Shown: piece after piece, positions 1 to 64,000 of the stretch | Layout of the letters: each line of letters begins with the position of its first letter | Position numbering within the stretch: the stretch's first letter is position 1 | NCBI RefSeq assembly: GCF_008728835.1 | Contig: NZ_CP042582.1 | Coordinates: 2,941,001-3,005,000 of the forward strand | Direction: 5' to 3' | Source: Hypericibacter adhaerens | GTDB lineage: Bacteria > Pseudomonadota > Alphaproteobacteria > Dongiales > Dongiaceae | DNA: 64,000 nucleotides | Translations under genes and position numbers: made by a program | The notes under the pieces: generated by a model | Told to the model about the DNA's origin: nothing | Seen by the model: the letters and a program-made list of their open reading frames with translations, nothing else | Database searches by the model: none

Positions 1-1625
1 TGACGGCGCGACTGATGGCCCAGCCCGAGAAGCTGGTCCAGGCGCAGATGTCGCTTTGGCACGACTACATGAATCTCTGGCAGACCACGGCCCGGCGGTT
101 GATGGGCGAGCCGGCCGAGCCGGTGATCGCGCCCGCGCCCGACGACCGGCGCTTCAAGGACTCCGCCTGGCAGGACAACGAGCTGTTCGACTTCGTCAAG
201 CAGTCCTATCTGCTGACCGCACGCTGGCTGCAATCGACCGTGCACCATGTCGAAGGCCTCGACGGCAAGACGCAGCAGAAGGTCGAGTTCTACACGCGCC
301 AGTTCGTCGATGCGATCGCGCCCACCAATTTCCTCCTCACCAACCCCGAGGTGCTGCGCGCGACGGTCGAGACGCACGGCGAGAACCTGGTGAACGGGCT
401 GAAGAACCTGCTGGGCGATCTCGAGCGCGGCAAGGGCGAGCTCAAGATCAGCATGACCGATCAGGACGCCTTCGAGATCGGGCGGAACGTCGCGATCACG
501 CCGGGTAAGGTGGTGTTCCAGAACGACCTGATGCAGCTCCTGCAGTACAACCCGACCACCGAGCAGGTCTATCGCCGGCCGCTGCTGATCATCGCGCCCT
601 GGATCAACAAGTACTACATCCTCGATCTGCGCGAGAAGAACTCCTTCATCCGCTTCGCCGTCTCTCAGGGCCACACGGTCTTCGTCGTCTCCTGGGTCAA
701 TCCCGACGAGAAGCTCGCGCAGAAGACCTTCGAGGATTACATGATGGAGGCCCCGCTGGCGGCACTCGACGCCATCCGGGAGGCGACCGGCGAGCCCGAC
801 GCGAACGTGATCGGCTACTGCCTGGGCGGCACGCTGGTGGCCTCGACCCTCGCCTGGCTCTGGGCCAAGAAGAAGGCCGACCGCATCGCCAGCACGACCT
901 TCCTCACGACCCTCACCGACTTCAAGGAGCCGGGCGATCTCGGCGTCTTCATCGACGAGGAGCAGCTCCAGTCGCTCGAGGCGCGCATGAACGAGAAGGG
1001 CTATCTCGAAGGCAGCGCCATGGCGAACACCTTCAACATGCTGCGCGCCAACGACCTGATCTGGTCCTTCGTCATCAACAACTATCTCCTGGGCAAGGAG
1101 CCCTTCCCGTTCGACCTGCTCTACTGGAACTCGGATTCCACGCGCATGCCGGCGGCGATGCACAGCTTCTATCTGCGCAAGATGTATCAGGAGAACCGGC
1201 TGGTGCAGCCGGGCGGCATCACGCTCGCCGGCGTGCCGATCGACCTGCGCAAGATCAAGACGCCGATCTTCATGCTCTCCACCCGCGAGGACCATATCGC
1301 GCCCTGGAAGACGACCTATGCCTTGACCCAGCTCGTCAGCGGCCCGATCCGCTTCGTGCTGGCGGCCTCCGGCCATATTGCGGGCGTGGTCAACCCGCCC
1401 GAGGCCGCCAAGTATCATCACTGGGTCAACGACAAGAACCCGCCCGATCCCGAGCAGTGGCTCGCCACCGCCACCCAGCGTCCCGGCTCCTGGTGGCCGG
1501 AATGGGCCCGATGGATCGCGGATTTCGGCGGCGAGAAGATCCCCGCCCGCAAGCCCGGCGACGGCAAGCTCAAGGTGATCGAGGACGCGCCAGGCTCCTA
1601 CGTGAAGGTGCGGGCGGGAAGCTAG
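1..1625 (+). CDS. phaC: Class I poly(3-hydroxyalkanoate) synthase, 5'-partial
   Basis: Polymerises (R)-3-hydroxyacyl-CoA, mainly 3-hydroxybutyryl-CoA, into PHA granules in the cytoplasm. Numbering from the ATG at 15, the alpha/beta-hydrolase core shows the synthase lipase-like box GYCLGG with nucleophile Cys269, Asp426 in REDHIAPW and His454 in SGHIAGV, which is the PhaC triad. The PhaC_N region precedes it (about residues 20-190). The frame stays open to the left edge with no stop, and class I synthases usually run about 580-600 residues against 536 here. I therefore read the gene as cut by the window and ATG 15 as internal. It stands alone on this strand, with a repeat-like palindrome downstream. 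Partner genes for PHB use lie at 54633-57607. Confidence 0.95.
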   Translation, partial: TARLMAQPEKLVQAQMSLWHDYMNLWQTTARRLMGEPAEPVIAPAPDDRRFKDSAWQDNELFDFVKQSYLLTARWLQSTVHHVEGLDGKTQQKVEFYTRQFVDAIAPTNFLLTNPEVLRATVETHGENLVNGLKNLLGDLERGKGELKISMTDQDAFEIGRNVAITPGKVVFQNDLMQLLQYNPTTEQVYRRPLLIIAPWINKYYILDLREKNSFIRFAVSQGHTVFVVSWVNPDEKLAQKTFEDYMMEAPLAALDAIREATGEPDANVIGYCLGGTLVASTLAWLWAKKKADRIASTTFLTTLTDFKEPGDLGVFIDEEQLQSLEARMNEKGYLEGSAMANTFNMLRANDLIWSFVINNYLLGKEPFPFDLLYWNSDSTRMPAAMHSFYLRKMYQENRLVQPGGITLAGVPIDLRKIKTPIFMLSTREDHIAPWKTTYALTQLVSGPIRFVLAASGHIAGVVNPPEAAKYHHWVNDKNPPDPEQWLATATQRPGSWWPEWARWIADFGGEKIPARKPGDGKLKVIEDAPGSYVKVRAGS

Positions 1626-1662
1626 AGGCCGCGCCGCTGAGGACACGCCGTCCTTTTTTCTT

Positions 1663-1746
1663 CTGTCATCGCCGGACTTGATCCGGCGATCCAGGGCCAG
1701 GAAGACTGGATCCCCGGGTCCGGCCTTCGGCCGGCCCGAGGATGAC
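1663..1746. repeat. Intergenic REP-like inverted repeat, copy A
   Basis: Two inward-facing arms carry the pattern TGTCATC...GATCCAGG and CTGGATCCCC...GGATGACAG, each containing its own small palindrome. A second element with the same plan lies at 57649-57730. It fills the gap between phaC and the next gene and may act as a transcription or mRNA-stability structure. The repeat class is recognised by pattern only. Confidence 0.6.
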
Positions 1747-1805
1747 AGCAAGAATGGGCCCGGGGAGGACAACAGCGACAAGGCCGCCGCAATCTCGCCG
1801 GATTC

Positions 1806-2372
1806 ATGAATTATGAGTCACGCATGATCCGAAAACTCGTGATGGCGGGAACCGGCGCGCTGGCGCTCCTTCTCGCGAATTCCTTTGCGCCTCCGGCCGT
1901 TGCCGCCTCGGAGGGCTGGTCCGTGGTGCCGGCTCCCTCCGACGACGAGCCCTTCGATGCCGCCTCGGTCACCAACGAGGCCGGCGACAATCTCATCGTC
2001 TGGTCGCGCAACGTGGATGGGCATGTGCAGGTTTTCGCCGAGCTTCATCCCGCCGAGGGTATCAAGCTCGCCAAGGCCATGCCGGTCTACCGCATCGATG
2101 ACGGCAACCCGGTCGATACCGACGAGATCCGTATCCGCGGCGATTCCCAGAACGCCATGTGGGGCCTGACCACGGAGCGCACGAGCTTCTGGCTGCTGCT
2201 GGATTCGACCAAGCCTGTGGTGATGCCGGCCGACCCGCTCCATGCCTGGTTCGTCGGGCAGGAGCTGCATCTCTCCGTCATGACCCATGACGGCAGCATG
2301 CGGGAGATGACGTTCCCGCTGGCGGGCTCGGCCGCCGCCATCCGCAAGGCGACCGGCGTCAGAACCGAATAG
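1806..2372 (+). CDS. Small exported protein of unknown function
   Basis: A 188-residue protein with an N-terminal hydrophobic stretch (LVMAGTGALALLLA) followed by an AVA-A type signal-peptidase I site near residue 35, so it is probably periplasmic. The mature part is about 150 residues, mixed polar, with repeated short strands and no motif I recognise. ATG 1824 is an equally good start and would give a tighter signal peptide (MIRKLVMAG). Neither start has a strong ribosome-binding site. It lies between phaC and the convergent pabB-pabC gene. Function unknown. Confidence 0.6.
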   Translation: MNYESRMIRKLVMAGTGALALLLANSFAPPAVAASEGWSVVPAPSDDEPFDAASVTNEAGDNLIVWSRNVDGHVQVFAELHPAEGIKLAKAMPVYRIDDGNPVDTDEIRIRGDSQNAMWGLTTERTSFWLLLDSTKPVVMPADPLHAWFVGQELHLSVMTHDGSMREMTFPLAGSAAAIRKATGVRTE

Positions 2373-2381
2373 AAAGCCCCT

Positions 2382-4208
2382 TCAGACCGCCGCCGCCTGC
2401 TGCGCCAGCCGCTCCGCGAGCTGCAGACCGCGCACCGAGTTGCCGAGAAAGACATGCTCGGCGCGGGCGAGATCCTCGAGCGTCAGCACCGCTTCCTGGG
2501 CACGGCCCGTGGCCAGCAGCTCGCGGCGCAGCGTGCCGTCGAGCAGGCCGCTGCTCAGGGGCGGGGTGAGCAGCCGCCCGCCGCGCTCGATGAAGAGATT
2601 GGTGCGGCTGCCCTCGGTCAGCTCGCCGCGCTCATTGAGGAAGATCACCTCGTCGCAGCCGGTCTCGCGCGCCCAGCGCTCATGCTCGCCGTCATAGAGC
2701 GCACGGCGCGTGGTCTTGTGATAGAGGAACGGGTCGCGGCTGTCGGTGACGCGGTCCGACAGCACATAGCGCAGGACGCCGGCGGCCGAGGGCGCCGGGA
2801 TTACGGTCGCCGTGATCCTGATCGCGCCCTCGCGGTCGAGCAGCAGCCGCACGCGGCAGCAGGCGCCGCTGAATCCCAACGACGCCGCTTCGAGCTGCGC
2901 GCGCACCGTCTCCGGATCGCAAGGGAAACCGAAATAACCGGCCGAGCGCTCCAGCCGCTCGAGATGGCGCTCCATCAGCGTCCAGCCCTGCCCACGCTGC
3001 CAGAGCAGCGTCTCGATCAGCTCGAAGGGCTGGTGCGGCTCGGTCAGGAAGCGCGCCTTCAGGAGGCATTCCTCATATTCCGCCGCCTCGTCGGAATCAT
3101 AGACGAGGCCGCTGCCGATCCCCATCTCGGCGCGGCCCTGGGCGTCGATCCGCAAGGTGCGGATCGCCACGTTGAGGCAGAGATCGCCGTCGGGCGCCAT
3201 CCAGCCGACGGCGCCGGTATAGACCTCCCGCGGAGCGGCTTCCAGCTCGCGGATGATCTCCATGGCGCGGACCTTGGGCGCGCCGGTGATCGAGCCGCAG
3301 GGGAAAAGCCGGCGGATCACCTCGTCGGGGCCGATACCGGGCAAAAGCCGCGCCGCGACGGTCGAGATCATCTGATGCACGGTCTCGTAGGTCTCGACCT
3401 CGAACAGGCCGGCGACCTTGACCGAGCCGATGCGGGCGATGCGGCCTAGATCGTTGCGGATCAGGTCGACGATCATCAGGTTCTCGGCGCGCGACTTCTC
3501 GTCTGAGCGCAGGAAGGCGCGGGCCGCCTCGTCCTCTTCCGGCGTCCGGCCGCGCGCGGCCGTGCCCTTCATCGGCTTGCCGATGGCGCGATCGTCCTCG
3601 ATGCGAACGAAGAGCTCGGGCGAAAGCGAGAGGATCCAGTCCGCTTCGGTGCGGATCACGGCGCCATAGGCGACATGCTGCTTGGCGCGCAGCTCGCGAT
3701 AGAGCGACAGCGGATCGCCCGCGACCTCGAAGCCCAGCTTGAAGGTCAGGTTGATCTGATAGACATCGCCGGCCGCGATATACTCGCGCACTTGGCGGAA
3801 GGCCCGGCCATAGGCGGCCCGGTCCCAGCTCGGGGCGATCTCGCCCAGCCGGTGCGGGCCTTCGATCTCGCGATCGATGAAGGCCGCCGTCTGCGCGCGG
3901 CTCAACAGGACCGGCTCGCGGAACAGCCCCATCCAGATCAACGGCCCGGCGCGCCCAGCCGGCATCAGGGGCGCCAGCTTCGGCTCCAGCACATAGCCCA
4001 GCTCGTAGCTGAGAAATCCCGCCGCGTGGAGCCCGCGCGACGGCGCCCCGGCCAGCCGTGCCAGCACCGCCTCGACATCGGCCGGATCGTCGCAACGCAG
4101 GATCTCGACCGGATCGGCATAAAGCCGGCTCCCCGCCTCCGGCGAGCGGTTGTCGTCGAGGAGCACATAGGGGCCACGGGGGCGCAGCGGAAGCGACAGT
4201 TGAGTCAT
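2382..4208 (-). CDS. pabB: Aminodeoxychorismate synthase component I fused to aminodeoxychorismate lyase
   Basis: A 608-residue fusion that makes p-aminobenzoate for folate. The N-terminal part, about residues 1-380, is the chorismate-binding fold: KPMKGTAARG matches the PIKGT-type motif and CGSITGAPKVRAMEI is the conserved family signature. The C-terminal part, about 385-605, is a class IV PLP aminotransferase-fold lyase (PabC), with the Schiff-base lysine in LYHKTTRRALYD and the NERGELTEGSRTN segment. Fused PabB-PabC proteins are common in Proteobacteria. The glutaminase partner PabA is not in this window. It is monocistronic or first in its unit, with a hairpin repeat upstream. Confidence 0.93.
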   Translation of the reverse strand: MTQLSLPLRPRGPYVLLDDNRSPEAGSRLYADPVEILRCDDPADVEAVLARLAGAPSRGLHAAGFLSYELGYVLEPKLAPLMPAGRAGPLIWMGLFREPVLLSRAQTAAFIDREIEGPHRLGEIAPSWDRAAYGRAFRQVREYIAAGDVYQINLTFKLGFEVAGDPLSLYRELRAKQHVAYGAVIRTEADWILSLSPELFVRIEDDRAIGKPMKGTAARGRTPEEDEAARAFLRSDEKSRAENLMIVDLIRNDLGRIARIGSVKVAGLFEVETYETVHQMISTVAARLLPGIGPDEVIRRLFPCGSITGAPKVRAMEIIRELEAAPREVYTGAVGWMAPDGDLCLNVAIRTLRIDAQGRAEMGIGSGLVYDSDEAAEYEECLLKARFLTEPHQPFELIETLLWQRGQGWTLMERHLERLERSAGYFGFPCDPETVRAQLEAASLGFSGACCRVRLLLDREGAIRITATVIPAPSAAGVLRYVLSDRVTDSRDPFLYHKTTRRALYDGEHERWARETGCDEVIFLNERGELTEGSRTNLFIERGGRLLTPPLSSGLLDGTLRRELLATGRAQEAVLTLEDLARAEHVFLGNSVRGLQLAERLAQQAAAV

Positions 4209-4303
4209 GCCGGCGAGTCAAGCATAGCCGGCGATGAATGCAACATGCTGCTTACGACTTATGCTGCGTCACCGGCGGCATGGGGAGAAGCGAGGTAAGT
4301 ATC

Positions 4304-4401
4304 GTCCCCTCTCCCGCTCCGCGGGAGAGGGCAAGGGAGAGGGCTGCACAGACCGAGCAGCCCCCCTCCTTCATCCTCCCCCGCAAGACGGGGGAGGAGA
4401 C
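4304..4401. repeat. Large intergenic inverted-repeat element, copy 1
   Basis: A nested palindrome: a GC hairpin CTCTCCC/GGGAGAG, then GGGAGAGGGCTGC facing GCAGCCCCCCTCC, then a second hairpin CTCCCCC/GGGGGAG. The same three-part plan occurs at 54513-54618. Both copies sit in gene-free gaps. Probably a dispersed chromosomal repeat that also ends transcription. Confidence 0.6.
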
Positions 4402-4442
4402 ACTGTTTTCACGACCTCGCCACGGCTTTCACCACCCGTGCC

Positions 4443-5027
4443 TTATAGCCCCTGCGCCCGATAGCGGGCCGCGCGGTCGGCGTAGTACGGCGCGGTCGAG
4501 GCGAAATCCGCCATCTCCTGAGGCGTGAGCTGGCGCAGCAGCTTGGCGGGGCTGCCGGCCCAGAGCTCGCCCTTGCGCACGCGCTTGTTGGGCGTGACCA
4601 GCGCGCCGGCGGCGACCATGCCGCCGCCCTCGACCACGGCGCCGTCCATGACGCAGGCCTTCATGCCGACGAAGGCGCCGTCCTCGAGCGTGCAGGCATG
4701 GATCAGCGCCATATGGCCGATGGTGACGTCGTCGCCGATCAACGTGCTGTAGCCCCGACCGCCGCGGCCGCCGTCATCCTGGTGATTGAGATGGATGACG
4801 GTGCCGTCCTGGATGTTGGTGCGGGCGCCGATGCGCATCAGGTTGCCGTCGCCGCGCAGCACGCAGCCGTACCAGACGCTGGAATCCGGCCCGATCACCA
4901 CATCGCCGATGATGACGGCCGTGGGCGCGATGAAGGCGGTCGGATCGATCCTGGGCGTGAAGCCGTCGACCGGATAGATCATGCCGCCGGCGCGGCCGGG
5001 TCCCGGATGCTGATCGCGCGGGCTCAT
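4443..5027 (-). CDS. Gamma-carbonic-anhydrase-like hexapeptide-repeat protein
   Basis: A 194-residue left-handed beta-helix protein of the gamma class of carbonic anhydrase / PaaY / CaiE-like acyltransferases. Isoleucine-patch hexapeptides run across about residues 25-150 (for example VIIGDVVIGPDSSVWYG). The likely metal-binding histidines appear in VIHLNH and IGHMALIHAC. I chose the ATG at 5027 because an AGGAGGAG ribosome-binding site lies directly in front, and because the longer open frame would overlap argC. The gene follows argC by 22 bp and is probably co-transcribed. Carbonic anhydrase activity is an inference from the His motifs, and many family members are inactive or bind other metals. 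Confidence 0.88.
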   Translation of the reverse strand: MSPRDQHPGPGRAGGMIYPVDGFTPRIDPTAFIAPTAVIIGDVVIGPDSSVWYGCVLRGDGNLMRIGARTNIQDGTVIHLNHQDDGGRGGRGYSTLIGDDVTIGHMALIHACTLEDGAFVGMKACVMDGAVVEGGGMVAAGALVTPNKRVRKGELWAGSPAKLLRQLTPQEMADFASTAPYYADRAARYRAQGL

Positions 5028-5049
5028 GGGATCTCCTCCTGAATGGGCC

Positions 5050-5988
5050 TCAAGCGCCCAGCATGAGCTGGATGTTCTGGACCGCGGCGCCCGAGGCGCC
5101 CTTGCCCAGATTGTCCAGCCGCGCCACCAGCACCGCCTGGCGGCGCTTCTCGTTGGCGAAGACACGCAGCTCCAGCCGGTCGGTATCGTTGAGCGCCTCG
5201 GGCTCGAGCTTGGATGCCTCGGGGCCCTCGCCCACCGGCACCAGCTCCACCAGCTTCCGGCCAGCGAACCGCCTGGCCAGCACCGCCTCCAGGTCCTTGC
5301 CCTTGGGCTTGCCCGTCAGGGTGTCGAGATGCAGCGGCACGCTCACCAGCATGCCCTGGCGGAAATTGCCGACCGAGGGCACGAAGATCGGACGTACGGA
5401 AAGGCCCGAATAATGCTGGATCTCGGGCAGATGCTTATGCTCCAGCGCCAGCCCGTAAAGCTCGAAGGCCGGGGCCCGGTGTGCCTCATAGGCCTCGATC
5501 ATGCTGCGCCCGCCGCCGGAATAGCCGCTGACGGCGTTGATCGCGACCGGGTAGTCGGCCGGCATGATCCCCGCCTCCACCAGCGGCTTGAGGAGGGCAA
5601 TGGCGCCGGTCGGATAGCAGCCGGGATTGGCGACGCGACGCGCCTCGCGGATCGCGGCCTCCTGCCCTTCGGCCATCTCGGGGAAACCGTAGACCCAGCC
5701 CGGCGCCACGCGGTGCGCCGTGCTGGCATCGACGATCTTCGGGCCCTTGGCGCCCAGCGCGTCGACCATCGCCACGGTCTCGCGCGCGGCATCGTCCGGC
5801 AGGCAGAGCACCACCAGGTCGGCCGTCTCCAGCATCTCGCGCTTGGCGGCCGGGTCCTTGCGGCGTTCCGGCGCGATCGAGCTCAGCGAGAGACCCGTCA
5901 GCCCGGTCAGGCGCTGGCGGATGCCGAGGCCCGTGGTGCCGGCTTCGCCGTCGATGAAAACCGTCTTGGTCCGAGCGATGTTGCCCAT
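5050..5988 (-). CDS. argC: N-acetyl-gamma-glutamyl-phosphate reductase, short (type 2) form
   Basis: Reduces N-acetylglutamyl phosphate to the semialdehyde, step 3 of arginine synthesis. The 312-residue length matches the short ArgC class. An N-terminal nucleotide-binding loop is seen as [10 protein letters not shown] (residues 14-23), and the catalytic cysteine is Cys124 in [10 protein letters not shown]. Other arg genes are not in the window. It lies downstream of rplM-rpsI but is separated from them by a strong terminator at 6049-6079, so it should have its own promoter in 5989-6048. Confidence 0.95.
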
Positions 5989-6048
5989 GAGATCGACTCC
6001 TTAAGCCGATGAGAGCTTACCCGATATGGAAACGAGACCCGAAAAGCA

Positions 6049-6079
6049 AAAGGGGCGCTCCGACCGGGAGCGCCCCTTT
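6049..6079 (-). terminator. Rho-independent terminator of rplM-rpsI
   Basis: A perfect 13-bp stem (AAAGGGGCGCTCC at 6049-6061 pairing with 6067-6079) and a 5-base loop. On the minus strand it is followed by a T-rich run (TTTTGCTTTT). It sits 47 bp after the rpsI stop codon. Confidence 0.9.
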
Positions 6080-6125
6080 GTTCGATGGCATGCCCCAGCC
6101 GGGGCCGACCGCGGATGATCCGCGA

Positions 6126-6611
6126 TCAGCGCTTCGAGAACTGGAAGCTGCGTCGGGCCTTGGCCTTGCCGTACTTCTTGCGCTCGACCACGCGGCTGTC
6201 GCGGGTGAGGAAGCCGCCGGACTTGAGCGCACCGCGCAGGCCTGGCTCGAAGAAGGTGAGCGCCCGGCTGATGCCGTGGCGCACCGCGCCGGCCTGGCCG
6301 GAGAGACCGCCGCCGACGACCGTGCAGACCACGTCATACTGGCCGACGCGCTGGGTCACGCCGAAGGGCTGCGCAATCATCATGCGCAGCACCGGGCGGG
6401 CGAAATAGGTCTCGCTCGGACGGCCGTTGATCTGGATGCGGCCGGAACCCGGCTTGAGCCAGACGCGGGCGATCGCGTTCTTGCGCTTGCCGGTCGCGTA
6501 GGCGCGGCCCTGGGCGTCGATGCGGGGCTCGGCCGTGGCGGACGCCGCCGGGGCCATCGGGGTCCCGCGCAGATCCTTGAGATCGGTGAGCTTCTGCGTC
6601 TCGGTCGTCAT
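6126..6611 (-). CDS. rpsI: 30S ribosomal protein S9
   Basis: A 161-residue S9 with the universal C-terminal [11 protein letters not shown] tail, which reaches the ribosomal P site. [15 protein letters not shown] and the [19 protein letters not shown] region are typical. The first ~35 residues are an acidic/alanine-rich extension (METDAQ-like, [10 protein letters not shown]) as seen in alphaproteobacterial S9. It follows rplM by three bases, the normal L13-S9 pair, and is closed by a terminator. Confidence 0.98.
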
Positions 6612-6614
6612 GGC

Positions 6615-7079
6615 TTAGGCGGTCCTCTTGTTCTTCGGATTCATCGCCGCCACGTCGAGCGGCACCGGGTTCTGCGCGGCATGCGGATGCTCGACACCCG
6701 GATAGACCTTCAGGTTGCCCATCTGCCGGCGGCCCAGGGGCCCGCGCGGCACCATGCGCTCGACCGCCTTCACGATCGCGCGCTCGGGGAAGCGGCCGCC
6801 CAGGATCTGACCCATGGTCCGGTCCTTCACGCCGCCGGGATGGCCGGTGTGCCAGTAGAACTTCCGGTTCTCGAGCTTGCGGCCGGTGAGGCGCACCTTG
6901 GCGGCGTTGATGACGATGATGTTGTCGCCGCAATCCATATGCGGGGTGAAGCTGGTCTTGTGCTTCCCGCGCAGGCGGTTGGCGACGATCGAAGCGAGCC
7001 GACCCAGCACCACGCCGTCGGCATCGACGACGAACCATTTCTTGCTGATGTCGGACGGCTTGGCGGTATAGGTCTTCAT
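6615..7079 (-). CDS. rplM: 50S ribosomal protein L13
   Basis: A 154-residue L13. [20 protein letters not shown] is the classical N terminus, and the body has the L13 signature around [21 protein letters not shown] start at ATG 7079; the longer frame to 7178 would add a non-homologous proline-rich leader. First gene of the L13-S9 operon, with a candidate promoter near 7215. Confidence 0.98.
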
Positions 7080-7214
7080 GGCGGTCCGTTCTTGTCTCGG
7101 AATGCCGGCGGCAAAGGCGAGGCCCCCTCCGTCCGGCAGGTCGGGCGCGGAGTATCGCGATTTCCGCAGCGGGGTCAAGCTTTAAAGGCGCAGAAAACTG
7201 CGGCTTTTTGGACA

Positions 7215-7228
7215 GGTATTATAATACC
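7215..7228. promoter_or_regulatory. Perfect 14-bp AT palindrome, candidate rplM -10 region
   Basis: GGTATTATAATACC is a perfect palindrome holding TATTAT/TATAAT on both strands, about 136 bp upstream of rplM. It could be the -10 of the ribosomal-protein promoter, but I see no convincing -35 at 16-18 bp. It could also be a repressor site. Tentative. Confidence 0.35.
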
Positions 7229-7280
7229 ACAAACCTGGCCGAATGGCACGGGCTTGTCAGCCGGACGCCCCGCTCGCCCC

Positions 7281-7799
7281 TCATCGGGCCTTGGCCAGGG
7301 CAGCGGCCAACCGGTCGAACGTCCCGCCATAGCCCTCGTTCAAGGACGCGAACATCCCCGCAAAGACCCGGGTCTCGTCCTCGGCCGCCCCGTGCGGGCT
7401 GGCGGTCAGCGTCACGGACGTCTTCCCGCCATTTTCCGCGAATGTCGCGTCGTTCAGGATCTCGAGCGGGATCAGCGGATCGAACGGCGCGCGGGTGATG
7501 CCGCAGCCCTCGTTGGAGAAGGAATTCAGCCACAGGATACGGTCCTGCGCGGCGATGTCGCGGTAGAGGAAGCGGCCCCAGATCCGTGGGCCGCCCGGAA
7601 ACTGCATCGCATAATGGAAGAAGCCGCCGGGGCGGAACTCGAACCTCGCGACCTCGATGACACAGCCCTTCGGCCCCCACCAGCTCTCCATCTCTTCGGC
7701 CAGGCTCCAGGCCTTCCAGACCTGCGCGCGCGGCGCATCGAACAGGCGCGAGATGACGAAGCTGCCCTTTGGCGGCGCGGTGCGGTCATTTGCGGACAT
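7281..7799 (-). CDS. SRPBCC / AHSA1-domain protein
   Basis: A 172-residue protein of the Aha1-like START/SRPBCC fold, a helix-grip pocket that binds hydrophobic ligands. It begins with the family pattern FVISRLFDAPRAQVWKAWS and has EEMESWWGPKG and a C-terminal helix (GGTFDRLAAALAKAR). It overlaps the ArsR gene upstream by 14 bp. ArsR-SRPBCC pairs are a common two-gene unit in which the regulator controls the ligand-binding partner. The ligand is unknown. Confidence 0.85.
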   Translation of the reverse strand: MSANDRTAPPKGSFVISRLFDAPRAQVWKAWSLAEEMESWWGPKGCVIEVARFEFRPGGFFHYAMQFPGGPRIWGRFLYRDIAAQDRILWLNSFSNEGCGITRAPFDPLIPLEILNDATFAENGGKTSVTLTASPHGAAEDETRVFAGMFASLNEGYGGTFDRLAAALAKAR

Positions 7800-8139
7800 T
7801 GGTCTTCCCTTTCGCCTTCGATCGAGCCGCCTTCAGATGGGCGTCGAGGCGGTCGAAGCTGTCTTCCCAGAGATGGCGGTAGGCCTCGACCCAATGCGCC
7901 ACCTTCTGCAGCGCGGCCGTGTCCAACCGACAGGGCCGCGTCTGGCCCTCGCGGCCGCGCCGGATCAGGCCGGCGCCCTCCAGCACCTTCAGATGCTTGG
8001 AGATCGAAGGCTGGGCCAGGTCGAAGGGAGCCGCCAGCTCGCTGACGGTCGCCTCCCCCCGGGCCAGACGGGCCAGGATGGCCCGTCGCGTCGGATCGGC
8101 CAGGGCCGCGAATGTCCTGTCGAGCGGATCGGAGCTCAT
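7786..8139 (-). CDS. ArsR-family winged-helix transcriptional regulator
   Basis: 117 residues. DRTFAALADPTRRAILARL starts the ArsR fold, and SELAAPFDLAQPSISKHLKVL is the recognition helix region, followed by the wing RRGREGQTRPCRL. No CxC metal-binding pair is seen, so it is unlikely to be a metal sensor of the SmtB type. A basic tail (KAARSKAKGKTNVRK) overlaps the start of the SRPBCC gene. An inverted repeat at 8143-8172 sits directly in front of the start codon and suggests autoregulation. No Shine-Dalgarno precedes the ATG, so a leaderless message is possible. Confidence 0.9.
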   Translation of the reverse strand: MSSDPLDRTFAALADPTRRAILARLARGEATVSELAAPFDLAQPSISKHLKVLEGAGLIRRGREGQTRPCRLDTAALQKVAHWVEAYRHLWEDSFDRLDAHLKAARSKAKGKTNVRK

Positions 8140-8142
8140 ACA

Positions 8143-8172
8143 TAGCCCAATAGTTATATTTCCAATTGGCTA
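8143..8172. promoter_or_regulatory. Inverted-repeat operator of the ArsR/SRPBCC unit
   Basis: TAGCCCAAT (8143-8151) faces ATTGGCTA (8165-8172) around an AT-rich centre containing ATAACTATT-type bases. It lies 4-33 bp upstream of the ArsR start codon, in an AT-rich island within GC-rich DNA. Position and symmetry fit an autorepressor site that overlaps the promoter. Confidence 0.6.
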
Positions 8173-8243
8173 TATATTGCCCACGCCGGAACCTGTCAAG
8201 CCGACGCCCCTGCTCGCTCACGAAACGCGACCGGTGCGGCTTC

Positions 8244-8996
8244 TCAGATGAACCCGCCATTGACGTGGATGCACTGGCCGGTGACGTAGCTGGCATCCTT
8301 CGAGGCCAGGAACGCGATCACCGCCGCCACCTCGTCCGGCTCGCCGACCCGGCCCATCGGCACCTTCTTCGGGTAATCCTGCCACTGCGCCGGCGACAGG
8401 AAGGGCACGCCATGTTCCTTGCGGATCAGGCCGGGCACGACGGCATTGACCGTGGTGCCGGTGGGCGCCAGCTCGACGGCAAGCGCCCGCACCATGGCTT
8501 CGAGCGCCGCCTTGGCCGCGCCCGAGACCGGGTAGACCGGATAATCGTTGCGGAAGACGTGGCTGTTATGGGTGCCGACCGCGACGACCCGCCCGTCCCT
8601 CGCCTGCTTCAGGTCGGTCATGGCGCGCGTGACCAGCCGGTAGAAGGACAAGGGAATGGCGTCGAAGCAGGCCTCGGCCGCCTTCAGGTCGGCCTCGAAG
8701 CCGCCCATCACCGGAAAGCCCGCCACATGGATCAGGGAGTCGATCCGCCCGAACGCGCTCAAGGCCCGATCGACGATCTGATCGGCGGCGTGCGGTTCCG
8801 CGAGATCGGCGCAGAGCCCTTCGGTGAGGACGCCCCTCCCCTCGAGCTCGCGCCGCAGGGTTGCGACGCCCGCCTCGTTCCCCTTGGCATGGATGAGAAT
8901 CCCGACGCCGCGTTTCGCCAGCCGGCGCGCCGTCGCGGCGCCGATCCCGCTGGCAGAGCCGGTGATGACGATCGATCGCTCGACGGGCACGGCCAT
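8244..8996 (-). CDS. SDR-family oxidoreductase with atypical active site
   Basis: 250 residues. The Rossmann N terminus has the SDR glycine motif ITGSASGIGAAT (residues 11-22) and ends with the usual VTGQCIHVNGGF. The catalytic YxxxK is altered: aligning on Lys162 gives SGAAK, so the Tyr position is Ser158, with tyrosines only at 152 and 155. It is the last gene of the minus-strand arm of the catabolic island, starting 17 bp after the aldehyde dehydrogenase stop. Expected role is NAD(P)-dependent oxidation or reduction of a hydroxy/keto intermediate; activity is uncertain given the lost Tyr. Confidence 0.85.
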   Translation of the reverse strand: MAVPVERSIVITGSASGIGAATARRLAKRGVGILIHAKGNEAGVATLRRELEGRGVLTEGLCADLAEPHAADQIVDRALSAFGRIDSLIHVAGFPVMGGFEADLKAAEACFDAIPLSFYRLVTRAMTDLKQARDGRVVAVGTHNSHVFRNDYPVYPVSGAAKAALEAMVRALAVELAPTGTTVNAVVPGLIRKEHGVPFLSPAQWQDYPKKVPMGRVGEPDEVAAVIAFLASKDASYVTGQCIHVNGGFI

Positions 8997-9013
8997 GATC
9001 GATCGATCTCGCG

Positions 9014-10513
9014 CTAGCGCAGCTGGATCCAGATGGTCTTGGTCTCGGTATATTGGTCGTGGGCCAGCAGCGACTTGTCCTTGCCGCCGAAGCCCGATTC
9101 CTTGTAGCCGCCGAAGGGCACGGTGAAATCGCCCTCGGAATAGCAATTGACCGAGACGGTGCCGGCGCGGATTGCGCGCGCCATCTTGTGGGCGGTGTTC
9201 AGGTTCTCGGTATAGAGCGAGGCCGCCAGGCCGTAGCTCGTGTCGTTGGCGATCCTGATCGCCTCCTCGGGCTCCGAGAAGGTGATGACCGACAGGACGG
9301 GCCCGAAGATCTCCTCGCGCGCGATCCGCATCGAGTTCTTCACATTGTCGAAGATGGTCGGCTCGAAGAACCAGCCGCCGCTTTCGGGATAGAGGCGCTT
9401 GCCGCCGAGCGCCACCTTGGCGCCCTCCTGCCGCCCGAGATCGATATAGGACATGACCTTCTCGAGATGGCGCGCCTCGATGAGCGCGCCGATCCGGGTG
9501 TCGCTGCGCAAGGGATCGCCCACGGTCCAGGACCGGAACGAGGGCTCGAGCGCCTCCAGCAGCCGGTCCTTGACCGAGCGATGCACCACCAGCCGCGAGC
9601 CGGCGCTGCAGTTCTCGCCCTGGCAGAAGAGGATTCCGGCCGTGATCTGGTCGATCACGGGCTGAAGATCGCCGACATCGGGCATCACCACGGCCGGACT
9701 CTTGCCGCCGCACTCGAGCACGATGCGCTTCATGTTGGAGTCGGCGGCATATTTGAGGAACAGCCGGCCGATCTCGCCCGAGCCGGTGAAGCTCACGCAA
9801 TCGACATCCCCATGGCGGCCGATCGCCTGCCCCGCCGTCTCGCCGAAACCCGGCACGACGTTGAAGACGCCCTCGGGGATGCCGGCCTCGGCCGCCAGCG
9901 CCGCGAGGCGCAGGGCGGTGAGCGGCGTCTGCTCGGCGGGCTTGATCACCATGGAATTGCCGCCGGCCAGCGCCGGCGCGATCTTCCACATGGCGGTGAA
10001 GACCGGGAAGTTCCAGGGCAGCACGGCGCCCACCACGCCCACCGGCTCGCGCACGATCATCGAGACGACGTCGGCGGGCGTCGGCGCCACCTGGTCGTAG
10101 ATCTTGTCGATCGCCTCGGCATGCCAGCGCAGCGTCTCGGCCGTGTCGGGAACGTCGACATTGAGCGAGTCATTGACCGGCTTGCCGCAATCGAGCGTCT
10201 CGGTGATCGCGAGCTCGGTCAGGTTCTTCTCGATCAGATCGGCGAACTTGAGCAGGATCTTCTTGCGCTCGCGCGGCGCCCGGCGCGACCAGGAGCCGGC
10301 CTCGAAGGCGCGGCGCGCGGCGGCCACCGCGAGATCGACATCGGCCTTGTCGCATTCCGCCACCTGGGTCAGGACCTTGCCCGTCGCCGGGTTCAGCGTC
10401 TCGAAGCGCTTGCCGGACCGGGCTTCGACGAACTTGCCGTCGATGAAGGCGCGCGTTTCGAACCGCAGCTTGGCGGCCTGGTCATGGAAGCTGGCAACAC
10501 GCTGAACGTTCAT
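9014..10513 (-). CDS. NAD(P)-dependent aldehyde dehydrogenase (PuuC/AldA-like)
   Basis: 499 residues with a complete ALDH active site: Cys302 in GENCSAGSR, Glu267 in IVLECGGKSP, cofactor-binding LPWNFP and GSGEIG. It most resembles the gamma-glutamyl-aminobutyraldehyde / betaine aldehyde dehydrogenase branch. It is preceded by a proline-racemase-like gene 44 bp upstream in the same operon. In hydroxyproline catabolism the last step is oxidation of alpha-ketoglutarate semialdehyde by an ALDH, and this could fill that role. Substrate is inferred from context only. Confidence 0.9.
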   Translation of the reverse strand: MNVQRVASFHDQAAKLRFETRAFIDGKFVEARSGKRFETLNPATGKVLTQVAECDKADVDLAVAAARRAFEAGSWSRRAPRERKKILLKFADLIEKNLTELAITETLDCGKPVNDSLNVDVPDTAETLRWHAEAIDKIYDQVAPTPADVVSMIVREPVGVVGAVLPWNFPVFTAMWKIAPALAGGNSMVIKPAEQTPLTALRLAALAAEAGIPEGVFNVVPGFGETAGQAIGRHGDVDCVSFTGSGEIGRLFLKYAADSNMKRIVLECGGKSPAVVMPDVGDLQPVIDQITAGILFCQGENCSAGSRLVVHRSVKDRLLEALEPSFRSWTVGDPLRSDTRIGALIEARHLEKVMSYIDLGRQEGAKVALGGKRLYPESGGWFFEPTIFDNVKNSMRIAREEIFGPVLSVITFSEPEEAIRIANDTSYGLAASLYTENLNTAHKMARAIRAGTVSVNCYSEGDFTVPFGGYKESGFGGKDKSLLAHDQYTETKTIWIQLR

Positions 10514-10557
10514 GACTCTGCTCCTGAGACGCGAATGAGGGGAAAGCGGCCGCGACG

Positions 10558-11589
10558 TCAGCTGTTGGGCCAGGTATCGCTGAGGCGGTAGCCGGTCGGC
10601 AGCGGATCGGAGGGATCCAGTACATATTGATGAAAGGCCGTGATCCAGGCCCGACCGGTGATCGAGCAGGTGACCGCGGGCTTGCCGCCAAGCTGGGTCG
10701 TGCTCAGCACCGCGCCGATGAAGGTCGTGTCGATGATCGATTTATGGATGAAGCGCTCGCCGGCCTTGATCTGCCCGCGCGCATGCATGATGGCCAGCCG
10801 CGCGCAGGTGCCGGTGCCGCAGGGCGAGCGGTCAATCCGGCCGGGCGAGACGATGACGGCGTTCCGCGCGGTCTTCTGGCCCCCGATTTCCTGCAGCGGG
10901 CTGGCCCAGAGCGTCTGGTTGATGGTGTGGATCTCGGGGTTCTCGGGATGCACGGCCGGGACCTGCTTCGCCGCCGCGCGCTTGATCTTCTCGCCGGTAT
11001 CGACCAGGTCGCGCGCCTCGGAAGGATCGAGCCGGAAGCCCAGCTTCCCCGCATCCGTCATCGCATAGATCATCCCGCCATAGGCGACATCGACCATCAC
11101 CGTGCCGAGCCCCTCGACCTCGACCGGGCAATCGAGCGCGAAGACGAAAGACGGCAGGTTGGTGAAGGTCACGCTCTCGCATTTGCCGTTCCGGCAGGCG
11201 GCCTCGACCCGCACCAGCCCACCCGGCGCCTCCAGCGTGATCCGGGTCACGGGCTCCGTCATCGGCAGGATGCCGGTCTCCAGCAGCGCCGTGACGGTGC
11301 AGATCGTGTTCGAGCCGGACATCGGCACGTAATAGTCCGATTCCATGATCACGAAGCCGGCATCCGCCTCGGGGACCGTCGGCGGCAGGACCAGGTTCAC
11401 GCATTGCGTGACCTTGCCGCGCGGCTCATGGAGCAGGAACTTGCGGAGGTCGTCGCCCTCCGTCTGCAGCCAGCGCATCTTGTCGAACATGGTCCTGCCG
11501 GGGACATCGAGGACGCCCCCGGTGATGACCTCGTTCAGCTCGCCCTCGGTATGGACGCCGACGACGTTGATCATCCGGCTGAAGCGCAT
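10558..11589 (-). CDS. Proline racemase family enzyme, Ser/Cys type (hydroxyproline epimerase or 3-hydroxyproline dehydratase)
   Basis: 343 residues of the proline racemase / 4-hydroxyproline 2-epimerase / trans-3-hydroxy-L-proline dehydratase family. The first catalytic position, Cys in racemases, is Ser91 in MSGSNTIC. The second is kept as Cys257 in DRSPCGTGTCARL. From the family literature as I recall it, Ser/Cys members act on hydroxyprolines and may have mixed epimerase/dehydratase activity, so the exact reaction cannot be read from sequence. It sits between the DHDPS-like lyase and the aldehyde dehydrogenase, the order expected in hydroxyproline catabolism. A paralogue with the same residue pair is at 20860-21894. 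Confidence 0.9.
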   Translation of the reverse strand: MRFSRMINVVGVHTEGELNEVITGGVLDVPGRTMFDKMRWLQTEGDDLRKFLLHEPRGKVTQCVNLVLPPTVPEADAGFVIMESDYYVPMSGSNTICTVTALLETGILPMTEPVTRITLEAPGGLVRVEAACRNGKCESVTFTNLPSFVFALDCPVEVEGLGTVMVDVAYGGMIYAMTDAGKLGFRLDPSEARDLVDTGEKIKRAAAKQVPAVHPENPEIHTINQTLWASPLQEIGGQKTARNAVIVSPGRIDRSPCGTGTCARLAIMHARGQIKAGERFIHKSIIDTTFIGAVLSTTQLGGKPAVTCSITGRAWITAFHQYVLDPSDPLPTGYRLSDTWPNS

Positions 11590-11615
11590 GGGAGTCCTTT
11601 CTCCCGTTCAGGCGA

Positions 11616-12530
11616 TCAGGCGGCGAGCGCCCCGATCTTGGCGGCCTTGAGCTGGTCGTAGAGGCGGCGGAAATCCGCCTTCTCGGCATCGCTCAAGGGC
11701 AGCAGCGGCCGGCGCGGGCTGCCGACGGGGATGCCCGCCAACTCGCAGCCATATTTCACATACTGGATATATTTGCCGCCGTTCTCGAGCAGATAGAACA
11801 TCGGCAGCATGGCGTGCATCAGCTTCTGGCCGCGCACGAAGTCCTTCTTGAGGACGCAGGTCTCGTAGAGCGCCACATGCTCGGCCGGCAGGAAGTTCGA
11901 GGCGCCCGCGATCCAGCTCCGCGCACCCCAGAGGAAGCTGTCGACCGCCTGGTCGTCGGCGCCGCAGACCCGCTGATAGCGCCCGTCGAAATGCACTATA
12001 TGTTCGAGCATGCGGGCGAAGGAACCGCTCGATTCCTTGATGGCGCAGATCGACTTGATATCGGCGATCGCCTCGAGGAACTCGCGGTTCATGTCGACGC
12101 CGGTGCGGGCCGGGAAGTTGTAGAGGATGATCGGCATGCCGGTGGCACCGGCGATATGGCGGAAATGCTGCGCCAGCTCCTGGGTGCCCGGCAGCGAGTA
12201 GAACGGTGCCGCCAGCATCAGCGCCTCGTAGCCCAGGCCCTTGGCATGGCTCGAGAGCTCGATGATGTCGTCCGGGCGCTGCGAGTTGGTGCCGGCGACG
12301 AGCCTGGCCTTCTTGCCGACATGCTCGGCGACGAAGCTCAGGACCCGCTTCCGCTCCTCGACCGTCTGCGCGTAGTACTCGCCGGTGGTGCCGCCGGGCA
12401 CGATGGTGCCGACGCGGTTGGCGAGCAGGAAATCGATATGCTTGCCGAGCACATCGAACGCGATGGCACCGCCCTGATCGAACGGCGTCGCGACCACGGT
12501 CAGGATGCCTTCGAAGCTGGGAATATTCAT
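11616..12530 (-). CDS. DHDPS / N-acetylneuraminate lyase family aldolase (left arm)
   Basis: 304 residues, TIM-barrel class I aldolase family. Schiff-base Lys165 in CAIKESSG, Tyr137 in ILYNFPARTG, and the pyruvate-carboxylate loop GGTTGE (47-52). In hydroxyproline pathways a member of this family deaminates pyrroline-4-hydroxy-2-carboxylate; other members are lyases for keto-deoxy acids. I use ATG 12530, which has GAGGAG six bases upstream; the longer frame would run into the promoter. First gene of the four-gene left arm, 27 bp ahead of the racemase-like gene, with a LacI-type operator at 12582-12595. Confidence 0.9.
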   Translation of the reverse strand: MNIPSFEGILTVVATPFDQGGAIAFDVLGKHIDFLLANRVGTIVPGGTTGEYYAQTVEERKRVLSFVAEHVGKKARLVAGTNSQRPDDIIELSSHAKGLGYEALMLAAPFYSLPGTQELAQHFRHIAGATGMPIILYNFPARTGVDMNREFLEAIADIKSICAIKESSGSFARMLEHIVHFDGRYQRVCGADDQAVDSFLWGARSWIAGASNFLPAEHVALYETCVLKKDFVRGQKLMHAMLPMFYLLENGGKYIQYVKYGCELAGIPVGSPRRPLLPLSDAEKADFRRLYDQLKAAKIGALAA

Positions 12531-12581
12531 GCCGGTCTCCTCGTCTGAAGGGCGTGAAGGGTCTGGAAGGGGTTGCTTTCT

Positions 12582-12595
12582 TGTAATCGATTTCA
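12582..12595. promoter_or_regulatory. LacI-type operator in front of the left arm
   Basis: TGTAATCGATTTCA is a near-palindrome centred on the CG of ATCGAT, the usual form of LacI-family sites. The identical 14 bases occur at 13756-13769. It lies 52 bp upstream of the lyase gene start and just after the stop of the LacI-family gene. Confidence 0.8.
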
Positions 12596-12633
12596 TAATT
12601 CCGGGCAAGCCGGAAGAGTCGAAGGCTCCGGAA

Positions 12634-13662
12634 TCAGCGCCGTTCGTCGGCCCGCACGCCCGCGGCGGAGGCCCGCACGATGAGATTGGTCTCGAGCCGG
12701 ACCGATCCGATCTTGCGGCGCGTGTTGATCACGTTGAGGAGCGCCTCGCCCGACCGCCGCCCCATCTCGAGCGCCGGCACGTCGACCGTGGTCAGCGGCG
12801 GATCGAGCAGCGCCGTGAAGTCCTGGTTGTCGAAACCGGTGACGGTCAGATCCTTCGGCACGTTGAGGCGGAGATTCTTGCATTCCGAGAGCACGCCGAA
12901 GGCCAGCACGTCGCTGGCGCACATCACGGCGGTCGTGGCCGGGTGCTCGACATAGATCGTGCGCATCGCGGCGGCGCCTTCGAGCAGCGAATAGGGTCGC
13001 TCGATCACATGGGTCGTCTTGGCGATGCCGGCCTCGGCCGCCGCCTCGCGGAAGGCGCGCACGCGGGCCTGCTGCCGGTCGTTGCCGCGGGTGCGGCCGG
13101 AGATCATGACCATGTGCTTGTGGCCGAGCCGCACCAGGAAGTCGGCCAGCTGCCGCGTGGCCGCGTAATTGTCGAAGCCGATCGAGGGAAAGGGCCCGTC
13201 CGGCAGATAGGAGTAGGTCAGCACCGTGGGAATGCGCCCATCTTCGAGGAACTTCAGGAGCCGCGGATCCTCGATCTTGCCGACGATCAGCAGGCCTTCG
13301 GCGCCGCGATCGACCAGCTGGCGCACCGGTTCGTAGAGACTGGTGTTGTCGAAGCCCGCCGCCAGCATGAACACCATGTAGCCCGAGGCCTGCATGGCGG
13401 CCTGGAAGCTGTTCAGCATCTGCGCATAGATCGCGTAGTCGAGCGTCGGCACGACGGCGCCGACGATATGGGTGCGCTGCATGCGCAGCGCCTTGGCTGC
13501 GGGGTTCGGGCTGTAGCCCAGCGCCTGCGCCGCCTCCATCACCCGCCGGCGCACATCCTCGCGCACCGCGTCGGGATTGTTGAAGCTGCGCGACACGGTC
13601 GCGACCGACACGCCGGCGCGGCTGGCGACGTCGGAAACCTTGGTCCTGGCCTTGGCCTTCAT
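12634..13662 (-). CDS. LacI-family transcriptional repressor
   Basis: 342 residues. The N-terminal helix-turn-helix and hinge (KVSDVASRAGVSVATVSRSF, then ALGYSPNPAAKALR) are followed by a periplasmic-binding-like sensor domain (THIVGAVVPTLDYAIYA to the C terminus). I start at ATG 13662, which has GAGAG upstream; the longer frame includes the operator. It lies between the two arms of the island and is transcribed toward the left arm. Identical operator sites flank it on both sides, so it very likely controls itself, the left arm and the ABC importer. The effector is unknown, probably a sugar-like or hydroxy-acid compound. Confidence 0.93.
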   Translation of the reverse strand: MKAKARTKVSDVASRAGVSVATVSRSFNNPDAVREDVRRRVMEAAQALGYSPNPAAKALRMQRTHIVGAVVPTLDYAIYAQMLNSFQAAMQASGYMVFMLAAGFDNTSLYEPVRQLVDRGAEGLLIVGKIEDPRLLKFLEDGRIPTVLTYSYLPDGPFPSIGFDNYAATRQLADFLVRLGHKHMVMISGRTRGNDRQQARVRAFREAAAEAGIAKTTHVIERPYSLLEGAAAMRTIYVEHPATTAVMCASDVLAFGVLSECKNLRLNVPKDLTVTGFDNQDFTALLDPPLTTVDVPALEMGRRSGEALLNVINTRRKIGSVRLETNLIVRASAAGVRADERR

Positions 13663-13755
13663 GAGCCGCTCTCGTTGCCGGATCGCCGCTTCGCACGCGA
13701 TCGATCCGACGTTCCCCTCCTCATCCCTTGACAGGGCGTTTCGGTGTCGCCAACA

Positions 13756-13769
13756 TGTAATCGATTTCA
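13756..13769. promoter_or_regulatory. LacI-type operator in the divergent promoter region
   Basis: The same 14-base site TGTAATCGATTTCA as at 12582. It is located 94 bp upstream of the LacI start and 127 bp upstream of the solute-binding protein start, so one site can serve both divergent promoters. On the minus strand TTGAAA overlaps the operator and could be the -35 of the regulator. Confidence 0.8.
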
Positions 13770-13895
13770 AGAAAAAAGCAACTCATGCGGCTCCTGGCCG
13801 GCCATGCAGGGTTCCGGCGTCTGACGCCCCACCGGCGTCCCAGAGCTTCATCGAGCCATCCAATCATCCCTGCGCGAAACAGAGGGGAGACGTCA

Positions 13896-15212
13896 ATGAG
13901 CAAAGGCTATCTGAATCAAGGCGTAGCGCGGCGCACCTTCTTGCGGGCGAGCGCCGCCATCGCGGCCGCGACGGCCGCATCGCGGGCCCTTCCGGCCCGC
14001 GCCGCCGGTGTCACCTTGAACATCTTGAACAGCAACGTCGCCTGGTCGAGCGCGCTGACCGGCAGCGTCGCGGAGGCCTACAAGGCCAAGACCGGCGTCA
14101 CGGTCACCGGCGAATCCAACCCTTACGAATCCCACTACGACAAGATGCTGATCGAGCTGAGTCAGGGCTCGGACACCTTCGACCTGGTGACCTCGGACAG
14201 CATCTGGGTGCAGCAGCCGATCCGCAACGGCTGGGCCGCCAATCTCGACGACATGAAGGCGAAGAACCCGTCCCTGCCGGCGCTCCAAGTGCAGAATCTC
14301 GAGCCTGGCGCGCTCATCTATACCGAATATAACGGCAAGCGCTGCGGCCTGCCGGTCGCCATGACCACGCCCGTCTTCGTCTATCGCAAGGATCTCTTCG
14401 AGAAGGCCGGCATCACCAAGGTCCCGACCAATTGGGACGAGTATCTGGCGGCGGCCAAGAAGCTCCATACGAGCGAGGTCGCGGGCAATACCCTCCTCCT
14501 CGGCGGCGTGGACTCGCTTTCGACCGGCGATTGGGGCTCGCGCATCCAGGGCATGGTCAAGCTCGGGCCGGAGGACGATTATGTGCTGAACGAGGCCAAG
14601 GAGCCGATCTTCAACTCCGAGGGCCAGGGCGCGCATGCGATCGAGCGGCTGAAGGAGCTGGTCCAGTACTCGCCGCAGGGCGTCCAGGGCTTCGACTATC
14701 CCGAAGGCTCCTCGCTGCTGCAGCAGGGGAAAGTCGCCATGCTGGTGACCTGGTCGGACGTGATCGTCGGCATCGAGGACGGCCCGAACAAGGGCAAGTT
14801 CGGCTATACGGTCGCGCCGACGGAGAAATACGAGCAGGAGCAGATCGGCGGCTGGTCGATCATCGCCAATGCGCACTCGCAGAATCCCGAGGAAGCCTAC
14901 AAGTTCCTCGCCTGGATGACCGAAGGCCGGGCCTACGAGCTGTTCCGTGAGGGCGGCGAATCCTCGCTCTGCCTGAAGAAGGATGTCGAGAACCCCGACA
15001 TCACGAAGACCGTGCCGATGATGCAGGCCTTCAAGGACTTCGCCGTGCGCGGCACCCAGCCGGTCGCCCTGCCGGCCTACCGCCTGACCAACGCCGTGGC
15101 CGTCCAGCGCGTCCTCTATGAGGAGATCTTCGCCGGCGTCACCGGCGGCAAGACCCCGAAACAGGCGATGGCCGACGCCGCCGACCGCGTGGCCAAGACC
15201 GTCAAGGGCTGA
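13896..15212 (+). CDS. ABC importer extracellular solute-binding protein (family 1, CUT1 type)
   Basis: 438 residues. The twin-arginine-like signal peptide ([19 protein letters not shown], ending ARAAG) suggests Tat export of a folded binding protein. The mature protein has the family 1 pattern ([28 protein letters not shown], and a [11 protein letters not shown] segment). ATG 13896 has AGAGGGGAGA upstream. First gene of the right arm, followed by two permeases and an ATPase. CUT1 systems carry sugars, polyols or glycosides; the substrate is not known here. Confidence 0.92.
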
Positions 15213-15280
15213 GCCTTGAACGACGTTGGGGCGCTCGCGGCCGCGGGCGCCCCGATCTCCACCGAGCCACGGGGCCAGAG

Positions 15281-16240
15281 ATGGGAATGGCGGAACTCCC
15301 GGCGACGGCAGGTCTGGAAAAGGCGGACCGCAGGGCTTCGGCCGTGCGCGCCGGCGAGAAATATGTGCCCTGGGTCCTGCTCGCGCCGACCATGCTGATC
15401 ATGACCATCGTCGGCATTTTCCCATTGCTGCATTCGCTCTATATCAGCTTCACCTCGCTGCGCCCGACCGAGGTCGACAAGCCGCAGGGCTGGGTCGGGC
15501 TCGACAACTACATCCAGGCTTTCGGCGACGCGCAGTTCGGCCATTCGCTGCTGCTGACCGGCATCTTCACGATCCTCAGCGTCGCGATCGCGCTGACCTT
15601 CGCCGTGCTGCTGGCGGTGCTGTTCAACCTGCGCCTGCCGGGCTTCCTCGCGATGCGGACGATCGTGCTGGTGCCGATGCTGATCACCCCCATCGCCGTC
15701 GGCATCACCTGGCGCATCATGATGATGCCCGACCTCGGCGTGCTGAACTTCCTCCTCAGCCTCGTCGGCATCGATGCCCAGCCCTGGGCCAACTCGAAGA
15801 CGAGCGCGCTCGCGGCCATGCTGCTGGTCGATGTCTGGCAATGGACGCCCTTCATGTTCATCGTCATCTTCGCCGGCCTGCGCGCGCTGCCCCGCAGCCC
15901 GTTCGAGGCCGCCGCCATCGACGGCGCCGGGCCCTTGCGCACCTTCTTCTGGGTCACGCTGCCGATGCTGAAGCCGGTGATCGTCGTGGCCTCGCTGCTG
16001 CGGATCATCGATGCCATGCGGACCTACGACACGGTCTATATCATCACGCGCGGCGGCCCCGACTTCTCGACCGACCTCGTCAGCGTCTATCTGCAGCGGG
16101 TCAATTTCAAGTTCTTCGACCTCGGCTACGGGGCCGCGCTCTCCTGGCTGACGCTGGTCGCCATCCTCGCCATCGTCCTGATCTTCGTGAAGCTCACCGG
16201 CTTCATGAAGACGATCGCCGACAAGGGGGCCCGCCGATGA
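15281..16240 (+). CDS. ABC importer permease, CUT1 MalF/UgpA type
   Basis: 319 residues with about six membrane segments, the first at VPWVLLAPTMLIMTIVGIFP. The EAA loop that contacts the ATPase appears as EAAAIDGAGPLRTFFWVTLP. It ends in an ATGA overlap with the next permease, so the two are translationally coupled. Confidence 0.92.
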   Translation: MGMAELPATAGLEKADRRASAVRAGEKYVPWVLLAPTMLIMTIVGIFPLLHSLYISFTSLRPTEVDKPQGWVGLDNYIQAFGDAQFGHSLLLTGIFTILSVAIALTFAVLLAVLFNLRLPGFLAMRTIVLVPMLITPIAVGITWRIMMMPDLGVLNFLLSLVGIDAQPWANSKTSALAAMLLVDVWQWTPFMFIVIFAGLRALPRSPFEAAAIDGAGPLRTFFWVTLPMLKPVIVVASLLRIIDAMRTYDTVYIITRGGPDFSTDLVSVYLQRVNFKFFDLGYGAALSWLTLVAILAIVLIFVKLTGFMKTIADKGARR

Positions 16241-17079
16241 CCGCCCGCCCCCGCCGGCCCGCGCGGACCCTGCGCAGCGTCGCCTGCTGGCTGCTGGCGC
16301 TCGCGGCCACCGCCTTCTTCCTCTTCCCGATCTACTGGATGGCGGCCTCCTCGCTCAAGACCGAGAACGATGTCGCCACCTATCCCCCGCTCTGGAGCTT
16401 CACCCCGTCCCTCCACAGCTATCGCCAGCTGTTCGAGGAGATGAGCGCGCTCGACGCGCTCGTCAACAGCTGCCTGATCGTCGGCATGGCGACCGGCCTC
16501 GCCATGATCGCCGGCACGCTGGCGGCCTACGCCATGGCGCGGTTCGACATCAAGGGCAAGAACTTCCTGGCCTTCGAGGTGCTGTCGATCCGCATGCTGC
16601 CGCCGATCGTGAGTGTCATCCCGCTCTTCATCATCGCCAAGCAGCTCGGCATCTTCGACACGCCCTGGCTCCTGATCGCGGCCTACACGCTGAGCGGCCT
16701 GCCCTTCGTCGTCTGGGTCATGCGCGTCTTCATCCAGGAGATTCCGCAATCGATCGAGGAGGCCGCCCTCATCGACGGCTGCAGCCGCTACCAGGCCTTC
16801 TGGCGCGTGACCCTGCCGCTGCTGCTGCCGGGCCTCGCCGCCACCATGGTGATCGTCTTCATGTTCGCCTGGAACGAGTTCCTCCTGGCCAGCATCCTCA
16901 CCTCGCGCGAGGCCAAGACCCTGCCCGTCATCGCCGCCAACGCCATCAAGCCGAAGGCGATCTCCTTCGGCCTCGCCTCGGCCGCCGGCGTGCTGATGTC
17001 GCTGCCGGTCGTGGTTCTCGTCCTCATGATGCAGCGTTACCTCGTCCGCGGCCTCACCCTGGGCGCGGTCAAGGGCTAG
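16237..17079 (+). CDS. ABC importer permease, CUT1 MalG/UgpE type
   Basis: 280 residues. The N-terminal membrane segment is ACWLLALAATAFFLFPIYWM and the EAA loop EEAALIDGCSRYQAFWRVTLP is intact. The start codon overlaps the previous stop (ATGA at 16237-16240). Second membrane half of the importer. Confidence 0.92.
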   Translation: MTARPRRPARTLRSVACWLLALAATAFFLFPIYWMAASSLKTENDVATYPPLWSFTPSLHSYRQLFEEMSALDALVNSCLIVGMATGLAMIAGTLAAYAMARFDIKGKNFLAFEVLSIRMLPPIVSVIPLFIIAKQLGIFDTPWLLIAAYTLSGLPFVVWVMRVFIQEIPQSIEEAALIDGCSRYQAFWRVTLPLLLPGLAATMVIVFMFAWNEFLLASILTSREAKTLPVIAANAIKPKAISFGLASAAGVLMSLPVVVLVLMMQRYLVRGLTLGAVKG

Positions 17080-17094
17080 ACGGAGAAGGACCCC

Positions 17095-18168
17095 ATGAGC
17101 GTCGACCTCAACAGCGTCTTCAAGCGCTTCGGCAACGTCACGGCCGTCAACGGCGTCTCGGTCAAGATCGAGGATGGCGAGTTCTTCTGCATGCTGGGCC
17201 CGTCCGGCTGCGGCAAGACCACGACCCTGCGCATGGTGGCCGGGCTCGAGCTGCCGAGCGAAGGCCAGATCCTGATCCATGGCCGCGACGTGACATACGA
17301 GGAACCGCGCCACCGCGACATCGCCATGGCGTTCCAGGATTACGGCCTCTACCCGCATATGTCGGTGTTCCACAATATCGAGTTCCCGCTCAAGGTGCGC
17401 GGGCTCGAGGCGCACGAGCGGCGCAAGAAGGTGCATGACACGGCCGAGCGGCTCGGCATCGCCGAGCTCCTGGAACGCAAGCCGGGCCAGCTCAGCGGCG
17501 GCCAGCGTCAGCGCGTCTCGCTCGCCCGCGCGCTGGTCCGCAACCCGCGCGTCTTCCTCATGGACGAGCCGCTCTCGAACCTCGATGCCAAGCTCCGGGC
17601 TTCGATGCGCACCGAGATAAAAAAGCTCGTCAGCACGCTCGGCATCACCACCATCTATGTCACCCACGACCAGGTCGAGGCCATGGCGATGGCCGACCGG
17701 ATCGCCGTCATGAGCCGGGGCGACATGGTGCAGGTCGCCTCGCCCTTCGAGATCTATGACCGGCCCCGCACCCATTTCGTGGCCGACTTCATCGGCTCGC
17801 CCGCCATGAACATGTTCGCGGCCTCGGTCGAGCGGAACGGCGGGGTCCGCTGCTCGCCCCAGGCCTTCGCCGATGCGCTGCCGGCCGAGGAACGCGAGCG
17901 GGCGCGGCGGATCGCCGACAGCGAGGGACGGCTCTTCATCGGCGTGCGGCCGGAGAAGATGTCGATCGGTGCCGCCGGCGGCCCCCATGCCGTCGACGCC
18001 CAGGTCGAGTTCGTCGAGCCTCTCGGCCAGACCACCAACGTCTATGTCGATGCCGGCGGGCAGCGCTTCGTGGTCGTGGCCGACAAGGTGTCGGTCAAGA
18101 TCGGCGACGCGGTGGGCGTCTCTGCCGCGCCGGACCAGCTCCGCGCGGTGGCGCTCAACAACCAGTAA
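17095..18168 (+). CDS. ABC importer ATPase, UgpC/MalK-like
   Basis: 357 residues. Walker A GPSGCGKTTT (35-44), signature LSGGQRQR, Walker B VFLMDEPLSNLDAKLR and the switch histidine in YVTHDQ. The C-terminal OB-type regulatory domain (MOI/TOBE, about residues 240-357) is typical of the CUT1 ATPases. It follows the second permease by 15 bp. Confidence 0.95.
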   Translation: MSVDLNSVFKRFGNVTAVNGVSVKIEDGEFFCMLGPSGCGKTTTLRMVAGLELPSEGQILIHGRDVTYEEPRHRDIAMAFQDYGLYPHMSVFHNIEFPLKVRGLEAHERRKKVHDTAERLGIAELLERKPGQLSGGQRQRVSLARALVRNPRVFLMDEPLSNLDAKLRASMRTEIKKLVSTLGITTIYVTHDQVEAMAMADRIAVMSRGDMVQVASPFEIYDRPRTHFVADFIGSPAMNMFAASVERNGGVRCSPQAFADALPAEERERARRIADSEGRLFIGVRPEKMSIGAAGGPHAVDAQVEFVEPLGQTTNVYVDAGGQRFVVVADKVSVKIGDAVGVSAAPDQLRAVALNNQ

Positions 18169-18197
18169 CCCTTCGTTTTCCAGGGACGGAGCCGACC

Positions 18198-19841
18198 TTG
18201 AGCGCCTTCAAACGCAGCTACGACTACATCGTGATCGGCTCCGGCTCCGCCGGCGCCGTGATCGCGGCGCGTCTCGCGGAAGGCTCGTCCCACTCGGTGC
18301 TGCTGCTGGAGGCAGGCCCGGTCGATCGCCACTACACGCTACAGATGCCGGCGGCGCTGGCCCTGCCGCTCGGGAACGATCGCTTCAACTGGTTCTATCA
18401 TGGCGAGCCCGAGCCCCAGCTCGAGGGCCGCCGGATCCTGGAAGCGCGCGGGCGCGTGCTGGGCGGGTCCTCGACCATCAACGGCCTCAATTGGGTGCGC
18501 GGCAATCCGCTCGATTTCGACAATTGGGCGGCGTCGGGCCTCCCCGGCTGGTCCTATGCCGACTGCCTGCCCTATTTCAAGAAGGCGGAAACCTTCGAGA
18601 CGGGCGCCAACGCCTATCGCGGCGGGACCGGGCCCATGCGGATCGAGACCTGCAAGGCGCAGAACCCGCTGTACGAAGCTTTTCTCGCCGCCGGGCCGCA
18701 ATATGGCCTGCCGCTGGTCGAGGACCATAACGGGTTCCGCCAGGAGGGCACTCATCGCACGCAACGCAATGTCCATGGCGGCATTCGCTGGAGCACGGCC
18801 GAGGGCTATCTCCGCGGCCTGGGCCCGCGCCCGAATCTCGAGATCCGGACCGGCGTGCGCGTCCGGCGCATCGATTTCGACGGAACGCGGGCTGTCGGGG
18901 TCGAGATCGCTGCCGCAGAAGGCGCCCGAACGATCCAGGCCGAACGCGAGGTCATCCTCTCCGCCGGCGCCCTCAATTCGCCCCAGCTCCTGACCTTGTC
19001 GGGCCTCGGCGCGGCCGACGAGCTGCGGCGCCTCGGCATCAAGACGGTGGCCGACCTGCCGGGTGTCGGCCAGGGGCTCAAGGATCACGTCTCCGCGCCG
19101 GTCCAGTATCGCGCGCTCAAGAACGTGTCGGTGGCGAAGGATCTCACGCCGCTCGGCCGCGCCAGGCTCGGCCTGCAATGGTTCCTGTTCAAATCGGGCC
19201 TGGGCGCCTCGAACTTCTTCGAGGTGGGCGGCTTCGTCCGCACGAAGGGCAGCGACCGCATCCCCACCTTCCAGATCGAGTTCGTGCCGATGCTGGGCGA
19301 GATCCAGCATGGCAACGTGAAGCTCGAGGATGGCTTCCAGTATTATCTCAGCCTGATGCGGCCGACCAGCACCGGCCGTGTCTGGCTCGAATCCGCCGAC
19401 CCGATGGCGCCGCCTCGCTTCGTCTTCAATTTCCTCGAGACCGCCGACGACCGCGCGCTGGCGATCGAGGCGGTCAGGACCATCCGCGAGATCGTGCGGC
19501 AGAAGGCCTGGGACGAATATCGCAGTGTCGAGGTCACGCCGGGCCCGGAGATCCGGACCGACGACGAGATCGTGGCCTGGCTGCGCCGCTATGCCGGGAC
19601 CAACTACCACCCGAGCTGCACCTGCCGCATGGGGGCCGACGCCCAGTCGGTGGTCGATGCCAAGGCCCGCGTCCATGGCATCGACAATCTCCGCGTCATC
19701 GATGCCTCGATCATGCCGGCGATCGTCACCGGCAACCTGAACGCCCCGACCATCATGATGGCGGAGAAGCTCGCCGACGACATCCTGGGCAAGCCGCCCT
19801 TGCCGCCGGAACGCCAGCCCTACTACCTGCCGGCGGCCTGA
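18198..19841 (+). CDS. GMC-family FAD-dependent alcohol oxidoreductase
   Basis: 547 residues. FAD-binding N terminus DYIVIGSGSAGAVIAARLAE, the GMC signature GRVLGGSSTINGLNWVRG, and the C-terminal catalytic pair His (HPSCTCRMG) and Asn (GNLNAPT), as in choline-dehydrogenase-like enzymes. Start is TTG 18198 with GGGACGGAG upstream; no ATG fits the FAD motif. It sits right after the ABC genes in the same direction, so it probably takes the first step on the imported compound by oxidising a hydroxyl group. Substrate unknown; annotation as choline dehydrogenase would be over-specific. Confidence 0.92.
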   Translation: MSAFKRSYDYIVIGSGSAGAVIAARLAEGSSHSVLLLEAGPVDRHYTLQMPAALALPLGNDRFNWFYHGEPEPQLEGRRILEARGRVLGGSSTINGLNWVRGNPLDFDNWAASGLPGWSYADCLPYFKKAETFETGANAYRGGTGPMRIETCKAQNPLYEAFLAAGPQYGLPLVEDHNGFRQEGTHRTQRNVHGGIRWSTAEGYLRGLGPRPNLEIRTGVRVRRIDFDGTRAVGVEIAAAEGARTIQAEREVILSAGALNSPQLLTLSGLGAADELRRLGIKTVADLPGVGQGLKDHVSAPVQYRALKNVSVAKDLTPLGRARLGLQWFLFKSGLGASNFFEVGGFVRTKGSDRIPTFQIEFVPMLGEIQHGNVKLEDGFQYYLSLMRPTSTGRVWLESADPMAPPRFVFNFLETADDRALAIEAVRTIREIVRQKAWDEYRSVEVTPGPEIRTDDEIVAWLRRYAGTNYHPSCTCRMGADAQSVVDAKARVHGIDNLRVIDASIMPAIVTGNLNAPTIMMAEKLADDILGKPPLPPERQPYYLPAA

Positions 19842-19904
19842 GGCCGTTCGCCATGCCTGACCCTGTCCAGTTTTCGCTCAATCAGCTTACGGGAGACTCC
19901 ACTG

Positions 19905-20795
19905 ATGTCTGATCTCAAGGGGATTTGCGTTCCGATCTGCACGCCGTTCGACAAGTCGGGCGACCGGATCGACGAAGGGGCGCTCGCCGCCCATGTCGAC
20001 AGCCTGCTCGATGCGGGCGTGCATATCATCCTCTCCTGCGGCGGCACCGGCGAGTTCGCCTACCTGACCGAGGAGGAGCGCCGCCGGATCCATACGCTGG
20101 TGGGCAAGCAGGTCCGCGGCAAGGCGCGCTTCGTGGTGCAGTCCTCGGCGATCAGCACGCGCGACACGATCGAGAACGCGAAATTCGCCGAGAGCGTCGG
20201 CGCCGAGGCGATCATGGTGCTGCCGCCCTATTTCGAGGGGCCGACCATGGACGGCGTGATGTGGCATTACGAGCATGTCGCGCGCGCCATCAAGACGCCG
20301 ATCATCATCTACAACATCCCCCAGCATACCAACCGCGACGTCACGCCCGAGCTGTTCGCCCGGCTTCTGAAGATCGAGAACATCCAATACATCAAGGACA
20401 GCAAAGGCGACCTCACCCGCATCCAGCAATTGGTGGCGACCGGCGGCAAGGTCTTCAACGGCGGCGACACCCTGATGTTCCCGGCGCTCATGGGCGGCTG
20501 CGAGCGCGTCATCTGGGGCGGCGCCAACGCCGTGCCGCGCGAAGCGGTGCAGCTCTACGAGCTTTTCGCGGCCGGCAAGCTGGCCGAGGCGGCGGCGCTC
20601 TGGAAGCGCCTGCTGCCGGCGCAGATCTTCTTCTGGACCCACGACTACAACTCGGCCGTCAAGGCGGCGACGAACCTCCTCGGCGGCAAGGTCGGGATCT
20701 GCCGCAAGCCGGCCCTGCCTCTGACCGACGCCGAACTGGCCGAGCTGCGCCAGGCGCTCTCGGCCCTGGGCCGGCCGCTGGCCTCGGCCGCCTGA
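19905..20795 (+). CDS. DHDPS / N-acetylneuraminate lyase family aldolase (right arm)
   Basis: 296 residues. Schiff-base Lys164 in YIKDSKGD, Tyr136 in IIIYNIPQHTN, loop CGGTGE (45-50). It is a paralogue of the left-arm enzyme but clearly diverged: GGTGE rather than GGTTGE, and KDSKG rather than KESSG. The two arms may therefore handle different substrates or stereoisomers. Possible reactions: deaminating dehydration of a pyrroline carboxylate, or retro-aldol of a keto-deoxy acid. Followed 64 bp later by the second proline-racemase-like gene. Confidence 0.9.
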   Translation: MSDLKGICVPICTPFDKSGDRIDEGALAAHVDSLLDAGVHIILSCGGTGEFAYLTEEERRRIHTLVGKQVRGKARFVVQSSAISTRDTIENAKFAESVGAEAIMVLPPYFEGPTMDGVMWHYEHVARAIKTPIIIYNIPQHTNRDVTPELFARLLKIENIQYIKDSKGDLTRIQQLVATGGKVFNGGDTLMFPALMGGCERVIWGGANAVPREAVQLYELFAAGKLAEAAALWKRLLPAQIFFWTHDYNSAVKAATNLLGGKVGICRKPALPLTDAELAELRQALSALGRPLASAA

Positions 20796-20859
20796 CGAGA
20801 CCAGGCCCGCCTTTCCGCCCTGAAGGGCGGATCGGCGGCATCAGCAGCGGAGGATTTCG

Positions 20860-21894
20860 ATGCGCTGGTCGCAGACCTTCACCGTCGTCGACTGCCATGC
20901 CGAAGGCGAGATCGGCAAGGTCGTGACCGGCGGCGTCTTCGACGTGCCGGGCCGGACCATGTTCGACAAGATGCGCCATCTGGCCGAGCATCGCGACGGC
21001 CTGCGCAAATTCGTGCTGTTCGAGCCGCGCGGCACGGTCAACCACAACGCCAACATCATCCTGCCGACGAACAATCCCGAGGCGGCGATGGGGTTCGTGA
21101 TCCTGGAATCGACCGAGTATCCGGCCATGAGTGGGTCGAACACGATCTGCGTGGCGACCGCCCTGCTCGAGACCGGCATCCTGCCGATGAAGGAGCCGGT
21201 GACCGAACTGGTGCTGGAGGCGCCGGGCGGGCTCATCAAGGTTACCTGCGACTGCAAGGACGGCAAGGTCCGGCAGGTGAAGTTCACCAACCAGCCGGCC
21301 TTCGCCTATCACCTCGACAAGGTCGTCGAGGTCGAAGGGCTGGGCAGCCTCAAGGTCGATGTCGCCTATGGCGGCATGACCTATGTGCATGTCGATGCAA
21401 CGGCGTTGGGGCTCGGCCTCACCCGCGACGAGGCCCGCGACCTTTGCGGGCTGGGTCAGCGGATCAAGACCGCGGCCGCCGCCCAGCTCGAGGTCTCGCA
21501 TCCCGAAAACCCGCTCATTCCCGGCATCACCCAGACCCAGTTCATGGGCCCGTTCCGCCGCGAGGGCGGCCGGCTCACGGCCAAGAACACGGTGATCGTG
21601 TCGCCCGGCCGCAACGACCGCTCGCCCTGCGGCACCGGCACCTGCGCGCGGCTCGCCGTCATGCATGCGAAGGGACAAATAAAGCCGGGCGAGGTGTTCG
21701 ACCATGAATCGCTGATCGGAACCCATTTCATCAGCGAGATCGTCGGCACGACCAAGGTCGGCCGTTATCCCGCCGTGATCCCGACGGTCGCCGGGCAGGC
21801 CTGGATCACGGCCATTTCGCAGTTCGGCTACGACCCGACCGACCCCTTCCCCGAGGGCTTCACCCTGTCGGATGTCTGGCTGAAGGCGCTCTGA
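20860..21894 (+). CDS. Proline racemase family enzyme, Ser/Cys type, paralogue
   Basis: 344 residues. It aligns with the left-arm enzyme without a gap through the catalytic core and has the same pair: Ser91 in MSGSNTIC and Cys257 in DRSPCGTGTCARL. Hence 4-hydroxyproline 2-epimerase and/or trans-3-hydroxyproline dehydratase type chemistry. It sits between the lyase and an SDR. Two copies in one locus, one per arm, suggest two substrates or two directions of a pathway. Confidence 0.9.
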   Translation: MRWSQTFTVVDCHAEGEIGKVVTGGVFDVPGRTMFDKMRHLAEHRDGLRKFVLFEPRGTVNHNANIILPTNNPEAAMGFVILESTEYPAMSGSNTICVATALLETGILPMKEPVTELVLEAPGGLIKVTCDCKDGKVRQVKFTNQPAFAYHLDKVVEVEGLGSLKVDVAYGGMTYVHVDATALGLGLTRDEARDLCGLGQRIKTAAAAQLEVSHPENPLIPGITQTQFMGPFRREGGRLTAKNTVIVSPGRNDRSPCGTGTCARLAVMHAKGQIKPGEVFDHESLIGTHFISEIVGTTKVGRYPAVIPTVAGQAWITAISQFGYDPTDPFPEGFTLSDVWLKAL

Positions 21895-21911
21895 GCGCAG
21901 GGAGCGACCTC

Positions 21912-22664
21912 ATGGAGATCTCGCTGCGGAACAAATCCGCGCTCGTGACCGGCGGCACGACCGGCATCGGTTTCGCCGCCGCGCAGACGCTGGTCGAGGC
22001 GGGAGCCCGCGTCATGATCACGGGTCAGAACGCGGAGCGGGTGCAGGCCGCGGCGACCCGGCTCGGCTCCCCGGCGATCGGTATCGTCGCCGACAACCGG
22101 TCGGTCGAGGCGATCGCGGCGGTGGCCCGCCAGGCCCGGGAGCGCTTCGGCAGGCTCGACATCCTCGTCGCCAATGCCGGCGTCACCTGGTCGGCGCGGA
22201 TCGAGGAGGTGTCGGAGGCCGACTTCGACGCGCAGATGGCGATCAACTTCAAGGGCAGCTTCTTCGCCATCCAGAAATGCCTGCCGCTGATGGACCGGGG
22301 CGGCAGCGTCGTGCTCACCTCGAGCTGCCTCGACGCCAAGGGCGTGCCGGCCATGGCGGTCTATTCGGCCAGCAAGGCCGCCGTCCGCTCGCTGGTGCGC
22401 ACGCTGGCCGCCGAGCTCGCCCCGCGCGGCATCCGCGTCAACAGCGTGGCGCCGGGCCCGATCGACACGCCGATCTACGACAAGATCGGGCTTTCGTCCG
22501 CGGATGCCGACAGGCTCAGGGACGAGGAAGCCCGGGCCACCGTCATGAAGCGCATGGGCCAACCCGAGGAGGTCGGCCGCGCGATCCTGTTCCTCGCCAG
22601 CGATGCCGCCGCCTACGTCACCGGCGCCGATCTGCGCGTCGATGGCGGCTGGACCGATATCTGA
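21912..22664 (+). CDS. SDR-family oxidoreductase (right arm)
   Basis: 250 residues, classical SDR. TGGTTGIGFAAA (residues 14-25), NAG motif in ANAGVTW, catalytic Ser in LTSSCLD and intact YSASK. C terminus VTGADLRVDGGW. It starts 17 bp after the racemase-like gene. Unlike the left-arm SDR it has the full Ser-Tyr-Lys set and should be active as an alcohol dehydrogenase or ketoreductase. Confidence 0.9.
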   Translation: MEISLRNKSALVTGGTTGIGFAAAQTLVEAGARVMITGQNAERVQAAATRLGSPAIGIVADNRSVEAIAAVARQARERFGRLDILVANAGVTWSARIEEVSEADFDAQMAINFKGSFFAIQKCLPLMDRGGSVVLTSSCLDAKGVPAMAVYSASKAAVRSLVRTLAAELAPRGIRVNSVAPGPIDTPIYDKIGLSSADADRLRDEEARATVMKRMGQPEEVGRAILFLASDAAAYVTGADLRVDGGWTDI

Positions 22665-22678
22665 GAAGGCCGGCCGCC

Positions 22679-23254
22679 ATGTTCGAGACATGCCGCTGGA
22701 TCAACGAGCCGGCCCATTGGCGCCTGGAGGGCGGCCGTCTGCGGGTGACCACCGACGACCATACCGATTTCTGGCGCGAGACCCATTACGGCTTCACGCG
22801 CGACAATGGCCATTTCTTCGGATGCCCGACCGGGCCCGGCTTCACCGCCGATCTGCGGGTGCGCGCCCAGTACCGCGAGCTTTACGACCAGGCCGGAATC
22901 ATGGTGCGGCTCGACGCGACGCACTGGGTCAAGGCCGGAATCGAGCTGACCGACGGCCGGCCGCATCTCGGCAGTGTTTTGACGCTCGGGCAGTCGGATT
23001 GGGCCACCGGCCCGTTCGAGGGCGACGCCTCCGACTTCTGGATCCGCGCCAGCGTGAGCGAGGGCGTACTGAAGCTCCAGGCGTCGGCCGACGGCAAACA
23101 ATGGCCGACCCTGCGGCTTTGCCCCTTCCCCGTCACGCCCTCCTATCAGGTCGGGCCTTTCTGCTGCACGCCGGAACGGCAGGGGCTCGATGTCGAGTTC
23201 TCGGCATTCCGGGTCGGGCCGCCCCTGAACAAGGACCTGCATGATCTCTCCTGA
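22679..23254 (+). CDS. DUF1349 / concanavalin-like domain protein
   Basis: 191 residues of a beta-sandwich family related to DUF1349 (regulation of enolase protein 1-like). The pattern FWRETHYGFTRDNGHFF, YDQAGIMVRLDATHWVKAGIE and WIRASVSEGVLKLQASADG is typical. No signal peptide. The fold suggests carbohydrate or small-molecule binding, but the function is unknown. It starts 14 bp after the SDR and its end overlaps the D-serine dehydratase gene by 14 bp, so it is firmly in the operon. Confidence 0.8.
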   Translation: MFETCRWINEPAHWRLEGGRLRVTTDDHTDFWRETHYGFTRDNGHFFGCPTGPGFTADLRVRAQYRELYDQAGIMVRLDATHWVKAGIELTDGRPHLGSVLTLGQSDWATGPFEGDASDFWIRASVSEGVLKLQASADGKQWPTLRLCPFPVTPSYQVGPFCCTPERQGLDVEFSAFRVGPPLNKDLHDLS

Positions 23255-24599
23255 ACCGCCTTCCGGGCGCCCGGCCGCGGACTGGAATCCAGACCGCCTG
23301 CCTCCCGATGTGCGGGGCGGGCGGCCGACCCTGTGGTCCAATCCGCGGCATCGGACGGCGAAGACGGCGCTGGACCGCCTCACCCTCGGCCACCGGGAGG
23401 TTCGCGACGCCGGGAGCCGCTGGGCGCGTTTCGGGCCTTTGCTGAGCCGCCTGTTTCCCGAGACGGCCCCGGCTGGCGGACGCATCGATTCCCGGCTGAT
23501 CCATCTCCCCGCCGCTTTCCAGCGAAAGCTGCTGGGTTCCGGCCGCAATCCTGTTCTCGTCAAGGCCGATCACGACCTGCCGGTCACGGGCTGCATCAAG
23601 GCGCGCGGCGGCGTCTACGAGGTGTTGTCGCACGCCGAAGAACTGGCGCTGGCGGCAGGCCTCGTCGAACCTGACGGCGACTATGCGCGGCTGGCGAACG
23701 ACGAGGCGCGCCGGCTGTTCGGCGGGCACAGCATCGTCGTCGGATCGACCGGCAATCTCGGCTTCAGCGTCGGCGTGATCGCCCGCGCCCTCGGCTTCAA
23801 GGCCGAGGTCCATATGTCGAGCGACGCCAAGAGCTGGAAAAAGGATCGGCTGCGCGCCTTGGCGGTCAAGGTCGTCGAGCATGAGGGCGACTACACCACC
23901 GCCGTCGCAGCGGCGCGCGCCGCGGCCGCTCGCGACGCCAAGGCCTATTTCATCGATGACGAGAATTCGTTGCGGCTCTTCCTGGGCTATGCGGTGGCCG
24001 CCGCCGATCTCGCCCGGCAGCTCGCGGCCGACGACATCCCGGTCGATGCGGACCACCCGCTCATCCTCTACCTGCCTTGCGGCGTCGGCGGCGCGCCCGG
24101 CGGGATCACGCTCGGCCTCAAGCTGATCTTCGGGGATGCCGCGGTCTGCCTGATGGTGGAGCCGGTACGATCGCCCTGCATGCTCGTCCAGCTCGCCGCC
24201 GGGCCCGCCCGCAGCGTCTCGGTCTACGACGCCGGGCTCGACAACCGGACGGACGCCGATGGCCTGGCCGTGGCCGCGGCCTCGATGCTCGTCGCGCGCA
24301 TGATCGGCGAGCTCGTCGATGGCTGCATCACGGTCGAGGACCGGAGCCTCTATGAGTGGGCGTCTCACGCGTGGCACGAAGCCGGCCTCAGGCTCGAACC
24401 CTCGGCCGCGGCCGGCTTCGCGGCGGCGGCAGTTCTGGCCGACGCCGCGAAAGCGGGCGCGCGCTCGCCCGTCATCGAGGCGGCCAGCAAGCCCGGCGCC
24501 ACGCACCTGATCTGGACCACCGGCGGCCAGCTTCTTCCCCAGCAGGAGTTCGATCGCGTTCTCGCGCAGGCCCGCGCACCGGTCGACGCAACCCCTTAG
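23241..24599 (+). CDS. dsdA: D-serine dehydratase (DsdA-type, PLP)
   Basis: 452 residues. PLP lysine Lys120 in TGCIKARGGVYEVL, phosphate-binding GSTGNLG loop and PCGVGGAPGG, all as in DsdA. Converts D-serine, and in some homologues D-threonine, to the 2-oxo acid and ammonia. E. coli dsdA sits with a D-serine permease; here it sits with a proline-racemase-like enzyme, lyase and aldehyde dehydrogenase. That suggests a broader D-configured beta-hydroxy amino acid substrate in this pathway (inference). Confidence 0.92.
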   Translation: MISPEPPSGRPAADWNPDRLPPDVRGGRPTLWSNPRHRTAKTALDRLTLGHREVRDAGSRWARFGPLLSRLFPETAPAGGRIDSRLIHLPAAFQRKLLGSGRNPVLVKADHDLPVTGCIKARGGVYEVLSHAEELALAAGLVEPDGDYARLANDEARRLFGGHSIVVGSTGNLGFSVGVIARALGFKAEVHMSSDAKSWKKDRLRALAVKVVEHEGDYTTAVAAARAAAARDAKAYFIDDENSLRLFLGYAVAAADLARQLAADDIPVDADHPLILYLPCGVGGAPGGITLGLKLIFGDAAVCLMVEPVRSPCMLVQLAAGPARSVSVYDAGLDNRTDADGLAVAAASMLVARMIGELVDGCITVEDRSLYEWASHAWHEAGLRLEPSAAAGFAAAAVLADAAKAGARSPVIEAASKPGATHLIWTTGGQLLPQQEFDRVLAQARAPVDATP

Positions 24600-24616
24600 C
24601 CAGCAGAAAAACCATC

Positions 24617-26107
24617 ATGAGAACCTACCGGAACTGGATCGACGGCGCCTGGGCATCGGACAGCGGTGCCATGATCGAACGCCACTCCCCGGCGCACGGC
24701 GCGCTGCTCGCGCGTTTCCAAGCCTCCGGCCCGGATCACGTCGCCGCGGCGGTTACCGCCGCCCGCCGCGCGTTCGACAGGCGTGGCGGCTGGCCCTCGT
24801 TTCCCGCGAGCCAGCGCGCGGGCCTGCTGCAGAAGCTGGCCGATCTGATGGAACGGGATGCGGAGCGGCTTGCGGTCATCGAGGCGGAAGAGGTCGGCAA
24901 GCCGATCCGCTTCGCGCGCGGCGAGGTCGCGGGCTCGATCGAGCTCACCCGCTATGCGGGGGCGCTCGCCTGGCAGATATCGGGCGATGTCTTCAGCCAT
25001 CTGGGCGACGACAAGCTCGGCCTCGTCACGCGCGAGCCCCGGGGCGTCGTCGGCATGATCATTCCCTGGAACTTCCCCCTGGTGACGCTGTTCCAGAAGC
25101 TTCCGTTCGCGCTGGCCGCCGGCTGCAGCGTGGTGGTGAAACCGTCGGAGCTGACCTCGGGCACGGCTCTCGAGGTCGCCGCCCTGTCCGCGGAGGCGGG
25201 ATTCCCCGCCGGCGTCATCAACATCGTGACCGGAACGGGCAGCGACGTCGGCGAGGCGCTGACGGACCATCCCGGCATCGACATGATGTCCTTCACCGGT
25301 TCGACCGCGGTCGGCAAGCGCATCGCCGGCAAGGCGGGCGCGGCGCTCAAGCGCGTGGCCCTGGAGCTGGGCGGCAAGGCCGCCAACACCGTCTTCGCCG
25401 ATGCCGACCTGGAAGCAGCGCTCGACGGCGTGCTGTTCGGCATGATCCTCAACCAGGGCGAGGAATGCTGCGCGGGTTCCCGGCTGCTGGTCGAGCAGAG
25501 CATCGCCCGCGATTTCGTCGAGCGGCTCGTCGAACGGGCCCGGAAGATCGTCGTCGGCATGCCGCTCGACGAGCGCACCGATATCGGCGCCCTCATCCAT
25601 GAGCAGCATCTGGAGAAAGTCCTGGGCTATATCGCCAAGGGCCAGGCGGAGGGCGCCCAGCTCGCCATCGGCGGCGATCGCCTGCGGCGGGATGGGCTCG
25701 AGAAAGGCTTCTTCGTCGGCCCGACGGTCCTCACCCGGGTGACGCCGGCCATGACGGTCTTCCGCGAGGAGATCTTCGGGCCGGTCCTGACCGTGACGCC
25801 CTTCGACGGCGTCGAACAGGCCGTCGCCCTCGCCAACGATACCGCCTTCGGTCTCGCCAACGGGCTCTGGACCAAGGATGTCGACAAGGCGCTCCAGGTC
25901 TCCAAGCGCCTCAAGAGCGGCACCGTCTACGTGAACACCTATCTGGAGACGGCCCCGCAGCTGCCGTTCGGCGGGTTCAAGCAGAGCGGCATCGGACGGG
26001 AGAACGGGCTCGACGGGCTGCTCGAATTCACCGAGGTCAAGTCGACCTTCGTGAAGCTGGGAGCCCGGCCTCCGGCCCTGCCGCATGTCCACGCTGGACC
26101 CAGGTAG
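24617..26107 (+). CDS. Aldehyde dehydrogenase (right arm)
   Basis: 496 residues with the complete ALDH set: Glu250 in ALELGGKAAN, Cys284 in GEECCAGSR, IIPWNFP and GSTAVGKR. Same general family as the left-arm enzyme but diverged, with a betaine-aldehyde / phenylacetaldehyde dehydrogenase-like appearance. Last gene of the right arm, 17 bp after dsdA. It probably oxidises the terminal aldehyde to a central-metabolism acid. Confidence 0.9.
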   Translation: MRTYRNWIDGAWASDSGAMIERHSPAHGALLARFQASGPDHVAAAVTAARRAFDRRGGWPSFPASQRAGLLQKLADLMERDAERLAVIEAEEVGKPIRFARGEVAGSIELTRYAGALAWQISGDVFSHLGDDKLGLVTREPRGVVGMIIPWNFPLVTLFQKLPFALAAGCSVVVKPSELTSGTALEVAALSAEAGFPAGVINIVTGTGSDVGEALTDHPGIDMMSFTGSTAVGKRIAGKAGAALKRVALELGGKAANTVFADADLEAALDGVLFGMILNQGEECCAGSRLLVEQSIARDFVERLVERARKIVVGMPLDERTDIGALIHEQHLEKVLGYIAKGQAEGAQLAIGGDRLRRDGLEKGFFVGPTVLTRVTPAMTVFREEIFGPVLTVTPFDGVEQAVALANDTAFGLANGLWTKDVDKALQVSKRLKSGTVYVNTYLETAPQLPFGGFKQSGIGRENGLDGLLEFTEVKSTFVKLGARPPALPHVHAGPR

Positions 26108-26174
26108 ACACGAGGAAGCCTATGGCACAGCTCCCGTCCGGCAGGTCGGGGACAGGCGCTGAAGGCGCGGATGG

Positions 26175-26729
26175 CTAGGGGGCCAATGGATTGATCGGCG
26201 GGGAGTCCGGAATCCGCCGCCCCTTCAAGCCGCGCCGCCAGCCCTCGAGGACCGCCGCGTCCGGCGCGAGATAGGCCGCGCCCGGCGCGAAGCTCTCCCA
26301 GGCGGCGCGATGCTTTTCCGAGACGGAGGTCAGGACAGGAACCCCGGCCTCGGCTGCAGCCTCGAACGCGCCGATGAGGCCGGCCCGCATCGTCTCCAGC
26401 TTGCCGAACTTGCTGAGGATCACGAGATCGCTCGTCGCGATCTGGTCGAGCAGTTGTGTCGAGGCGGCTTCCAGGCCCGCGGGATCGAGATGGCAGGAGC
26501 CGCCCTTGGGCGGCGTGTCGAAATACATCGCAAACGGCCGGCCGGAAACGATGTCCCGCACCACCCCGGCGCCGCATTTGCGATCGGGGATGCCATGGGA
26601 TTCCCCGAGCAGCCCCACGACCTTCATCCCCGAGGCGCGCCACCGGCCGGTCATGGTCGTGAACAGCGACTGAACGGGCTCGCTGTCGTCGCTGAGGACG
26701 GCGGCAATGCTGGCCATGTCGAAGCTCAT
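26175..26729 (-). CDS. DUF2478-family protein (nucleotide-binding-like)
   Basis: 184 residues matching DUF2478, a family related to P-loop nucleoside-triphosphatases and often encoded near molybdate genes. Recognisable parts: VVGLLGESHGIPDRKCGAGVVRDI and LVILSKFGKLE. Last gene of the sulfatase operon, 28 bp after the HAD phosphatase. A link to molybdenum metabolism is known for the family but is not shown here. Function unknown. Confidence 0.7.
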   Translation of the reverse strand: MSFDMASIAAVLSDDSEPVQSLFTTMTGRWRASGMKVVGLLGESHGIPDRKCGAGVVRDIVSGRPFAMYFDTPPKGGSCHLDPAGLEAASTQLLDQIATSDLVILSKFGKLETMRAGLIGAFEAAAEAGVPVLTSVSEKHRAAWESFAPGAAYLAPDAAVLEGWRRGLKGRRIPDSPPINPLAP

Positions 26730-26757
26730 CCCGGTTCCGCCCGCCTCCCTCCCCGTT

Positions 26758-27771
26758 CTAGCTGGAGAACGGGTAGATCTTCCGCCAGTCCCACTTCATA
26801 TCGGCCACGGCCCATCGGGCGCCGGTCGCGGCGTCGAGGGCCTTGTCCAGCTTACCGACGGACGACTGCTTGTCATAGGCCCATTCCCGCTTCTCGTCGG
26901 TGTGATGGACGATCATGCCGAAGCGGGCCCCCTTCCCGCCCGTGACCCATTGCAGCATCTGGAGATCGCCGTCGGAATTGCCCGCGGCAAAGATCGGCCG
27001 GCGGCCGATGAACTTGTAGATACCGACCGGCTTGCCGAGGCCGTCATCGATGAAGTCGATCTCGGGCAGCCGCTGCAGCACGGGCTTGCCGTCCTTCATC
27101 TCGAACCGGGTCTTGATCGAGCTGCCGATCACCTGCTCGGGCGGGATGCCATAGATCTTCTCGGTCCAGGGCCGCATGAACTCGATGCCGCCGCCGGATA
27201 CGATATAGGTCTTGAAGCCGTTGGCGCGCAGCAGGTTCAACACCTCGAGCATGGGCTGGTAGACGAGCTCGGTGAAGAGGCGGTTGAAGCGCGGATGCCT
27301 GGCGGTCGTGATCCAATCCACCACGATCTGCGCGAACTCCTCGGTCGTCATGCCGGCATGGCTCGCCATCACCAGCTTCAGAACCCCCTTCTCGCCCGTG
27401 GCCGCGAGGGACTTCAGGTCACCCGAGATCGCCGACTTGAAGGGTTCCAGATTCTCCCATTCCGGATGCTCCGGATAGAGCTGCTTGACCCGCGCGAGCG
27501 CGAAGAAAACCTGAAAATAAACGGGCTGCTCCGACCAGAGCGTGCCGTCATTGTCGAAGACGGCGATCCGGTCGTCGAGCGGGACGAAATCCGGCCCGCC
27601 CTCCTTCGTCACGCGGCCGACGAAATCGAGGATCGCCGTCCGCGAGCGGCTGTCGTTCCAGGAGGGCAGCGGATCGTCCGCCGCACGGGCGATCGCCGGC
27701 GCGATCAGCGCCGCAGCGGCAGCAGCGAGAGGCAGAGCGAGAACATCCCGTCGGGTGGCATCCCAGGTCAT
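26758..27771 (-). CDS. Exported HAD-family phosphatase
   Basis: 337 residues. Starts with a Tat-like signal (TRRDVLALPLAAAAAALIAPA, ending ARAAD near residue 31), then HAD motif I with Asp73 and Asp75 in VFDNDGTLW, motif II in YIVSGGGIEF and motif IV in FAAGNSDGDLQM. This resembles subfamily IB phosphatases such as phosphoserine or phosphorylcholine phosphatase, here likely periplasmic. ATG 27771 has AGGAG five or six bases upstream. It lies 106 bp downstream of the sulfatase gene, so it may release phosphate from the same class of compound. Substrate unknown. Confidence 0.85.
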   Translation of the reverse strand: MTWDATRRDVLALPLAAAAAALIAPAIARAADDPLPSWNDSRSRTAILDFVGRVTKEGGPDFVPLDDRIAVFDNDGTLWSEQPVYFQVFFALARVKQLYPEHPEWENLEPFKSAISGDLKSLAATGEKGVLKLVMASHAGMTTEEFAQIVVDWITTARHPRFNRLFTELVYQPMLEVLNLLRANGFKTYIVSGGGIEFMRPWTEKIYGIPPEQVIGSSIKTRFEMKDGKPVLQRLPEIDFIDDGLGKPVGIYKFIGRRPIFAAGNSDGDLQMLQWVTGGKGARFGMIVHHTDEKREWAYDKQSSVGKLDKALDAATGARWAVADMKWDWRKIYPFSS

Positions 27772-27877
27772 TCTTTTCTCCTGCAAGACATATCCCCAAA
27801 AGAAACGAGGCGCCGCACCAACGGATACTCGATCCGCCGGCACGGCGCCTCAACCGAAAATCATCCCGATCGGAGCG

Positions 27878-29532
<1,655 letters not shown>

Positions 29533-29536
<4 letters not shown>

Positions 29537-30510
29537 AGACCCCTCCCGTTCCTGTCGATACAGCGAAAGCCGATGTGAGACATGGCACTGTCGATCATCT
29601 GCGGCTGGCGCGCGGCCGGCCGGTAGCGGAGGCAATAGCTGGGCGCGCAAAGAAAGGAGCCGCCCTTGACCACCTTGCGGGGAATGCGGATCTCGGGCTG
29701 GCGCGGATCGTAGCTGGCCTCGACAGCGCCGCCGCGCGGATTGGCCGGAACGCAGCAAGGCTTGGCCGCATCGGCGGCGTGGCGGGCCGAGTACCAGTCG
29801 CTGGTCCATTCCCAGACATTGCCGGCCATGTCGAAGAGGCCATGGCCGTTGGCGGGAAAGGAGCCGACCGGCGCCGTGCGCTCGTAGCCGTCCGTCGCCA
29901 GGTTCTGCCAGGGAAACTCGCCCTGCCAGGTATTGGCCATCGGCTTGCCGCCCGGCTCGAATTCGTCGCCCCAGCAATAGGCGGCGCCTTCGAGACCGCC
30001 ACGCGCCGCGAACTCCCATTCCGCCTCGGTCGGCAGCGACTTGCCGGCCCAGCGCGCATAGGCTTCCGCGTCCTCATAGGCGACATGAACGACGGGATGA
30101 TCCTCGAGCCCGTCGATGCCGCTTCCCGGCCCTTCCGGATGGCACCAGTCGGCGCCCGGCACATAGCGCCACCAGTTCGCCAGATCGCGCTTGTCGACCG
30201 GCCCCGCCGCCTTCTGAAAGACCAGCGCGCCCGGCTTCAGCAGCTCGGGCTTGGCGCCGGGATAGTCCTTCGGGTCGAGCGGGCGCTCGGCCACCGTCAC
30301 ATAGCCGGTCGCCGCGACGAAGGCCGCATAATCCGCATTGGTGACGGCATGGCGATCCATCCAGAAGCCGTCGACCTTCGCCCGATGCGCCGGCGCCTCT
30401 TCCGGGTAATGCCGGTCGGATCCCATAAGAAAGGCGCCCCCCGGAATCCAGGACATTCGCGCAGCGCGCGCGTCCTCCTCATCGGTTTGCCGATGCAAAT
30501 CGAGCCCCAT
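29533..30510 (-). CDS. Formylglycine-generating enzyme (SUMF1/FGE family)
   Basis: 325 residues. Oxidises the active-site cysteine of type I sulfatases to formylglycine. PGGAFLMGSD at the N terminus, LPTEAEWEFAARGG, AGNVWEWTSDW, and the redox-active cysteine pair Cys288 and Cys293 in GGSFLCAPSYCLRYR, followed by GFRC. Both catalytic cysteines are present, so it is a true FGE candidate rather than a degenerate FGE-like protein. I chose ATG 30510; a GTG at 30558 would add a serine-rich stretch (SNSSSS) with AT-rich codons unlike the rest. Translationally coupled to the sulfatase. Confidence 0.92.
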
Positions 30511-30679
30511 GCTTGAAGAACTATTGCTATCGCCGGCGAGGACAAGGTCCCGCTCCACCGCGAGGCGCCAACCGCGTAAATGAAGCTGCCCTGTCGGACT
30601 TGGCTCGCCCCGCCCGCGACCACATTATCATCGCTGCGCCATCGAATTGTCGTTGATCGGTGGGCCAAAGGGGGAAGCG

Positions 30680-31669
30680 GTGAAAAGCTCGACGTGGCGT
30701 CGGCCTCTGCGGCACTGCAGCATGGTTTTGCTGCTATCTGTATTTCTACTGATGCCCGGAAGACACGCCGACGCTGGCGGCACGGGCCATTACTTCGCCG
30801 GCCTGCCCAACGCGCGCGACACGGTGATGCCGGCGCCCGGCTATTACGCCTTGCTCTACAGCATCTATTACAGCGCCGACCGGTATTATAACGACAACGG
30901 CCAGAGCGTCGATTCCGTCAAGCTGCCCGACGGCACCAAGGCCAATGTGAATGCGGACGTGAATCTGTTCGTCCTGGCCCCGGCTTTCATCTGGGTCGCG
31001 GACTGGGACGTGCTGGGTGGACATTACGGCGCCTACATCGTTCCCACCTTCAGCAACACCAGCATCGATGCCGAGGTCTCGACGCTCACCGGCCTCGGCC
31101 GGAACGCCAAGGGCTCGACCTTCGGCATGGGCGACCTCTTCGTCCAGCCGATCTGGCTCGGTTGGAACAAGAAACATTGGGACTTCACGGTGGGCTACGG
31201 CTTCTACGCGCCCACGGGCCGCTTCGATGCCGGCAGCCGCGACAATATCGGTCTCGGCTTCTGGACCCATCAGTTCCAGGGATCCGTCGCCTGGTATCCC
31301 TTCACCAACCGCGGCACGGCCGTGATCGGCACCGGGACCTACGAGATCAACCAGAATGCCGAAGGCGAGGACCTGACCCCCGGCCAGCGCGCGAGCCTGA
31401 ACCTCGCCATCGATCAGTATCTGCCGCTCGACGAGCAATTCCTGCTCGACGTCGCCGTGACGGGCTACGGCCAGTGGCAGACCACGGACGACACGGGCTC
31501 CGACGCGGCCAACAACAACCGCGACAGCGTCTATGGCGTCGGACCGCAGATCGGCATCGTCTATCTGCCGAGCAAGATATCGGCGACCTTCCGCTGGAAC
31601 CACGAGGTCTGGGCGCAGGACCGTATCGCCGGCGACGTGTTCGCCCTCACGCTGGGCGTCGGGTTCTGA
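30680..31669 (+). CDS. Outer-membrane beta-barrel protein (phenol MetA-pathway / SphA-like)
   Basis: 329 residues. Signal-peptide hydrophobic core MVLLLSVFLLMPG followed by HADAGG. The rest alternates aromatic-rich strands and ends in FALTLGVGF, the typical C-terminal phenylalanine of outer-membrane barrels. It looks like the Phenol_MetA_deg (SphA) family, barrels found near sphingolipid or aromatic degradation genes. Start GTG 30680 follows AAGGGGGAAG; a TTG at 30647 is in frame but lacks a binding site. Divergent from the FGE/sulfatase operon (169-bp shared promoter region), suggesting it brings in the sulfated compound. Confidence 0.75.
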   Translation: MKSSTWRRPLRHCSMVLLLSVFLLMPGRHADAGGTGHYFAGLPNARDTVMPAPGYYALLYSIYYSADRYYNDNGQSVDSVKLPDGTKANVNADVNLFVLAPAFIWVADWDVLGGHYGAYIVPTFSNTSIDAEVSTLTGLGRNAKGSTFGMGDLFVQPIWLGWNKKHWDFTVGYGFYAPTGRFDAGSRDNIGLGFWTHQFQGSVAWYPFTNRGTAVIGTGTYEINQNAEGEDLTPGQRASLNLAIDQYLPLDEQFLLDVAVTGYGQWQTTDDTGSDAANNNRDSVYGVGPQIGIVYLPSKISATFRWNHEVWAQDRIAGDVFALTLGVGF

Positions 31670-31700
31670 AGAGGACCACCGGTGGCGACCCCTTCCCGGA

Positions 31701-32549
31701 TCAGGACGGCCCGAATTCGCCCGACAGCGGCGCCACGGTCATCACCGGCGGAGGCTTCACGCCCATGATCGAAAGCAGGGTCGGGGCCACAGCAAGCTGG
31801 GACACCGTCTCGGTCGCCACGCCCCCTTGCGGATGCCCCACATCGTAGAACGGTACCAGGCGCTCGGCGTCGGTGGTGCCGCCATGGCGGCCGTCCTCGG
31901 TCTGGCCGTGATCGGAGGTGACGAGCACGCGATAACCTTCATCGCGCCAGAGATGCAGGACCTCCGCCAGCGCGTTGTCGAGTGCCCAGACCGCATGGTG
32001 ATACTCAACCGAGGCCGTACCGTAGAGGTGCCCGAGCGCGTCCGGCGCGAAGCCGTGGATCAGCAGGTAGTCCGGACAATGGCGGCGGATGAGCAGGGTC
32101 GCGCGCGTGAACAGATCCGTCTCGGAGGGAAGGTTCAGGTTCCATTTGGTGTAGCCCAGCTCGGAATAGAAGCGACCATGCTGGATGGCCAGTGACGGAT
32201 CATCCACCTCCATATCGCGCAGCGCATCATAGGGCGCGACGTTGTAAAGCTCCGAGAAGAAGTAATGGGCCACGGCACCGGTGGTCCGGCCGGCTTCCCG
32301 CGCCAGCCCGAAAACATGCGGCCCCTTGGAGAGCACCACGCGATCGTTGCTCCGGATGCCATGAACATAGGGGGGCGTGCCGGTATGCAAGGTCTCGTAG
32401 ACGGGCGCGGACAGCGAGGGCAGCACGGATCGCATGCACCAGCGCCGGGCAAGGCCGGCCTCGACTAGGCCCTCAAGGGTGCCACAATCGCGCAACGCCG
32501 CGTCATACCCCACGGCATCGAACAACACGAGAACGACTTTTTCGGCCAA
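31701..32549 (-). CDS. Alkaline-phosphatase-superfamily phosphodiesterase/pyrophosphatase
   Basis: 282 residues, type I phosphodiesterase/nucleotide pyrophosphatase fold. Metal ligands Asp11 (LFDAVG), PDALGH and SDHGQT are present. The nucleophile appears to be Ser47 in PSLSAPVYETLHTG, where many family members have Thr. No signal peptide, so cytoplasmic. Last gene of the peptide-type ABC operon, 20 bp after the ATPase gene. It may split a phosphodiester or phosphonate imported by that system (inference). Convergent with the outer-membrane protein gene. Confidence 0.8.
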   Translation of the reverse strand: MAEKVVLVLFDAVGYDAALRDCGTLEGLVEAGLARRWCMRSVLPSLSAPVYETLHTGTPPYVHGIRSNDRVVLSKGPHVFGLAREAGRTTGAVAHYFFSELYNVAPYDALRDMEVDDPSLAIQHGRFYSELGYTKWNLNLPSETDLFTRATLLIRRHCPDYLLIHGFAPDALGHLYGTASVEYHHAVWALDNALAEVLHLWRDEGYRVLVTSDHGQTEDGRHGGTTDAERLVPFYDVGHPQGGVATETVSQLAVAPTLLSIMGVKPPPVMTVAPLSGEFGPS

Positions 32550-32569
32550 GGTCGAGAACTCCGTCAGGG

Positions 32570-34219
32570 TCAGGTAACGCCCAGCGCGGATCCGCGCTTC
32601 GAAAGAATGTCGTCAAGCCACCCCAGGCGCATCTCGGGCACCGAGGCGAGAAGCCTGCCGGTATAGTCGTCGAAGGGCGGCGACAGGACCGCTCGTTTCG
32701 TGCCGTGGCGGACCACCCCGCCGCGATACATCACCGCCACGGAATCGGCGATGGCGCGCACGGTGGCGATATCGTGGGTGATGACGAGGTAGGACAGGCC
32801 CTTCTCCTGCTGCAGGCGGAGCATCAGCTTCAGGATCTCGTCGGCCACCAACGGATCGAGCGCCGAGGTGACCTCGTCGCAGATGACCAGCTCGGGATCC
32901 GCCGCCAGCGCGCGGGCGATACAGACGCGCTGCTTCTGCCCGCCGGAGAGCTCGGCCGGATAACGGTCCATGAAACGCCCGCCCATTTCGATCTGGTCGA
33001 GCAGCTCCGCCACCCGGCGGCGGCGCGATGCGGCATCGAGACCGAAATAGAACTCCAGGGGGCGGCCGATGATCTGCCCAACCGTGTGGCGCGGATTCAT
33101 CGCCGTGTCCGGCATCTGATAGATCATCTGGATGCGCCGCAGCTGCTCGCGGGTGCGCTCGGCAAGACGCGGCGCCAAGGTGGCGCCGGCGAACTGCAGC
33201 CGCCCGGAAAGCGGCGGGAGCAGGCCGGTGATGACACGCGCCAGGGTGGATTTGCCCGATCCGGATTCGCCGACGATCGCCAGCGTCTCGCCCCGGTCGA
33301 CCCGCACCGAGACGTTCTCCAGAACCGGCACGAGATTGGCATAGGTCGCGGTGACGCCCTCCGCCACCAGCAGAGGATCGTTCTTCGGCGCCGCTTCCGG
33401 TTTCTGCACCGAGCGGACCGCCACCAGACGCCGGGTGTAGTCTTCGCGCGGCGCGGTGATGATCTGGCCGGCCGAGCCGTATTCGACCATCTTGCCGTGC
33501 CGCAGCACCATGATGTCGTCGGCGATCTGCGCAACGACCGCGAGATCGTGGCTGATATAGAGGGCCGCGGTATGACTGTCCCGGATCGCGTCCTTGATGG
33601 CGGCAAGGACCTCCACCTGGGTCGTCACGTCGAGCGCCGTCGTCGGCTCGTCGAAGACGACGAGGTCCGGTCCGGGACAGAGCGCCAGCGCCGTCATCGC
33701 GCGCTGAAGCTGGCCGCCCGAAACCTGGTGCGGGAACCGCCGGCCGAACTGCGCCGGCTCGGGGAGCCGCAGCCGCTCGAACAACCGGACGGCGCGCTGC
33801 TCCGCGTCCGCGCGCGAATAGACCCCGTGCTTGATCGCCGCTTCGACCACCTGGGGGCCGATGCGCTGCGCCGGATTGAAGGCGGCAGCCGCCGACTGCG
33901 CCACATAAGTGACGACCCGGCCGCGCAACCGGCGAACGCGGGGGAGATCGAGCCTCAGGAGGTCCACGCCGTCCAGCCGCGCCGCGCCGCCGACGAGGCG
34001 GCAACCGCCGCGGCCGTAGCCGAGGGCAGCCAGACCGACCGTCGATTTACCCGCCCCGGATTCGCCGATGAGCCCCAGCACCCGCCCCTTGGGCAGCAGG
34101 AAGGAGACGCCATCGACGATGGTCGCATCGTAAGGTTCCCCGTCCGGCGGATAGATTCGCGCTTCGACCCGCAGATCGCGGACCTCGAGTACGGGAGACG
34201 CCGCGCCCCTCTCAGCCAT
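32570..34219 (-). CDS. Dipeptide/oligopeptide-type ABC importer, fused double ATPase
   Basis: 549 residues with two complete nucleotide-binding domains. Domain 1: Walker A GESGAGKST, signature VSGGQLQRAM, Walker B LVVFDEPTTALD. Domain 2, from about residue 285: GESGSGKST, LSGGQKQR, LVICDEVTSALD. It therefore replaces separate DppD and DppF subunits, as in YejF-like and GsiA-like proteins. It overlaps the permease upstream by 8 bp. Confidence 0.93.
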   Translation of the reverse strand: MAERGAASPVLEVRDLRVEARIYPPDGEPYDATIVDGVSFLLPKGRVLGLIGESGAGKSTVGLAALGYGRGGCRLVGGAARLDGVDLLRLDLPRVRRLRGRVVTYVAQSAAAAFNPAQRIGPQVVEAAIKHGVYSRADAEQRAVRLFERLRLPEPAQFGRRFPHQVSGGQLQRAMTALALCPGPDLVVFDEPTTALDVTTQVEVLAAIKDAIRDSHTAALYISHDLAVVAQIADDIMVLRHGKMVEYGSAGQIITAPREDYTRRLVAVRSVQKPEAAPKNDPLLVAEGVTATYANLVPVLENVSVRVDRGETLAIVGESGSGKSTLARVITGLLPPLSGRLQFAGATLAPRLAERTREQLRRIQMIYQMPDTAMNPRHTVGQIIGRPLEFYFGLDAASRRRRVAELLDQIEMGGRFMDRYPAELSGGQKQRVCIARALAADPELVICDEVTSALDPLVADEILKLMLRLQQEKGLSYLVITHDIATVRAIADSVAVMYRGGVVRHGTKRAVLSPPFDDYTGRLLASVPEMRLGWLDDILSKRGSALGVT

Positions 34220-35048
34220 GGCGCCCTCCCCGCAGCGAGGTCGTGCGCCGCAGGATCCAGTCCACGACCAGATTCACGCAGATGGCAAGGCAGGTGATGG
34301 CCGCTCCCGGGAACAGGGCCGCGGGAATGCCGTAGACGATGCCGTCCTTGTTTTCCTTGACCATGCCGCCCCAGTCGGCTGCGGGCGGCTGCACGCCCAG
34401 CCCGAGGAAGGAGAGCGTGCTGAGGAAGAGAACGGCGAAGGCGAAGCGCAACCCCATCTCGGCAATCAGGGGCGACAGCGCATTGGGCAGGATCTCGCGG
34501 AAGATGATCCAGCCGACCTTCTCCCCGCGCAGCCGCGCCACCTCGACGAAATCGGTCACCGCGATGTCAACGGCGACGGCGCGCGCCAGTCGATAGACAC
34601 GCGTCGCATCCAGCACCGCCATCACCAGGACCAGGGTCACGAGGTTGGAGGGCAGGACCGAGAGCACCACCAGCGCGAAGATCAGGGTCGGGATTGCCAT
34701 CAACAGATCGTTGCCACGGCTGAGGCCCTGATCGACCCACTTCCCGGCGACGCTGGCGAGAAAGCCAAGCAGAATCCCGCCGGCGAAGGACAAGATCGTG
34801 GCTGCGCCGGCGATCGATATCGTCTTGCCGCCGCCATACATGAGCCGGCTCAGAAGATCGCGGCCCAGATTGTCCGTGCCGAGCCAGGCGTGCGGCGAGG
34901 GATCCTCCCACACGTCGCCGACGATCTCACCCTCGGGATGAGGCGCCAGCACAGGTGCCAGAAGGCCCGCGCCGGCGAACAGCACGACGCCCAGGAGGCC
35001 GACGCGGGCGGCCCAGGACATGCGGCGCAGAATGCCCAGGAGCTTCAT
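34212..35048 (-). CDS. Dipeptide-type ABC importer permease DppC
   Basis: 278 residues. N-terminal membrane segment (VGLLGVVLFAGAGLLAPVLA), WLGTDNLGRDLLSRLMYGG and the EAA-type loop VARLRGEKVGWIIFREILP are diagnostic of DppC. Start ATG 35048 overlaps the stop of the DppB gene (ATGA), and it overlaps the ATPase gene at its end. Confidence 0.92.
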   Translation of the reverse strand: MKLLGILRRMSWAARVGLLGVVLFAGAGLLAPVLAPHPEGEIVGDVWEDPSPHAWLGTDNLGRDLLSRLMYGGGKTISIAGAATILSFAGGILLGFLASVAGKWVDQGLSRGNDLLMAIPTLIFALVVLSVLPSNLVTLVLVMAVLDATRVYRLARAVAVDIAVTDFVEVARLRGEKVGWIIFREILPNALSPLIAEMGLRFAFAVLFLSTLSFLGLGVQPPAADWGGMVKENKDGIVYGIPAALFPGAAITCLAICVNLVVDWILRRTTSLRGGRHG

Positions 35049-35995
35049 TTGGGATGCCGCAGCCGGGGATTCGCCACGATCGAGACGATGTCGGCAAAGG
35101 TGTTGAGCCCGATATAGGTGGCGGCGAAGATCAGGCCGCAGATCTGCACCACGGGCACATCGCGCTTGGCGACATGGTCCACCATGAGCTGGCCCAGCCC
35201 CGGATAGACGAAAATGACCTCGACCACCACCACGCCGACCACCAGATAAGCCAGGTTGAGCATGACGACATTGACGATCGGGGCGATGGCGTTGGGCAGC
35301 GCGTGCCGGACGATGATCTCGAACGGCGCCAGCCCTTTGAGCTCGGCCGTCTCGACATAGGAGCTGGAAAGCACGTTCAGGATCGCGGCTCGTGTCATGC
35401 GCATCATGTGCGCGAGCACGGCGAGGATCAGCGTCGCACAGGGCAGCACCACGGCGGAAAGCCGCTGCCCCAGGCTCATGCCGGCATGGACGTTGGAAAT
35501 GCTCGAAAACCAGTCGAGCTTGACGGCGAAGGCCATCATCAGCAGATAACCGACGAAGAACTCCGGCAGCGAGATCGCGCCCAGCGAGAGGATCGAGATC
35601 ACCCGGTCGACGAGGCCGTTGGGGTGGCGGGCGGCGATCAACCCCAGGAACACCGAGAGCGGGACCGCGATGACGGCCGCCACCGCGGCCAGGAACAGCG
35701 TATTGGCGAGGCGTCCGCCGACGAGCTGGGCGATGTCCTGGCGGTTTGCAAGGGACCGGCCGAGATCGCCGTGAAGAATCCCGCCCAGCCATTGCAGGTA
35801 ACGATAAATAGCGGGCTGATCGAGCCCGAGATCGTGGCGCAGATTGGCGACCGCCTCGGGCGTGGCCGACTGACCGAGGATGGTTTGCGCGACGTCGCCG
35901 GGCAGAATCTGGGTACCGGCGAAGATGATCGCCGAGATCGCCAGCAGCAGGACGAGCCCCAGAGCGAGGCGCTGGGCTACCAGCTTCCAAAGCAC
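35045..35995 (-). CDS. Dipeptide-type ABC importer permease DppB
   Basis: 316 residues from GTG 35995: LWKLVAQRLALGLVLLLAIS then GDVAQTILGQSATPEAVANL, and the loop TAELKGLAPFEIIVRHALP, all DppB features. The frame is open to an ATG at 36118, which would add a 41-residue arginine-rich leader with no homology. The GTG, with AAGGGA upstream, gives the usual family length. The start is the uncertain point. Confidence 0.88.
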   Translation of the reverse strand: MLWKLVAQRLALGLVLLLAISAIIFAGTQILPGDVAQTILGQSATPEAVANLRHDLGLDQPAIYRYLQWLGGILHGDLGRSLANRQDIAQLVGGRLANTLFLAAVAAVIAVPLSVFLGLIAARHPNGLVDRVISILSLGAISLPEFFVGYLLMMAFAVKLDWFSSISNVHAGMSLGQRLSAVVLPCATLILAVLAHMMRMTRAAILNVLSSSYVETAELKGLAPFEIIVRHALPNAIAPIVNVVMLNLAYLVVGVVVVEVIFVYPGLGQLMVDHVAKRDVPVVQICGLIFAATYIGLNTFADIVSIVANPRLRHPK

Positions 35996-36224
35996 GACCG
36001 GGAATCCCTTCTGCCCGAAACCCCGGTCGCGAACGCTCCCGACGCCTTGTTCGGCACCCGGAACCGATACGGCCTCTTCCCTCTTGCCATCTCTCCTCCT
36101 GGCAAGGCGGTCATCCACCGCCAGCTATCGCTCTTTCTTGCAACAATGAAACCGCAGGAGCGGGGAAAGAGGAGCCGGTGACCGCGAAGACGGTCCCCGG
36201 CTCCTCCCGCGATCTCAGCAGCCG

Positions 36225-37808
36225 CTAGGCCGACAGCCAGCAGCGCAACGCCGCGTAACCATTGCAGAACTCGCCGGCCTTGTCCTGCACGTAGCCCTGC
36301 ACCTTGTCGCTCTTGCCATCGATATAGTCGTTGAACATCGGGACGATGATGCCGCCCTCGTCATGCACCATGAGGGCCATCTCTCGATAGGTGGCCTTTC
36401 GCTTCGTGTCATCGAGCTCGGCGCGCGCCTGCATCAGGAGCTTGTCGAAATCGGGCCGGAACCATTTCGTCTCGTTCCAGTCGGCGGTCGAAAGATAGGC
36501 CGTGGCATACATCGTATCCTGCGTCGGCCGTCCGCCCCAGTAGGAGGTGCAGAACGGCTGGACGTTCCAGACATTGGACCAGTAGCCGTCGCCCGGCTCG
36601 CGCTTCACCTCGACCGTGATGCCGGCCTTGGCCGCCGACTGCTGGAACAAGGTGGCAGCGTCGACGGCACCGGGGAAGGCAACGTCCGACGTCCGCAGCA
36701 GGACAGAGCCGGAATGGCCGGATTTCTTGTAGTGGAACGCCGCCTTGTCCGGATCGTAGGGACGCTGCGGAATGTCGTCCGGAAAGAGAGCGTAGGCCGA
36801 ATTGATCGGGAAGTCGTTCCCCACGGTCCCGAAACCCTGCAGGACCTGCTTGAGCATCTCCTCGCGATTCATCGCGAACTTGAGAGCGAGGCGCAGGTCG
36901 AGATTGTCGAAGGGCGGCTTGTCGCATTGCATGATGAAGACATAATGCCCCTTGCCCGCTGTCGGCACGATCTCGACGCCCGGCGCCTTGGCGAGAAGCT
37001 TCGCCGCCTTCGGATCGACGCGATTGACCATATGCACCTGGCCCGACTGCAGGGCCGACATCCGTGCCGTCTGGTCGTTGATCACCAGGATCTCGATCGA
37101 GTCGACGTGGCCGAGGTCGGGATTCCAGTAGTTCGGATTCTTCTTGCCGGTGTAGCGCACGCCATGCTCGACCGAATCGACCATGTAGGCGCCGGTGCCG
37201 ATCCCGGCATTGGGGTCCCCGCCCTCCGGCTGGATGATGAGATGATAGTCGCTGATGAGGTAGGGCAGATCGGCATTGGGCGCTTTCAGCTTGAGCGTCA
37301 CCGCATATTGGCCGTCGGCTTCGATGGCCGCGATGTCCCGCATGATGCCGAGCGCGCCGGACTTCGATTTCTCGTCGGAATGGCGCAGCAGCGTCGCGAC
37401 CACGTCGGCCGAGGTCATGTCCTTGCCGTTGTGGAAGGTGACGCCCTTGCGCAGCTTGATCGACCATGTCTGCGCGTCGGCGGTGCTGTCGAAGCTTTCC
37501 GCGAGCCAAGGCACGGCCGTGCCGTCGGTCGGAGAAGTCTCGATCAGCACGTCACCCCAGCAGCGGCCAAAGTGATAGGGCACCTGGGAGCTGTCCAGCG
37601 CCGGATCGAGGCTGTCGGTCGACGCACCGCCGACCAGTCCGTACACGAGGTGGCCGCCCTTCTGGGGCGTTGCCGCCCGCGCGGCCTGCGCGAACAACAA
37701 GCTCGCCGACGCGGCCGAAAGGCCGAGCGCGGTGGCTCGGCCGAGAAAGGCGCGGCGGCTCAGGCGTCCGCGCATAATCTGTCGTTGCAGATAGGCGATC
37801 TCCGACAT
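36225..37808 (-). CDS. ABC importer solute-binding protein, family 5 (peptide type)
   Basis: 527 residues. Tat-like signal SRRAFLGRATALGLSAAS ending ARAATP, then the family 5 pattern: GGHLVYGL, PWLAESFDSTADAQTWSIKL, KGVTFHNGKDMTSADVVATL. ATG 37808 has GGGAGGAA upstream. First structural gene of the importer; family 5 proteins bind di- and oligopeptides, opines, nickel and sugar derivatives. A perfect inverted repeat lies 83 bp upstream. Confidence 0.92.
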   Translation of the reverse strand: MSEIAYLQRQIMRGRLSRRAFLGRATALGLSAASASLLFAQAARAATPQKGGHLVYGLVGGASTDSLDPALDSSQVPYHFGRCWGDVLIETSPTDGTAVPWLAESFDSTADAQTWSIKLRKGVTFHNGKDMTSADVVATLLRHSDEKSKSGALGIMRDIAAIEADGQYAVTLKLKAPNADLPYLISDYHLIIQPEGGDPNAGIGTGAYMVDSVEHGVRYTGKKNPNYWNPDLGHVDSIEILVINDQTARMSALQSGQVHMVNRVDPKAAKLLAKAPGVEIVPTAGKGHYVFIMQCDKPPFDNLDLRLALKFAMNREEMLKQVLQGFGTVGNDFPINSAYALFPDDIPQRPYDPDKAAFHYKKSGHSGSVLLRTSDVAFPGAVDAATLFQQSAAKAGITVEVKREPGDGYWSNVWNVQPFCTSYWGGRPTQDTMYATAYLSTADWNETKWFRPDFDKLLMQARAELDDTKRKATYREMALMVHDEGGIIVPMFNDYIDGKSDKVQGYVQDKAGEFCNGYAALRCWLSA

Positions 37809-37862
37809 GGGCGTTCCTCCCTCTCTTCTCTTCATTGGAGCGGCGATGCCGCTCGAGGGGCA

Positions 37863-37890
37863 GGATTACGCGGAGCTCGGAGGCAGACAA
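37863..37890 (-). promoter_or_regulatory. Candidate promoter of the peptide-type ABC operon
   Basis: On the minus strand TTGTCT (37885-37890) and TAATCC (37863-37868) are 16 bp apart. The match to the sigma-70 consensus is modest, but the -35 directly abuts the inverted repeat at 37891-37907, as expected for a regulated promoter 50-60 bp ahead of the start codon. Confidence 0.4.
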
Positions 37891-37907
37891 TGTTCGTAAT
37901 TCGAACA
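37891..37907. promoter_or_regulatory. Perfect inverted-repeat operator TGTTCG-N5-CGAACA
   Basis: Six-base arms TGTTCG and CGAACA around TAATT, located between the regulator gene and the solute-binding protein gene. Its position just upstream of a candidate -35 favours an activator site, or a repressor that blocks the polymerase. The neighbouring three-domain regulator is the obvious candidate to bind it. Confidence 0.65.
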
Positions 37908-37957
37908 CGTCGGGTCCGGCACGACGCGATGCGGAAACTTCGCCGCGCTCCGCCATG

Positions 37958-38812
37958 TCAGCGTCCGATGAGAACCGGTGGCGCGAAGACGCGGCCGGCG
38001 CCGGCGATCTGACACAAAACCGCAAACACACGGTCAGGTGCAGCGAAATCGGTGACGACGAAGGCACCGTCCCGCTCCGCGCCCGCCGCTTCCGCGATCC
38101 GGTCGATCGCCTGCGGGTCGACTTCGATCATGCTGACGCCGCTCAACCCCATGTCGGCCAGAGCCAGCCTCGCGATCGCGGCGACGTCACCCGTCCCGAC
38201 GAGAACGACGCGGCGAAATCCGCGATCGATGCAGACCCGGCACAGGCGCTCATACTGATCGCGAAGCTCGCGAAAGAACGTCAGGTTCCGCTCGACATGC
38301 CAGGAGACGAGCAGATCCTTCTGCGCCCGCCCTTTCTCCGTGAGGATGTAGGCGGGGCGCGAATGCCGGCTGGGCCGTGCGTTGGATTTGCCAACCAACC
38401 CGTGCCGCACGCAGTTGCCGATATAATGGTTGGCGACGCCGATGGAGATGCCGAGTTGGCGGGCCAGCTCTCGCTGAGAGAGGGCCGGATCCCGATCGAA
38501 TGCCTCGAGGATGCGCAGAGCGAGCTCGCGCTCGACACTGCGCTTGGCATTGCGGATGGTGGGGGCGAAATCCGCGGCGATGAAGGCCGGCATGGCGGCC
38601 GAACGATCAATCACCGCTTTGCGGGCCGGCATCAGCATCGCCAGGGTGCGCTCCGCCCAAGCCGTCGCCTGGGCCAAATCCGGCACCCGGCTGCTTTTGA
38701 CGACAGGTCGCTTCCGGCCGGGGATATTGAAGGCGGCCTGCCAATATCGGGAAGGACGGTCGACGCGCTTGAAAAGCCGCACGCGCCCTTCGCAGATCAT
38801 GATCCCCTTCAT
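37958..38812 (-). CDS. Three-domain transcriptional regulator: arm-like N terminus, MarR-type wHTH, Rossmann-like C terminus
   Basis: 284 residues. Residues 10-60 (VRLFKRVDRPSRYWQAAFNI onward) resemble the AP2-like arm DNA-binding domain of phage-type integrases. Residues 95-165 are a winged helix (LSQRELARQLGISIGVANHY, then AYILTEKGRAQKDLL) close to the EPS-associated MarR type. Residues 166-195 are helical, and 200-284 look like a nucleotide-binding Rossmann fold (RVVLVGTGDVAAIARLAL, MIEVD). It lies 149 bp upstream of the ABC operon in the same direction. No Shine-Dalgarno is evident at ATG 38812; ATG 38800 is an alternative. It probably senses a nucleotide or sugar-nucleotide ligand and controls the importer (inference). 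Confidence 0.75.
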   Translation of the reverse strand: MKGIMICEGRVRLFKRVDRPSRYWQAAFNIPGRKRPVVKSSRVPDLAQATAWAERTLAMLMPARKAVIDRSAAMPAFIAADFAPTIRNAKRSVERELALRILEAFDRDPALSQRELARQLGISIGVANHYIGNCVRHGLVGKSNARPSRHSRPAYILTEKGRAQKDLLVSWHVERNLTFFRELRDQYERLCRVCIDRGFRRVVLVGTGDVAAIARLALADMGLSGVSMIEVDPQAIDRIAEAAGAERDGAFVVTDFAAPDRVFAVLCQIAGAGRVFAPPVLIGR

Positions 38813-39102
38813 CCAGACCGTCCGCCCGAACCCGGGTGCCCTTTCCCTTCACGCCGGTGCCGCTTCGCCGGCGCGTCCCGGGCCGCGCCATGGTTGTCCA
38901 CCGCTTCGGCCCGCCACGAAGCCTAGCCACACACACTGCCGGGTGCAATGCACACACCGCGCTGTCGACCTTCCACCTGACCGCCAAGAAAAGCAACGGA
39001 CCGATACATGCCCGGGCCGTCGGCCCCCGGGAGGCGAGCGGCCCTGGACCCCTTCTCCGCCTTCGGCCAAGATCGCTGCCTCCTTGAACAGAAAGCCGTT
39101 CC
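38813..39102. other. Divergent intergenic region, no gene seen
   Basis: 290 bp between the regulator (minus) and the alpha/beta hydrolase (plus). It must hold both promoters, but I could not assign -10/-35 pairs. No convincing small gene or repeat. Confidence 0.5.
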
Positions 39103-39954
39103 ATGGCCTACGACCAGCTCGACGACGTCACCATCAACACGCAGTTCAGCCCGCGCATCGCCGTGCCGGATTGCGAAGAATGGCTGGCCCGCGACGCCAA
39201 GCTCTCCGCCGACACCCGTGCCGCCCTCCGGCATACCGCCGACATCGCCTATGGCGAAAGCCCGGGCGAGCGCCTCGATGTCTTTCCGGCCACCGATCCC
39301 GGCGCCCCCATCCATGTCTATATCCATGGCGGCTATTGGCGGGCGCTCGACAAGAGCGATTTCAGCTATGTCGCGCGGCCGCTGGTCGCCGCCGGCGCCA
39401 CGACGGTCCTCCTCAATTACGACCTCTGCCCCAAGGTCACGCTCGACATCATCGTCCAGCAGATCCGCAACGCGGTGATCTGGGTCTACCGCCATGCAGG
39501 TCTGCTCGGCGGCAGCGCCGACCGGATCTATCTCTCCGGCAGCTCGGCCGGCGCCCATCTGGCGGCGATGATGCTGGCCCAGGACTGGAGCCGGAGCCCC
39601 GTCCCCGACGATGTGATCAAGGGGGCCGTCTGCATCACCGGCATCTATGACGTGGAGCCCGTGCTGCGCATCCAGGCCAACGAGCAGATCCGGCTCAAGC
39701 CGGAGATGGTGGCGCGCAACAGCCCGCTGCGTTTCGCGCCGCGCCGGCGATGCCCGGCGCTGGTGGCCGTGGGAGCCAAGGAGACGCCGGAATGGATCAA
39801 GCAGTCCGAAGCCTATGAGGCGCATCTGAAGCGTCACGGTCTTCCCACGAGCCTTCTCAAGCTGCCGGACACGCACCATTTCTCCATCACGCAGAGCCTG
39901 AGCTGGCCCGACAGCGTGCTGGCCAGGGCGATGCTGCAGCAGATGGGCCTCTAG
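39103..39954 (+). CDS. Alpha/beta hydrolase, arylformamidase / esterase-D-like
   Basis: 283 residues. Oxyanion-hole motif HGGYW, nucleophile Ser in GSSAGAH, acid and base in the C-terminal third (His in DTHHFS). This is the pattern of kynurenine-formamidase-like and BD-FAE-like hydrolases. First of three same-strand genes with an enoyl-CoA hydratase and a CoA-binding protein, so a short acyl or amide substrate is possible. No kynurenine pathway partner is present, so I keep the call general. Confidence 0.85.
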   Translation: MAYDQLDDVTINTQFSPRIAVPDCEEWLARDAKLSADTRAALRHTADIAYGESPGERLDVFPATDPGAPIHVYIHGGYWRALDKSDFSYVARPLVAAGATTVLLNYDLCPKVTLDIIVQQIRNAVIWVYRHAGLLGGSADRIYLSGSSAGAHLAAMMLAQDWSRSPVPDDVIKGAVCITGIYDVEPVLRIQANEQIRLKPEMVARNSPLRFAPRRRCPALVAVGAKETPEWIKQSEAYEAHLKRHGLPTSLLKLPDTHHFSITQSLSWPDSVLARAMLQQMGL

Positions 39955-39980
39955 CCGCCGGCTTCTGCGCGGGAGAATGC

Positions 39981-40769
39981 ATGACGAGCCTCGCGAACGA
40001 GCCCGAGCTGCTCTCCCGGACCGAGGATGGCATCGCCATCCTGACGCTGAACCGTCCGGAGGCGCGCAACGCCCTCTCCGTCTCGCTCCTGGGCGCATTG
40101 CGGGGCGAGATCGAGCGATGGAGCGCCGACCCCGCCATCCAGGTGCTGATCATCGCCGGCAACGGCCCCGCCTTCTGCGCCGGCCATGACCTGCGGGAGA
40201 TTCGTGCCCTCAAAAGCCGCGAGCGCTACGAGGAGGTGTTCGCGCGCTGCAGCGACCTCATGCGGGCGATCCGGCGCAGCCCGAAGCCGGTGATCGCCCA
40301 GGTCCACGGGATCGCCACGGCCGCGGGCTGCCAGCTCGTCGCGGGCTGCGATCTCGCCGTGGCGGAAAGCGGCGCGCGGTTCGCCACGCCCGGCGTCAAT
40401 ATCGGCCTCTTCTGCTCGACGCCGGCGGTGTCTTTGAGCCGCGCGATCGCGCGCAAGCCGGCGATGGAGATGCTGCTGACGGGCGATCTCATCGACGCCG
40501 CGGAGGCGCGGCGGCTCGGACTGATCAATCGCGTGGTGCCGGCGGCATCGCTGGCGGCCGAGACCCTGGCGCTCGCCCGGCAGATCGCGAGCAAATCCTC
40601 AGCCGTCCTTGCGCTGGGCAAGGAGGCCTTCTATCGCCAGGCCGAGCTCGGGTTCGACGAGGCCCTGCGCTACGCCTCCGCCGTCATGGTCGAGAACCTG
40701 ATGCAGGCCGATGCGGAGGAAGGCATCGACGCCTTCCTCGAGAAACGGAAACCCCATTGGCACGATTGA
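39981..40769 (+). CDS. Enoyl-CoA hydratase/isomerase family protein (ECHDC3-like)
   Basis: 262 residues, crotonase fold: LNRPEARNALS, oxyanion-hole segments AFCAGHDLREI and ATAAGCQLVAGCDLAVA, and FATPGVNIGLFCSTPAVSLSRA. The usual second catalytic Glu region is replaced by the CSTPAV type sequence seen in ECHDC3-like proteins, so true hydratase activity is uncertain. 26 bp after the hydrolase gene. Confidence 0.88.
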   Translation: MTSLANEPELLSRTEDGIAILTLNRPEARNALSVSLLGALRGEIERWSADPAIQVLIIAGNGPAFCAGHDLREIRALKSRERYEEVFARCSDLMRAIRRSPKPVIAQVHGIATAAGCQLVAGCDLAVAESGARFATPGVNIGLFCSTPAVSLSRAIARKPAMEMLLTGDLIDAAEARRLGLINRVVPAASLAAETLALARQIASKSSAVLALGKEAFYRQAELGFDEALRYASAVMVENLMQADAEEGIDAFLEKRKPHWHD

Positions 40770-40812
40770 CGCCGCGGCGCCATCCCGGCTGCCGACCTTC
40801 CGGAGGGACCCC

Positions 40813-41250
40813 ATGACCGATTACCCCGACGCCCTGCTCGAGCGCATCTTCGCCGAGACCAGGACCATCGCCGTGGTGGGCGCCAGCCCCAAGCCCGAGC
40901 GGCCCAGCCACGGCGTGATGCGCTTCCTGCAATCCAAGGGCTATCGCTGCATCCCGGTCAATCCGGGGCAGGCCGGCGGCAAGATCAATGGCGAGACGGT
41001 CTATGCGCGGCTCGCCGACATCCCGGAGAAGATCGACATGGTCGACGTGTTCCGCCGGTCTTCCGAGGCGGGCGCCGTGGTCGACCAGGCCGTCGCCATC
41101 GGCGCCAAGACCGTCTGGATGCAGCTCGACGTGCGCGACGAGGCGGCCGCCGCGCGGGGACAGAAGGCCGGCCTCACCGTGATCATGGATCGCTGCCCCG
41201 CGATCGAGCTGCCCCGGCTCGAGGCGAAACGCGCCCGGGCGGGGCGCTGA
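40813..41250 (+). CDS. CoA-binding domain protein
   Basis: 145 residues. A single Rossmann CoA-binding domain of the succinyl-CoA-synthetase alpha type (YccU-like): TIAVVGASPKPERPSHGVMRFL and VFRRSSEAGAVVDQAVAIGAKTVWMQL. No ligase domain. ATG 40813 has CGGAGGGA upstream. Third gene of the short unit with the hydrolase and enoyl-CoA hydratase. Function not established for the family. Confidence 0.88.
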   Translation: MTDYPDALLERIFAETRTIAVVGASPKPERPSHGVMRFLQSKGYRCIPVNPGQAGGKINGETVYARLADIPEKIDMVDVFRRSSEAGAVVDQAVAIGAKTVWMQLDVRDEAAAARGQKAGLTVIMDRCPAIELPRLEAKRARAGR

Positions 41251-41273
41251 GACGAAGGGAATACGAAGCGCAT

Positions 41274-41305
41274 TTATCCCCTCCGTCGCGGAGCGGAGGA
41301 GATAA
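41274..41305. terminator. Imperfect hairpin after the CoA-binding gene
   Basis: Arms TTATCCCCTCCG (41274-41285) and CGGAGGAGATAA (41294-41305) pair with one mismatch around an 8-base loop, 23 bp after the stop codon. There is no strong T-run, so termination is likely but not certain. Confidence 0.55.
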
Positions 41306-41530
41306 GCAACAGCTATCAAAAGTTGTGCCCCTTGTGGTCGAATGCCGCAGCAGGCCTCGCGAGGCCTGCAGGTTCGGCGGAATTCCGCGCTGAACGGCGG
41401 GATCGATCGCAACCGCATCAATTCTCCGGAAACCTTGCCTCGAATTGCGTGGAACTCGCGATTGTTCGCGAGCGCGGATTTCGCCTATACCGGGTGCCGC
41501 ATGCGAATGCGTTCCAGGAAGGGGCGAAAC

Positions 41531-42421
41531 ATGGCGATCACGGAAATCTGCGACAAGGACCTCAGCAGCCAGTCGCTGCAGGGCCTCAACCTCGCCGGCA
41601 AGACGGTCCGGCGCATCAAGTTCGACGGCGCCAACCTGTCCCGCGCCGACTTCAGCCACGGCCAATTCTTCGACTGCTCGTTCGACGCGGTGGATTTCAG
41701 CGGCGCCCACCTCGCCCGCGCGCTGTTCGAGAATTGCAGCTTCCGCGGCACTCAATTCGTCCGGACCAACGCCAGCGAGGCGGTGTTCCGCACCACCACC
41801 GTGCTCTCCTACAAGAAGCGGTCGCCGGTCGAGGTGTCCGCGCTGCAGGTCTCCTTCGACGGTGCCACGATCGAGGGGTCCGATTTCACCAACGCCAACC
41901 TCAACAAGGCCTCGCTGTCCAAGGTGAAGGCCAACGACGCGAACTTCAGCGGTGCCGATCTGCGCGGCGCGGTGTTCGAGCAATGCAGCATCGCCGGGGC
42001 GCAGTTCGCGCAAGCCAAGCTGGACGGCGCCGACTTCTCCCAGACCGAGGACGCGGCCAAGGCCCTGCCCTCCTGGGCGGCCGGCATGGTGAAGATGACG
42101 CGCAAGATCGAAGCCCCGGCCCTGCTGGCGCAGATCCGGCGCCACCAGCAATGGGTCGCCAGCAACGGACAGGCGGGAGCCAGGCTCTCGCTGCTGGGCC
42201 ACGACCTGACCGGCGCCGAGATCGCCCGCCAGGACCTGTCGGGCGCCGATCTGCGCAATTGCCGGCTCGACTTCGCCGATCTCTCGGGCGCGCGGCTGGT
42301 GGCGAGCGACCTGCGCGGCGCCAGCTTGATCAAGACCGACCTGCGCAACGCCGACCTGCGCGCGGCCTTGATCAGCGAGGCCGCGCTGAGCAAGGCGCAT
42401 ACGGAGGGAACGCGAAGATAG
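41531..42421 (+). CDS. Pentapeptide-repeat protein, copy 1
   Basis: 296 residues of A(D/N)LxX pentapeptides that form a right-handed quadrilateral beta-helix. Blocks lie at about residues 15-90, 95-165 and 218-285, with two non-repeat inserts, one near residue 95 and one near 175-215 (PSWAAGMVKMTRKIE then IRRHQQWV). No signal peptide. ATG 41531 was chosen as it begins the repeat domain; in-frame upstream ATGs lack homology to copy 2. It may have its own promoter (TTGTTC-N18-TATACC just upstream). Function unknown; some pentapeptide proteins mimic DNA and bind gyrase. Confidence 0.88.
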   Translation: MAITEICDKDLSSQSLQGLNLAGKTVRRIKFDGANLSRADFSHGQFFDCSFDAVDFSGAHLARALFENCSFRGTQFVRTNASEAVFRTTTVLSYKKRSPVEVSALQVSFDGATIEGSDFTNANLNKASLSKVKANDANFSGADLRGAVFEQCSIAGAQFAQAKLDGADFSQTEDAAKALPSWAAGMVKMTRKIEAPALLAQIRRHQQWVASNGQAGARLSLLGHDLTGAEIARQDLSGADLRNCRLDFADLSGARLVASDLRGASLIKTDLRNADLRAALISEAALSKAHTEGTRR

Positions 42422-42427
42422 GGTCTC

Positions 42428-42459
42428 GCATCCCCTCCCCTCAAAGGGGGAGGGGATGC
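42428..42459. terminator. Perfect hairpin between the two pentapeptide genes
   Basis: 13-bp perfect stem (GCATCCCCTCCCC at 42428-42440 with 42447-42459), loop of six bases. It sits 7 bp after the stop of copy 1 and before copy 2. No long T-run follows. Confidence 0.6.
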
Positions 42460-42594
42460 GTCTTTGTCGCCTGTTCGCTCAAATTTATCTCGAATTTCTA
42501 ATCTCTTGCGCCCGCCCCGCCCGACAAGATTCGCGTAAGTTTTTGCCGGTACGATGGCGGGTTCCAGAGGCGCGGTTCCAGGGAGGAACCTGTC

Positions 42595-43488
42595 ATGGTC
42601 ATGGAGATCAGCGACAAGGACTTCAGCGGCCGGTGGCTGCAAGGGGTCAGCTTTGCCGGCAAGACCGTGAAGCGCGTCAAGTTCGACGGCGCCGACCTCC
42701 GCCGGGCCGATTTCAGCCATGGCCGCTTCTTCGACTGCTCCTTCGACAAGGTCGATTTCGAGAACGCTCATCTGGTGCGGGCGCTGTTCGAGAACTGCAA
42801 TTTCCGCCATGCCAAATTCGTTCGCACCAACGCGAGCGAGGCGGTCTTCCGTGGCGCCGCGGCGCCCGCCGCTGCCCCGAAAGCGGCCGCGCTCGACGAC
42901 GGCGAGCCGCAGGTTTCCTTCGACGGCGCCACGATCGAGGGCTCCGACTTCACCAACGCCAATCTCCACAAGGTCTCGCTGACCCACGTAAAGGCCAATG
43001 ACGTCAATTTCTCCGGCGCCGATCTCCGCGGCGCGCTGTTCGAGGAATGCAGCATCGCCGGTTCGGAATTCGAGCAGGCGAAGCTCGACGGCGCCGATTT
43101 CTCGCAGACTCAGGACGCGGCGGTGACCCTGCCGGGCTGGGCGGCGGGCATGGTCAAGCTGCCGGCCCGGATCGAGCCGGAGGAGCTTCTGGACCTGATC
43201 CAGGAGCACCGACAATGGATCGACAGCTACGGGCTCGAAGGGTCCCGGCTCAGCCTGTCCGGCCAGGATCTCAGCGGCATGGAGATCGCAGGCCGGGATC
43301 TCTCCGGCGCCGACCTTCGCAACTGCCGCCTCGATTTCGCCGATCTCTCCGGCACCCGCCTGGTGGCGACCGACCTGCGCGGCGCCAGCCTGATCAAGAC
43401 CGACCTCCGCAACGCCGATCTGCGCGCCGCGCTCGCGACCGAGGCCGCGCTCGCCAAGGCCCGTACCGAGGGCGCGCGGCGCTCCTGA
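42595..43488 (+). CDS. Pentapeptide-repeat protein, copy 2
   Basis: 297 residues with the same plan as copy 1. Shared stretches include FVRTNASEAVFR, VSFDGATIEGSDFTNANL, LRNCRLDFADLSG and LIKTDLRNADLRAAL, so the pair is a tandem duplication. The linker insert has changed: an alanine/proline-rich AAAPAAAPKAAA here replaces SYKKRSPVEVSA-like sequence in copy 1. ATG 42595 or 42601 both fit, with a GGGAGGAA site just ahead. A 173-bp gap with a hairpin separates the copies, so they may be separately transcribed. Confidence 0.88.
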   Translation: MVMEISDKDFSGRWLQGVSFAGKTVKRVKFDGADLRRADFSHGRFFDCSFDKVDFENAHLVRALFENCNFRHAKFVRTNASEAVFRGAAAPAAAPKAAALDDGEPQVSFDGATIEGSDFTNANLHKVSLTHVKANDVNFSGADLRGALFEECSIAGSEFEQAKLDGADFSQTQDAAVTLPGWAAGMVKLPARIEPEELLDLIQEHRQWIDSYGLEGSRLSLSGQDLSGMEIAGRDLSGADLRNCRLDFADLSGTRLVATDLRGASLIKTDLRNADLRAALATEAALAKARTEGARRS

Positions 43489-43941
43489 TACCGGCCTTCG
43501 GCGCGTCCGCCCGCGGCCGGCGCCTCTTTACGATCACCCTCCACCGCCTCCACCCCGCACCGGTTCATGTGGTCAGGCCGGAACCCAGCAGCCGAGCGGC
43601 CGGGGCTCCCTCGCCTTCCCGCATTGCACTTTCATGACCGATACAGCGCCTCGCGCCCTTCAACCCGCCGGCCGGCTCATGGCTGGCAAGGCTTTCAATC
43701 CTATCGACGGGCAGGCCATGGTTGTTTTGTTCAAATGTCGGTTTTTTGCCACAGGAGAAGGGTCGCCGCTTCGACAACACTGAAGGTCGGGTGCGACGGC
43801 GCGGATTGCGGATCATGGGACCGCCGGAGCGGCACCGGCACGACGCCACCGGATCGCAAATGAGGCTCGGCTGCCTGCGGAGTGCCAATTCCGCGAGAGA
43901 CATCGGCATTTGACCAAACCACAACCGGCGGAGGTATGGGG
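43489..43941. other. Gene-free stretch upstream of the aldehyde oxidoreductase
   Basis: 453 bp with no supportable gene. It is GC-rich with a short AT-rich patch around 43720-43750 (TGTTTTGTTCAAATG, GGTTTTTTGCC) that could be promoter DNA for the oxidoreductase operon. The open frames here have atypical composition and no recognisable motif. Confidence 0.5.
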
Positions 43942-44451
43942 ATGGGGACGGCAACGGATGACGGCGGCCTCGACGCATCAGGGAAAGTCTCCATCGCATT
44001 GACGATCAACGGCGTTCGAACGGAGGCCGCGTTGCCGCCTTGGGTGACGCTGCTGGACCTGCTCCGCGATCGCCTCGCCCTGACCGGCACCAAGAAGGGC
44101 TGCGACCACGGCCAATGCGGCGCCTGCACCGTCCTGGTCGATGGCCGGCGCGTCAATGCCTGCCTCACGCTCGCCGTCACGCGCGACGGCGCCAGCGTGA
44201 CGACGATCGAGGGCCTTGCGCGCGACGGGGAGCTTCATCCCCTGCAGGCCGCCTTCATCGAGCATGACGCCTTCCAATGCGGCTACTGTACGCCGGGCCA
44301 GATCTGCTCGGCCGCGGGTCTCATCGCGGAGGGCAAGGCGAAGACGGAAGACGAGATCCGCGAGCTCATGAGCGGCAATCTCTGCCGCTGCGGCGCCTAT
44401 CCCAATATCGTCGCCGCGATTCAGCAAGTGATCGAAAAATCAAGCGCCTGA
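43942..44451 (+). CDS. Aldehyde oxidoreductase 2Fe-2S subunit (PaoA-like)
   Basis: 169 residues with both 2Fe-2S clusters: [21 protein letters not shown] (proximal ferredoxin type, first five residues of the block seen in GCDHG) and the distal CGYCTPGQI ... CRCGAY pair. It carries electrons between the molybdenum site and FAD. No Tat signal, unlike E. coli PaoA. I use ATG 43942, which has GGAGG at the right distance; ATG 43936 is too close to the binding site. Confidence 0.92.
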
Positions 44452-44461
44452 GGAGGCCGGC

Positions 44462-45478
44462 ATGGTTCCCTTCACGTATGCCCGCCCCGCCACGCTTTCC
44501 GAAGCGCTCCGGCTGGGCACCGGCAATCCGGCTGCCCGATACATCGCCGGTGGCACCAATCTCGTCGACCTGATGAAGGTCGATGTCGAGCGCCCCGCAC
44601 AGCTGATCGACATCTCGCGGCTGCCTCTGCGCTCGGTCGAGCCTTCGGCCGGCGGCGGCTTGCGGATCGGCGCGCTGGTCGCGAACAGTGATCTTGCCTA
44701 TCACCCGGAGATCGAGCGGCGCTATCCGCTGGTCGCGAGCGCGATCCTTGCCGGCGCCTCGCAACAGCTGCGCAACATGGCTTCGACCGGCGGCAACCTC
44801 CTGCAGCGCACGCGCTGCGCCTATTTCTATGACACCGCCACCCCTTGCAATAAGCGCGAACCCGGGACCGGATGCTCGGCCATAGGCGGGCTCAATCGCG
44901 GGCATGCCGTGCTGGGAACCAGCGAATCCTGCATCGCCACGCACCCTTCCGATCTCTGCGTCGCGCTGGCGGCGCTCGCCGCCACGGTGCAGGTGGTGGG
45001 GCCGACGGGCGAGCGCAGCATCGCGTTCGCCGATTTCCACCGGCTTCCCGGCGAAACACCGGAGCGCGACACCAACCTCTCGGCGGGAGAGATCGTGACG
45101 GCCGTGACCCTGCCCGCCGAGGGCTTCGCCGCGCATCACACCTACATCAAGATCCGCGACCGGCTGTCCTACGCCTTCGCCCTGGTCTCCGTTGCCGCGG
45201 CGCTCCGGATGGAGGGCGATACCATCGCCGAGGCGCGCTTGGCACTGGGCGGCGTCGCGCACAGGCCGTGGCGCGTGCCGGAGGCGGAACAGGCCCTGAA
45301 GGGCAAGACCGCAACGCCGCAGCTTTTCGCCCAGGCGGCCGACATCACGCTGCAGGGCGCCCGGGGCCACGGCCATAACGATTTCAAGATCGCGCTCGCC
45401 CGCCTCGCGGTCGTGCGCGCGCTTACCCAGGCCGAACGAGGAACGCCGCAGCCTCAATCCTTGAAGAAGATCCTGTGA
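44462..45478 (+). CDS. Aldehyde oxidoreductase FAD / 4Fe-4S subunit (PaoB-like)
   Basis: 338 residues. FAD-binding domain of the CO-dehydrogenase medium type ([24 protein letters not shown]). It has the cysteine-rich insertion of PaoB / 4-hydroxybenzoyl-CoA reductase ([35 protein letters not shown]) that binds an extra 4Fe-4S cluster. 10 bp after the small subunit and overlapping the GTG of the large-subunit frame. Confidence 0.92.
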
Positions 45479-45501
45479 CCGTCGCCACCGAGGGGAAGAC
45501 C

Positions 45502-47847
45502 ATGACCGGTGAACTCAGCCGTCGCACCGTCCTCAAGGGCGCTGCCGCCGCCAGCCTGATCGGAGGTACCGTCGGCTTCGGGACCTCGGCCCATGCCGCG
45601 ACCACGTCGCCGGCTGCGGACGGGCTGGCACGCAAGTTGTCGGTGATCGGAACGCCCGTCTCCCGGATCGACGGTCGCGCCAAGGTGACCGGCGAGGCCA
45701 AATACGCCGCCGAGTTCCAGGCGCCGGACCTGGCTTATGGCAGCATGGTGACGTCGACCATCGCGCGCGGCCGTATCGCCGCGATCGACGCCGCGGAGGC
45801 CTTGCGGGTCCCGGGCGTGCTCGACGTGCTGACCCACGCCAACCGCCCGGCGATGGCGGATCGCGACGAGGCCTACCACGACGATGCCGCGCCGGACGGC
45901 TCGCCCTTCCGGCCGCTGTTCGACGATCGCGTGCTCTTCAATGGCCAGCCGGTCGCCGTGGTGCTTGCCGAAGATATCGAGACCGCCCGCTTCGCGGCGT
46001 CGCTCGTGAAGATCGAATATGCGGCCGAGACGCCCGCGACCGATCTCGAGGCCGAGCGTTCGCATGCGGTCGTCGTCGAGAAACCCTGGAAAGGGCGCGG
46101 CGACGCCGCTTCGGCTTTCGCCAGCGCGCCGGTCAAGCTCGAGGCAGAGTATTTCATTCCGATGGAGCACCACAATCCGATGGAGCTCTACGCCGCCACC
46201 GCAGTCTGGGAAAGTGACGGCAACCTCACCGTCTACGACAAGACCCAGGGCGTGCAGAACGTGCAGCGTTATCTCTGCGGGGTCTTCGCTCTCGAACCCG
46301 AGCAGGTTCGGGTCGTCGCGCCCTATGTCGGCGGCGCCTTCGGTTCAGGGCTGAGACCGCAGTTCGAGGTCGTGCTGGCCGCCCAGGGCGCCCTCAAGCT
46401 GAAGCGCTCGGTGCGCGTGGTCCTGACCCGGGCGCAGATGTATGGCCTGGGCTATCGGCCCGCCACGATCGAGCGGCTGAGCCTCGGCGCCAAGCACGAC
46501 GGAACGCTCGACGCGGTGACCCACGAGGCGATCGCCATGACCTCGCGCTTCGAGCAGTTCTCGCGCCATGACACCTCCTGGTCGGGGCTGCTCTACAAGA
46601 GCGCGACCGCCCGGTACGTGCATAGGCTCGCTGCCCTCGACCTCCCGACCTCGTGCGACATGCGCGCGCCGGGCGCGGCGACCGGCGTCTACGCGCTGGA
46701 ATGCGCCATGGACGAGCTCGCGGTCGCGCTGAAGATGGACCCGCTCGAGCTCCGGCTCCGCTGCTATTCGGAGCGAGACCAGAATGACGACATCCCTTAC
46801 ACCAGCAAGCGGCTGCGCGAGTGCTACCATCAGGCGGCGCAGCGCTTCGGCTGGGAGCGGCGCAGCGCCGCGCCCCGCTCGATGCGCGACGGCCATGAGC
46901 TGATCGGCTGGGGCATGGCGAGCGGCATCTGGGAGGCGCTGCAGATCAAGCATACCGCACGGATCACGCTCGCGGCCGACGGCGGTGCGGAGGTCGCCTG
47001 CGCCACCATGGATATCGGTACCGGCACCTATACGGTGATGGCCCAGGTCGCGGCCGAGATGCTCGGCCTTCCGGTCGAGCGCATCACGGTCAAGCTCGGC
47101 GATTCGAGCCTGCCCCAGGCGCAGATCGAGGGCGGCTCCTGGGGCGCGGCCTCGGTGTCACACGCGATCCTCCGGGCGGCGACGGAGCTGCGCGGCGCCC
47201 TGCTGACGCTGGCGCAGGCGACGCCGAACTCCCCGCTGGCCGGATTGCGGGCCGAGGAGACGATCCTGGCGGATGGACGGCTGGTTGCGCTGCAGGACCC
47301 GGCGCGGGCGGTAGCGACCGCCGATCTCCTGCACCAAGCCGGCCTCCCGACGATCAGCAAGGAGGCGGAAAGCGGCTTCGAGCCCGACGACCGCCATGCG
47401 CACAACACCCATGCCGCGATCTTCGCCGAGGTGCGGGTCGACGAGGAGCTCGCCATCGTGCGCGTCACCCGCGTCGTCAGTGCCGTGGCGGCCGGCCGCA
47501 TCATCAACCCGAAGACCGCGCACAGCCAGATCATGGGCGGCATCGTCTGGGGCATCGGCATGGCGCTGCACGAGGAGACCCTCATCGACCATCGCTTCGG
47601 CCGCGTGATGAATGCCAACATCGCCGAGTATCACATCCCGGCCCACGCGGACGTCAGGAACATCGATGCCTTCTTCGTCGACGAGCTCGATACGGTGATC
47701 AATCCTCTCGGCGTCAAGGGTGTCGGTGAGATCGGCCTGGTCGGCGTCGCCGCGGCGATCGCCAACGCGGTCTATCACGCCACCGGCAAGCGGATCCGCG
47801 ATCTGCCGATCACGCTGGACAAGGTCCTGCTCCGCGACAGGGCGTAG
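45502..47847 (+). CDS. Aldehyde oxidoreductase molybdopterin subunit (PaoC-like) with Tat signal
   Basis: 781 residues of the xanthine oxidase family large subunit. The catalytic base Glu lies in KGVGEIGLVG near the C terminus. Substrate and cofactor loops include GGAFGSGLRPQFEV, APGAATGVYALECAMDEL and GGSWGAASVSHA. The N terminus LSRRTVLKGAAAASLIGG is a Tat signal, as in IorB-type large subunits, whereas in E. coli PaoABC it is on the small subunit. ATG 45502 has GAGGGGAAG upstream; a GTG at 45475 overlaps the previous stop and is possible. Exports the complex to the periplasm, probably for aldehyde detoxification. No PaoD/XdhC maturation gene follows. Confidence 0.9.
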   Translation: MTGELSRRTVLKGAAAASLIGGTVGFGTSAHAATTSPAADGLARKLSVIGTPVSRIDGRAKVTGEAKYAAEFQAPDLAYGSMVTSTIARGRIAAIDAAEALRVPGVLDVLTHANRPAMADRDEAYHDDAAPDGSPFRPLFDDRVLFNGQPVAVVLAEDIETARFAASLVKIEYAAETPATDLEAERSHAVVVEKPWKGRGDAASAFASAPVKLEAEYFIPMEHHNPMELYAATAVWESDGNLTVYDKTQGVQNVQRYLCGVFALEPEQVRVVAPYVGGAFGSGLRPQFEVVLAAQGALKLKRSVRVVLTRAQMYGLGYRPATIERLSLGAKHDGTLDAVTHEAIAMTSRFEQFSRHDTSWSGLLYKSATARYVHRLAALDLPTSCDMRAPGAATGVYALECAMDELAVALKMDPLELRLRCYSERDQNDDIPYTSKRLRECYHQAAQRFGWERRSAAPRSMRDGHELIGWGMASGIWEALQIKHTARITLAADGGAEVACATMDIGTGTYTVMAQVAAEMLGLPVERITVKLGDSSLPQAQIEGGSWGAASVSHAILRAATELRGALLTLAQATPNSPLAGLRAEETILADGRLVALQDPARAVATADLLHQAGLPTISKEAESGFEPDDRHAHNTHAAIFAEVRVDEELAIVRVTRVVSAVAAGRIINPKTAHSQIMGGIVWGIGMALHEETLIDHRFGRVMNANIAEYHIPAHADVRNIDAFFVDELDTVINPLGVKGVGEIGLVGVAAAIANAVYHATGKRIRDLPITLDKVLLRDRA

Positions 47848-48001
47848 GGGCCCGGCGGCTCTCCGACCCCGCCGAGACGATCGGGACTTGCCGTTCGGCT
47901 TTCGCCCGGACGGCTTCCGGCCGCGGTCCGCCATTGGAGACCGGCCGGCAGACCTCTATGATCCTGTCGCCTTTGGGCAGTGTCGGGATGGAGGCTCTGG
48001 C

Positions 48002-48928
48002 ATGGAATCCCCCGCGATTTCCGAGACCGATCGGGAACGGCCGCCGGCGGCCCCAGCGGAAGGCTTGCCCTTCGACCCCCTGCTTCGCGCGGGCGCGCAA
48101 GGCCGGGCCACGGGATTCAATGCGATCCCCGAGATCATCGACCTCGATCGCTATCCCCTGCACCAGCCAGGGAGCCCCAGGATCGATGCCCTGCTCCGCG
48201 AGGGCCGCGCCACGCTCGAGCAAGATGCGCTGTTCTCCCTGCCCGGTTTCGTGCGGCCCGAAGCGGCCGCCTTCATGGCCGCCGAGATCGAGGCCCGCCT
48301 GCCGATGGCCTGCCGGGTCCAGGCGGAGAGGATCGCCTATTACAGCGACGGCAAGGACTGGCCTGCCGGCCATGCGCGCAGCGTGACCCACCTTTCCCGC
48401 TACCACCAGGTGCTGAACCACCAGATCTCCAACAACTCGCCGCTGCGCCGGCTCTATTGCTGGGAGCCCTTGCGCGAGTTCCTGCGCCGGCTCATGGGCT
48501 ACGAGACCTTCTACCGGAGCGAATGCCCGCATCTGGCGCTGACGGCGAAGGTCGCCGGGGACGGCGACACCGACGGCTGGCATTTCGACGGCAACGACGT
48601 GGTCTTCTCCGTCGTCCTGAAGGAGCCCGAGCAGGGCGGCCGGTTCGAGTATTTTCCCAATATCCGTACTGACAAGGACGAGAACTACGAGGCCGTCGCG
48701 GCGGCCTTCGCCGGCCGGCGGAGCGGCCTGCGCAGCGCCAGGCTCGCGGCTGGCGACCTGAACGTCTTCCAAGGCGACCACACGCTTCACCGCGTCAGTC
48801 CGGTCGAGGGCAACCGCAAGCGCGTGGTGGGACTGTTCTGCTACGACCGGGCGCCCGGCACGAACTTCGGCGAACCCTATGTCGAGGAGCTCCGCCGGCA
48901 GATGCCGGGGGCGTCGCGCCCGGGCTGA
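48002..48928 (+). CDS. 2-oxoglutarate/Fe(II)-dependent oxygenase-like protein
   Basis: 308 residues. Jelly-roll iron site HxD...H: His194 and Asp196 in GWHFDGND, His263 in TLHRVSP, then a basic group (NRKRVV) that would bind 2-oxoglutarate. The pattern GDLNVFQGDHTLHRVSPVEG is close to the HalD / ArpA-like branch of halogenases and hydroxylases. Asp196 is present, so hydroxylation rather than halogenation is expected. ATG 48002 has GGAGG seven bases upstream. Stands alone; substrate unknown. Confidence 0.8.
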   Translation: MESPAISETDRERPPAAPAEGLPFDPLLRAGAQGRATGFNAIPEIIDLDRYPLHQPGSPRIDALLREGRATLEQDALFSLPGFVRPEAAAFMAAEIEARLPMACRVQAERIAYYSDGKDWPAGHARSVTHLSRYHQVLNHQISNNSPLRRLYCWEPLREFLRRLMGYETFYRSECPHLALTAKVAGDGDTDGWHFDGNDVVFSVVLKEPEQGGRFEYFPNIRTDKDENYEAVAAAFAGRRSGLRSARLAAGDLNVFQGDHTLHRVSPVEGNRKRVVGLFCYDRAPGTNFGEPYVEELRRQMPGASRPG

Positions 48929-49163
48929 CGCCAAGCCTCGAGCGGAGGCGGCGGCGAAGCTTGCGGCGCGCATGCCTCATGACGAGAAATTTTTGTGACC
49001 GCTGGGTCTAATTCGGTGAGTTGCGGGGATAAGGCTCGCGGCGCGCGTTAACATTTTAGGTCAAGTCTCTGGTGTTTCAGCAAGTTCGAGGATTTCCCCC
49101 ACGTCACTTTTCCGGCGTGCCCCGATCGCTTAAGATGGCACTTCAAGTTCGGGGAGGGTCGTC

Positions 49164-49433
49164 ATGAAAACCAATATGTTAGAGACCAATCATCACGCGA
49201 CGACTCTAAGACCCACGCCAGCTCAGCTTCGCTGGCTCAGCAAAGGGCTGAAGCAGCCCGGCGGCAAGCTGCCCCTGTTCGACGAATGGGGACAGCGCAT
49301 CAATGACCGCACCATCCGGCATTGCATCGACATGGGCTGGGCCGAGCCCTGGTTCAGCAATCCGCTGAAGCCGGACTGGCTGGTCTGCAAGCTGACCGAC
49401 ACCGGTCGCGCCCTCCTCGCCCATAACCGCTGA
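49164..49433 (+). CDS. Small conserved-looking protein, possible winged helix
   Basis: 89 residues, not recognised. The second half (NDRTIRHCIDMGWAEPWF, then KLTDTGRALL) looks like a recognition helix plus wing of a small DNA-binding protein. GGGGAGGGTCGTC precedes the ATG, a good ribosome-binding site. The 235-bp leader upstream is noticeably more AT-rich than its surroundings. Confidence 0.6.
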   Translation: MKTNMLETNHHATTLRPTPAQLRWLSKGLKQPGGKLPLFDEWGQRINDRTIRHCIDMGWAEPWFSNPLKPDWLVCKLTDTGRALLAHNR

Positions 49434-49478
49434 ACCCCGTCCGGCCCGCGGGGCCCTCCCGCGGGCCGGCTCCCCTCC

Positions 49479-50426
49479 ATGCGACGGCAGCCCTTCGAGA
49501 TCAGCCTCGGGAACGACGATCCCGGCCTGTCGACGGCGTTGCGCGGCTGGCGGTTCAAGACCGGCGCCCGCGGCCCCCGCCTGCTGGTCACCGGCGCCGT
49601 CCATGGCGACGAGGTCACGGCCAGCGCCGCGATCTGGCACGCGGCCGAGCAGCTGGCGGACTGGATCACGACCGGATCGATCACGCTCATCCCTTGCGTC
49701 AATGTGCTGGCCGCGCGCGCGAGCCAGCGCCAGGTGCCGATCGAGAACATCGATCTCAACCGCCGCTTTCCCGGTCGGCCGGACGGCCTGCTGGCGGACC
49801 GGATCGCCCATGCCCTGACGCGTCTGCTCGAGACGCACGATGCGCTCATCGACGTCCATACGGCCGGCTGGAGCGTGCCTTTCGTCCTGCTCGATCATTT
49901 CGCCGATCCCCGGCTGGAGCGCCGCGTCCTGCGCTGGGCCGCCTGCTCCGCGCTGCCGGTGGTGGGCGAGATGCCGGCGGCGATCTCCAACCTTCAGGGC
50001 ATCGATCGGAGCTGGTCGGCCTGGGCGGTGCGGCAGGGCAAGCCCGCCGTCACCATGGAGCTTTCGGGATTCCACGGCATCGACCATATCGGTGCGCATC
50101 GCGGCGCCACGGCGATCATCAACATGCTGAGCGCCGCCCCGGCCCTGCGCGAGCGATTGCCGCGCGGCGGCCCGGCCGCGGCCCCCTGGGTGCGGCGCGC
50201 CGTCTGCAGCGACTGGGGTGGGCTGTTCGAGGCCGAGCGCCGTCCCGGCGACCAGGTGCGCAAGGGCGAACGGATCGGCTGGGTGCGCAGCCTGGCCGGA
50301 GAGATCCTGGGCGAAATCAAGTCGCCTGAAGCGGGCCTGCTGCTGGAAATCCAGCCACTTTCGGCCTTGCATGTCGGCATGCGCGCGGCGACGGTGGCGG
50401 TCGAGCGTAAGGGACGGAAGGGCTAG
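49479..50426 (+). CDS. Succinylglutamate desuccinylase / aspartoacylase family zinc hydrolase
   Basis: 315 residues, M14-like zinc carboxypeptidase fold. Zinc ligands His42 and Glu45 in GAVHGDE and the His in DVHTAG, substrate-binding DLNRRFPG, plus a C-terminal biotinyl-like beta barrel (PGDQVRKGERIGWVRSL). Hydrolyses an N-acyl amino acid or amide bond. Members of this exact architecture are often linked to ectoine or other compatible-solute catabolism, but no ect genes are present, so substrate is open. Confidence 0.88.
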   Translation: MRRQPFEISLGNDDPGLSTALRGWRFKTGARGPRLLVTGAVHGDEVTASAAIWHAAEQLADWITTGSITLIPCVNVLAARASQRQVPIENIDLNRRFPGRPDGLLADRIAHALTRLLETHDALIDVHTAGWSVPFVLLDHFADPRLERRVLRWAACSALPVVGEMPAAISNLQGIDRSWSAWAVRQGKPAVTMELSGFHGIDHIGAHRGATAIINMLSAAPALRERLPRGGPAAAPWVRRAVCSDWGGLFEAERRPGDQVRKGERIGWVRSLAGEILGEIKSPEAGLLLEIQPLSALHVGMRAATVAVERKGRKG

Positions 50427-50579
50427 GGCGCCCATCGTTCAAATCGGCGCAGGAAGCGTTCTGGATTTTCCGGCCGGTTCGCGCGATGAACCGGTTTCCA
50501 GGTTTCAGTCGGACAGGTGCCGTCCCGAGATGGCTTCGGAGTCCCCGCTCCGGAAGCGGCACCAACAGAGAGAGACAGC

Positions 50580-51338
50580 ATGTTCCTTGCCGACGCCCAT
50601 GCCGGATCGGCCTTCCTTGCCGCCTTCCTGGCCTCGCTGGTGGAGTTTGTCGAAGCGCTGACGATCGTGCTGGCGGTGGGCACCGTGCGCGGCTGGCGGT
50701 CGGCGCTCATCGGCACCGGGCTCGCCGCCCTCCTGCTGGTGGCGCTCATCCTGCTTCTAGGGCCGACCTTGGGGCTGATCCCGATCGCCTGGCTGCAGAC
50801 GGCCATCGGCATCCTGCTGCTCCTGTTCGGCATACGCTGGCTGCGCAAGGCGATCCTGCGGGCGGGCGGCGTGATCGCGCTCCATGACGAAGGCCTGGCC
50901 TATGAGCAGGAGACCGCCGCGATGAAGCAGGCGGGCGGCGTTCGCGCCGGCGGCGTCGACGCGGTTGCGCTGGCGACGGCCTTCAAGGCCGTGACGCTCG
51001 AGGGCATCGAGGTCGTCTTCATCGTGATCGCCGTGGGTGCCACCGGCCAGACGATGATGCCGGCGGGCCTGGGGGCGGGCGCCGCGCTCGCGGCCGTGCT
51101 GCTGCTGGGCCTGATCGTCCACAAGCCCCTCACCCGGGTCCCGGAGAATGCGCTGAAGCTGGTGGTGGGCGTGATGATCTCGGCCTTCGGCGTCTTCTGG
51201 ATCGGCGAAGGGCTGGGCGATCCCTGGCCGGGCCAGGACTGGGCGATCCCGCTGCTCGGGCTTTGCTTCCTGGCAGCCGCGCTGATCACCATCGGGCTCG
51301 TGCGGGCCGCCACCGCAACAAGCGGGGCGGCACGATGA
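50580..51338 (+). CDS. Multi-spanning membrane protein with paired ExxE motifs (COG4280-like)
   Basis: 252 residues, about six or seven membrane segments. Two acidic motifs in the membrane, SLVEFVEALTIVL near the N terminus and TLEGIEVVFIVIA near the middle, resemble the paired ExxE iron-binding motifs of FTR1 ferrous/ferric permeases and related cation exporters. A polar loop (LHDEGLAYEQETAAMKQAGG) separates the halves. ATGA overlap with the small membrane gene downstream. Metal transport is an inference from the motifs. Confidence 0.75.
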   Translation: MFLADAHAGSAFLAAFLASLVEFVEALTIVLAVGTVRGWRSALIGTGLAALLLVALILLLGPTLGLIPIAWLQTAIGILLLLFGIRWLRKAILRAGGVIALHDEGLAYEQETAAMKQAGGVRAGGVDAVALATAFKAVTLEGIEVVFIVIAVGATGQTMMPAGLGAGAALAAVLLLGLIVHKPLTRVPENALKLVVGVMISAFGVFWIGEGLGDPWPGQDWAIPLLGLCFLAAALITIGLVRAATATSGAAR

Positions 51339-51550
51339 ACCGGCTCGGCACGATCCTGCGGGAGCTGCTGGCGCTTTTCGTGGATGATGGCAGTCTGGCC
51401 CTTGCGATCCTGGCCTGGATCGCCGTCGTGGCGTTCGTTCTGCCCGCCCTCGATCTGGCCCCGGGCTGGCGCGCGGTGGTCTTGTTCCTGGGCTGTATCG
51501 TGATCCTCTTCGAGAATGCGATCCGTTCGGCAAGACGAGCCGGACGCTAG
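51335..51550 (+). CDS. Small two-helix membrane protein
   Basis: 71 residues. Two hydrophobic segments (LALAILAWIAVVAFVLPAL and AVVLFLGCIVILFENAI) and a basic tail (RSARRAGR). Starts within the stop codon of the ExxE membrane protein, so it is translationally coupled and probably an accessory subunit. No family recognised. Confidence 0.65.
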   Translation: MNRLGTILRELLALFVDDGSLALAILAWIAVVAFVLPALDLAPGWRAVVLFLGCIVILFENAIRSARRAGR

Positions 51551-51587
51551 GCTCAAATCCGTTGCCGATCCGCACGGGAGATCGCCC

Positions 51588-52685
51588 ATGCCACCCTTGC
51601 CATCGATCATGAAGGCCGTCCTGCTCAAGGGCAATGGCGGCTTCGATCAGCTCGAATATCGCGAGGATGTCCCGGTGCCGAAGCCGGGGGCCGGCGAGGT
51701 GCTGATCCGCGTCGGCGCCGCCGGCGTCAACAACACCGACATCAACACCCGGACCGGCTGGTATTCGAAATCGGTCACCGAGGGGACGACCGCCTCCGGC
51801 GGCTCGGGCGGCTTCGCCGCAGCGAAGGCCGCGGATGCCGCCTGGACCGGCGAAGCGCTGTCATTCCCGCGGATCCAGGGCATAGACGCCTGTGGGCGCA
51901 TCGTCGCCGTCGGCCCCGGCGTCGACGCGTCGCGCATCGGCGAACGGGTGCTGATCGAGCCGGCGTTCCGTTCCCCCTTCGGCTGGGCGCCCTATCGCGC
52001 CCTCTTCTTCGGCTCCGAATGCGACGGCGCCTTCGCCGAGTATGCCAGGGCGCCCTCGGCCCACGCGCACCGGATCGAGAGCCGGCTCTCCGATGCGGAG
52101 CTGGCCTCCTTCCCTTGCGCCTACGCCACGGCGGAGAACATGCTGACCCGCGCCGGTCTCGGCCAGGACGAGACCGTGCTCGTCACGGGCGCATCGGGCG
52201 GCGTCGGCTCGGCAGCGCTGCAACTGGCACGGCGGCGGGGCGCTCGCATCATCGCGGTCGCTAACCCGTCCAAGACCGCGGCCCTCGAGGCGCTGGGCGC
52301 CTCCCGGGTGCTGGCGCGCGATGCCGATCTCGTGGCGGCTGTCGGCCCGGAAAGCGTCGATGTCGTGATCGACGTCGCCGGCGGCCCGCAATTTCCGCAG
52401 CTCCTCGAGCTGCTCCGGCGCGGCGGCCGCTATGCCGCCGCCGGCGCCATCGCCGGCCCGGTGGTGGCGCTCGATCTGCGCACTCTCTATCTCAAGGATC
52501 TGCGCCTGCTCGGCTGCACGGTCCTGGAGCCCGGGGTGTTCGAGAACCTGGTTCGCTATATCGAGCGCGGCGAGATCAGGCCCGTCATCGCCGGCATCCA
52601 TCCCTTGCGCGAGATCGTCGCCGCCCAGAAGGAGTTCCTCGCCAAGCAGCATACCGGCAAGATCGTGCTGGTCCCCTCGCCCTGA
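51588..52685 (+). CDS. Zinc-independent alcohol dehydrogenase / quinone oxidoreductase (MDR superfamily)
   Basis: 365 residues. MDR fold with the Rossmann motif VTGASGGVGSAALQLA and NADP-type region ANPSK. The catalytic-zinc cysteines of classical alcohol dehydrogenases are not evident, so it is closer to the quinone oxidoreductase / enoyl reductase branch. ATG 51588 has CGGGAGA upstream; ATG 51609 is possible. It is followed 11 bp later by the cyclodeaminase-like gene. Confidence 0.85.
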   Translation: MPPLPSIMKAVLLKGNGGFDQLEYREDVPVPKPGAGEVLIRVGAAGVNNTDINTRTGWYSKSVTEGTTASGGSGGFAAAKAADAAWTGEALSFPRIQGIDACGRIVAVGPGVDASRIGERVLIEPAFRSPFGWAPYRALFFGSECDGAFAEYARAPSAHAHRIESRLSDAELASFPCAYATAENMLTRAGLGQDETVLVTGASGGVGSAALQLARRRGARIIAVANPSKTAALEALGASRVLARDADLVAAVGPESVDVVIDVAGGPQFPQLLELLRRGGRYAAAGAIAGPVVALDLRTLYLKDLRLLGCTVLEPGVFENLVRYIERGEIRPVIAGIHPLREIVAAQKEFLAKQHTGKIVLVPSP

Positions 52686-52696
52686 GACCCCGCCCC

Positions 52697-53707
52697 ATGT
52701 CCTCGCCCATTCACTTCGCCTATCTCAACGGCCTCGACATGGAGGCGCTGGCGCTGACCGACGAGGAAATCCTCGGCGCCATCGAGACCAGCCTCGCCAT
52801 GCAGGGCCGCGGCGAAACCGTGATCGAGCCGCGCATGCATCTGCGGCCCCGCGAGGCGCGCGGCCATTTCAACGTGCTGCGCGGCGTGCTGCCCACCGGC
52901 GATGGCCGCGCTTTCGCCGGCGTCAAGATCGTCGGCGATTTCATCGATAACTGGCAGCAGGGCCTGCCCTCCGAGATGGCGATGCTGCTGCTGTTCGATC
53001 CCGCAACCGGCATGCCGCAGGCGCTGATCGACGCCACCGCCATCACCGAGATGCGCACCGGCGCCGTCACCGCGATCGGGGCCAAGTATCTCGCGCGGAA
53101 GGATGCGCGCGTGCTGGGCCATATCGGGGCCCGCGGCACCGCCTACTGGAATGTGCGGCTGCTGAACCGCCTGTTCGATCTCAAGGAGATCCGCATCCAC
53201 TCCCGGCGCAAGGAAAGCCGCGACGCCTTCGCGGCGACGCTCGAGCGCGATCTTCGGCGCGAGATCGCCGTCGCCGAGGATTGGGAGAGCTGTCTCGACG
53301 GCGCCGATATCCTGGTCGAGGCGTCGCGCCTCGAGAAGCCGGAGCCGCTGTTCAAGACCGCCTGGGTGAAGCCGGGCGCCCTCGCGATCCCCTACGGCAC
53401 CATGAGCGCGGTGGAGCTCGACCTGACCGATGTGATGGACAAGGTGGTGATGGACGATTGGGGACAGGCCAAGGCGGGGCCTTTCGGCGCGCTTCGCCGC
53501 CATGTCGATGAAGGCAGGCTGACGGCGGAGACCCTTCATGCCGAGCTGGGGCAGATCGTCGCCGGCCTGAAGCCGGGCCGCGAGCGGCCGGAGGAGCGCA
53601 TCCTCTTCTGGCACCGGGGATTGTCGCTTTCCGACATCGCGCTGGGGGCGTTGGCGCTCGACAAGGCGCGCCGACTCGGGATCGGCAGCCGGCTGCGCTA
53701 TGCGTGA
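52697..53707 (+). CDS. Ornithine cyclodeaminase / mu-crystallin family protein
   Basis: 336 residues. N-terminal domain with GVKIVGDF and an ADLTRPTGA-like MRTGAVTAIGAKYLAR, Rossmann motif VLGHIGARGTAYWN, which departs from the usual GxGxQA. Family members deaminate ornithine to proline or reduce imino acids such as pyrroline-2-carboxylate. The changed glycine motif makes the reaction uncertain. Its stop overlaps the region upstream of chaC. Confidence 0.82.
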   Translation: MSSPIHFAYLNGLDMEALALTDEEILGAIETSLAMQGRGETVIEPRMHLRPREARGHFNVLRGVLPTGDGRAFAGVKIVGDFIDNWQQGLPSEMAMLLLFDPATGMPQALIDATAITEMRTGAVTAIGAKYLARKDARVLGHIGARGTAYWNVRLLNRLFDLKEIRIHSRRKESRDAFAATLERDLRREIAVAEDWESCLDGADILVEASRLEKPEPLFKTAWVKPGALAIPYGTMSAVELDLTDVMDKVVMDDWGQAKAGPFGALRRHVDEGRLTAETLHAELGQIVAGLKPGRERPEERILFWHRGLSLSDIALGALALDKARRLGIGSRLRYA

Positions 53708-53778
53708 TGCCGATGCGCGATTCCGAGGCTGCCGCATCCGGTGATAGGCTGGGCGCTCCGGACAAGGAGGCGCGCAGG

Positions 53779-54501
53779 ATGAGCGGACGCGCGGCCATGA
53801 CCCTGACGCCCGAGCTGGTGGCGCGGGTCCATCGCGAGCTGCCGGACCCGGGGCCGGCCGTGATGAAGAAGGAGCCGATGACCGACGACGACTATCGCGT
53901 CCTGACCGGGGCGCTGATGGCGGCGCGGCAAGCGCACGAGGATGTCTGGCTCTTCGCCTATGGCTCGCTGATCTGGAAGCCGGCCTGCGAGGTCGATGGG
54001 CAGCGCGTCGCCCATCTCCATGGCTGGCATCGCAAGTTCTGCCTGCGCATGGTGCGTTTCCGCGGCACGCCTGACTGTCCGGGGCTGATGATGGGGCTCG
54101 ATCGGGGCGGCTCCTGCCGTGGCGTGGTGCAGCGCCTGCCCCATGGCGCCGGCTCCGTCGAGCGGCTCCTCCGCCGCGAGATCAGCGTCAAGCCGCCGGC
54201 GAACGTGCCGCGCTGGGTCCCGGTCGAAAGCGAAGGCAAGCGTCTCTCCGCCCTCGCCTTCACGGTCGACCACAAATCCATCAACTACGCGGGCGACCAC
54301 ACGCTGGAGGAGACGGCCGCCATCCTCGCCCGGGCCTGCGGCCATTGGGGCTCCTGCGCCGAGTATCTGATGCAGACCGTGGCCCATCTCGAGGATCTCG
54401 GCATCCACGACCGGTATCTCTGGAAGCTGCAGGCGCGGGTCGCGGCCCTGATCGCGGGCGAGATCGAACCGGTGCTGCCGGTGGTGACGGACGCGGTGTG
54501 A
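53779..54501 (+). CDS. chaC: Gamma-glutamylcyclotransferase, ChaC type
   Basis: 240 residues. FAYGSLIWKP is the ChaC signature, followed by HGWHRKFCLR and GLDRGGSCRGVVQRL. Cleaves glutathione to 5-oxoproline and Cys-Gly. ATG 53779 has AAGGAGG upstream; an in-frame ATG at 53704 overlaps the previous stop but lacks homology. Convergent with the patatin gene across a large inverted repeat. Confidence 0.92.
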   Translation: MSGRAAMTLTPELVARVHRELPDPGPAVMKKEPMTDDDYRVLTGALMAARQAHEDVWLFAYGSLIWKPACEVDGQRVAHLHGWHRKFCLRMVRFRGTPDCPGLMMGLDRGGSCRGVVQRLPHGAGSVERLLRREISVKPPANVPRWVPVESEGKRLSALAFTVDHKSINYAGDHTLEETAAILARACGHWGSCAEYLMQTVAHLEDLGIHDRYLWKLQARVAALIAGEIEPVLPVVTDAV

Positions 54502-54512
54502 GGTTGCTGTCT

Positions 54513-54618
54513 TTGTTCCCTCCCCCGTTTTCACGGGGGAGGGTTAGGGAGGGGGCTGCTCGCTATCGATATCGCGCAGCCCCCTTCCTAACCTTCCCCC
54601 TGAAGGGGGAAGGGACAA
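54513..54618. repeat. Large intergenic inverted-repeat element, copy 2 / bidirectional terminator
   Basis: Two side hairpins (CCCTCCCCCG / CGGGGGAGGG and TTCCCCCT / AGGGGGAA) flank a long inner pair GTTAGGGAGGGGGCTGC and GCAGCCCCCTTCCTAAC. Whole arms are mutually inverted as well, ending TTTGTTCCC and GGGACAAAAA. Lies between convergent chaC and the patatin gene, so it can end both. Same plan as 4304-4401. Confidence 0.75.
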
Positions 54619-54632
54619 AAAGATAAGCCCGC

Positions 54633-55793
54633 TCAATCCTCCTGCCGGTGCACGTCGTGCACCACGCAGCCGGAGCCTTCCGGGGGCATCTCGATCCAAT
54701 TTTTCTTCTTCAGCGTGGCCTTGGTGTCCTCGTAGCCGCTCTGCCAGTGCTCGCGCATCGAGGTGCCGGAGAATTCGTAATCCTTGGCGTGGCCCTCATA
54801 GGCCTTCTGCTGATAGATGAGCTGGAGGATGACGATCTCGGGCAGGTCCGAGAGTTCCACACGCAGCTTCCTCTCTTCTTCGGAGAGCAGCTCGTCGGGC
54901 ATCTTCTGCAGCGCCTGCCCATAGAGCGTCTTCCATTTGTGGAGACGGCGATAGACGTCGGTGTTGTAGCGGGTGCGCGAGGAGTAGACGATGTCCTTCT
55001 GCCGCGCCATCACGTCCTGGATGTCGCGCGGCATGGTCCCGCGGGCGCTGAAGAGGTCGACCTGGAAGGCCAGGGTGTTGAGCCGGTCCTCCTGGTCCAG
55101 CAGGTATTGCAGCGGCGTGTTCGAGACGATGCCGCCGTCCCAGTAATAGTCGGTGCCGAGCTTGATCATCGGCAGGGCCGGCGGCAAGGCGCCGCTCGCC
55201 ATGATATGCTCCGGCTCGAGGACTTCCTTCTCATTGTCGAAATACATGAAATTGCCGGTCAGCACATTGACGGCGCCGACCGAGAGCCGCGCCCCGTGGT
55301 CGTTGATGAGGTCGAAATCGACCAGCTCCAGCAGGGTCTCCCGCAAGGGCGCGCTGTCGTAATAGCTGGTGGCGTCCTTGGCGCCGGCCGCGGTGAACCA
55401 GGGCCCCGGGAACCGCGGCTCGAAGAAGCCGGGCTGCCCCTGCGCGACGGTCAGGGCCGAGCTGATGCCGTTGCGGATCTTTCGGTAGATGTCGCCATCG
55501 GGCGTGTAATGCCAGATCTTGCGCTCGGTGATGCGCTGCCAGAACATCTTGAGCCGGTCCAGCCGGCGGTCGGGCAGGTTGCCGGCGATGATGGCGGCGT
55601 TGATGGCGCCGATGGAGACGCCGGAGAGCCAGTCCGGCTCGATCCCGGCCTCGTGCAGCGCCTGATAGACGCCCGCCTGGTAGGCACCGAGCGCGCCGCC
55701 GCCCTGCAGCACCAGCGCGATCCGGTCGCACCGTTCCGGGCGCCATCCGCCCGCAATCCTCGCCTTGTGTCTGACCGGCGTCTGGGCGTCCAT
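54633..55793 (-). CDS. Patatin-like phospholipase / lipase with DUF3734 C terminus
   Basis: 386 residues. Patatin domain with LQGGGALGAYQAGV (oxyanion glycines), Ser60 in GVSIG and Asp219 in YYWDGGIV, a full Ser-Asp dyad. The C-terminal 120 residues (about 265-386) match DUF3734. I start at ATG 55793. Divergent from bdhA. Patatin proteins of this type are regularly found beside 3-hydroxybutyrate dehydrogenase in alphaproteobacteria and may attack PHB granules or granule lipids (inference). Confidence 0.9.
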   Translation of the reverse strand: MDAQTPVRHKARIAGGWRPERCDRIALVLQGGGALGAYQAGVYQALHEAGIEPDWLSGVSIGAINAAIIAGNLPDRRLDRLKMFWQRITERKIWHYTPDGDIYRKIRNGISSALTVAQGQPGFFEPRFPGPWFTAAGAKDATSYYDSAPLRETLLELVDFDLINDHGARLSVGAVNVLTGNFMYFDNEKEVLEPEHIMASGALPPALPMIKLGTDYYWDGGIVSNTPLQYLLDQEDRLNTLAFQVDLFSARGTMPRDIQDVMARQKDIVYSSRTRYNTDVYRRLHKWKTLYGQALQKMPDELLSEEERKLRVELSDLPEIVILQLIYQQKAYEGHAKDYEFSGTSMREHWQSGYEDTKATLKKKNWIEMPPEGSGCVVHDVHRQED

Positions 55794-56061
55794 ATCGCGT
55801 ATCTCCGTGCTGGGAGGTGGAACATGCCTGCGGGAGCTTGAATGCAATCGCACAGTAATGCAGCGTGATGACGGGCCGGTGACGTGACAGGTGGCGATCA
55901 AAATACCATCTTTGATTCACCCGGCTGTCAAACATTCGTCGTACTGACGCGACAGTTGATCCTATATGAGAAGGGCCGGTCGGACCGGCATCGGCTCTTG
56001 CTCTCCTCCTCCCGCGGCCCGTCGCCGCAGACCGGCTCGTTTCTGACAGGAATGTAACATC
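55794..56061. promoter_or_regulatory. Divergent promoter region, patatin / bdhA
   Basis: 268 bp. On the minus strand TTGACA (55927-55932) is a perfect -35 but the nearest TATTTT is about 20 bp away. On the plus strand TATATG at 55963 could be the -10 of bdhA. A TGCAATCGCA stretch near 55843 is the kind of TGC-rich sequence a PHB regulator might bind, but this is only a suggestion. Confidence 0.4.
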
Positions 56062-56844
56062 ATGAAGCCTGGAAAGACCGCTCTCGTTACCGGCTCGACC
56101 AGCGGCATCGGCCTCGAGATCGCGCGCGAATTCGCCAAGCAGGGCGCGAACCTGGTCCTCAACGGTTTCGGCAACGCGCAGGAGATCGAGAGCCTGCGCG
56201 CGGGCCTCGCCAAGGAACACGGGATCGAGGTGATCTACAGCCCCGCCGACCTCAGCAAGCCCGCGGAGATCGCGCAGATGATCACGCAGGCCGAGAGCAA
56301 GTTCGGCGGCGTCGACGTGCTGGTGAACAATGCCGGCATCCAGTTCGTCTCGCCGATCGAGGAATTCCCGGTCGAGAAATGGGACGCCATCCTCGCCATC
56401 AACCTCACGGGCGCGTTCCACACCACGCGCCTGGTCGTGCCCCACATGAAGAAGCAGAAGTGGGGCCGCATCATCAACATGTCCTCGGCGCACGGGCTGG
56501 TGGCTTCGCCCTTCAAGGCGGCCTATGTCTCGGCCAAGCACGCCCTCCTCGGCCTGACCAAGACCGTCGCCCTCGAGACCGCCGAGTTCGGCATCACGGT
56601 CAACGCCATCTGCCCCGGCTATGTGATGACCCCGCTGGTCAAGAAGCAGATCCCCGACACGGCCAAGGCCCGCGGCATCTCGGAAGACGCGGTCATCCGC
56701 GACGTGATGCTCGAGCCGCAGCCGACCAAGCGGTTCGTCGAGACCTCCGAGGTGGCCGGCCTCGCCCTCTTCCTCACCACCGATGCCGCCGCCTCGATCA
56801 CTGGTGCCGCCCTGCCGATCGACGGCGGCTGGACCGCCCACTGA
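56062..56844 (+). CDS. bdhA: D-3-hydroxybutyrate dehydrogenase
   Basis: 260 residues. TGSTSGIGLEIA, NNAGIQFVSPIEEFP, catalytic Ser in NMSSAHGLVAS and YVSAK, and the helical QPTKRF...SEV lid region are all characteristic of BdhA rather than general SDRs. Oxidises 3-hydroxybutyrate to acetoacetate with NAD. Followed 19 bp later by acetoacetate decarboxylase. Confidence 0.96.
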   Translation: MKPGKTALVTGSTSGIGLEIAREFAKQGANLVLNGFGNAQEIESLRAGLAKEHGIEVIYSPADLSKPAEIAQMITQAESKFGGVDVLVNNAGIQFVSPIEEFPVEKWDAILAINLTGAFHTTRLVVPHMKKQKWGRIINMSSAHGLVASPFKAAYVSAKHALLGLTKTVALETAEFGITVNAICPGYVMTPLVKKQIPDTAKARGISEDAVIRDVMLEPQPTKRFVETSEVAGLALFLTTDAAASITGAALPIDGGWTAH

Positions 56845-56863
56845 ACCCGGAACGGACCACCCG

Positions 56864-57607
56864 ATGCGCCCCGACGAAGTCCTCAAGCTCGCCTCGATGC
56901 CCGCCGCCGGGCCCAGCTATCCGGCCGGGCCTTATCGCTTCGTCGACCGCGAATATATGGTGATCGAGTACGAGACCGACCCCGACATCGTCCGTGAGCA
57001 GCTGCCGGAGCCGCTCGAGCCGCTGGACCGGCCGCGCGTTCTCTATGAATGGATCCGCATGCCGGACAGCTCCGGCTTCGGCAGCTACACGGAATCCGGC
57101 CTGGTGATCCCCTGCCGGCTCGACGGCGAGGACGTGAATTTCGTCACGCAGATGTATCTGGACGACGATCCGCCGATCGTGGCGGGCCGCGAGATCTGGG
57201 GCTTCCCGAAGAAATACGCCCATCCCAAGCTCGAGATCGTCAAGGACACGCTGACCGGCACGCTCGCCTATGCCGGCCAGCTCGTGGCGATGGGCACCAT
57301 GGGCTACAAGCATGAGAGCATGGCCGGTAACGGCGTGAGGACCACAGCCGCGCTCTCCAAGACCCAGGTCAACCTCAAGATCATCCCCGGCGTCGACGGC
57401 CGGCCGGAGATCTGCCAGCTCGTGGCATACAATCTCACCGAGATCACGGTGAAGGGTTCCTGGATCGGGCCCGCGCGGCTTCACCTGGTGCCGCATGTCA
57501 ATGCGCCGGTCGCGGATTTCCCGGTGCGGCGCGTGATCGGCGCCCATCATTTCATCGCCGATCTCACCCTGCCCTACGGCCGCGTGGTGCACGACTACAC
57601 GGCGTGA
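56864..57607 (+). CDS. adc: Acetoacetate decarboxylase
   Basis: 247 residues. The Schiff-base lysine is Lys116 in REIWGFPKKYAHPKL, matching the FPKK motif of Clostridium Adc. Glu-rich loop YEWIRMPDSSGFGSYTESG is also conserved. Converts acetoacetate to acetone and CO2. Second gene of the bdhA operon, so the cell can dispose of acetoacetate from PHB; a side-chain-related substrate cannot be excluded. Confidence 0.93.
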   Translation: MRPDEVLKLASMPAAGPSYPAGPYRFVDREYMVIEYETDPDIVREQLPEPLEPLDRPRVLYEWIRMPDSSGFGSYTESGLVIPCRLDGEDVNFVTQMYLDDDPPIVAGREIWGFPKKYAHPKLEIVKDTLTGTLAYAGQLVAMGTMGYKHESMAGNGVRTTAALSKTQVNLKIIPGVDGRPEICQLVAYNLTEITVKGSWIGPARLHLVPHVNAPVADFPVRRVIGAHHFIADLTLPYGRVVHDYTA

Positions 57608-57648
57608 CGCGTGAGGTCAGCGAACGGGCTGGTCCTTCAGCGCTCCAT

Positions 57649-57730
57649 CGTCATCCCCGCGAACGCGGGGATCCATCTTGATCCAGGTCGCCAAGCTTCG
57701 AAGTGGATCCCCGCTTTCGCGGGGATGACG
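57649..57730. repeat. Intergenic REP-like inverted repeat, copy B
   Basis: CGTCATCCCCGCGAACGCGG and its inverted partner at 57704-57730 (ending GCGGGGATGACG), each with an internal hairpin, joined by 28 bp. Same class as the element at 1663. Follows the adc stop codon. Confidence 0.75.
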
Positions 57731-57880
57731 TCGAAGTTGTTGTCGCCCGTTTCCCTTCCATTGCCTAATCACTTAGCAATCCGCATTCCATCCACAGAGT
57801 TCAGGAAATCCATCACAACGGCGTAACAGTCGGCTGCTGAAATCCGACGGCGACACTCCGGCATCATCAGGAGCCACGCC

Positions 57881-59503
57881 ATGACCCAAATCGCCGCTCC
57901 CCATTCGACATCCGGCGCCCACAGCTTCGACAAGCCGAAGCTCGACGCTGCCGTCAATCCCGCAACGCTGATCATCTTCGTGGGGCTGCTCGCCGTCGGC
58001 CTCGTCTTCACCGCCTACAGCATCTATTCCGACATGGACGACGCGCAGGTCCATGTCCGGACCTTCCTTCCCTTCTTCCTTCTCGGCATCGCCCTTCTGG
58101 TGGCGCTGGGCTTCGAGTTCGTTAATGGATTTCACGACACGGCCAATGCCGTGGCGACGGTTATCTATACCCATTCCCTGCCGCCGCATTTCGCGGTCGT
58201 CTGGTCGGGCGTCTTCAATTTTCTCGGCGTCATGTTCTCAACGGGCGCCGTCGCCTTCGGCATCATCTCGCTGCTGCCGGTCGAGCTGATCCTGCAGGTC
58301 GGCTCCGATGCGGGCTTCGCCATGGTGTTCGCCCTGCTGATCGCGGCCATCCTCTGGAATGTCGGCACCTGGTATCTGGGCCTGCCGGCCTCGAGCTCGC
58401 ACACGCTGATCGGCTCGATCATCGGCGTCGGCCTCGCCAACCAGCTGATGGCGCCCACCGGCCACTCGACCAGCGGCGTCGATTGGAGCCAGGCGGTCAA
58501 AATCGGCTATTCGCTGCTGCTCTCGCCGCTCGTGGGCTTCCTCTGCGCGGCCTTGCTGCTGGTCCTGGTCAAGGCGCTGGTGAAGAAGCCGGAGCTCTAC
58601 AAGGCGCCCAAGGGCAAGCAGCCCCCGCCCTGGTGGATCCGCGGCCTGCTGGTCCTCACCTGCACCGGCGTGAGCTTCGCCCATGGCTCGAACGACGGGC
58701 AGAAGGGCATGGGCCTCATCATGCTGATCCTGATCGGCACGGTGCCGACCGCCTACGCCCTCAACCGGGCCATCCCCAACGACCAGGTGACCCAGTTCGA
58801 GGCCCTGGCGCAGGTGACCCAGGGCTCATTGACCAGCTACGCCAACGGCGTGCCCGCCCCGGCCGATATCCGGGAAGGCGTCGCCGCCTATGTGCGCTCG
58901 CACACGCTGGCGCCGGAGACGGTGTCGTCGCTGCAGCAGCTCATGGGAGAGATCTCCACCCAGATCAGCCATTACGGCAGCCTGCGCGCGGTTCCCTCCG
59001 AAGCGGTGCAGAACGTCCGCAACGACATGTATCTGGCATCGGAGGCCATCCGGCTGCTGCTCAAGGCCGACGATCCGAAGTTCGACGAGACCACCGCCAA
59101 GAACCTGACGGCCTTCCGCAAGTCGCTCGACAACTCGACCAAGTTCATCCCGCTCTGGGTCAAGATCGCGGTCGCGATCGCGCTCGGCCTCGGGACCATG
59201 ATCGGCTGGCGGCGCATCGTCGTGACGGTCGGCGAGAAGATCGGCAAGACCCACCTGACCTACGCGCAGGGCGGCGCCGCCGAACTGGTGGCGATGGGCA
59301 CCATCGCCGCGGCCGACATGTACGGCCTGCCGGTCTCGACCACCCATGTGCTGTCCTCCGGCGTGGCCGGCACCATGGCGGCCAACAAGTCCGGGCTGCA
59401 ATGGTCGACCGTCCGCAACCTCGCCATGGCCTGGGTGTTCACGCTGCCCGCCGCCATGATGCTGTCGGGCGGCCTCTACTTCGTCTTCCGCCTGCTGTTC
59501 TGA
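57881..59503 (+). CDS. pitA: Inorganic phosphate transporter, Pit family
   Basis: 540 residues, about ten membrane segments in two homologous halves. The Pit signatures are GFEFVNGFHDTANAVATVI (first half) and SFAHGSNDGQKGMG (second half), each with the GANDxxN-like phosphate-site plan. A long soluble loop (about residues 300-410) separates the halves, somewhat longer than in E. coli PitA. Low-affinity symport of metal-phosphate with protons. The CorA-like gene follows 20 bp later. Confidence 0.94.
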   Translation: MTQIAAPHSTSGAHSFDKPKLDAAVNPATLIIFVGLLAVGLVFTAYSIYSDMDDAQVHVRTFLPFFLLGIALLVALGFEFVNGFHDTANAVATVIYTHSLPPHFAVVWSGVFNFLGVMFSTGAVAFGIISLLPVELILQVGSDAGFAMVFALLIAAILWNVGTWYLGLPASSSHTLIGSIIGVGLANQLMAPTGHSTSGVDWSQAVKIGYSLLLSPLVGFLCAALLLVLVKALVKKPELYKAPKGKQPPPWWIRGLLVLTCTGVSFAHGSNDGQKGMGLIMLILIGTVPTAYALNRAIPNDQVTQFEALAQVTQGSLTSYANGVPAPADIREGVAAYVRSHTLAPETVSSLQQLMGEISTQISHYGSLRAVPSEAVQNVRNDMYLASEAIRLLLKADDPKFDETTAKNLTAFRKSLDNSTKFIPLWVKIAVAIALGLGTMIGWRRIVVTVGEKIGKTHLTYAQGGAAELVAMGTIAAADMYGLPVSTTHVLSSGVAGTMAANKSGLQWSTVRNLAMAWVFTLPAAMMLSGGLYFVFRLLF

Positions 59504-59523
59504 TCCGGCGGGAGCGACCCCGC

Positions 59524-60567
59524 ATGCCACCCGTGCAGGCCCTCTTCTGGCTGCAAGCCGAGAAGAGGGCCTTGCCGGGTCTGGTCTGGGCCTGGCGCTT
59601 CGGGCCGACCGGAGCGCCGGCCCCTCTCGCCCCCGACCAGCCGATCGATCTCGACGCCGCGCCGAGCGACTGGTTCTGGCTCCATTTCGATCTGCTCGAC
59701 ATGCGGGCGCATGGCTGGCTGACGCACGCGCCCTATCTGCCGGATTCCGCCCGTCTCATGCTGCTCTCCGCCCAGGAGCACCCGGCCCTTCAGGCCAAGG
59801 ACGGCGTGCTGGCCGGCGCCCTTCCCGACATCGTCCGCGAGATGGACGACCGGTCCGAGCAATCGAGCCATCTGCGCTTCGTCCTGACCCACAACGCGCT
59901 CGTCACGGGCGGGCGGCATGTGCTGCAGGCGACGCTCGAGCTGCAGAAAGCCATCGAGCAGGGCCAGGCGATGGCGGCGCCCGGCGCGCTGCTGCAGTCG
60001 ATCGTCGATCAGATCGCGGCCGACATCGGTGGGCGCCTGCATATCCTGTCGGACGGTTTCGACAAGATCGAGGATCGCCTTCTCGTCGAGAACACCGCCA
60101 TCGACAATCTGGGACTGGCGCGACAGCGCCGCCACCTGGTGCGCGTGCATCGCCGCCTCGCCGGCCTCTGCGCGCTCCTCGAGCGTACCGATCCGGCCTC
60201 CGGCCTGGAACAGGCGGTCGCGCGGCAACGCATCGACATACAGCACTGCCTGCACCGCTTCTCGTCGCTGGATCACGAAGCGATGGCGATGCTCGAGCGG
60301 GGACGGCTGCTGCAGGACGAGATCGCGACCCGGCTCGCGACCGAGACCAACCGCCATCTGCATGCGTTGTCGATCCTGACCGCGCTGCTTCTGCCGCCTT
60401 CGCTCGTCTTCGGCATTTTCGGCATGAATGTCGGCGGTCTGCCGCTGGGCCAGACCCATTTCGGGATCGTGATCACCCTCGCCCTGGCCGCGATCTCGGC
60501 GGGTCTCGCGTTCGGCTCGCTGCGCCGGCTCACGCGATTTCTCAAGCGCCGCGGCGTCGTGAAATGA
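59524..60567 (+). CDS. zntB: CorA/ZntB-family divalent cation transporter
   Basis: 347 residues. Large N-terminal cytoplasmic domain, long helix, and two C-terminal membrane segments with the pore-mouth GMN in FGIFGMNVGGLPL. The N terminus (ALFWLQAEK, WAWRF, LDAAPSDWFWLHFDL) resembles ZntB more than CorA, though metal choice cannot be told from sequence. Co-oriented with pit, which transports metal-phosphate complexes. Confidence 0.85.
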   Translation: MPPVQALFWLQAEKRALPGLVWAWRFGPTGAPAPLAPDQPIDLDAAPSDWFWLHFDLLDMRAHGWLTHAPYLPDSARLMLLSAQEHPALQAKDGVLAGALPDIVREMDDRSEQSSHLRFVLTHNALVTGGRHVLQATLELQKAIEQGQAMAAPGALLQSIVDQIAADIGGRLHILSDGFDKIEDRLLVENTAIDNLGLARQRRHLVRVHRRLAGLCALLERTDPASGLEQAVARQRIDIQHCLHRFSSLDHEAMAMLERGRLLQDEIATRLATETNRHLHALSILTALLLPPSLVFGIFGMNVGGLPLGQTHFGIVITLALAAISAGLAFGSLRRLTRFLKRRGVVK

Positions 60568-60981
60568 AGGAAGGAAGGAAAGGCCGGCCCCTTCCACCGG
60601 CCAGGGACGCCGATGGGAGGGTACCGGCACTCGAGTGATCGCCGTCTGGCGGGTTCCGCGATGTGGGGGGAACGCCACGAAACCTGAGCTTCGCTGAACG
60701 CCGCTCGGCCGGGCTCGAAAGCCCGGCCTCGCCTGGACGGCGCTGCGTGGCGTTGCCGCATGACGTTACCTCGGGCGGGGCCGAAGGCTTTGTCGCGTGG
60801 CGTTGCCGCGCACAGGCCGTCCTAGCCCGACGGCACCGTGTGAGGGGGTCTATGAAGCAGCGGGGGGCTGGAATCCAGGCCGCAAACGGACAGCTAAACC
60901 TAAGAAGCGGGTCTTATCCGACCGTATAGGGGCGGCGCCGTGCCTGCGAAAATGCCGGCGGTTCGCGGGCCCGCGGCCGTG
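60568..60981. other. Gene-free stretch between zntB-like gene and ligD
   Basis: 414 bp between convergent genes. It contains an 8-bp hairpin GGCCGGGC/GCCCGGCC (60707-60728) that may be a terminator for the plus-strand unit, and a 15-base direct repeat GCGTGGCGTTGCCGC at 60745 and 60795. No recognisable protein. Confidence 0.5.
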
Positions 60982-63651
60982 TCAGCGCGAAGTCTTCAAC
61001 GCGCTCAAGGTCTTCGCACCCAGGCTCTGCCGGATGTCGAAGAACCCTTCCCACGGATCGCGCGGCAACGCCGCCAACCGGTCCCGGATGTTGCCCAGCC
61101 GATAACGATCGGACCGGAGCCGGGCGTTCAGTTCCCGCCAGTCGAGCGGCGCCGAGATCGGCGCGCCCGCCCGCGCCCGGGTTGAGTACGGCGCCACCGC
61201 CGTGGAGCCGCGATCGTTGCGCAGATAGTCGATGAAGATCTTGCCGCCGCGCGCGGCCTTGGACGATTTGGCCAGATAGAGCGCGGGCTTGTCCGCGGCC
61301 ATGCTGAAGGCGATCGCCTGGGTCAGGCGCTTGACCGGCTCCCAGGCGACGGCCGGCCGCAGCGGCGCCACCACATGGAGGCCTTTGCCGCCCGTGGTCT
61401 TGACGAAGCTCTCGAGTTTCAGCTCCTGCAGACGGTCGCGGACTTCCTTCGCCGCCGCGATCACGTCGGGCCACTCGACCTTCGGATCCGGATCGAGGTC
61501 GAAGATGATGCGGTCGGCCTTGTCGACATCGTCGGCCGAAGCGCCCCAGGGATGGATCTCCAGCACGCCGAACTGCACCAGCGCGATCAGCCCGCGCTCA
61601 TCCTCGATCGAGACATAGCTTTCGCGCGCCCCCTCCTTGCTCTTGACCGAGAAGGGCTTGATCGCGTCCGGCATGCCCGCGGAGAGATGCTTCTGGAAGA
61701 AGCAGGTCCCGCTGGCCCCGTCCGGGCAGCGGACGATCGCCAGCGGCCGGTGCTTGACGTGCGGCATGATCCGGTCGGCGACATCGACATAGTATTGGGC
61801 GAGATCGAGCTTGCTGATCGCCGGCTCTTCGTAGAGAAGACGCCCGGGATGAGTGAGCCGCACGCCATGGAAATCCTGCTCGCCCTTCGCACCCGATTCC
61901 GCTTTGCCGGCGGCTGTCGCCTTGCGTTTGCGGCTGGCCGCGACGGTGGGCTTTTCCGGTTCCGCCGGCCCCGGGCTCCTGCTTGCGCGTCGCATCACCT
62001 TCTCCCGCGTAATCTCGCTGGCCGGCTTGTCTTCCCGCAAGCCCAGGAAGGAGGCCTGACGGACGAGCCCGTCCCGGGTCCAGGTGGCGAACTCGGTTTC
62101 GCACACCAGGCTCGGCTCGACATAAGTCACGCCGCGTCGGGCTGCGGCGGGGATCGCCGCGAAGGGCGGCTCGTCTTGGCGGATCGGTTCGAGCCTGCGC
62201 CGCAGCGCGAGCGATTGCGCCCGGCCGAAGCCGGTGCCGACCCGGCCAGCATAGCGGAGACGGCCGCCGTCGCCATAGCCCAGGAGCAGCGCGCCGACGC
62301 CGGGCCGTCCCTTGGCCGGGCGGGTGAAGCCGCCGATGACGAACTCCTGGCGCTCGCGGCATTTGGACTTGAGCCAGCCCGTGCCGCGGCCGGAGCGGTA
62401 CGGATCCTGGGCGCGCTTCGAGACCACGCCTTCCAGCGCCAGCTCGCAGGCATGGCGATAGATCTCGCCGCCATCGCGATCGAAATGCTGGCTGAACCGC
62501 AGGACGCCGCGTTCGGTGGCGCCGAGCAGCCCGAGAAGCCTGGCTTTGCGTTCGAGAAGCGGCAACGCGCGCAGATCCTGGCCGTCGAGATAGAGCAGAT
62601 CGAACAGAACGAAGGCGAGCTCGCCTTGCTCGTCACCGGAGAGGATGGCCTGCAGCTGGCCGAAATTGGAGAGCCCGTCGGCCTCGAACGCCACGATCTC
62701 GCCGTCGAGCAGCGCCGTCTTCGCGGGCAAGGCCCCGACCGCTTTCGCGATGGCGGGAAAGCGCTTGCACCAATCGAGCCCGCGCCTTGTCAGAAGCGAG
62801 ACCTTGCCGCCATCGAGCCGCGCCTGGATGCGGTAGCCGTCGAGCTTGATCTCATGCACCCAGCCTTCGCCCGCGGGCGGCGCCCCGACACGGGTGGCGA
62901 GCTGCGGCTCGACGAAATCCGGCAGCCTGCCGCGCTTGCCGGCGGCCTTGACCGTCTTCGCAGGAGACGGCTTCGGCCTCGCCGCCTTCGCGGCATCTCG
63001 GCCGTCGGCGCCCGCATCGCCCCGGTTGCTGTGCCAGACCGATGAGCCGCGGGCGATCTCCTCCATGCTGCGGCCGGAGCGCACGCTGCGATCCGCCTCC
63101 TCGAGGAGGGCGCCGCCGTCACCGGGCTTCGCTTCGCCGTCGCGCCCCTTGATCAGGAGCCAGTTGTCGTGCTTGTCGCGCGGCGAGCGGCGGCGCATCC
63201 GCACCAGGTTCCATTCGCCCTTGAGCCGCTCCCCCTCCAGGCGGAACTTGAGCCGGCCCGCCCGCATCATGGCGTCGGGGTCGCCCAGCGGTTCCCAGCT
63301 CCCCTCGTCCCAGAGCATGACGGTGCCGCCGCCATATTGCGGCTTGGGAATGGTCCCCTCGAAGTCGCCATAGGCCAGCGGATGATCCTCGACATGCACC
63401 GCCAGGCGCTTGTCGGCGGGATCGAGGCTGGGACCGCGCGTCACCGCCCAGCTCTTGAGGACGCCGTCCATCTCCAGCCGAAAGTCGTAATGCAGCCGGC
63501 GCGCTGCATGCTTCTGGATCAGATAGCGGCGACCCCCGCTTCGTCCCTGGGCGCCGCGCGGTTCGGGCGTGGCCTCGAAATCCCGCTTGGCCCGATAGCG
63601 CGCCAGCGATTTGTCCCGGGGAGCCGCCTTCCGCCGCCGCCCTGCCCTCAT
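60982..63651 (-). CDS. ligD: Multifunctional NHEJ DNA ligase LigD (PE-Lig-Pol)
   Basis: 889 residues with three domains in the order phosphoesterase (about 35-190: HYDFRLEMDG, HDNWLLIKGRD), ATP-dependent ligase (about 245-540; adenylated Lys269 in EIKLDGYRI) and primase-polymerase (about 600-880; metal site IIFDLDPDP). Repairs double-strand breaks together with Ku. Start overlaps the Ku stop (ATGA), so the two are translationally coupled. Lys/Ala-rich linkers separate the domains. Confidence 0.96.
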   Translation of the reverse strand: MRAGRRRKAAPRDKSLARYRAKRDFEATPEPRGAQGRSGGRRYLIQKHAARRLHYDFRLEMDGVLKSWAVTRGPSLDPADKRLAVHVEDHPLAYGDFEGTIPKPQYGGGTVMLWDEGSWEPLGDPDAMMRAGRLKFRLEGERLKGEWNLVRMRRRSPRDKHDNWLLIKGRDGEAKPGDGGALLEEADRSVRSGRSMEEIARGSSVWHSNRGDAGADGRDAAKAARPKPSPAKTVKAAGKRGRLPDFVEPQLATRVGAPPAGEGWVHEIKLDGYRIQARLDGGKVSLLTRRGLDWCKRFPAIAKAVGALPAKTALLDGEIVAFEADGLSNFGQLQAILSGDEQGELAFVLFDLLYLDGQDLRALPLLERKARLLGLLGATERGVLRFSQHFDRDGGEIYRHACELALEGVVSKRAQDPYRSGRGTGWLKSKCRERQEFVIGGFTRPAKGRPGVGALLLGYGDGGRLRYAGRVGTGFGRAQSLALRRRLEPIRQDEPPFAAIPAAARRGVTYVEPSLVCETEFATWTRDGLVRQASFLGLREDKPASEITREKVMRRASRSPGPAEPEKPTVAASRKRKATAAGKAESGAKGEQDFHGVRLTHPGRLLYEEPAISKLDLAQYYVDVADRIMPHVKHRPLAIVRCPDGASGTCFFQKHLSAGMPDAIKPFSVKSKEGARESYVSIEDERGLIALVQFGVLEIHPWGASADDVDKADRIIFDLDPDPKVEWPDVIAAAKEVRDRLQELKLESFVKTTGGKGLHVVAPLRPAVAWEPVKRLTQAIAFSMAADKPALYLAKSSKAARGGKIFIDYLRNDRGSTAVAPYSTRARAGAPISAPLDWRELNARLRSDRYRLGNIRDRLAALPRDPWEGFFDIRQSLGAKTLSALKTSR

Positions 63652-64000
63652 GCCCGCTTTCGTGCCCGGCCCGGCGCGCGCGAAGGGGCCGCCCGCTTCT
63701 TGCGCGGCGCGGGAGCCTGCGGCCCGCGATCGATCCGGGTCTCGCTATCGCTCCCACTGCTCCGGCGACCCACGCTCCGCCGCAGGGCTTCCATCAGATC
63801 GATGACCTCCGCGCCCTTGCGCTCGGGTTCCTCGACCTGGATACGGCGTCCTTTCGACTTCAGCTTGCGCTCGATGAGCTCGCGCAGGGCATTCTCGTAG
63901 TGATCCTTGAAGCGGTCCGGCTCGAAATCGCCCGTCTTCTGCTCGATGAGCTTCTGCGCCAGCCCGAGCTGGTCCTTGTCGACGGGCACGTTCTTGATGC
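63648..64000 (-). CDS. ku: Ku homologue, C-terminal part (cut by window edge)
   Basis: About 117 residues visible. IKNVPVDKDQLGLAQKLIEQ and DHYENALRELIERKLK are conserved at the end of the bacterial Ku core, followed by a basic tail (RKKRAAPSRAPGRARKRA) of the kind that binds DNA and recruits LigD. The reading frame is open to the right edge, so the N-terminal core is outside the window. Confidence 0.93.
   Translation of the reverse strand, partial: IKNVPVDKDQLGLAQKLIEQKTGDFEPDRFKDHYENALRELIERKLKSKGRRIQVEEPERKGAEVIDLMEALRRSVGRRSSGSDSETRIDRGPQAPAPRKKRAAPSRAPGRARKRA

Follow-up and report, generated by a model that had tools for sequence, protein, structure and literature searches.

A putative integrase-type arm-binding domain joined to a winged-helix/Rossmann-like regulator ahead of a peptide-transport operon in Hypericibacter adhaerens

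The window analysed here, a whole stretch of 64,000 nucleotides from the genome of Hypericibacter adhaerens, carries at positions 37958–38812 (minus strand) the gene for a three-domain regulator, in which a domain homologous to the N-terminal domain of tyrosine recombinases precedes a winged helix and a small Rossmann-like domain. Taken together, the evidence makes it fairly probable that this fusion of an integrase-derived domain with a winged-helix/Rossmann-like regulator acts locally, most likely as an autorepressor, on the peptide-type ABC transport operon that follows it. What is new is the joining of a known type of regulator to a domain which, in the literature searched, is described for integrases only. 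A direct repeat of 11-bp period, GCACACACnTTGCACACAC, was also newly found just before the regulator gene, once per genome in six genomes.

The open frame lies exactly at 38812–37958 and comprises 284 codons. The preliminary description of this DNA had located it correctly; the minus strand, the operon partner and the operator candidate were absent from that description. A second ATG at 38800, with AAGGGG just upstream, has a better ribosome-binding sequence than the first one and may be the true start, giving a protein of 280 aa. Since five relatives keep the frame intact at an overall identity of 34–38%, it is not a chance frame, and the regulator is confirmed as a real gene with three-domain anatomy. 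Among the six fused proteins 24 of residues 1–62, 26 of the 75 residues at 84–158 and 10 of the 86 residues at 199–284 are invariant, and the motifs RLFxRxDRP, WQAAF and RPxVKS are kept. Comparison of the whole regulator with PDB sequences gave a best E of 0.074. The best AlphaFold2 model of the full-length protein has a mean pLDDT of 84.0; given its pTM of 0.55 and the lower values of the other four models (71.7–74.1), the relative placement of the domains is uncertain.

Homology of residues ~1–62 (38627–38812, minus strand) to the N-terminal arm-binding domain of tyrosine recombinases is supported by comparison at the profile level. A first-domain profile built from seven sequences was searched in a draw of 385 genomes of the class and matched integrases outside the family of the window genome, the best being those of G342 (E 2.6e-8) and G227 (4.0e-8), both per genome, followed by G115 (3.5e-6), G025 (2.8e-5) and G294 (6.6e-4). 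When multiplied by the 385 genomes, the E-values of the best two stay near 1e-5. Twelve of the 15 non-family loci fetched with this profile were read. L034 (G393) has a match of E 1.2e-6 in a frame of 67 codons, and the matches at L037, L038, L040, L042, L045 and L046 are no integrases and look like chance. Two weaker matches, in G111 (0.0022) and G119 (0.044), proved to be integrases once fetched by an integrase search.

For that search one integrase was used as the query; 23 loci were processed, 21 of them with a usable N-terminus, and 13 non-redundant proteins were aligned. Comparison of the regulator's first domain with these 13 integrase N-termini by hhalign gave Prob 97.2 and a score of 54.2 over 51 columns, against scores of at most 17.0 for 60 column shuffles, 14.0 for reversed profiles and 11.8 for ten other integrase slices. 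Without the four integrases first found by the first-domain profile, Prob was 96.0 and the score 45.2. Removal of G111 and G119 as well, which leaves seven proteins and takes out every integrase listed by the regulator's first-domain profile itself, still gave Prob 93.7 (~94%) and a score of 37.9 (reversed, 15.1). The match of the first domain to full-length integrases was weaker (Prob 92.9), and Prob was 86.0 when both regulator and integrases were taken at full length. PHROGs typed all six tested integrases as integrase, with matches that each start within the N-terminal domain, and all 12 distinct integrases scanned with Pfam (E up to 1) show at least a weak integrase domain. Invariance in the fused proteins extends to the residues shared with integrases (RLFKR, W-Q, R..KS or R.ST, A..WA).

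In the best full-length model the first domain (block pLDDT 85–95) is predicted to consist of strands 4–6, 11–14, 25–28 and 37–40 and a helix at 46–60; according to PMC8138268, an arm-binding domain has three strands and one helix and recognises arm sites. Modelled alone, the domain is poor (pLDDT 69.3). Foldseek searches with it returned five matches in the PDB (best E 4.8) and 61 among viral models (best E 0.81), with no integrase named among the best 50 of the 61. Neither Pfam nor PHROG gave a family match to the first domain alone (0/7 members each), and the profile search of the PDB yielded one match, at E 0.17. The structural comparison of the whole model lists no arm domain; it mainly probes residues 82–185 and so excludes nothing. 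Therefore, the domain call rests on sequence homology and the full-length model. No Phage_integrase or SAM-like match, and thus no core-binding or catalytic domain, was found in the regulator by Pfam (E up to 1).

The second domain is a MarR/PadR-like winged helix at residues 95–158 (38339–38530, minus strand), on which Pfam, NCBIfam, the model and structural comparison agree. Pfam HTH_24 matches the regulator with 39.5 bits, above the gathering cut-off of 21.9, as well as all 14 members of A1, the alignment of regulator relatives (E up to 1). The NCBIfam model MarR_EPS (TIGR04176) matches residues 95–190 with 50.8 bits and all 14 A1 members at E 0.01 or better (best E 1.7e-19). Its curated cut-off of 88 is not reached, which makes the regulator a relative of MarR_EPS outside that family. 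In structural comparison the middle domain matched PadR-family Rv3488 (5zhc; Z 12.3, 97 aligned, rmsd 3.3) and MexR (1lnw; Z 11.3, 86 aligned, rmsd 2.1). A long helix follows in the full-length model at residues 159–196 (38225–38338, minus strand) and is perhaps the dimer helix.

The third domain comprises residues 199–284 and, with the stop codon, occupies 37958–38218 (minus strand); it was delimited by alignment, model and structural comparison and carries GTGDVA at 206–211. In the best AlphaFold2 model residues 201–270 (block pLDDT 80–92) run beta-alpha three times, with three clear strands only, and GTGDVA follows the first strand, so that a beta-alpha-beta core with a glycine-rich loop after strand 1 is present in the prediction. 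G206 is invariant in all 14 A1 members and G208 in all six fused forms. The Rossmann-like part (model residues 181–284) was matched to 4rkr, a LacI-family effector domain (Z 10.1, 99 aligned, rmsd 2.7), with a Z not far above that of common arrangements; three strands are plain in the model. Pfam recognised no confident family here, only weak traces such as Shikimate_DH (2/14) and CoA_binding (1/14).

The preliminary description had named an arm-like segment, a MarR winged helix of EPS type and a putative nucleotide-binding domain, and all three assignments survive sequence-profile tests and structure prediction. The arm-like character of the first ~60 residues is borne out by the integrase homology in both the profile search and hhalign, while for their fold the full-length model shows the order of strands and helix and the isolated domain gave a poor model with no fold match. 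The winged helix is of MarR type and kin to MarR_EPS, below the cut-off of that family, and the C-terminal domain is Rossmann-like in the predicted model. It had also been suggested that no regulator with this domain order was described; none with an arm-like domain, a winged helix and a Rossmann-like domain was found in the freely accessible, published literature searched.

The regulator gene heads a run of genes on the minus strand. The next gene, 122 bp after it, encodes an SBP_bac_5 peptide-type ABC transporter binding protein (36225–37835) and is followed by two ABC permeases (BPD_transp_1; 35045–36118 and 34212–about 35081, the second with 102.3 bits) and a double ABC ATPase (32570–34219; ABC_tran in two stretches, weak oligo_HPY), all assigned by Pfam. 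A type I phosphodiesterase/nucleotide pyrophosphatase-like protein (31701–32549) ends the run. The divergent plus-strand neighbours of the regulator encode an alpha/beta-hydrolase and an enoyl-CoA hydratase. In all six intact loci, from two genera, the binding-protein gene follows the regulator on the same strand after a gap of 28–122 bp; its domain was assigned by Pfam in the window and in L020, and by 79–96% identity at the remaining loci. The binding protein of the window is 44–46% identical to the partners in the relatives and 51% identical to a transporter protein of G002, a genome without the regulator. After the binding protein the relatives, unlike the window, have an ABC protein (ABC_membrane + ABC_tran) and Peptidase_M19. 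The latter, a membrane dipeptidase gene, follows the binding protein in L020 and has homologues in the other four relatives; its position hints at peptides on the ligand side. No integrase neighbours of the fused regulators were seen by eye in the gene tables.

Between the regulator and the binding-protein gene all six loci contain TTAAAAACATTG or a close version of it, which in the window is TTACGAACATTG (37888–37899, minus strand), recognised by eye from its resemblance; in L017–L021 the word comes immediately behind the stop codon of the regulator. All five intact loci of genus g6 have TAAAAACRTTG after the regulator. Across 17 genomes this word has 11 matches, five of which are the g6 loci, versus 11 for a backward control, and is no rarer than chance; the G015 copy of the TTAAAAACATTG-type word lies by other genes. 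Only the place of TTAAAAACATTG is notable.

A protein search with the regulator matched 16 of 61 genomes, its own included. All 17 genomes of the window's family were searched and seven match, in two of the seven genera; the other genome of the window's genus does not. The fused gene is intact in six of the 17 (the window genome, G006, G009, G011, G013 and G016); G015 has a truncated copy of 68 codons close to the end of a contig. A profile of the winged helix and the Rossmann-like domain matched 91 of 385 class genomes at E 1e-8 or better, a few of them over the winged helix only; in an equal class draw the first-domain profile fell below E 1e-30 in five genomes, all of the window's family. 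The full profile matched 37 of 398 phylum genomes, 35 of them only from profile position 85 on, the first domain being covered only in two family members. No further fused forms were thus found with the first-domain profile in 385 class genomes or with the full profile in 398 phylum genomes. A contig scan with two peptide patterns recovered four loci in 101 stretches, all carriers already found; the patterns are narrow, so distant fused forms could be missed.

The short relatives, which have no first domain, are homologous to the regulator over residues ~85–284. In an unrooted tree of 35 proteins, computed for this shared part, the six fused forms are set apart from all others by a branch with support 100/99; 18 of the 32 inner forks of this tree are open and its bootstrap did not settle. 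The simplest history would be a single fusion event within the family, after which the operon partner changed. A NusG/RfaH-like gene follows the short relatives on the same strand in 27 of the 29 loci examined (those fetched, minus duplicates and fused forms), six of these pairs showing an apparent overlap of 264–534 bases from the start codon picked by the script. One of the NusG-like proteins was confirmed by Pfam, some of the loci also contain nucleotide-sugar dehydrogenases and other polysaccharide genes (by eye), and no NusG-like gene was seen at the fused loci. At L007–L014 and L114–L137 the short regulator stands directly before the NusG/RfaH-like gene, often overlapping it by four bases, and the two can be read as a regulator/antiterminator pair, in some cases within polysaccharide clusters.

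The searches also brought up a different arrangement, in which one frame (L016 / L074:6630–8711, minus strand) encodes PUA_2, ATP-sulfurylase and APS kinase domains together with a MarR-type winged helix (HTH_24), all of them Pfam-tested in L016 only. In 12 genomes of family f23, found in the phylum search, the winged-helix match lies in a frame of 690–705 codons. By its predicted domains the HTH_24 + ATP-sulfurylase/APS kinase frame appears to be a regulator-enzyme fusion.

Common to the five intact relatives, in the DNA upstream of the gene, is TGCACACAC-n-TTGCACACAC or a close version of it. GCACACACNTTGCACACAC occurs exactly once in each of five of the 17 family genomes. With three mismatches allowed, the 21-letter repeat is found in six of the 17, once each and in every case a short way before the regulator gene, which also holds for the truncated copy of G015; it is found in none of the ten family genomes without the regulator and not in the window genome, and its backward control has one match across the 17 genomes. 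In an alignment of the six upstream regions 17 of the 18 block columns are invariant, versus 13 of the 118 positions before the block. The block ends 2–19 bp before the start codon, and TG-N-TA, a feature of the extended -10 promoter element, stands 11 or 19 bp before it in all six, a spacing that would put the block about at the transcription start. In six relatives, then, a conserved genome-unique repeat is preceded by a promoter-like sequence and followed by the start codon. Since it occurs in differing frames relative to the regulator, and in G016 beyond an in-frame stop, the block is kept as DNA. Judged from its sequence and position it is probably the regulator's own on/off site in most known carriers, and the bipartite site envisaged in the preliminary description gains support from this conserved tandem repeat. 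In four of the six genomes (L019, L020, L021 and L098) the repeat doubles as coding sequence of a very short upstream frame, MHTPCTH..., whose end coincides with the start of the regulator or is close to it.

The window's own candidate operator, CACACACACTGCCGGGTGCAATGCACACACC (38928–38958, no strand), consists of CACACAC words 21 bp apart and has TGCACACACC in common with the relatives' repeat. It lies 128–158 bp upstream of the ATG at 38800, compared with 2–19 bp in the relatives, and is the only place with CACACAC-14-CACACAC and TGCACACACC in the 5.87-Mb window genome and in the 17 family genomes; the CACACAC-14-CACACAC pattern was written after seeing the site, and its backward control also has one match in the window genome. 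The 64-kb window has one copy of TGCACACACC, against 0.08 expected, and seven of 100 shuffles have one. A promoter scan of this region gave no sigma-70-like site at the tool's threshold; TTGCAC-17-TAGGCT next to the window's repeat was recognised by eye only. With its other orientation, 21-bp spacing and greater distance the window counterpart is less sure than the site of the relatives, where alone the predicted operator is well supported. CACACAC/GTGTGTG is absent from all 29 short-relative loci (300 bp upstream plus the first 30 bp of the frame as picked).

These results suggest how the regulator might work. The arm-binding domain of a phage or mobile-element integrase would have been placed before a winged-helix + Rossmann-like regulator of the NusG/RfaH-adjacent kind. 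The winged helices of a dimer, together with the integrase-type sheets, would hold the tandem direct repeat at the transcription start, and the bound regulator would block the promoter, so shutting down its own transcription together with that of the downstream peptide-transport genes. Release would come from a small molecule bound in the Rossmann-like domain, perhaps one derived from the imported peptide. Computation shows the domain identities, the fused forms on one side of a tree branch, the conserved gene order and the repeat of the six relatives; DNA binding by the first domain, the assignment of half-sites, repression rather than activation, and any ligand are inferred.

The arm sites of phage lambda come as neighbouring direct repeats. 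Direct repeats one DNA turn apart suit an asymmetric binder and recall these arm sites, and for this reason the integrase-type domain is proposed as the reader: by this analogy it would most likely read the direct repeat upstream of the regulator. More tentatively, and with somewhat less than even confidence, we propose that an integrase arm domain was domesticated to read tandem direct repeats at its own promoter in the manner in which integration reads arm sites, the winged helix holding the dimer and the Rossmann-like domain sensing a metabolite. If true, a MarR-like dimer would have a second way of locating one site in a genome, besides the reading of palindromes.

It is unlikely that the integrase-derived domain is a relic serving dimerisation or protein contact, with operator reading left to the winged helix. 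A MarR-type protein can usually do without a further DNA-binding domain, and the first-domain fold was not confirmed when modelled alone. However, the residues shared with integrases belong to the invariant set, and the conserved site is built as a direct repeat, whereas MarR dimers usually read a palindrome.

Repression of the neighbouring operon could also be the wrong assumption, in that the regulator might be an activator or act on distant genes, the transporter being only a passenger. The repeat does precede the regulator itself rather than the transporter gene, before which the other conserved stretch, TTAAAAACATTG, is found; yet the gene order is kept in all six intact loci of the two genera, and the carrier genomes hold no second repeat copy within three mismatches, which leaves this reading rather improbable. 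Quite unlikely is leader-peptide control, with the repeat as a translational signal in a short upstream frame (M-H-T-P-C-T-H-...). Frames of this kind, MHTPCTHPV, MHTPCTHP, MHTPCTHS and MHTPCTHPQAPG in G013, G011, G006 and G015, end near or overlap the regulator start codon, but G009 and G016 keep the repeat DNA without an ATG for such a frame, and third codon positions show no less invariance than the first two. That the protein is a decayed recombinase fused by accident, without regulator function, is scarcely credible: its first domain is integrase-derived, but strong conservation with intact frames in six species largely refutes decay, no core-binding or catalytic domain was matched and no integrase neighbours were seen by eye, so the integrase remnant was rejected.

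The preferred reading, that of a local and probably autorepressing regulator, can be set against several known systems. The closest are the winged-helix + Rossmann-like regulators of Alphaproteobacteria that are kin to MarR_EPS and adjacent to NusG/RfaH-like genes. These are homologous to our regulator beyond its first domain, which they lack, and their NusG-like neighbour (27/29) has no counterpart at the fused loci. The comparison marks a regulator family beside NusG/RfaH-like genes, whose Rossmann-like domain may be a sensor. To the arm-binding domain of tyrosine recombinases the homology extends over ~51 columns, and the order of strands and helix in the full-length model fits the arm domain of PMC8138268. 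Unlike these enzymes, the regulator has no core-binding or catalytic domain and is joined to a winged helix, and its candidate site precedes its own gene instead of lying at an attachment site. MarR/PadR regulators provide the best structural matches of the middle domain, in contrast to which the regulator has extra domains on both sides and a direct repeat as candidate site. Foldseek places CggR, the central glycolytic genes regulator, first among the matches to the whole model (E 2.2e-4); CggR has no integrase-type domain, and the rmsd of 12.9 over 229 alignment columns indicates likeness of general layout only. The same type of event, reuse of a recombinase DNA-binding domain in a regulator, is seen in the ALOG domains of plants and in Crypton-derived factors (PMC3537659; PMC3212892), which are eukaryotic, and it is for eukaryotes that such recruitment is described. 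A bacterial case that combines the arm domain with an intact regulator, a constant operon partner and a candidate site occurring once per genome would open the step from integrase to regulator to direct study, and the conserved 11-bp direct repeat is a ready DNA probe by which the claim can be tested in a single binding experiment.
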